Virus record (IMG/VR): IMGVR_UViG_3300037041_000549
Location: 1 to 23,104 of that record
Reading direction: 5' to 3' (one strand)
Length of the DNA stretch: 23,104 nucleotides
Source of the DNA: a virus
Within the stretch, counting starts at the first letter, position 1. Each line of letters begins with the position of its first letter. Shown in pieces: positions 1 to 23,104 of this stretch. A model generated the notes under the pieces. That model saw only the letters and a program-made list of their open reading frames with translations, was not told the DNA's origin and did no database searches. Position numbers and translations under genes: made by a program.

Positions 1-38
1 CTCAGCATGGTACAGTGTTGCACATAACCCCCACTTTG

Positions 39-371
39 TCAGGTCACGATCCGCGCACTCACCCGCGCTGTCAGGCCATTGGCCGCGCTGGCGATGGTGC
101 TGATGAAGTCGCCAGGGTTCAGCACCTGCCCAATCATCTCAGGGCAAAGGTACGTCTCGTCGGGCTGCACCGTCTTGGTGTCGATGATCAGGTTGTCATT
201 GCCAGCCGTCCCGCCGACCGTCACGAGGTTGACCGAGAAGGTCCGGGCCACCGCGTCATTGTTGGTCACGGTGAACTTGTCCAGTATTGTCCGGGCTGCG
301 GTGCTGGTGTATTGCGTCGTTTGAACGGCCTCAAGCTCCTTGGAGATGATGGCTTGTACTGTTACGGTCAT
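39..371 (-). CDS. Small beta-rich virion-associated protein (110 aa)
   Basis: Last complete gene of the leftward late operon. The start ATG overlaps the stop of the upstream gene as ATGA. The product has no signal peptide, membrane segment or cysteine cluster apart from one Cys in the YLCPEM segment. It alternates short beta-like stretches (FTVTNND, FSVNLVTVGG, LIIDTKTVQPDET) and ends in an Ala-rich segment (FISTIASAANGLTARVSARIVT). From memory, short proteins with this 'N-terminal TYYTS..., then PGDFISTIA...' pattern occur beside neck and tail genes of many phages, where they are usually annotated as hypothetical. A virion or assembly role is inferred from that and from its place after the gp10-like and C1q-like genes. 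No enzymatic motif is seen. Confidence 0.75.
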   Translation of the reverse strand: MTVTVQAIISKELEAVQTTQYTSTAARTILDKFTVTNNDAVARTFSVNLVTVGGTAGNDNLIIDTKTVQPDETYLCPEMIGQVLNPGDFISTIASAANGLTARVSARIVT

Positions 372-1237
372 TGGAAGCCCTCGATGTTATTCGATACTGT
401 CAGGATTATAGAAGGTATGCCGGGATGCGGCGCGGCGGCGGCTGTGGCCTCGAGGCGCACACCGAGATTGGTGACCGAAAACACCAGCTCTACATAGTCG
501 CCAGTTTTGAGATCAAAAAAGTAATTCAGCGAAACGAATATCTCGGCGTTGTTGCCCTTAATCCGCACTTGGCTGGCGGAGTCGGTCACGTCCACGCCGT
601 TGAGCCTGAACCACAGATAGAATTCCTGATCCGTCGCCACCGTCGAGTCGAGCTGGATGGAAGTCTGGAAGTTGTAGATCCCCTCGGTGTCCACATAGAC
701 GCGGCTGGTCGTGGTTCCAATGTAGACGCCCTGGCTCAACTGCGTCGAGTTATAGGTGATCAGCTTGGCCGTGTTGATGGCCGTGGCGGTCTGTATCGTG
801 GTGTCGTAAAACGCCCCATAGCGCGAGCGCTTGAACTCGCGTGGCGGCGGTGCCAGCGCCAGCAGCTCCACGGCCTGCGTGAGCGTAGATATGGCATCGA
901 GTGCTTGCGTCCCCTTGGCCTCGGCAATAGCGCAGCACAGCGCGGCATCCTGCGCCAGTTGAGCGATGGCTTGCAGCGCCTGCGTTGCCCGATCCTCGGC
1001 AGCGCCTGAATTGATGGCCGCCGTCTGGGCAATCTCGGCCAGCGACTGTAGCGCTTGGATGGCTTTGTTGTCGGCCTGCCCTGCCATGATGAACAGGTCA
1101 TTAATGACATCTGGCGCTAGCGGCTCGACCACTGCAAACAGATTCTCAAAAGTCCGGATCATTTGATGGTCGGGCAGGAACTCCGCGAGCTGTTCGCGGG
1201 TCAGTTTCAACGGTGGCGTGTACTTTGAGCCGGCCAT
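368..1237 (-). CDS. Virion protein with Ala-rich helical repeats and C1q/TNF-like C-terminal domain (289 aa)
   Basis: Residues about 55-130 contain three imperfect tandem units of about 26 residues, each with a core like (K/T)xxQAL(Q/D)(S/A)(I/L), predicted helical and probably oligomerising. A PPP linker near residue 132 leads into a beta-rich domain, about 134-289. Its features YGAFYDTTIQTA, GVYIGTTTSRVYV, GIYNFQTSIQL, WFRLNGVDV and GDYVELVFSV are the pattern of C1q/TNF-like jelly-roll domains common in phage structural proteins. Such domains usually trimerise, which fits a short fibre, head spike or adhesin. The gene starts within the stop of the gp10-like gene (TGATG overlap), so the two are probably translationally coupled. 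The fold call rests on pattern, not on a search. The receptor or partner is unknown. Confidence 0.75.
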   Translation of the reverse strand: MAGSKYTPPLKLTREQLAEFLPDHQMIRTFENLFAVVEPLAPDVINDLFIMAGQADNKAIQALQSLAEIAQTAAINSGAAEDRATQALQAIAQLAQDAALCCAIAEAKGTQALDAISTLTQAVELLALAPPPREFKRSRYGAFYDTTIQTATAINTAKLITYNSTQLSQGVYIGTTTSRVYVDTEGIYNFQTSIQLDSTVATDQEFYLWFRLNGVDVTDSASQVRIKGNNAEIFVSLNYFFDLKTGDYVELVFSVTNLGVRLEATAAAAPHPGIPSIILTVSNNIEGFQ

Positions 1238-2643
1238 CAGTACGCCAGCCCTTCGGCAGTGACTTCAAGGCGCAGGAAAGCCACATGCGCGTCACTATCG
1301 CCACGGAACCGCTGCATTCTCATGTTCCGCATAGACCCCATGCGGAACCACACCAAGCGTTTGTTGGTCTGGCCGATGCTGCCGACGCGGATACTCTGCT
1401 CTTGGCTCCACGTCAGGCCATCGAGCGAGTAGCTGGTGGCGATGAAAGGATCTTGCCCCAGCGCCACGCGACCCGGCAGGGCCACAAGCTCCATCTGATT
1501 GATGATGGTGCCGAGGCTGTTGTTGTAAATGATGATCGTGCCGAACTCCCAGCGTACCTTCTCGCCCCAATGCGTGCCGATGGTGTCCACGGTGCGACCG
1601 ATGGTCGTGGAGGTCGGATCTTCGACGTTCCAGCGGTCGTAACACCAGACATAGCTCTCGGCCTTGAACCGGGCGATACCTTGAATGGCTGTCACCATCT
1701 TGAACCATATCGGCTGGCCCAACACCTCGGAGGCGGCAGCGTCGAACACCAGCGTTTGGTCTGGAAGGTGGAACATCAGATGTCGGTGCGCCCGGTCGTT
1801 GCGGGCCTCCAGCAGACAGCCGGCCAGCGTGGCTTCACCGTAGCCTAGCAGGATCTCGTCGATTTCCTGCGTGCTGATCTTCTGCGTGTTGGCGTTCTGC
1901 GCGACGTATATGCCTGGTGCTTCATTGCGGCCGCCACCAACAAACGCGATAGCATCGAGGAACACGCAGCAGGTATGCGTGCCGATAGTGCCTTTCTGTA
2001 TCTGCGCGCCGTCCACCGGCTGGAACGGAAACTGTAGGGTACTGCCGACGTTCTCAAACACCTCGATGGTGTAACGGTTGAGCGCGTTGGCTTCGTTACG
2101 GATCTTGAGCAGTGCCTTGATAGGATCAGGATCAAGCTCGTTTGACGCATAGGCGAACGGCAACACGTTCAGCGGGTTCAGGATGTCAGTAACGATAAGG
2201 AACTGGCCATCAGTCGTCATGAAATAGCCGTCGATCCAGATGACATCGAGGACGGTGCCGATGTTCGGGTCTGTTACCTGCGTGAGCGTTGTTCCGTCCC
2301 AGTAGAACAGCTTGCCACCAGACGCGATAGCAAGGCGGTCGAACGAGTAGGTCATCGTGACATAGCCGCTACCGCCAACGTCGCCCAGAACGGAAACAGA
2401 GCCGTCCTGCGCGATGCTTACGAGCTTTGTCCCCATGACGCGATACAGCACATCATTCCAACTGATTCCACCGCGCCCAATGCCTGGGCCAGTGCCGTAG
2501 CTCACCAGTCCATCCGTCGGCCTCAGAAACTCATTCGACACGCCGCTTTGCTTTGGCACCGGCATCATGTTGACCGGGTAGCTCGTCCGCAGGTCCGGGC
2601 CGTTGTCGCTGTAGATGCCGGATACAATCGGTATTTGTGGCAT
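1237..2643 (-). CDS. P22 gp10-like packaged DNA stabilisation (tail hub) protein
   Basis: The 468-residue product aligns by eye along its length with P22 gp10 (about 472 residues). It has the N-terminal PVNMMPVPKQSG followed by a short Gly/Pro segment, the VGGSGYVTMTYSFDRLAIA-type blade, and late landmarks QIQKGTIGTHTC, GIYVAQNANTQKI, HLMFHLPDQTLVFDAA and RLVWFRMG. In P22, gp10 forms the hexameric hub below gp4, closes the portal after packaging and links it to the tail needle and tailspikes. The upstream Lys-rich gene ends just before it, with the stop inside the AGGTGA Shine-Dalgarno. A gp4-like gene lies upstream in the same operon, as expected. No truncation or frameshift is seen. Confidence 0.93.
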   Translation of the reverse strand: MPQIPIVSGIYSDNGPDLRTSYPVNMMPVPKQSGVSNEFLRPTDGLVSYGTGPGIGRGGISWNDVLYRVMGTKLVSIAQDGSVSVLGDVGGSGYVTMTYSFDRLAIASGGKLFYWDGTTLTQVTDPNIGTVLDVIWIDGYFMTTDGQFLIVTDILNPLNVLPFAYASNELDPDPIKALLKIRNEANALNRYTIEVFENVGSTLQFPFQPVDGAQIQKGTIGTHTCCVFLDAIAFVGGGRNEAPGIYVAQNANTQKISTQEIDEILLGYGEATLAGCLLEARNDRAHRHLMFHLPDQTLVFDAAASEVLGQPIWFKMVTAIQGIARFKAESYVWCYDRWNVEDPTSTTIGRTVDTIGTHWGEKVRWEFGTIIIYNNSLGTIINQMELVALPGRVALGQDPFIATSYSLDGLTWSQEQSIRVGSIGQTNKRLVWFRMGSMRNMRMQRFRGDSDAHVAFLRLEVTAEGLAY

Positions 2644-2646
2644 GGT

Positions 2647-3042
2647 TCACCTGTATCGGGCTGTTTTCTTTGCAATCTTCTTGGGCTGCTTGGACACCTG
2701 CTTGCCGGCCTTGGTGGCCTCGCGCTTGGCCCGCGTCGTGGCAGCGTACTCCTGTGAACTCAGCGCCTCGCGGGCAGCCTTTGGCAAGTAGCGCTCGCCT
2801 GTGGCCTTTGGGCCTTGCGTTGATGGCTTGCCAGACTTTGTTCCCCATTCCTCGCCGGTCCACTTGCTTAGCGACTTTTGCGCTTTCGTCTTGCCGCCAG
2901 TGTATCCACCGCCAGCCTTCTCATACTCCTGCGCCACCAGCTGGGCCTTGCGGGCAGACCACTGCCCTGCTTTGCCGCCCTTGGTGCCGGCCATGACGCG
3001 CTTCTTGATGCGCTCTCGCAGTGCGTTGTCGGTGTAGGCCAT
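2647..3042 (-). CDS. Lys-rich small phage protein, DUF5872-like (131 aa from ATG)
   Basis: I place the start at the ATG at 3042, which overlaps the TAA of the upstream gene (TAATG). A GTG six bases earlier would add two residues but is less convincing. The protein is very basic. It begins AYTDNALRERIKKRVMAG and contains the conserved-looking block KWTGEEWGTKSGKPSTQG, then ATGERYLPKAAREAL, and a Lys/Arg-rich tail (KQVSKQPKKIAKKTARYR). From memory this block is the signature of a family of unknown function (DUF5872) shared by phages and some large eukaryotic viruses; that assignment was not searched. Its place among capsid and neck genes and its charge suggest a virion protein that contacts packaged DNA, which is inference. 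Confidence 0.8.
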   Translation of the reverse strand: MAYTDNALRERIKKRVMAGTKGGKAGQWSARKAQLVAQEYEKAGGGYTGGKTKAQKSLSKWTGEEWGTKSGKPSTQGPKATGERYLPKAAREALSSQEYAATTRAKREATKAGKQVSKQPKKIAKKTARYR

Positions 3043-3332
3043 TACCACTTCACCTTGTCGGCCCAGTAGGCGGCGCTCATCTTTCCTTTGCTGATGTTCT
3101 TGGCATGGCGAGACTTGAAAGACTCGCGCTTTTGCTTCATGCGCTCAGATTCACCAGCTTTTGGTTTGCCTGCCGTTTCTGCGCCTTGCTCGCCAAAGCG
3201 AATAGTCTTTATCTTGTCGCCTTCTTTGGCGACCACGATATGCGACTTTTTCGGATGGCCCGGCGTGCGCTTCGGCTTGTTGTAGCCTGAAACGCCAGCG
3301 CGAGCGAGACGCGGATCTTTTTTGGTAGGCAT
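3042..3332 (-). CDS. Lys-rich small phage protein, DUF6321-like (96 aa)
   Basis: A short basic protein beginning MPTKKDPRLARAGVSGYNKPKRTP. A HPKKSHIVVAKEGDKIKTIRFGEQG-type segment is followed by GKPKAGESERMKQKRESFKSRHAK and the end SAAYWADKVKW. A good Shine-Dalgarno (GAGGG) precedes the ATG. From memory this is a compact family of unknown function found in phages, probably DUF6321, often next to the DUF5872-like gene as here. The segment around IRFGEQGAETAG looks like a small beta domain flanked by basic tails. There is no catalytic or metal-binding pattern. It is coupled to the downstream Lys-rich gene by a TAATG overlap. A structural or DNA-binding role in the head is inferred from charge and location only. 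Confidence 0.8.
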   Translation of the reverse strand: MPTKKDPRLARAGVSGYNKPKRTPGHPKKSHIVVAKEGDKIKTIRFGEQGAETAGKPKAGESERMKQKRESFKSRHAKNISKGKMSAAYWADKVKW

Positions 3333-3342
3333 TGGATGGCCC

Positions 3343-3798
3343 TCAGCCGACGCGGTACCAGCTGTTGGTTGCTTGGTAGAACCGGAACTTCACGAAGTCG
3401 CCAGCCGCCAGCACCAGCACGTTACCGTAGATGTTCGCTGCACCGTTGGGCGCGAGCGTAAATCCGGCTATCTGCTGCGTGGTCGTGATCAGCACCTCGG
3501 TGCCGTCTGGCGTGCCGGTGTTCAGTGGCAGCGTGACAGTGCCAGTCGCCAACGCACCAGCAGGTTGTATCAAGATCCACTGAGCCTGTGAGACTGGCGA
3601 AGGCACAGCGTAGTTAAAGCCTGTTCCCGGTGTGACAAGCGTGGTCGCTACGGTAGGCGCTGCGAAAGTCTGCTGGAAGTATTGCAGCAGTGCGCTGATT
3701 GGCAGGCGGCGAGCGTCGCCGTTGTTCGGCGTGTAGATCGGCAACTGGTCGCCAGCGCTGACTTGATTGAGTAATGGGAGCTGATTGATATACGGCAT
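3343..3798 (-). CDS. Small fibre-like or decoration virion protein (151 aa)
   Basis: The N-terminus (residues 1-45: INQLPLLNQVSAGDQLPIYTPNNGDARRLPISALLQYFQ) resembles the short attachment module at the start of many phage head- and tail-fibre proteins, where a target-binding strand pair is followed by an amphipathic helix. The rest is beta-rich (TVTLPLNTGTPDGTEVLI, then NGAANIYGNVLVL) and ends in KFRFYQATNSWYRVG. That ending is distantly like the C-terminus of the 200-residue protein encoded just after the coat gene. The gene sits directly after the gp4-like neck gene with a TGAGG ribosome site. It is probably a surface or neck-associated component. Exact location and ligand cannot be read from sequence. 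Confidence 0.7.
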   Translation of the reverse strand: MPYINQLPLLNQVSAGDQLPIYTPNNGDARRLPISALLQYFQQTFAAPTVATTLVTPGTGFNYAVPSPVSQAQWILIQPAGALATGTVTLPLNTGTPDGTEVLITTTQQIAGFTLAPNGAANIYGNVLVLAAGDFVKFRFYQATNSWYRVG

Positions 3799-3807
3799 GG
3801 CGCGGCC

Positions 3808-4290
3808 TCAGTTGTTGTATTGCAGCCAGCCGTCAGGGCCAGCGTCCACCGGATCAACCGGACGTTGTACAAATGGCTGGTCGATGTTCCACGGCTTGTT
3901 GCCTGCACCGACCGGCAGCGTATCGGGAAATTGTTGCTCTGGCGGAACAGCGGCGCGGGAGAGCAGCGTATTATAGCCTTGGCGGGCTGTGGATTTTGTC
4001 TCGGCCATGACGGCACGGCCGTAGCTTGGCGCGAGCCGGCTTGCCAGGTTGCAGATGATCGCCTCGTTGGCGCTGTCAGGCACCAGCGTCTGTTCGTTTA
4101 AACTGGAATTCTGCGGGCTGCCCGGCAGCGGGTAGCCGAGACGGATGCCCTTGGCGTTCCATTCGGCCATCATCGCATCGAGGCGGCGCATGGCGCTCTC
4201 AAGCTGCTGCGGTTGGAGGTCAAACGTATACGACGCCAGTCCGATTTCCTCGAAGGCGGCCTCGACGAATTGACGCTTGGAATATCCCAT
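3808..4290 (-). CDS. P22 gp4-like tail accessory / head-completion protein
   Basis: The 160-residue product matches P22 gp4 (166 residues). It has an N-terminal helix with AAFEEIGLAS, then the diagnostic LQPQQLESAMRRLDAMMAEW followed by GIRLGYPLP, then ANEAIICNLASRLAPSYGR and a PVGAGNKPW segment corresponding to the MPTGSGNS region of gp4. In P22, gp4 monomers bind the bottom of the portal ring after packaging and form the platform for gp10. The start ATG lies one base beyond the TGA of the upstream HeH-like gene, and the GAGGG Shine-Dalgarno lies inside that gene's end. The gp10-like gene follows in the same operon, giving a complete P22-type neck module. The C-terminal tail is Pro/Asp-rich. 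Confidence 0.92.
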   Translation of the reverse strand: MGYSKRQFVEAAFEEIGLASYTFDLQPQQLESAMRRLDAMMAEWNAKGIRLGYPLPGSPQNSSLNEQTLVPDSANEAIICNLASRLAPSYGRAVMAETKSTARQGYNTLLSRAAVPPEQQFPDTLPVGAGNKPWNIDQPFVQRPVDPVDAGPDGWLQYNN

Positions 4291-4291
4291 T

Positions 4292-4651
4292 TCAGCCCTC
4301 CAGCGCTTCGTTGATGCGCCTCAGCAGCAATTTATCACCCGTCCGACCGTCGAACTTGACGCCCAACTCGCGGGCCTTTTCTTCAAGTTCTGCGCGTGTC
4401 GGCGGCGCGTTGTCCTCTGATACAGTATCGACCACTGCTGGCTCTGGTTCAACAATGGCGGCCGCCTGTGGTGCTTCCTTCGGTGTGATACCTTTGGATG
4501 CGGCCACAGCGGCCTCAAGAGTAGGATGCCAGCCCCGGTCGAGGCTGTTGGCCAAGGAGCGCTTGTCAAACACCTCAAGCACGCTATAGGTCGTCCCCGA
4601 CTTGAGCCGGTATTTGCCTGGTACTTTGTAGAGTGCGTGCTTTGCGCCCAT
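4292..4651 (-). CDS. Small protein with C-terminal HeH/SAP-like helical domain (119 aa)
   Basis: The N-terminal half (residues 1-55) contains GKYRLKSGTTYSVLEVFDKRSL and a WHPTLEAAVAAS segment. A Pro/Glu/Ala-rich linker runs about 56-82. Residues about 83-119, with PPTRAELEEKARELGVKFDGRTGDKLLLRRI, have the helix-extension-helix pattern of HeH/SAP/LEM-like motifs ('LxxxAxxLGVxxxxxxxxxxLxxxI'). These are frequently found in small phage head proteins and in Rho-like nucleic-acid binders. The gene lies between the Lys-rich gene at 4655 (3-base gap) and the gp4-like gene. A likely role is DNA or protein contact during head completion. No membrane segment or catalytic residues are visible, and the function is not established. 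Confidence 0.75.
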   Translation of the reverse strand: MGAKHALYKVPGKYRLKSGTTYSVLEVFDKRSLANSLDRGWHPTLEAAVAASKGITPKEAPQAAAIVEPEPAVVDTVSEDNAPPTRAELEEKARELGVKFDGRTGDKLLLRRINEALEG

Positions 4652-4654
4652 AGG

Positions 4655-4855
4655 TCACATGCCTTTTTTGGTCTTGGTCATTTTCTTTTTCGGAGCAGGC
4701 TTAGGAGCCTTGGAAGGCTTGCCGGCTTTCATTGCAGCGTCGCGCGCCACGTTGAGAGCGATGGCAACGGCTTGCTTCTTGGGACGGCCAGCCTTTTCTT
4801 CCATCTTGATATTCTTGCCGATAGTGTCGCGGCTGTAGCCTTTCTTGAGTGGCAT
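4655..4855 (-). CDS. Lys-rich small phage protein, DUF6496-like (66 aa)
   Basis: This basic protein begins MPLKKGYSRDTIGKNI and continues KMEEKAGRPKKQAVAIALNVA, then a Lys/Pro/Ala tail (KPSKAPKPAPKKKMTKTKKG). The 'GxPxKQAVAIAL' block is, from memory, a conserved motif of small phage proteins of unknown function (DUF6496-like); I could not search this. The ATG overlaps the TAA of the 30-residue gene upstream (TAATG), with AAGGGA as ribosome site. Its neighbours are head and neck genes. The charge and the low-complexity tail fit a DNA-associated virion protein, but that is inference. Confidence 0.75.
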   Translation of the reverse strand: MPLKKGYSRDTIGKNIKMEEKAGRPKKQAVAIALNVARDAAMKAGKPSKAPKPAPKKKMTKTKKGM

Positions 4856-4947
4856 TATTTCATTCCCTTTTTCTTGCCGCCGTTCTTGGTGCCGCCTTTC
4901 GGCTTAGGTACGCCAGGCTTGGCGCTGCATGAGCTGGACTTCTTCAT
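4855..4947 (-). CDS. 30-residue Lys/Gly-rich protein
   Basis: A very short gene read directly from the minus strand. The product begins MKKSSSCSAKPGVPK and continues PKGGTKNGGKKKGMK. A clear Shine-Dalgarno (GGGAG, 8 bases before the ATG) lies upstream, and the TAA overlaps the ATG of the next Lys-rich gene (TAATG), the same coupling seen elsewhere in this operon. It lies just downstream of the UUCG-loop hairpin at 4971-4986. The single Cys and the 'KPGVPKPKGGTKNGGKKK' repeat-like stretch suggest a nucleic-acid-binding tail. Function unknown. Confidence rests on start, ribosome site and coupling rather than on homology. Confidence 0.6.
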   Translation of the reverse strand: MKKSSSCSAKPGVPKPKGGTKNGGKKKGMK

Positions 4948-4970
4948 TGTAGGCACTCCCAAAAGTAGCA

Positions 4971-4986
4971 GGGGGCCGAAGCCCCC
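4971..4986 (-). terminator. UUCG-tetraloop hairpin, partial terminator
   Basis: Read on the minus strand the sequence is GGGGGC-TTCG-GCCCCC, a six-base-pair all-GC stem closed by a UUCG tetraloop, followed by TGCTACTTTT. It lies in the gap between the 200-residue decoration-like gene and the 30-residue gene, right after the coat/decoration pair. The downstream T tract is short and interrupted, so it probably acts as an attenuator or an RNA-stabilising 3' end that lifts coat expression above the neck genes, not as a full stop. Confidence 0.6.
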
Positions 4987-4997
4987 CGCGCTTTGCA

Positions 4998-5600
4998 TCA
5001 GCCGATGCGGTAGGTTACGAACGTGTCAGCCGCAGTTTTGCGCGTGCGGAACAGCGCGGCCGTGGTAATTGCAACAACGGCAGGGCCGCTGATGTTGTTG
5101 CCGGAGGCTGCGTTCGTGATAGTCACGGTGTTTGAGCCAGTTGAGTTATTAATCAATGCCCAGTCAAAATACTGATTAATATCAAACTGTGACGCATCAT
5201 CCATGTCTGCGCCGTTGGGCAACAGAACAGCGATGGTAGCGCCAGTGGTTTGCGTCGTAGTAATGATTCCAGATATAACCTGTGCGCTAGTCAACGTACC
5301 GGCAGCGTTCTGAGTGGTTGGAGCGCCCTGATAGGCAACGCCAGACACAACAGGAGCAACGCCGATGCTGTACAGCACGTCGCCGGGGCCGGGGCTGATG
5401 GCCAGCGTGGCTCCGTCGGCGTAGGGGCCGAGGATCTGATAGCCGGTGAACGTGGCCTCAAGGCTTTCCTGCACTGGGTAGTTTGGGAAGCCAACCAGTT
5501 CAAACACCTGAACCTGAGCCAGGCTGTAGAGTGCGATAGACTGGCCAGCAGTGAGGGTAACTTGAGCGCTACCATTTGCGAATGCAATAGAGTTAGACAT
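4998..5600 (-). CDS. Putative capsid decoration protein (200 aa)
   Basis: This is the gene immediately downstream of the coat gene, with a strong ribosome site (AAAGGAGA, 7 bases before ATG), as expected for an abundant virion protein. The product is almost entirely beta-rich. Residues 1-90 contain VTLTAGQSIALYSLAQVQVFEL, ATFTGYQILG and SPGPGDVLYSIGVAP. After a Gly/Ala/Thr linker (about 90-115) a second beta domain ends TITNAASGNNISGPAVV...FVTYRIG. There are no cysteines, membrane segments or enzymatic motifs. Its place, size and expression signal suggest a head decoration or stabilising protein, possibly trimeric. This is inference from context. The C-terminal domain is faintly similar to that of the fibre-like protein at 3343-3798. 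Confidence 0.72.
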   Translation of the reverse strand: MSNSIAFANGSAQVTLTAGQSIALYSLAQVQVFELVGFPNYPVQESLEATFTGYQILGPYADGATLAISPGPGDVLYSIGVAPVVSGVAYQGAPTTQNAAGTLTSAQVISGIITTTQTTGATIAVLLPNGADMDDASQFDINQYFDWALINNSTGSNTVTITNAASGNNISGPAVVAITTAALFRTRKTAADTFVTYRIG

Positions 5601-5622
5601 TGTGTTGTCTCCTTTGTCCGAA

Positions 5623-6906
5623 TTACGGCTGGCCGAAGATCAAGATACCGGACATCTCGGGTTGCTTGTTCACAACGCCAAACAGAGTGTCGAGACGGTA
5701 TTTGATGTTCATGTTGTTGATGTCGTAGAACTTCTGCATCACAAGTTCAATGCCCTGATCGGTAGTACCGCGCATGACAGCCACGCCAGCGTCAGCAGGT
5801 ACTGCATAACGGCCGGGCAGGATTTCAAGCGCATCGCGCTGCCAGAACGGGTTGATCGTGGTGGCGTTGGCGTTGAGCCAGGTGATGGCTGCGGCTGCGT
5901 TGGGCGCAGTGACAACGACGTTCTGGTATTGCAGCTCGGAATCGGTACCGCCTTGAGCAGAAACGATTGCAGGGCTGATGACCATTTGCGTGCCGTTGAC
6001 GATGCTGATGACGCGGAACGTCTTATCGCGGCCAGTCGACTGCTTGGTGATGTGGTGTACAGCTTCCACGTCCTCGATGGTGAACGCGTCGCCAGCAGCG
6101 ATGCCGACCGTGTTGGATACGGTGACAGTCTGGAAACGGTTGTCAACGTTCGACACTTCGCCAGTGACCGAAACGGAGGTTGCAGTGGGCACCCAGAAGT
6201 TGCCAGCAGCGGCAAGCGTGCTGATCGTGGTAACACCACCAGCAGCAGCGGCCAGACGGTTTGCGTAGTCCATCTTGAACGTCTCGAAGCCAGCAACCAT
6301 ACCGACGAAGCTGCGCTCGTAGGCGTTGTTAGACTTGTTGCCGTTGAAGGAGCGAGCGCCAGTGCCTGCGCCGGTAGCGATGTTGCCAGCCAAACCGTTG
6401 TAGTCACGGCTGGAGAGCGCAAGGCTACGGTCGAAGTTGGGAACGCCCTGCTCGTTCATCAGCGCGTCGGCTTGTGCTACGTCGTCGTAGTCGCCAGCGC
6501 CGCCAGTGATGGGAACAACCAACGTGCCTTGAGCCGAAGCGACGTTCAGCATGGCGACGTTGATGTCAGAAGCCAGCTTCTGCTTGGCGCTTTCGCCCAG
6601 GCGTTGCTCTTGCAGAGCATCGCGCAGTTCTTGCGCGTTCATGATCCACGGTACCGAACGGCTGAAGCCGATGGTGGAAGGAACAGACAACTGCGTGTAG
6701 TCAACGAAGTTTGCCGTCATGTCAGTGCCCGAAAAGGACTGGCTGATGTACGGCTGTGGGCGCCAGATGACGTTGTTGGTGCGGGCCATCATCGTCTGGT
6801 CGGTGTTGTAAACTGATACGTTCTTGCTCAGGACGAGAAGGTCGTTAAAACCTTCGAGGATATCTTCAAACGCTACGCGTTCTTCTTTGGAAAATGAGTT
6901 TGCCAT
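5623..6906 (-). CDS. Major capsid protein, P22 coat (gp5)-like
   Basis: The 427-residue product matches P22 coat protein (430 residues) by several landmarks. The N-terminal region has a RTNNVIWRPQPY segment equivalent to P22 RSSNTIWMPVEQ. Residues around 255-270 read SNVDNRFQTVTVSNTVGI, equivalent to NVDNRFATVTLSATTGM in the P22 telokin-like I-domain region. The late block TTINPFWQRDALEILPG corresponds to TNVFWADDAIRIVSQP. The fold is therefore HK97-like with an inserted I-domain. The protein forms the icosahedral shell and is assembled on the scaffold encoded just upstream. A strong AGGAG Shine-Dalgarno precedes the ATG. No maturation protease gene is seen nearby, in keeping with P22-type assembly. 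Confidence 0.93.
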   Translation of the reverse strand: MANSFSKEERVAFEDILEGFNDLLVLSKNVSVYNTDQTMMARTNNVIWRPQPYISQSFSGTDMTANFVDYTQLSVPSTIGFSRSVPWIMNAQELRDALQEQRLGESAKQKLASDINVAMLNVASAQGTLVVPITGGAGDYDDVAQADALMNEQGVPNFDRSLALSSRDYNGLAGNIATGAGTGARSFNGNKSNNAYERSFVGMVAGFETFKMDYANRLAAAAGGVTTISTLAAAGNFWVPTATSVSVTGEVSNVDNRFQTVTVSNTVGIAAGDAFTIEDVEAVHHITKQSTGRDKTFRVISIVNGTQMVISPAIVSAQGGTDSELQYQNVVVTAPNAAAAITWLNANATTINPFWQRDALEILPGRYAVPADAGVAVMRGTTDQGIELVMQKFYDINNMNIKYRLDTLFGVVNKQPEMSGILIFGQP

Positions 6907-6929
6907 GATAGGCGTCTCCTAAAATTGAT

Positions 6930-7772
6930 TCAGCGTTTTGCCTTCTGCTGGCGCTTGTAGGACATGACTTTCGAGAAGTCTCCGGTCCTTTCCGCGTCGG
7001 CTCGCAGGCGTTCAAGGGTTGAGTCCACAGCGCCCGATACTGGCCCGGTTCCCCGGACGGTTTTCTCTGGCGGCGTGGCCGCTTTACGGTTTTGAACTTT
7101 CAATTGCGTCTCCAGTTTTGCTACCGCAAATGCGAATTTCACAGGGTCTTGTATCGAGGCCAGTTCCTTCGCCTTGCTTGGGTTCTTGCCGAGTGCGTAT
7201 ACGAGCAGCGCGGGATTTTCAGCCCCCTGAAGCAAGACGCCCTGTTGCGTGACGTTGAAAGTTTCCGAGACTTGCGCCTCAGCATCTTCAAAGTCGCGCA
7301 CCTTGAGTTCACCACGGGCCTTGCCGTAGTTGTCAAGCTTCGCCTGCCAAGCGTTCTGTGCATCGAGTTCGGCGCGTCGCGCGCGGGCCTGAGCCTCGTC
7401 CGCTTTCGCCTTTCTCTCAAACCATGACGCCAGCTCACTCTCGTACTTCTCAGCATCGTAGTCGTACTCCTCAAGGCTTGGCTTCTTGCCGACAGTAATG
7501 GGCCTCTCGGCCGGTTGACTGACGGTTTTCAGCTTCTCCTCAAGCTCGCGCTTTTCGCGCTGCAACTGCCGGTGCTGTTTCCGCAACTCGCGCACCCATT
7601 CAGGCGCTTGAGCATGTTCCTCTTGAGGCGGCGCTTCCTCACCGATCGTTACCATGACCTCATCTTCGTCTACCTCGGGCTGGCTGGCGGGAGCCTCTGT
7701 TTCTTCGCCTATCTGCTCGGGTTGTTCAGTTTCGAGTTCTGGTACTTCGACCTCTGCCGTTTCGTCTAACAT
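6930..7772 (-). CDS. Scaffolding protein
   Basis: The 280-residue protein directly upstream of the coat gene is highly charged and helical. It has an acidic N-terminus (about 1-55, rich in Glu/Pro), then a coiled-coil-like stretch (WVRELRKQHRQLQREKREL, about 58-85) and an Ala/Glu/Lys helical middle (FERKAKADEAQARARRAEL). A conserved-looking QDPVKFAFAVAKLETQL region follows, and the C-terminus is basic and helical (ERLRADAERTGDFSKVMSYKRQQKAKR). In P22-type phages, scaffold (gp8, 303 residues) binds coat through a basic C-terminal helix-turn-helix and leaves before or during packaging. Position, charge distribution and the basic C-terminus support the call. A 110-base gap separates it from the upstream gene, and its ribosome site (GGGG, 5 bases away) is modest. 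Confidence 0.85.
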   Translation of the reverse strand: MLDETAEVEVPELETEQPEQIGEETEAPASQPEVDEDEVMVTIGEEAPPQEEHAQAPEWVRELRKQHRQLQREKRELEEKLKTVSQPAERPITVGKKPSLEEYDYDAEKYESELASWFERKAKADEAQARARRAELDAQNAWQAKLDNYGKARGELKVRDFEDAEAQVSETFNVTQQGVLLQGAENPALLVYALGKNPSKAKELASIQDPVKFAFAVAKLETQLKVQNRKAATPPEKTVRGTGPVSGAVDSTLERLRADAERTGDFSKVMSYKRQQKAKR

Positions 7773-7882
7773 AGTGACCCCATTGTACTCAGCCCAGAAC
7801 GGCGGGCCGGATGCCGTGATTCTTAACAGACTGGCGGCACTCGCCGCAGGATCAGCCTGTCAAGGGTTGAAAGCAGTATAGT

Positions 7883-8353
7883 TTATATTCTCATGAACCG
7901 CGCCACCATTTGCGCCAGGGCGCGAAGTTGGTCGTCGGTGAAGTCTGGCATCCCCTGCTGGCCTTGCGCGCCCTGTGGCGGCTGTGCGCCGCCCTGAGCG
8001 ACTGCCTGCATGAAGGCCGGCTGCGGCATCTGCGGCTGCAGCATGATCGCCTGCTCGGACGGTGCCGGAGCCGGTGCAGCGGCTGCGCCTTCCTCAAACA
8101 TCGCCGCAGTCGGCATCGGGCGCTTGTCCTCGGGCGTTGCTGGCCCCTTGAAGCCAAGGCGGCGCGTCTGATCTGCTTGGATCAGCGGCGCAAACTTCCC
8201 GAGACCACCGAACAGCCCGGCCACCGGGTTGACCGCTGCCGGAGCGATCCCTTTGAACGGCTCGTCTCCCATGGGCGGCTGCCCGTTCTGCTGGCCGTTG
8301 TTGAGCTGCGGCACTAACTTGCCGGTGAGCCTATCGAAGTTGAACAGGGCCAT
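7883..8353 (-). CDS. Pro/Gln/Ala-rich protein of unknown function (156 aa)
   Basis: The product starts MALFNFDRLTGKLVPQLNNG. It has a central AAVNPVAGLFGGLGKFAPL segment that could be a weakly hydrophobic amphipathic helix. A long low-complexity part rich in Pro, Ala, Gln, Met and Gly runs about 70-135. A short helical end reads TDDQLRALAQMVARFMRI. The TGAGG ribosome site includes the upstream stop. It lies between a coiled-coil protein and the scaffold. The composition recalls small ejection or head-interior proteins of podoviruses, but no family is recognised and this is only a suggestion. It returns to the GC-rich codon use of the scaffold gene, unlike the upstream gene's AT-rich 3' part. 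Confidence 0.65.
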   Translation of the reverse strand: MALFNFDRLTGKLVPQLNNGQQNGQPPMGDEPFKGIAPAAVNPVAGLFGGLGKFAPLIQADQTRRLGFKGPATPEDKRPMPTAAMFEEGAAAAPAPAPSEQAIMLQPQMPQPAFMQAVAQGGAQPPQGAQGQQGMPDFTDDQLRALAQMVARFMRI

Positions 8354-8363
8354 TTATTTTACC

Positions 8364-8879
8364 TCAGTGTAATTTTACACCCAAAAGAGTAAGTAAAATT
8401 CTGTTTTCCATTTCGTCAGTAAGTATTATTGACGTTATTGCATCATCTTCGTCCTGAAGTATCTCAAAAAGCTGATGCGATGCCGATTTAAGTTCTAAAT
8501 CCATTTCCTCCTGCATTTGAGTTTTAATAGTTTTTTCACCAAAAGCTATTTGCAGTTTTGCAATTTCCTTTTGCAAGCTTTGAATTTGATCTATTTCGCC
8601 TCGATAATCTTCAAGTTTTCTCGCAATTCTATTTGCCTGAGGTCGGTTTGACTGGCTAAGCGTTTTTGAAATGCTTAGCAAATCGTCATGATGTTCAGGG
8701 CTGAATTTCAGCAAAGATTCCTCAAGAATCTTTCTCTCTCTTGTCCATCCTTTAATCTTTTTATTTTTACGCGCTGGGCCAGCTTTACCACTCCCGCCAC
8801 CTACTTCGGGAGGATCAACAACGCCCCAGGCGTTTCCCCATGAACCACCCCAAGATTGCCCCCATGCAGACGAAACCAT
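8364..8879 (-). CDS. Trp-Gly-repeat / coiled-coil protein (171 aa)
   Basis: The N-terminus has a short repeat, AWGQSWGGSWGNAWG (residues 5-19), then a Gly/Pro linker and a basic patch (KAGPARKNKKIKGWTRERK, about 32-50). The rest is a charged helical, probably coiled-coil region (for example DYRGEIDQIQSLQKEIAKLQ). 'SWGxSWG' repeats are common at the ends of phage tail-associated proteins, where they precede a variable domain; that is remembered, not searched. The repeat part is GC-rich, but from about base 8770 downward the codons are clearly AT-rich. This makes the gene look like a conserved tip joined to a foreign body. The ATG follows the upstream stop directly (TAAATG). Function unknown. 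Confidence 0.65.
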   Translation of the reverse strand: MVSSAWGQSWGGSWGNAWGVVDPPEVGGGSGKAGPARKNKKIKGWTRERKILEESLLKFSPEHHDDLLSISKTLSQSNRPQANRIARKLEDYRGEIDQIQSLQKEIAKLQIAFGEKTIKTQMQEEMDLELKSASHQLFEILQDEDDAITSIILTDEMENRILLTLLGVKLH

Positions 8880-9665
8880 TTACGCCGGACCCCAAGGGTC
8901 TTGAGGCGCGCCTGTCCCAACCACTTGAACGCCATTCACGTATTCGACGTTTGCGCTGACGGTATCGGTCAAGCTCCTGTTGACGTATGCCCATACCTGC
9001 GCCGCTGTCAGTCCAGACGCTCCCGTATTCATAAGCTCGCCCATGCTTCCAGCTTCTGTATACGCAGATGCGAGCGCATTCCACACCGCTGCGGCGAGTG
9101 TCTGAGGCGACAATTCAGTGTATGGTGTGATTGCCCCCTGCATATTTCCATCGCCACGCGGCGTCACGGTGGCAGAAAATGTAATCGTAGTGCTTCCAGA
9201 AACACTACTTTCTGCGCCTATGCTCGCTGGTCCGACAACAAAGTTTACGCCAATTCCGCCAACAGCCTGAATAACTGCCGCAGCGCTGCCGGAGACAGAA
9301 AACGTAATACTGGCAGAGCCAATCGCAGAAACAATCAAATTTAGTTGCGAGGGGCCAACAGTAAACGAAAAGGTTGCATCACCTTGAGCGTTTACGCCAG
9401 CAGACATATTTAATGGGTTTGGCGTAACAGTTGCGCCTGTGAATGTGAACGCAGATATCTGCCCTGCTCGATATGGGATATTCCACGAACTAGGCGCGTA
9501 GTGCCCGGCCGGTATGCCGGCGAGTTCTGTTTCGATCCCCTGCCCGGCAGTGCTGTTTCTAAGGTCAGTCCTTCCCCACATGGACCGAGAGCCGGAAATA
9601 GCGCCCCCGCCTAATTGGCGCAGGGGCGACTGAGCGTTGATGGTTGTGTTTTGTTTTAGCCCCAT
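8880..9665 (-). CDS. Tail- or fibre-like protein with repetitive beta segments (261 aa)
   Basis: The N-terminus (1-60) contains QSPLRQLGGGAISGSRSMWG. The middle (roughly 85-170) is a run of similar beta segments: ATFSFTVGPSQL, ASITFSVSGSAAA, GVNFVVGPASIGA and TTITFSATVTP, spaced about 20-25 residues apart. The segment TLAAAVWNALASAYTEAGSMGELMN near 190-215 is a pattern I remember from many phage tail-associated proteins ('AxxVWxxxxxxYxxxGxMGxxL'). The protein ends in DPWGPA. The start overlaps the upstream gene's stop by ten bases. It probably forms an elongated, trimeric or solenoid-like virion component. The receptor-binding role is inference. Confidence 0.7.
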   Translation of the reverse strand: MGLKQNTTINAQSPLRQLGGGAISGSRSMWGRTDLRNSTAGQGIETELAGIPAGHYAPSSWNIPYRAGQISAFTFTGATVTPNPLNMSAGVNAQGDATFSFTVGPSQLNLIVSAIGSASITFSVSGSAAAVIQAVGGIGVNFVVGPASIGAESSVSGSTTITFSATVTPRGDGNMQGAITPYTELSPQTLAAAVWNALASAYTEAGSMGELMNTGASGLTAAQVWAYVNRSLTDTVSANVEYVNGVQVVGTGAPQDPWGPA

Positions 9666-10537
9666 CCGAATTCCACCGCGCCGTAAAAGTTAGTGCTGGC
9701 GGCTGTTGCTGATCCTGCAAAGTAAAGCCAGACAAGGCACGCGCCATCCATTACGCGTGGCAGGCTTGGGAGCTGGTTCAAAAGGTCGCGCTCGGCTGCT
9801 ACCGAAACAGTCGTCAATGGCAGCGTCAACAATGGTCTGGCAAGGCATAGCGCACCTGTGCCAGTGTTTGCCGCTGAGAAGGTAACCGACGCCACGTTTG
9901 AGACCCCAGTATCGCCAGACGCCAAAGGTAAAAACGGACCATAGTTGTTAGCGGCCGTTCCCGAGTGCGATATATGAGATGCAATCGCTGAGGCTGTCAT
10001 GGCCACAGTGACAGGCATTGTCCTGCCTCCTGTTGGCGTAGTGTTGCTGTACGATATGGAAATGTTTTGTGCGGTTGCACCGGCTGCTACCGTTTGCGCC
10101 CAGAACAGCCTGCATCCTGCACCGTTGGTGTATCTAAGCGTCGGCGTTCCGGTAAGGGTCTGCGCCACCGCTGAGTTGTTTGAGATACCTGGCCAATAGC
10201 CTTGTAAGTCCACCAGCATCAATTGTGCTGGAACGCCAGTGGCTACGCCGGTCACTGCACTTACGTTCAGGACGTGTTTTGTATCTGGCGACACGTTGCC
10301 GGCATTGGGTATTCCAAAAATCTGCGTGCCGTTGCCCGTTGTTTCATTACAGCTTCGCCAAGCAAGTGCTGTACCTGCCCACGCGTTGGCGACTGGCGTT
10401 CCACCAAGCGAACTAAACTCATACCACCGGCCAGCAGTTAAAGCAGCCGCGCCTGTAATTTTGTTCCAGTCTGAGCGCAGGAACTTCCCATTATTTGTGA
10501 TCTCGTTGACGAGATCATCCATGCTGCTAAAGCCCAT
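9656..10537 (-). CDS. Virion protein, paralogue 2 of a tandem pair (293 aa)
   Basis: This and the next gene upstream (10541-11404) are clearly related. Both begin MGF(S/N)S, have an N-terminal AG(R/V)W segment and then a P(V/I)xNAxxGxAL block. They share a C-terminal signature FxPLxxGDxGxxxxxSVxxS, PxxTxxLxxxxxxAE, then LPxxxxGAxLxxLxxxGSAT. The middle contains LLFWAQTVAAGATAQ-type beta strands and QLMLVDLQGYWPGI. No enzymatic motif is visible. The likely role is a structural shell, neck or fibre-base protein present alongside its paralogue, perhaps as a heteromer. A GGAG ribosome site overlaps the upstream stop. The family is unknown to me beyond a memory of such pairs in phage tail regions. 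Confidence 0.72.
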   Translation of the reverse strand: MGFSSMDDLVNEITNNGKFLRSDWNKITGAAALTAGRWYEFSSLGGTPVANAWAGTALAWRSCNETTGNGTQIFGIPNAGNVSPDTKHVLNVSAVTGVATGVPAQLMLVDLQGYWPGISNNSAVAQTLTGTPTLRYTNGAGCRLFWAQTVAAGATAQNISISYSNTTPTGGRTMPVTVAMTASAIASHISHSGTAANNYGPFLPLASGDTGVSNVASVTFSAANTGTGALCLARPLLTLPLTTVSVAAERDLLNQLPSLPRVMDGACLVWLYFAGSATAASTNFYGAVEFGWG

Positions 10538-10540
10538 AGT

Positions 10541-11404
10541 TTAACTCCAGATGATGTCCAGTTGTGCCCGAAAAGGAATTGGCGACGTAGCCGATCCGCG
10601 CAGTGTTAAAAATTGCAAAAATGCCCCGGGTTGCAAAGCGGGTAACGTCCCTGATTCCTTAAAAAATACTTTTTCTGCAACCGTGTTTTGCTCTAGTAGT
10701 TGCACCGTGAAAATAGGCTTACATAAAACAATGTTCACAAACCCGCCTATGCCTTGTGATAAAGAAACACTATCTATGCTTCTTATACCTTTATCGCCAT
10801 TGTCAAGCGGTATGAATGGAGTTAGAGATGACGAAACTACAGACAAGCCCGCCAAGTTGCATAGGTTGCCTATATTTGTAGACCCAAATAAATTGAAAGT
10901 CGATACTCGCCCGGATACTCCATCGGAGTTTGTGTAGGTCATTGTAACGGTGCTTAAGGCGCTTGCAGTTTGTGGCACTTGAACCACCGCGAACGCCTGC
11001 ACACCTTCGCCTGTTTGATAACGAGGAAGTAACTGCGTGTTATCAAAAGACTGCGCGGCCGTATCATCAGTATCTACCAATGGGTAAAACGCCAAATAGT
11101 CGCAAAACAGCGCTGTTACTGGCGGTGCTGCGGCGGACGTTCCTACTTGGACCATTGACACATACTTTGCGTCATTGATTTCAGGGCCTAGATAGATGCT
11201 TGAGTTTTTGTTGCCTACCAGCGGAGTAAGCTCAAGCGCAGAGCCGACATACGCGTTATATATCGGTATCCCTGCGCCGACGCTGGCGTCAGCCCAAACG
11301 CCAGCAATTGCGGCGGGAAGGCTAGACTTAAACACAAACGTATTCCAGAAACTCCCGTTTTCTGTCTGTGCCGTTGCAATGCCTGCAACACTGTTAAACC
11401 CCAT
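10541..11404 (-). CDS. Virion protein, paralogue 1 of a tandem pair (287 aa)
   Basis: Paralogue of the downstream 293-residue protein (shared pattern described there). Distinctive parts are AGVWADASVGAGIPIYNAYVG near residue 40, the aromatic DYLAFYPLVDTDD segment, YQTGEGVQAFAVVQVPQ, and the C-terminal FIPLDNGDKGIRSIDSVSLS and GTLPALQPGAFLQFLTLRGSAT. Its start ATGGGGTTTAA overlaps the stop of the small CxxC gene by 11 bases, so translation is probably coupled. The gene is AT-richer than the terminase genes upstream. Predicted to be beta-rich and secreted into no compartment; that is, a cytoplasmically assembled virion part. The precise location in the particle is unknown. Confidence 0.72.
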   Translation of the reverse strand: MGFNSVAGIATAQTENGSFWNTFVFKSSLPAAIAGVWADASVGAGIPIYNAYVGSALELTPLVGNKNSSIYLGPEINDAKYVSMVQVGTSAAAPPVTALFCDYLAFYPLVDTDDTAAQSFDNTQLLPRYQTGEGVQAFAVVQVPQTASALSTVTMTYTNSDGVSGRVSTFNLFGSTNIGNLCNLAGLSVVSSSLTPFIPLDNGDKGIRSIDSVSLSQGIGGFVNIVLCKPIFTVQLLEQNTVAEKVFFKESGTLPALQPGAFLQFLTLRGSATSPIPFRAQLDIIWS

Positions 11405-11528
11405 CGGGATTTTCCTCTGGAATGAGGTCTATTTGACCGTCTGGATGCAATGGGCAGCGCACAACCTCATCACTCCTTGTGTCAAAGCCTAGTATCCGCA
11501 AACAATGCGCGCATCTATATGACCACAT
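11394..11528 (-). CDS. 44-residue putative zinc-binding protein (CxxC...CxxH)
   Basis: A small gene read by hand on the minus strand. The product starts MWSYRCAHCLRILGF and contains RCPLHPDGQ, ending IPEENPDGV. C6-x2-C9 and C25-x2-H28 form one complete zinc-knuckle or zinc-ribbon ligand set, with the hydrophobic spacing typical of mini zinc ribbons. The ATG immediately follows the TAA of the upstream 146-residue gene (TAAATG), and the stop overlaps the next gene's start by 11 bases, so it is tightly packed in the operon. Possible roles are an assembly factor, a translational regulator of the Com type, or a nucleic-acid-binding protein. None is supported beyond the metal site and position. Confidence 0.65.
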   Translation of the reverse strand: MWSYRCAHCLRILGFDTRSDEVVRCPLHPDGQIDLIPEENPDGV

Positions 11529-11969
11529 TTAGTCCACCGTTACAGTCATTGCGCCTGCGGCAAATTGCGGTTGGATGCCGTTGCTTACAGAAAGGGCAGA
11601 TGCAAGCGACCCGCTCATCAGCAAATTGCCCGCGCCAGTGCTGTCAGTACCGATGCCAAAATAGGTAACGGTAGAACTTCCGCCTGTGCATTGCGGGAAT
11701 TGCACCAGCGCGGTATTGCTAACAGTTTGTGCCGTTAAGGTCCAGCCTGCGCCAGTTCTGGCAACAGCCACCCTTGCATATGACGTGTAACTTGCTTCGC
11801 TGGTTGACTGGTTACCAGCTTCGCCAGGATCGGCTGTGTGCAAACTAATGTAAAAGTTCCCTGCTGTTGCGGAGTTCTGCAACCCAGCGGCATCGCCTAT
11901 GTTTGCCCAATCATTGTTAAGAAAAAGCAGGTTAAGTAAGTTTGCCTCTGCGGCGTTCGTCATGCTCAT
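11529..11969 (-). CDS. Phage tail-fibre-like conserved protein (146 aa)
   Basis: The product matches from memory a widespread phage family often annotated 'tail fibre-like' or hypothetical. Its landmarks are TNAAEANLLNLLFLNNDWANIGD near the N-terminus, then GLQNSATAGNFYISLHTADPGEAGNQ, ASYTSYARVAVART, VQFPQCTGG, TYFGIGTDS and a final LSVSNGIQPQFAAGAMTVTV. The whole chain is beta-rich after an N-terminal helix. AAGGAAA is the ribosome site, 8 bases before the ATG. It is the first gene after the portal, at the start of a fibre/virion cassette inserted between portal and scaffold. A structural role is likely; the exact place in the virion is not known. Confidence 0.8.
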   Translation of the reverse strand: MSMTNAAEANLLNLLFLNNDWANIGDAAGLQNSATAGNFYISLHTADPGEAGNQSTSEASYTSYARVAVARTGAGWTLTAQTVSNTALVQFPQCTGGSSTVTYFGIGTDSTGAGNLLMSGSLASALSVSNGIQPQFAAGAMTVTVD

Positions 11970-11993
11970 GCGCTAATTTCCTTGGGTTATGTG

Positions 11994-14411
11994 TTAATCG
12001 GTTTCGATCCGAGTAATGCGGCCTTTTTCTCTAACGAGTCTTTTGGTTTTGTTTATTGCGTCGATAGCGCTTTGAGTATTCTGCAAATTGGCGACTGAAA
12101 ACTCACGTATAGCGTCACTTATTTTGGCAATTGATTCGCTCAGCTCTGAGACTTTTTGCGTCATAGCTTGATTCGCCTGATTCCCGCTGGTTTCGCTTGA
12201 TACTTTTTCCAGTGCGTTAGTTGCGGCAAACAATGCTCGGCTTGCTTCCGTCACTTTTTCGTTTATAACTTTTACTTCATCATTGGCTTGAGAACTAATT
12301 GCTGATTCTATTTTCACCCTACGAAGTTCATTTTCTAACCGCATGGCTTCTAATTCTAGCAGCTTTTTTTCATCTAGCTGTGTGACTGCCTGAACGCTCT
12401 CTTGCTGTGTAGGTTGTGTTTGTGGCTCGGATTGCCCCACTTTTGACAAGGTTTCGGCAGTTTTTGCCTGTGTAAGCTCTGCATCTGCCACGGTTTTGAC
12501 AACTTCGGCCCTCGCTTTTGCAGCTTTTGCCTGCGCTTCCTCGGCAGCAGCTTGTAAAAATATGGCGTTCGGGTCCTGTTGTTGGCCAGACTGCATTTGC
12601 TCTTGCATGAGTGCCATCGCTTCTTCTTGCGTGGGCTTGACCACGCCAAGCTTTAGCAGGCGTTGACGGAAGAAGTCGCGCACGTCTCCAATGCCTTCGC
12701 CCTCCATGTTCATGATGGCCATGGACTGCAACACCTGCGAGATTTCCTGGTCTTGCGTGATGGCGATCATGTTCATGAGCGCACGCACCGTTGCTTGGCG
12801 CTTGCTGCTTGATGACGGGCCGACATCCACGTTCACGTCGAACGTGGCTTTGGACAGGTCGTTTTCCATTTCGACTTCGCCAGTCTCGGACATCATGGGC
12901 CGCATCAGCTCGATGCTGTCCACTTCATCCTGAGCGCCGACCATTTTCATCTTGCGGCCTTTCTCGACGTACACGTCGCGGGCCATCTCCAGCCAGACTT
13001 CGCCGCAGCGCTTGACGGCCTTGCTCCAGTTGCTGATGTAGATAAAGCTCTGCATATCGACGCGTTGCTGAATCAGCTCGACGGCCTTGCCGCTGATGTT
13101 GCTCACCAGCTTGTCTGCTTGCTGCTGGTTGCCCAGCACGTCCTGCATGTCCTTCTCGGTGACAGTGAGCAGCGCTTCCATCGCTGGCGGCACCACGGGC
13201 GGCTTGGTGTAGCCAACCGGGCCAGTGGCGGCCTGGTTGCCGTTCTGGTCGGTCACAGGGTTGAGCAGCAGGTACGGATAGTTGCGCAGGTTGTCCTCGC
13301 TCCACATCAACTGATGGCCAGCGACTTGCTCGGGCAGGAAGATCGGCTTCTCGATGCTGGAGAGCGCGGCAATCTCGCCAAGCTTGGAGCGCTGCATGTT
13401 GGCAAGGCGCTGCGCGTCCTTGGCGAGGCGCACATGGCCCATGCAGCGCTCTACGTTGTCGATGTACCAGCGTTTACCGTAGACCGGAACAATCGGGATG
13501 CATTTGCCGGCGATGTGGCCAAGATCCTCCAGGATGCGCGCACCGTTCATCAGGTATTTTCTGACCTTGCGGCGCTTTACCTTCTTCTGCCGGACCTCAA
13601 CGGAGCCGATGGCCTCAAGCGTGCGCTCAAGCTCAGGGTCCGACTCAAAGTCGATCTCGCTGTAGCGGTCCTCGGTGCCGTCGAGGTTCTGATAAATGCG
13701 GATCGTCTCTTTGACATCCTCGACCCGGTAGTATTCTGCGATATAAACCACATCAGGCGTGAGCCAGTCGAACTCGGTCTGGTATACCTCCTTGGGCCAG
13801 CTTGCCGGGTCGTCGCCCCACTCGGCCTGATACGCGGCGCGGGTCACGGCGGTGATGACAAAGCAGCGCGTGGCGTCGGCCTTGTCCTGGCGCTTTGCGT
13901 TCAGGTCAAAGAATACGGAGCTGTCGGCGTCGAATATCGGCTCGATGCGGATGCGCTGGCGGTCGTTGTCCTCGTCGTACTCGTCTTCCCATTCAGTGCG
14001 GAGCCGGAACGCACCGAAGCCGCCAGCCACTGCTTCCTCGAAAGCGTTGTCGTAAGCTTCCTCGGCGCAGCTGTCCATCTCGTCAGCGCGGAACAGACCA
14101 TCGCACACGTCGGCCAGCTTGATGTCCTTGCTGCCATCCTTCGACACAAAGTCCACCGTGACGCGGTTGCTGCGGTATTCGCTGATGATGCGAAGGACGG
14201 CGCTTGCGATCTTGTTGACCTCAAACTTCGGTTTGTTCTCGAACTGCTCGCCCAGCGGTCCTTCCCACTGCGCCCCGGCAATGCTGTAGAACCGTCGGTC
14301 TTGCAGGCACTGGAGCCTTTCATCGCGGAGCGCCGACTGGATGTCATCGAACTCCTTGAGCGCTTCGGCGTGCAGGTTGGCAAGATACTGGTCTTTTGAA
14401 ATGCGGGCCAT
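11994..14411 (-). CDS. P22-type portal protein (805 aa) with long C-terminal coiled coil
   Basis: Follows the large terminase by six bases, with the Shine-Dalgarno GGAGGTAA overlapping the terminase stop. The N-terminal region (LQDRRFYSIAGAQWEG, FEVNKIASAVLRIISEYRSNR), the EAVAGGFGAFRLRTEWEDE region near residue 120-140 and the MGHVRLAKDAQRLANMQRS helix near 320-340 are typical of P22-like portals, which form the dodecameric DNA channel. The core ends near residue 615. Residues about 616-805 are Ala/Glu/Gln/Lys-rich and helical (AAAEEAQAKAAKARAEVVK, LEAMRLENELRRVKIESAI), fitting the long C-terminal barrel seen in P22 (725 residues). Here the C-terminal part is longer and is written in noticeably AT-richer DNA than the core. 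Confidence 0.93.
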   Translation of the reverse strand: MARISKDQYLANLHAEALKEFDDIQSALRDERLQCLQDRRFYSIAGAQWEGPLGEQFENKPKFEVNKIASAVLRIISEYRSNRVTVDFVSKDGSKDIKLADVCDGLFRADEMDSCAEEAYDNAFEEAVAGGFGAFRLRTEWEDEYDEDNDRQRIRIEPIFDADSSVFFDLNAKRQDKADATRCFVITAVTRAAYQAEWGDDPASWPKEVYQTEFDWLTPDVVYIAEYYRVEDVKETIRIYQNLDGTEDRYSEIDFESDPELERTLEAIGSVEVRQKKVKRRKVRKYLMNGARILEDLGHIAGKCIPIVPVYGKRWYIDNVERCMGHVRLAKDAQRLANMQRSKLGEIAALSSIEKPIFLPEQVAGHQLMWSEDNLRNYPYLLLNPVTDQNGNQAATGPVGYTKPPVVPPAMEALLTVTEKDMQDVLGNQQQADKLVSNISGKAVELIQQRVDMQSFIYISNWSKAVKRCGEVWLEMARDVYVEKGRKMKMVGAQDEVDSIELMRPMMSETGEVEMENDLSKATFDVNVDVGPSSSSKRQATVRALMNMIAITQDQEISQVLQSMAIMNMEGEGIGDVRDFFRQRLLKLGVVKPTQEEAMALMQEQMQSGQQQDPNAIFLQAAAEEAQAKAAKARAEVVKTVADAELTQAKTAETLSKVGQSEPQTQPTQQESVQAVTQLDEKKLLELEAMRLENELRRVKIESAISSQANDEVKVINEKVTEASRALFAATNALEKVSSETSGNQANQAMTQKVSELSESIAKISDAIREFSVANLQNTQSAIDAINKTKRLVREKGRITRIETD

Positions 14412-14417
14412 TGGACG

Positions 14418-15656
14418 TTACCTCCAGCGGTTGGCGGTCGCCAACGGGCTAAAATTTTGGACGGGTTTGACATTCTGCGCCCGCCGTACTCCCTCACAAG
14501 CATAGCGCAATGCGTCGACGATATGGTTGGACTTGTCTTCCAGGACGGGCAGCACCTTGCCGGTGAGCGGGTCGGCCTTATAGGAGTACAGACTAAGCTC
14601 GTCGATGGTGTGCGTGCAGCGCGGATGCACCACGATGTCGAAGGACTTGAGCCATTCGATGCCCTCCTCTAGCGACTTCGGGCCTTTGACGGCCGCCATG
14701 ATCTTCGGGAAGCCGTGTTTCCTCATGTGGGCGATGGTTTCTGGCCGCGAGCTGTCAGCCACGATAGGCCACTTCTCGGCCTCTGGCACCTGCATGAAAA
14801 GATCCGGTGTGTTCACGATCTCACAGCCGACCATGTAGGCTTCGTGGTCGATGTAGAGCGTGCGGCCGACGATATGACAGCGCACCAGCACTGTTGGGTC
14901 CACGGCAAATCCCCAGTCTGCGCCCATGCGATGCACCGCGTCGGGCGGCGCTTCAAACTCCTGGATGCGCCAGTTGCGGAAAACGCGGGCCTCGCTGTTT
15001 TGCAGGTACTGGCCTTGCCAGACGTGCTGGTACTTGTCCGGGTCCCGGCTGCGGTCGTACTCCATTTCATCGCGCAACACCTGCGGGAACCATGGGTTAT
15101 TCTGCCAGTTGACCTCCAGCACGATAGCATCAGGCGGTGGCGTCGAGCCGCGCAGCAGTACGTCAATCGGGTCGCTGGCTTCTCGCGGGTTCCAGGTGAA
15201 CCACAGTTCTGATCCGGGCTTCCTGATCGTCGGCCGGAGCATATCAAGGCTACGCTGGCTGAGGCTCTGTGCTTCCTCCACCCAGGCGCGGTCGAAGCCT
15301 TCCAGCGACTTGATACTGTCGGCCGTGTGGTTCTGCATACCCTCGAAGATGATCAGCCCTTTACCGTGGCGATTCTTAATAACGGCTTCCTGAACTTCAA
15401 AATAATTGCCGACGCCGAGTTCCTGAATCTTCAATTCTAACAACCGCTTAACGGACTGCTTTAAGGATTTCTGGAACTCGCGAACACAGACGCTTGAAGT
15501 ATTCGGGTCGAGGATATGCGCCTCGATGACCATCTGCGCGAACTCATGCGACTTGCCTGAGCCTCGCCCGCCGTGTGCGCCCTTGTAGCGCGACGGCTGC
15601 AACAGCGGCAGCGCCCATTCTGGCGTTGGGATTTGCAGCTTCTCAGCTTTCGCCAT
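14418..15656 (-). CDS. Large terminase subunit (packaging ATPase-nuclease)
   Basis: The 412-residue protein has both terminase domains. The ATPase carries Walker A GGRGSGKS (29-36), Walker B FDRAWVEE (121-128) with the catalytic Glu pair, and a coupling-motif-like FTWNP (153-157). The RNase H-like nuclease has the three expected acidic residues: D247 in MGADWGF, D301 in PIVADSS and D381 in NHIVDALRY. It pumps DNA into the procapsid through the portal and cuts the concatemer at the end. The length and the DWG...VADSS...VDALRY motifs fit the Terminase_3/PBSX-like branch. Its start overlaps the small-terminase gene by 14 bases. All catalytic residues are intact. Confidence 0.95.
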   Translation of the reverse strand: MAKAEKLQIPTPEWALPLLQPSRYKGAHGGRGSGKSHEFAQMVIEAHILDPNTSSVCVREFQKSLKQSVKRLLELKIQELGVGNYFEVQEAVIKNRHGKGLIIFEGMQNHTADSIKSLEGFDRAWVEEAQSLSQRSLDMLRPTIRKPGSELWFTWNPREASDPIDVLLRGSTPPPDAIVLEVNWQNNPWFPQVLRDEMEYDRSRDPDKYQHVWQGQYLQNSEARVFRNWRIQEFEAPPDAVHRMGADWGFAVDPTVLVRCHIVGRTLYIDHEAYMVGCEIVNTPDLFMQVPEAEKWPIVADSSRPETIAHMRKHGFPKIMAAVKGPKSLEEGIEWLKSFDIVVHPRCTHTIDELSLYSYKADPLTGKVLPVLEDKSNHIVDALRYACEGVRRAQNVKPVQNFSPLATANRWR

Positions 15657-16113
15657 GCTTCACCACAACGCGCTCGATGGTCTTGATGGCCAGCGGGTTC
15701 TCGGCATCGCCAGACACCTCGATTTTGTCCCCGTACTTTTTGGGAGCCAGTTTGGAGAGCAGCCACTTGCGGGTATCAATTTGCAGCCGCTGCTTCTGAA
15801 CGGCCGCTGAGTCAATCGCGCCGGTCGGCAGGAGCGCCGCAGGCTCGTCGGCAATCGCCATTGCCTCGGCGGCGATGTGTTCAATCAGCGAGTTACGCGC
15901 CTGCGCGTATCTTTCGGCCAGCAGCGCATCCGCATTCACCCATTCATAGAATGTCCCGATCGCAACGCCAGCGGCTTGACAAGCCTTGTAGCAGCTCTGA
16001 GCGCCGCCTGTGGACATCAGCCCGAGAACCGTCTCAATCTTTTGCTCTTTGTCGGGATGTGGCGTTCCTGGCTTCCGCTTAGGCGCGTCGGCCTTCTGCT
16101 TAGGCTTGCTCAT
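15643..16113 (-). CDS. Small terminase subunit (DNA-recognition)
   Basis: The 156-residue product (from the ATG at 16113) lies directly upstream of the large terminase. It has a basic, disordered N-terminus (KPKQKADAPKRKPGTPH). A helix-turn-helix-like region follows, about residues 20-55, with IETVLGLMSTGGAQSCYKACQAAGV then GTFYEWVNADALLAERY. A helical oligomerisation part and the C-terminal KQRLQIDTRKWLLSKLAPKKYGDK complete it. The last block is a signature of this terminase-small family. It recognises the packaging site and forms a ring that activates the large subunit. I chose ATG 16113 because GGAG lies eight bases before it and the ATG overlaps the upstream TGA (ATGA); an in-frame TTG at 16119 is less likely. 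Confidence 0.9.
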   Translation of the reverse strand: MSKPKQKADAPKRKPGTPHPDKEQKIETVLGLMSTGGAQSCYKACQAAGVAIGTFYEWVNADALLAERYAQARNSLIEHIAAEAMAIADEPAALLPTGAIDSAAVQKQRLQIDTRKWLLSKLAPKKYGDKIEVSGDAENPLAIKTIERVVVKHGES

Positions 16114-16259
16114 TCCCAATACTCCGGGTCATTAGGTTGCTTCTCGGTCATGGTTCGGACAATGGCAGCGACGCACACCAGTGCGAACACAATGAAAACC
16201 ACTGGCAGCAGCAGGGCCACCAGTATCGCGCCGATTGTCCGTCCGATGGCTTCGTTCAT
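16110..16259 (-). CDS. 49-residue single-span membrane protein
   Basis: A small gene read by hand. The product starts MNEAIGRTIGAILVALLLP, continues with a strongly hydrophobic stretch (about residues 9-35: ILVALLLPVV FIVFALVCVAAIV), then RTMTEKQPNDPEYWE. This is one long transmembrane helix with a short polar N-terminus and an acidic, Pro/Trp/Tyr-containing C-tail. Its ATG overlaps the upstream stop (ATGA) and its TGA overlaps the small-terminase ATG (ATGA), so it is coupled on both sides. Possible roles are a holin-like or membrane-anchoring factor, or an assembly tether. Neither is demonstrated, and there is no endolysin or spanin gene beside it. It is too short for standard gene-length cut-offs. 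Confidence 0.65.
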   Translation of the reverse strand: MNEAIGRTIGAILVALLLPVVFIVFALVCVAAIVRTMTEKQPNDPEYWE

Positions 16260-16651
16260 AGTGTGGACTTGTGTAGCTTAAAGCCGGGCTGGCTTTCATA
16301 GCGCTGGATGTCTGCCAGAGAGTATAGCCTTTCTGTGCCTTGCATGATGTACATGAGTGTCGGCCACTTGCTTAGGATTGATGGCATGGTCCTGACCGAC
16401 ACGTCCCATCGGTCGGCGATGTCCTTCATGCTGATCAGTTCCATCTCGCCGGCCCTCATCTTGCCGAGCTGGGCCTCCTTGCTGATGGTCGAGGGTATGG
16501 TCTTAATTGACCCCCCTTGCGCCAGGAAGATCTCCACCGCCGACAGGATCTCCTGCCGCTCGGCTTCCTTCTGCCTGATGGCCGTCTGCGTCGATGCCGG
16601 CCGGCCCAATCTGGTATCTGCGTGAAGGTCAACAGTGCCCCAACTGCTCAT
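16256..16651 (-). CDS. Helix-turn-helix-like phage protein (131 aa)
   Basis: First gene of the leftward late operon. It is preceded by an AGGGGG ribosome site eight bases before the ATG and by the repeat-rich non-coding region. The N-terminal half is helical (RQKEAERQEILSAVEIFLA). The C-terminal half holds a likely winged-helix/MerR-like element: ISMKDIADRWDVSVRTMPS, then a short wing-like segment MQGTERLYSLADIQRYE. This pattern, ADRWxVSxxTxxx followed by a Y(S/R)xADIxxYE ending, is typical of small DNA-binding proteins related to excisionases and phage regulators. It could be a late activator or a packaging-site recogniser. The stop overlaps the small membrane gene's ATG. Function is inferred only. 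Confidence 0.65.
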   Translation of the reverse strand: MSSWGTVDLHADTRLGRPASTQTAIRQKEAERQEILSAVEIFLAQGGSIKTIPSTISKEAQLGKMRAGEMELISMKDIADRWDVSVRTMPSILSKWPTLMYIMQGTERLYSLADIQRYESQPGFKLHKSTL

Positions 16652-16700
16652 CGTTTCATCCCCCTAAAATCTGTTTTTGTTCATCCGGCAGATACCGCCT

Positions 16701-16966
16701 GTTACCCTTCTCATGGGTAACGGCCAACCCCAATTACCACGCGGGTTTCCGCCCTTGTTACCGCTGTTACCCTTCTTTTTCTATTGTTTACCCCTGATTT
16801 TATAAATAGTCCGGTCCCCCTAAATTTCACTCTATTTTTTTCTAACTAAAGGTAGAAAGAGAAGAAGGGTAACAAGGGTAACATTGTCTGGAGGCCGCGC
16901 CATCCGTGGCTTTAGCCGTTACCCTTCTCCAAAAAAGAAGGGTAACAGAAGGGTAACAAGAGTAAC
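16701..16966. repeat. Iteron-like array of GAAGGGTAAC / GTTACCCTTC
   Basis: Exact 10-base copies of GTTACCCTTC stand at 16701-16710, 16766-16775 and 16918-16927, and of its complement GAAGGGTAAC at 16864-16873, 16937-16946 and 16948-16957. Near-copies (one or two changes) are at 16873-16882 (CAAGGGTAAC) and 16957-16966 (CAAGAGTAAC), with truncated forms at 16715-16721 (GGGTAAC), 16757-16762 (GTTACC) and 16786-16794. Neighbouring copies are spaced 9-11 bases, about one helical turn, so bound proteins would lie on one face. They all lie in the non-coding region. Confidence 0.8.
16918..16946. repeat. Perfect inverted repeat, 10-base arms
   Basis: GTTACCCTTC, nine spacer bases (TCCAAAAAA), then GAAGGGTAAC. 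The arms are exact. In minus-strand RNA it could fold downstream of the primase-helicase stop, but no T tract follows it, so it does not look like an ordinary terminator. As DNA it is a pair of oppositely oriented iterons, suited to a dimeric or replication-initiator protein. Confidence 0.75.
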
Positions 16967-16973
16967 TTTCCCA

Positions 16974-19091
16974 TCAAAACGGCATTTTTGGCCGCCAACC
17001 CTTGACCAACACGCCGTTAACACGCGAAACGCCGCGCTCGTAGCCCAAAGCCTTCAAAACTTTAGCGATCCTTAACTCCTCGCGCCTGCTGATCTGCTTT
17101 TTGTCGAAGTTCAGCGCGTCGATCAGGACCTCCATCGCGCTCAAAATTTTCTTTTCTCGGTTGATCTCACCGCTCAAAATGTCCGTCTCATCGAGCCAGT
17201 TGCTGACCACATCGGCCCATGAATCCTTGATCATGTGGTCTTCGTGAACGTCCTTCGCGAGCCGTTCGGCCTCCCGGAACGCAACTCCAGTGGCCTCAAA
17301 AGACCCCCTAGCCTCGGCCCACAATTGCAGCCTGTCACGCTCAATACCCTCGACATCGGCACCATCCACCTTGACCGGCAACCAGCGCCTATTGCCGGTT
17401 TCATCGGCCAGAAACTCCTCTTGGTTCGTGGTGCCAATAAAGACCAACCGCCTCGGGAACGTGACGGCAAACTCTCGGTATTTGGGAATCCAGTTCTCAT
17501 GCGTCCGGGTGATGAAGGCTTTTATATGCTCCAGCTCTCGGGTGTGCAGCCCGCGCAGCTCTCCGATCTCGGCCACCAGCCGCCCGCGCATCTTGCGGGC
17601 CAGATCGTCCTCGCGCTCGTGGAAAGAGACCTCGGCAAAGAAGTCTGGAGCCGGCGACATGGCCGCAACACCGCTGGACTTTCCAGCGCCCTGCCGGCCA
17701 ACCAGTATGGGCACCATGTCGGCCTTGATGCCTGGAGCCATGACACGCCCCGCCATGGCCGTCCACAGATACCGCGACACCGAGGTAACATACTCGCTCG
17801 CCTCGGCTCCGAAGTAGTCCACGAGAAACCCGTCGATCCTCGGCACGCCATCCCACTGCAAGCCGGACAGCCACTCAATGGCCGAGTCGAAAGGGTTTTC
17901 ATCTGCCACCAGCAAAACCACATCGCGGATCATCTCGCGGCCGATGGGCTTGAAACCATGCTTCTCCAGCCTGATCCGCAGCCTGGAATAGTCGGCATCA
18001 GCAAAGGCCTGCCAGTCTGAAGTCCCCTCGGCCGCGAACATAATCTCGTCACGGAACTGGTCGAACCGGATCTCGATGCCACAGAACGACGGTGCCCGCA
18101 GCGCCACGTTGCAATTCTCCATCGTGGCTTCGATCTTGCCCTTCTTGTCACGTTTGAATTTGAGCGAAACGCTTACATGATCAGCGGGCAATGTCTCACA
18201 AACGAACACGTCGAAGTCCTCGACCTTTACCGGATCTGGGTCGATGAACAGCCCCTGCTCCGAGGCCATCATCCGCAGCGTGCGAGCCGTGGTCACAGCG
18301 CCGCCAGCCTTGCGCTTGAAGCTCTGCCAAGCGTTCCGAACGTCCTCGGCCTTGTACTTGGTGTAACGCAACTCCCCGGCCTCGTCCCTCGATCCGGACC
18401 ACTCGTTAAACAGCCGGAAGCCCTCGCGGCTGCCGCCTGTCTCATGGTGCAGCGCCATGCCGACCGCCAGCCAGTCTTCCCGCGCCGTTGGCGCTGGGTC
18501 CAACACTGACAGGATCTCGCGCAGCTGTTCCTCGGTGTAGCCAAGCGGGTCCTTGCCATCGGTGTCCACCATGGCCGGGCTGTCCTGCATCAGCTCGGCA
18601 GCCTCCACGGGCAGCATCGGCCATGCCTCCATGAAGACCGCCTCAGGCATCCCCAAAAGCGTCATGTCCTCATACCCTTCGCCGGTGCAGATCCAACCCT
18701 TGCCATGCGTGCGCGTGTCGAGCCCAGGCACACCAAGCACCGACGAGCCTTGCCGCACCTCGGTACCGTCTGGAAGCCGGAAACAGTAATGCTCGCCACC
18801 GGAGACGGTGCGCTGGATCAGCGCGTCATCCCATGGCAGGGCAACGCCCAGCGCAGCCTCGACAGCCTCGCGGGTGACGCCCTTGTAAGTATCGAGGTCG
18901 ATAAAGACGTGACCGGCAGGAACGCCGACGCCTACGTTGTTCGAGAACGCCACCTCGTCGAGCGTGGCCATGTGGGTTTGCCAGCCCCTGACGGCGGGCT
19001 TCTTCTCAGGCTTGTCCTTGCCCTTGGTGTGGATCAGATTGACCGGAAAGATATTAAAGACGTGTGACACCGTGGTACGTTCAGAATTCAT
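16974..19091 (-). CDS. Primase-polymerase / VapE-like helicase replication protein (705 aa)
   Basis: The N-terminus is an archaeo-eukaryotic-type (Prim-Pol) primase. NVGVGVPAGHVFIDLD gives the DxD motif (D65, D67); SGGEHYCF gives the SxGxH motif (S97, H101); GLDTRTHGKGW gives the third acidic residue (D125). A PriCT-2-like linker domain (about 185-265, YTEEQLREILSVLDPAP and EDWLAVGMALHHETGG) follows. The C-terminal half (about 390-620) is a VirE/VapE-type superfamily 3 helicase: NPFDSAIEWLSGLQWDG, Walker A GRQGAGKS (465-472), AEIGELRGL and FIGTTNQEEFLADETGNRRW. The protein can both prime and unwind, so it is the probable initiator. It lies leftward, beside the iteron region, next to the Cro-like gene. 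Its ribosome site is poorly placed (AAGG, 14 bases). Confidence 0.93.
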   Translation of the reverse strand: MNSERTTVSHVFNIFPVNLIHTKGKDKPEKKPAVRGWQTHMATLDEVAFSNNVGVGVPAGHVFIDLDTYKGVTREAVEAALGVALPWDDALIQRTVSGGEHYCFRLPDGTEVRQGSSVLGVPGLDTRTHGKGWICTGEGYEDMTLLGMPEAVFMEAWPMLPVEAAELMQDSPAMVDTDGKDPLGYTEEQLREILSVLDPAPTAREDWLAVGMALHHETGGSREGFRLFNEWSGSRDEAGELRYTKYKAEDVRNAWQSFKRKAGGAVTTARTLRMMASEQGLFIDPDPVKVEDFDVFVCETLPADHVSVSLKFKRDKKGKIEATMENCNVALRAPSFCGIEIRFDQFRDEIMFAAEGTSDWQAFADADYSRLRIRLEKHGFKPIGREMIRDVVLLVADENPFDSAIEWLSGLQWDGVPRIDGFLVDYFGAEASEYVTSVSRYLWTAMAGRVMAPGIKADMVPILVGRQGAGKSSGVAAMSPAPDFFAEVSFHEREDDLARKMRGRLVAEIGELRGLHTRELEHIKAFITRTHENWIPKYREFAVTFPRRLVFIGTTNQEEFLADETGNRRWLPVKVDGADVEGIERDRLQLWAEARGSFEATGVAFREAERLAKDVHEDHMIKDSWADVVSNWLDETDILSGEINREKKILSAMEVLIDALNFDKKQISRREELRIAKVLKALGYERGVSRVNGVLVKGWRPKMPF

Positions 19092-19126
19092 ACGCTAAAA
19101 TTGACCTTGTGTGTTGTGTGATGAAT

Positions 19127-19162
19127 GGCCTCAAGGGTTGCAGCTTGGGGCCTTTCTTTTAT
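19127..19162 (+). terminator. Rightward intrinsic-terminator-like hairpin
   Basis: On the plus strand GGCCTCAAG (19127-19135), an eight-base loop and CTTGGGGCC (19144-19152) form a nine-pair stem with one G-T pair, followed by TTTCTTTTAT. This is a typical terminator shape for rightward transcription, yet no plus-strand gene precedes it; it lies in the 67-base gap between the Cro-like and primase-helicase genes. In the leftward transcript the same hairpin lies in the primase-helicase leader, without a T tract. Confidence 0.55.
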
Positions 19163-19353
19163 TGCGGCACTTGAGCAACCAGCTCTACCGCCTTGATTTG
19201 CCCCTTGGTCAGGGCCTCTATCTGTATAGCACGCTGGGCGGGAATTGCTCCGTTCTGTATCCATTGCGTGACAGCCGACGCGCTGACCTTCAGCGTCCTG
19301 GCCACCTCGGCCTGACTGCCGAACCACTCCACCATCTTATCTATCGCGCTCAT
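19159..19353 (-). CDS. Cro-like (YdaS-type) DNA-binding repressor (64 aa)
   Basis: The short protein has the Cro-type helix-turn-helix: AIDKMVEWFGSQAEVARTL, then KVSASAVTQWIQNG as recognition part and the conserved IPAQRAIQIEALTKG end. This is the usual pattern of YdaS/Cro-family antitoxin-like repressors in lambdoid and other phages ('FGSQxxLAxxLGVSxxxVxxWxxxG.IPxxRAxxIExxTxG'). It has a strong GGAGG ribosome site seven bases before the ATG. The gene is divergent from the plus-strand replication operon, and a perfect palindrome lies between them, so it probably represses one or both promoters. It is probably co-transcribed with the primase-helicase gene. No toxin partner is seen. Confidence 0.88.
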   Translation of the reverse strand: MSAIDKMVEWFGSQAEVARTLKVSASAVTQWIQNGAIPAQRAIQIEALTKGQIKAVELVAQVPQ

Positions 19354-19370
19354 ACTGCTACCTCCGAAAG

Positions 19371-19399
19371 TTGACTACAGCTTAATACTAGCCTAGTAT
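19371..19399 (+). promoter_or_regulatory. Sigma-70-like rightward promoter of the replication operon
   Basis: TTGACT at 19371-19376 (5 of 6 to the -35 consensus) and TAGTAT at 19394-19399 (4 of 6 to the -10 consensus) are separated by exactly 17 bases. Transcription would start near 19406 and read into the gene at 19455. The -10 box is inside the palindrome at 19385-19399, which predicts control by a repressor. A leftward promoter with TTCACG and the same palindrome as -10 (17-base spacing) is possible but weaker. Confidence 0.6.
19385..19399. promoter_or_regulatory. Perfect palindromic operator, probable Cro-like repressor site
   Basis: ATACTAG-C-CTAGTAT: exact seven-base arms around one central base. 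It overlaps the rightward -10 box and lies 32 bases from the ATG of the Cro-like gene. Dimeric Cro-type repressors usually bind such sites, so this is the natural target. Binding is inferred, and no second copy was found. Confidence 0.65.
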
Positions 19400-19404
19400 C
19401 CCTC

Positions 19405-19419
19405 TTGCGTGAAGCGCAA
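19405..19419. repeat. Short inverted repeat TTGCG-N5-CGCAA
   Basis: Exact five-base arms (TTGCG at 19405-19409, CGCAA at 19415-19419) just downstream of the operator. It lies at the expected transcription start of the rightward operon. It could be a second operator half-site pair or a small 5'-leader hairpin. It is short enough to be chance. Confidence 0.35.
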
Positions 19420-19454
19420 CTTAACTAAACCGCCAGAACGAAAAGGACCAGATA

Positions 19455-19826
19455 ATGCTAGAAACTGAAATGCAAGCCCTCCGGGCCGAGATCGCGGATC
19501 TCAAACAAGCCGTCAACAGCCTGACCGCAACGCTCCTTGGCGTGGCCCATGCTGCCCTGCCGACCACCCCGGTCATCCCCGAGGTCGGCACCGTCTCAAC
19601 CGTCGCCCCAGCGCCAGAGCCGGCACCGACTCCCACACCAGCATCAGCCGCACCGCTGACCGTCGATGACGTACAAGCGCTGTGCAGCGCCATGGTGCGC
19701 GAGAACGAGTCCATCAAGCCGAAGATCAAGGCGCTGATTCAGACCTTCGACGGTGCCAAGACCCTGAGCAAAGTCCCCACCGACCGCCTGCCAGAACTCA
19801 AGGCGGCGTTGGAGGCACTGCAATGA
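19455..19826 (+). CDS. Small coiled-coil protein, first gene of replication operon (123 aa)
   Basis: The product has an N-terminal coiled-coil-like helix (LETEMQALRAEIADLKQAVNS, residues 2-22). A long Pro/Ala/Thr-rich linker (about 36-66, with APAPEPAPTPTPAS) follows, then a C-terminal helical domain (67-123) with VDDVQALCSAMVREN and IKALIQTFDGAKTLSKVP, ending TDRLPELKAALEAL. I recall the last pattern ('xxLSxVPxDxLPEfxaaLeaL') from small proteins beside phage recombination or SSB genes. AAAAGGA lies eight bases before the ATG. Its stop overlaps the next gene's ATG. It may be an adaptor or accessory protein for the nuclease or single-stranded DNA-binding protein. No enzyme motif is present. 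Confidence 0.75.
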   Translation: MLETEMQALRAEIADLKQAVNSLTATLLGVAHAALPTTPVIPEVGTVSTVAPAPEPAPTPTPASAAPLTVDDVQALCSAMVRENESIKPKIKALIQTFDGAKTLSKVPTDRLPELKAALEALQ

Positions 19827-20959
19827 AGGCCCACGCCAAACTATCGGCCAGCGGATCACACCGCTGGCTGCACTGCGCCGGATCGGTAAAGGCCGAGGAA
19901 GGACTGCCGGATACCCGGTCCTTCTTCGCGGACGAGGGTTCAGCCGCGCATGAGCTGATGGAGATCTGCCTGCTGACCGGCACGTCTGCCTTTGACCGGC
20001 TTGGTGATCAACTGGTCGACTACAACACTTTCACGGTCACGCAGGAGATGGCCGAGAACGTGCAATGGTATCTCGACTATGTGCGCCTGTTCGACTCGCT
20101 CAATGTCGAGATGCACGTTGAAAAACGCCTGTATTTTTCCGAGTGGGTACCCGAGGGTTACGGCACCGCCGACACGATCATCTACGGTAACGGCACCGTG
20201 GACATCTTCGACCTCAAGTATGGAAAGAACATCGTCTCGGCGCAGGGCAACACGCAGGGCATCCTATACATGCTCGGTGCCATCGAGGACGAGCTGGTCG
20301 AAACGCACACGTTTCGGTTCCACATCGTGCAGCCGCGCCTAGACCATGTTGACGTGTACATCCTCACGCGAGCGCAGTTACTGGAGCTGGGCGAATGGGT
20401 ACGCGAGCGGGCAGCGCTGGCGCTCTCGCCAGATGCCGAGCGCACGCCTGGTGAGGACCAGTGCAAATACTGCAAGGCGAAGGCGACTTGTCCAGCGCTC
20501 AACAAACTCACCGAGGATGTGCTGATGACGGATCTCGACTCGATGAACACCACCAACCCTGACAGGCTCTCGCAAGATCAGTTGCAACGCGCCATGGCCG
20601 CCAAGAAGCTGATCGTCTCATGGCTCGATGCGGTCGAGGACTACATCACCGAGACGATCTACACCGAGGACTGTGACACCTTCGCAGGCCACAAGCTCGT
20701 CGAAGGTCGCAGCCTACGGCAGTGGCGCAACGACGCTGAGGCCGAGAAGCGTCTGGCCGCGCTGCTGGGCGATGATGCCTTTGAGCGCAAGCTGCTCTCA
20801 GTCGCCAAGGCCGAGAAGGCGCTGGGCAAGAAGCGCACCGCCGAGATCAGCGACCTTGTGGAGAAGCCCCAGGGTAAGCCCACGCTGGTGCCGGTGGACG
20901 ATCCGCGCCCGTCGTTCGTAAAAGAATCCGCCGATGCCTTTGACAGCTTCGATCAGTAA
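19823..20959 (+). CDS. DUF2800 protein: Cas4/RecB-like Fe-S nuclease (378 aa)
   Basis: The true start is the ATG at 19823, which overlaps the upstream TGA (ATGA); an in-frame start at 19682 would only extend through the previous gene. The N-terminus SGSHRWLHCAGS with C18 and GSAAHELMEI (His near 37) is typical of the family. The PD-(D/E)XK nuclease core shows D117 (GTADTII), D130-L-K132 (VDIFDLKYGK) and the QxxxY motif Q145-Y149. Three further cysteines, C214-x2-C217-x5-C223 (CKYCKAKATC), complete a four-Cys iron-sulphur site as in Cas4 and AddB. It therefore probably processes DNA ends during replication or recombination. It pairs with the DUF2815 SSB gene, an arrangement I remember from other phages. 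Confidence 0.9.
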   Translation: MKAHAKLSASGSHRWLHCAGSVKAEEGLPDTRSFFADEGSAAHELMEICLLTGTSAFDRLGDQLVDYNTFTVTQEMAENVQWYLDYVRLFDSLNVEMHVEKRLYFSEWVPEGYGTADTIIYGNGTVDIFDLKYGKNIVSAQGNTQGILYMLGAIEDELVETHTFRFHIVQPRLDHVDVYILTRAQLLELGEWVRERAALALSPDAERTPGEDQCKYCKAKATCPALNKLTEDVLMTDLDSMNTTNPDRLSQDQLQRAMAAKKLIVSWLDAVEDYITETIYTEDCDTFAGHKLVEGRSLRQWRNDAEAEKRLAALLGDDAFERKLLSVAKAEKALGKKRTAEISDLVEKPQGKPTLVPVDDPRPSFVKESADAFDSFDQ

Positions 20960-21020
20960 GTTAGACTTAACAGGCCGACAACGGCTCAACCAAAACGCTA
21001 CAACCAAAAAGGTCAAAACG

Positions 21021-21536
21021 ATGAAAATCAAAATCCCTTCCGCACGCCTCTCCTTCCCTTCCTTGTTCAATATGGCCAGCTTCGGCGGCGAAAGTACCGG
21101 CAAGTTCGAGGCCACGTTCATCCTTGACAAAAAGGAACACGCCAAGCAGATCGAGGAAATCGAGACGGCGATTGCCAAGCTCCAGAAAGAACTCAAGGTC
21201 AAGCTCGCCTCGGACAAGCTGTGCCTCAAGGACGGCGACGAGATGGAGCGCCCCGAGTATCAGGGCAAGATGACGATCAAGGCGTCCACCAAGAAGCGCC
21301 CGATGGTCATCAACCGCGACAAAACGCCCATCACCGAGGACGATAACGTCGTCTACGCCGGTTGCTACGTCAACGCGATCATCACGCTGTGGGCGCAAAA
21401 CAACTCCTACGGCAAGCGCGTGAACGCCCAGCTTGATGGCGTCCAGTTCGTCCGTGACGGCGAGCCGTTCGGTGACGGCGGCATCAGCGTGGATCAGTTC
21501 GACGGCTTCGATGACGGAGACGACGACACGTTCTAA
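21021..21536 (+). CDS. DUF2815 / Enc34-type single-stranded DNA-binding protein (171 aa)
   Basis: I place the start at ATG 21021, with AAGG eight bases upstream; the frame stays open further left (to 20934) but lacks a good ribosome site. The protein begins MKIKIPSARLSFPSLF, the family hallmark, then GKFEATFILDKKEH, AIAKLQKELKVKLAS, KMTIKASTKKRPMVINR and VVYAGCYVNAIITLWAQNN. The C-terminus is acidic and ends in Phe (GDDDTF), as in typical SSB tails that recruit partners. The family (DUF2815, characterised in phage Enc34) has an OB-fold and binds single-stranded DNA. It protects DNA during replication and is likely to interact with the DUF2800 nuclease and the polymerase encoded next to it. 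Confidence 0.9.
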   Translation: MKIKIPSARLSFPSLFNMASFGGESTGKFEATFILDKKEHAKQIEEIETAIAKLQKELKVKLASDKLCLKDGDEMERPEYQGKMTIKASTKKRPMVINRDKTPITEDDNVVYAGCYVNAIITLWAQNNSYGKRVNAQLDGVQFVRDGEPFGDGGISVDQFDGFDDGDDDTF

Positions 21537-21542
21537 GCTGAC

Positions 21543-21566
21543 AGGGCCGGTCACTCCGGCCCTTTT
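21543..21566 (+). terminator. Intrinsic terminator after the SSB gene
   Basis: AGGGCCGG (21543-21550), loop TCACT, CCGGCCCT (21556-21563), then TTT. The eight-pair stem is perfect; the T tract is short. It begins six bases after the SSB stop and ends 24 bases before the polymerase start, so it is probably partial, giving more SSB than polymerase transcript. Confidence 0.7.
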
Positions 21567-21590
21567 CACATCACCAAGAGGCCACCCCTC

Positions 21591-23104
21591 ATGCTCATCA
21601 TCGACACCGAGATTTACTCGGACTATTTCCTTGTCTCCGCGCTCAACACCGAGACGGGCAAAATCACGCACATCGAGGCCTTCGACGGCCAGCCGATCAA
21701 CAAACCACGCCTCCGCAAGCTCATGGTCGAGTACGTCACGATGAGTTTCAACGGCAATCACTTCGACCTGCCACTGCTTGCCGCTGCTGTCAACGCTGGG
21801 TACAGCATCGCCCAGCTCAAGGCACTGGCCGACAAGATCATCAAGTCCACCGAGTCGATCTGGCGCATCCTCAAGGCGCATGAGCTGCGCGTACCGGACT
21901 GGGATCACATCGACCTGATCGAAGTCGCACCAGGTCAGTCCAGTCTCAAAATCTACGGCGGCCGGCTCAACGCCCCGAAGATGCAAGACCTGCCCATTGA
22001 GCCGGACGCACGCATCGCGCCCGAGCAGCGCCAGATCGTGCGGGAATACTGCGAGAACGACCTGCACACCACGCACCTGCTGTACAAGGCGCTCAAGGCT
22101 CAGATCGACCTGCGCGTGGATATGGGCGCACAGTACGGCATGGACTTTCGCAGCCTCTCCGACGCGCAGATTGCCGAGAAGCTAATCACGCATGAAATGC
22201 AAAAGATCACCGGCAAGGAGTACCGCAAGCCCGAGGTTAAGGACGGCTTTGCGTTCAAGTACCGTGACCCGAAGATCATCACGTTCCAGACGCAGGACTT
22301 GCAGGAGCGCTTCGGCCGCCTGCTGGCCGAGCGCTGGCAACTGGGGCCGAACGGCTCCGTCCAGATGCCGGCGTGGCTGAAAGAGTCGCGCATCAGGATC
22401 GGGCAGGCCGACTACCAGATGGGCATTGGCGGCCTGCACTCTTGCGAGCAACGCCAGTGCATCCGGGCCGATGGCGGCATGGTGCTGGCAGACTATGACG
22501 TGGCCTCCTACTATCCCTCGATCATCATGCAGCAACAGCTCGCGCCCAACGCCTTCGGCAAGCCGTTTTTGACGCTGTACCAGTCCCTGATCCGTCGCCG
22601 CCTGGAAGCGAAGCGCTCCGGCGATAAGGTCACGGCCGACACGCTCAAGATCACGCTCAACGGCAGCTTCGGCAAGTTTGGTAGCAAATACTCGACGCTC
22701 TACGCGCCCGAACTGCTGATCCAGACGACGATCACCGGGCAGCTCGCGCTGCTCATGCTGATCGAACGGCTGGAGAGTGCAGGCGTGCGCGTCGTGAGTG
22801 CCAACACTGACGGCATTGTGGTCTACCACAGCGAGACGCAATTTGACGCGGTGGACGAGATCACGTTCGACTGGATGCTGGACACCAGTTACCAGTTGGA
22901 GCGCACCGCGTACAGCGTCATCGCCAGCCGCGACGTGAACAACTACGTTGCCGTGAGGACTGACGGAAAGATCAAGGGCAAAGGCATCTTCGCGCCCGCC
23001 AGCCTTGCCAAAAACCCAGACGGCCAGATCATCTACACCGCCGTGGCGCAGCACATCGCCAAGGGTACGCCCATCGAGGACACGATCCACGGCAGTGTAG
23101 ATGA
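21591..23104 (+). CDS. Family B DNA polymerase with 3'-5' exonuclease (partial, cut at right edge)
   Basis: An open frame of 504 codons from ATG 21591 runs off the window. The exonuclease motifs are all present: ExoI D5-x-E7 (IDTEIYS), ExoII N54/D59 (FNGNHFDLP) and ExoIII Y153-x3-D157 (YCEND). Polymerase motif A is DVASYYPSII (D303), the B-family hallmark DxxSxYPS. Motif B is KITLNGSFGK (K353). Motif C is ANTDGIV (D407), with Asn in place of the first Asp of the usual DTD. The distance from motif A to B is only about 50 residues, against roughly 130-150 in RB69 or phi29 polymerases, so the fingers are very short. It follows the SSB gene and a partial terminator, and has AGAGG as ribosome site. 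It copies the phage genome with proofreading. Confidence 0.92.
   Translation, partial: MLIIDTEIYSDYFLVSALNTETGKITHIEAFDGQPINKPRLRKLMVEYVTMSFNGNHFDLPLLAAAVNAGYSIAQLKALADKIIKSTESIWRILKAHELRVPDWDHIDLIEVAPGQSSLKIYGGRLNAPKMQDLPIEPDARIAPEQRQIVREYCENDLHTTHLLYKALKAQIDLRVDMGAQYGMDFRSLSDAQIAEKLITHEMQKITGKEYRKPEVKDGFAFKYRDPKIITFQTQDLQERFGRLLAERWQLGPNGSVQMPAWLKESRIRIGQADYQMGIGGLHSCEQRQCIRADGGMVLADYDVASYYPSIIMQQQLAPNAFGKPFLTLYQSLIRRRLEAKRSGDKVTADTLKITLNGSFGKFGSKYSTLYAPELLIQTTITGQLALLMLIERLESAGVRVVSANTDGIVVYHSETQFDAVDEITFDWMLDTSYQLERTAYSVIASRDVNNYVAVRTDGKIKGKGIFAPASLAKNPDGQIIYTAVAQHIAKGTPIEDTIHGSVD

Follow-up and report, generated by a model that had tools for sequence, protein, structure and literature searches.

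The window, that is, the whole stretch of DNA analysed here, comprises the 23,104 bases of the viral contig IMGVR_UViG_3300037041_000549, a record that is itself a fragment. Its minus-strand left arm encodes a P22-like coat and portal, a phage stabilisation protein and both terminase subunits, and its plus-strand right end encodes a DUF2800 exonuclease, an Enc34-type single-stranded DNA-binding protein and a DNA polymerase. The polymerase gene (21591-23102, plus strand) gave a strong match to phrog_1252 (1.6e-156) and only a marginal one to Pfam DNA_pol_B_2; judging from these matches, the phage, which also has Prim-Pol/VapE, encodes a divergent DNA polymerase of phage type. Between the two arms, on the minus strand, lie the gene for the Cro-like protein P0003 and that for the 705-residue Prim-Pol/PriCT_2/VapE primase-helicase P0001 (16974-19091), hereafter VapE, the proposed initiator. 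A gap of 322 bp separates the end of the VapE gene at 16974 from the start of the next minus-strand gene, P0002, at 16651, and the repeat array in this gap is thus located 3' of VapE. P0002 (16256-16651, minus strand, 131 residues) matched the RNA-polymerase-binding domain of SutA over a short stretch, slightly above the Pfam cut-off (E 3.6e-7), and occupies the slot of antiterminator Q in enterobacterial relatives; it is possibly a phage late-transcription factor.

The assignment of a Prim-Pol/VapE helicase next to the gap, made in an earlier note on the sequence alone, was borne out by Pfam matches of P0001 to VapE (2.2e-59), PriCT_2 (1.2e-14) and Prim-Pol (2.9e-8). The helicase part matched PDB 7pds, the PriRep1 protein of SaPI, in a sequence-profile comparison (E 7.9e-46), and PriRep1 was also the best fold match of P0001 (E 4.2e-18), making P0001 a homologue of SaPI Rep and an AAA+ helicase with an associated primase. 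Residues 620-705 (16977-17234, minus strand) were modelled by AlphaFold2 (pLDDT 90.9) with helices at 652-659 and 669-681 and a beta-hairpin at 684-691/694-701, and the same elements appeared in a larger model. The VapE C-terminus is therefore predicted to be a winged-helix-like DNA-binding domain, with the residues that covary with the repeats, as described below, placed on the hairpin. The isolated 620-705 domain gave no significant fold match, known winged helices matching it weakly, and its sequence gave no significant match against the PDB.

In the gap, a repeat search revealed an array of short iterons on both strands. As the earlier note had claimed for these non-coding bases, the decamer GAAGGGTAAC occurs in six exact copies accompanied by near-copies; the exact copies, three per strand, all lie within 16701-16957, and none was found elsewhere in the 23,104-base record, so that the decamer is indeed confined to this locus. 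The VapE-distal block (16700-16775) comprises copies of GAAGGGTAACA at 16700-16710 and 16765-16775 (both minus strand), CATGGGTAACG at 16712-16722 (plus) and CAGCGGTAACA at 16756-16766 (minus), with a weak copy just beyond it at 16786-16796 (minus). The VapE-proximal block (16864-16967) comprises plus-strand copies at 16864-16874, 16873-16883 (a 9-bp step), 16937-16947, 16948-16958 and 16957-16967 (CAAGAGTAACT) and a minus-strand copy at 16917-16927; the copies starting at 16712, 16756, 16786, 16873 and 16957 are degenerate. Many neighbouring copy starts are 9-12 bp apart (16700/16712, 16756/16765, 16864/16873 and 16937/16948/16957), close to the 9-11 bases noted earlier. The two blocks enclose, as also proposed, an AT-rich core (16776-16863, 69% AT), a candidate DNA-unwinding element; its portion at 16795-16860 has 70% AT as against 43% for the window and stands at the 99.7th percentile of 66-bp stretches. 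A switch in GC skew, which the note had suggested looking for, was not clearly discernible at the array in this fragmentary record.

The statistical weight of the repeats was assessed by shuffling. With up to two mismatches, GAAGGGTAAC has 22 matches in the record, 9 of them in the gap 3' of VapE, and this total was reached in none of 100 dinucleotide shuffles (mean 12.3, largest 21). No other 266-bp stretch of the record away from the array holds an identical decamer six times. Since Markov shuffles of the gap nevertheless yielded some decamer in at least five copies in 3 of 300 cases, owing to low-complexity runs, the copy count by itself is unusual rather than impossible, and the reality of the array is settled by its conservation in relatives.

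Comparison of the gap DNA with 50,697 phage records gave no match, as is expected if the repeated word changes, and comparison therefore had to be anchored on the protein. IMG/VR was searched for relatives of VapE, which yielded 80 loci; the 78 with downstream sequence formed the first pass, and when viral contigs were scanned again with different VapE queries, most of the hits were contigs already found. In all 78, a repeat array stronger than its own shuffled control was found within the first ~280 bp past the VapE stop. The usual layout was an inverted pair followed by three copies at 9-bp steps, the AT core and an opposite-orientation triplet at 9-10-bp steps. Exact word copies averaged 4.9 in the 390-bp array versus 0.36 in the remaining ~10.3 kb, and the core was richer in AT than its own locus in 77 of 78 loci. 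The expectation of conservation in relatives thus held for the array, its place and its layout but not for the repeated word, of which 27 different core forms were counted, including GTGGTTCCA, GTTGGTACA, GTGGTAACA, AGGTTGTCT, AGGTGGTCT, GTGGGGACA and AACGGTAGC. The AT-core sequence was retained between relatives whose iterons differ.

Arrays were likewise present in the named phages APSE-1 (12 copies), Yersinia YeP5, Acidovorax ACF1, Caulobacter Jess A and Kosakonia Kc259. That of APSE-1, from the aphid symbiont Hamiltonella (L505, 2965-3260), consists of AGGTTGTTAC copies 3' of P3 and is unannotated as an origin. Among 5,426 complete genomes of E. coli, 101 contained VapE prophages of the group, the array being present in the one examined. 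Several relatives from Burkholderiales (30-48% identity) had weak arrays, and no clear array was seen 3' of VapE in Vibrio VP16T (29% identity). In one contig (L056, IMGVR_UViG_2876030618_000004), the VapE frame is broken before the wing, being a pseudogene or a sequencing error, and the array remains further on.

To relate word to protein, all loci were pooled into 115 distinct combinations of VapE tail and array; 97 of these had sufficient VapE sequence, and in them the ~400 aligned VapE columns were compared one by one with the word. Wing positions +1 to +15 correspond to window residues 685-699 (ERGVSRVNGVLVKGW), whose codons lie at 16995-17039 on the minus strand. The ten columns carrying the most information on the word over shuffles (+11, +12, +4, +16, +18, +15, +14, +13, +5 and +3, in that order) were all situated at the extreme C-terminus, eight of them within the predicted beta-wing. 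Positions +16 and +18 were rejected as specificity residues, being probable artefacts, because in several phages the VapE coding sequence runs into the first iterons, which can thereby encode them; of the loci examined for this, the KKCKVW group and L021 have a first iteron that touches the codon for the aromatic residue. When VapE relatedness was removed, word distance still followed wing distance (partial Mantel r 0.68, reached in 0 of 999 permutations, the largest being 0.10), whereas given the wing, the correlation with VapE backbone relatedness was r 0.09. Sequence comparison thus indicates that the VapE C-terminus and the array evolve together.

A residue-base table built on 55 distinct wings resolved this relation further. 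At iteron position 5, the base was G with W at +15 (31/31) and with KAF (4/4), and T with R[IV]F (14/14); R at +4 accompanied C at position 8 (10/10). At position 9, the base was A where +11 is L, V or M (22/22) and G where +11 is N (3/3). The exceptions were APSE-1, examined afterwards, which pairs W with T, and Y, which pairs with T, C, G or A. Most loci are from Enterobacterales and many are near-identical, so that counting loci overstates independence. The word registers of L007 and L009 were set by hand, and the F of L009, its register being uncertain, was not counted as support. On a tree built without the wing, the aromatic state changed 26 times and the base-5 state 25 times; the supported independent pairs changed in the same direction in 5.2 of 6 cases and in the opposite direction in none, with a sign test that was borderline for so few pairs (median p 0.06). 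Leave-one-out prediction from the nearest wing recovered 86% of the bases, and the exact word in 26 of 55 cases, compared with 57% of bases from random wings, and therefore the correspondence is real, yet not a complete dictionary.

Natural swaps displayed the same relation in closely related genomes. In the pair L022/L059, VapE is 99.7% identical over the 394 residues before the wing and the DNA is then identical up to the ...GGK codons; past these, KCKVW is replaced by MTRIF and every iteron is changed from the GTGGTTCCA type to the GTTGGTACA type, with the AT core retained and identity returning beyond the array in the distal flank. In the pair L050/L077, VapE is 100% identical before the wing, and wing and iterons differ in the same manner. 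Many wing and word changes may travel as recombined cassettes. Over the last ~35 VapE bases of L022/L059, the terminal residues (such as EPLEPRGTT and EAVSQPVPTSK) are in part dictated by the repeats of the putative origin.

Within the window's own group, L010 has the word of the window. In L007 and L008, whose VapE C-terminal parts are 88% and 79% identical to that of the window, GAAGGGTAAC is absent, which the earlier note would have taken as counting against an origin. The decamer is indeed missing there, but the array persists with the word GAACGGTAGC at nearly every position, including most positions of the distal block, and reliance on the decamer would have been misleading. Nearly every site had changed from GAAGGGTAACA to GAACGGTAGCA, the core motif GTAAACAATAGAAAAAG being unchanged, and the iteron change from A to G at position 9 is accompanied by L to N at wing position +11, in agreement with the residue-base table, to which both loci contribute.

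Among known systems, phage P4 combines primase, helicase and origin binding in its alpha protein, which has a C-terminal winged-helix origin-binding domain (PDB 1ka8). The P4 origin consists of short iterons, and P4 additionally needs a second site, crr. The window resembles this system in having primase and helicase in one protein together with short iterons, and origin binding by that same protein is proposed here from sequence. It differs in that no second, crr-like iteron cluster was seen in the 23.1-kb record, itself a fragment, and in that the fold similarity of the C-terminal domain to 1ka8 is weak (rank 49, probability 0.12), with no sequence match.

The similarity to satellite origins is closer. 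The origins of SaPIs and Gram-negative PICIs follow rep directly on its 3' side, and in them an AT-rich region is flanked by two sets of iterons; pri-rep-ori replicates when cloned, and the rep-ori segment of EcCICFT073 maintains a plasmid (PMC6092414). With these origins (SaPIbov1, SaPI1 and EcCICFT073) the window shares the position just past the 3' end of the initiator gene, be it VapE-type or pri-rep, the two iteron sets flanking an AT-rich region, and an AAA+ helicase initiator with its primase fused or nearby. In SaPI Rep, the C-terminal domain recognises the downstream origin (PMC7581432); the predicted C-terminal wing of VapE, which covaries strongly with the word, may have the same role here. 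The window differs in that its putative origin sits in a tailed phage encoding terminase and P22-like portal and coat itself, and in having an identifiable wing that tracks the ~10-bp iteron word. A PICI, by contrast, is a satellite that depends on a helper phage for virion proteins; the element in the window is a phage and no PICI. The window array would thus be a SaPI/PICI-type origin in a new setting, namely complete phages, which PMC6092414 did not list. In SCCmec, the direct repeats bound by the C-terminal domain of the helicase Cch2 directly follow the Cch2 gene (PMC7581432), a likeness in position, but that putative origin has only three iterons (AAGTG), and Cch2 has an unfused primase and belongs to another helicase subfamily.

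The nearest published parallel to the covariation is at the level of modules: in the Vibrio cholerae satellite PLE, the DNA-binding domain of RepA and the ori covary (PMC8263062), as the predicted DNA-binding wing and the array do here. RepA differs in belonging to the RepA_N family, in having no helicase and in covarying as a whole domain, and no residue-level correspondence was found in the passages of that report consulted. For VapE initiators, too, no residue-to-base correspondence was found in the literature searched, a set with few subscription journals. The correspondence between wing and iteron is the apparently novel, directly testable part of the present analysis.

The VapE/array module was also found on plasmids. 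In the 12,869-bp circular Serratia plasmid NZ_OX291476.1 (L512), VapE is the only recognisable replication protein, as judged from annotation together with Pfam or NCBIfam on 12 of the 16 listed genes, and a 13-copy GGTGGAAC array lies 3' of it around an AT-rich core (1687-3430). Similar small non-mobilizable plasmids with VapE as the sole recognisable Rep occur in Enterobacter and E. coli, and plasmids of this type are possible minimal VapE replicons. The 77-kb circular Enterobacter pE76_003 (CP042502.1, L513), which carries a VapE-array-Q module beside terminase and head genes, is a phage-plasmid listed as a plasmid.

The covariation demonstrates only the joint evolution of the VapE C-terminus and the array, because regulatory binding would produce an identical signal; the array might accordingly serve VapE as a binding site for control of its own operon or of the gene downstream, with replication starting elsewhere. 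We consider this improbable, since the array lies 3' of VapE, away from the VapE promoter, its paired blocks around an AT core resemble functional SaPI/PICI origins, and a small plasmid retains VapE and array as its only recognisable replicon. Still less probable is that the array is an operator or promoter region of the late operon, bound by the HTH-like P0002 or the Cro-like P0003; an operator had been raised as the alternative in the earlier note. Such a control region would fit the division of a replication gene from a possible late regulator by the gap, and the next gene in enterobacterial relatives is often that for antiterminator Q, also a late control point. Homologues of P0002, however, were found at only 4 of ~100 array-bearing loci, all among the closest relatives, and P0002 is therefore not needed for the array, which stays while the downstream gene varies between Q and others; moreover, the word follows the VapE C-terminus independently of VapE relatedness, and no sigma-70-like promoter was found in 16500-17100. 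A role of the repeats as transcription terminators, or as an RNA element of some other kind, is barely credible: an inverted pair at 16918-16946 could fold into an 11-bp stem with a 7-base loop, but no Rfam match was obtained, 16500-17100 contains a single terminator-like site, which is no more than chance would give and is not in the array, and direct 9-bp steps with a concerted word change in all copies are unlike the conservation of RNA structure.

Because the place of the array is constant in the first-pass relatives and its word covaries with the VapE wing, a replication origin is preferred over an operator, and because the window matches the SaPI/PICI layout and a small plasmid has VapE and an array of this kind, it is the best reading overall. 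We put at about 0.87 the probability that the array is a phage replication origin of the SaPI/PICI type with VapE as its initiator, the reading that the earlier note had itself preferred. The conserved position, the layout, the covariation of wing and word, and the homology to the SaPI initiator PriRep1 support this origin. In the proposed mechanism, VapE, made from the gene just upstream, would dock on the iterons through its C-terminal winged-helix-like domain, chiefly via the beta-wing (residues 685-699); two helicase assemblies would form, one per iteron block, the AT core between them would melt to allow loading of the AAA+ rings, and the fused Prim-Pol domain would prime synthesis. We infer the double-ring loading, melting and priming from SaPI and P4 biology.

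Beyond the single locus, VapE initiators probably hold a modular, partly readable DNA-recognition code in the C-terminal beta-wing, in which +4, +11, +12 and +15 set the word, and phages exchange wing and iterons together, in a cassette that sets specificity, spans a few hundred bp and surrounds an unchanged AT core. What drives the change of word is plausibly the avoidance either of cross-talk among co-resident prophages and satellites or of an origin-directed attack such as that of ICP1 on PLE, where an iteron change lets the satellite escape the origin-directed nuclease Odn (PMC8263062). The ~100 loci, with their 27 core words and near-isogenic swap pairs, constitute a natural data set that ties individual residues to individual origin bases and lets small swaps probe how initiators alter specificity yet keep function. 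If the code reading is true, swapping ~5 residues should re-target an initiator to the origin of another phage.
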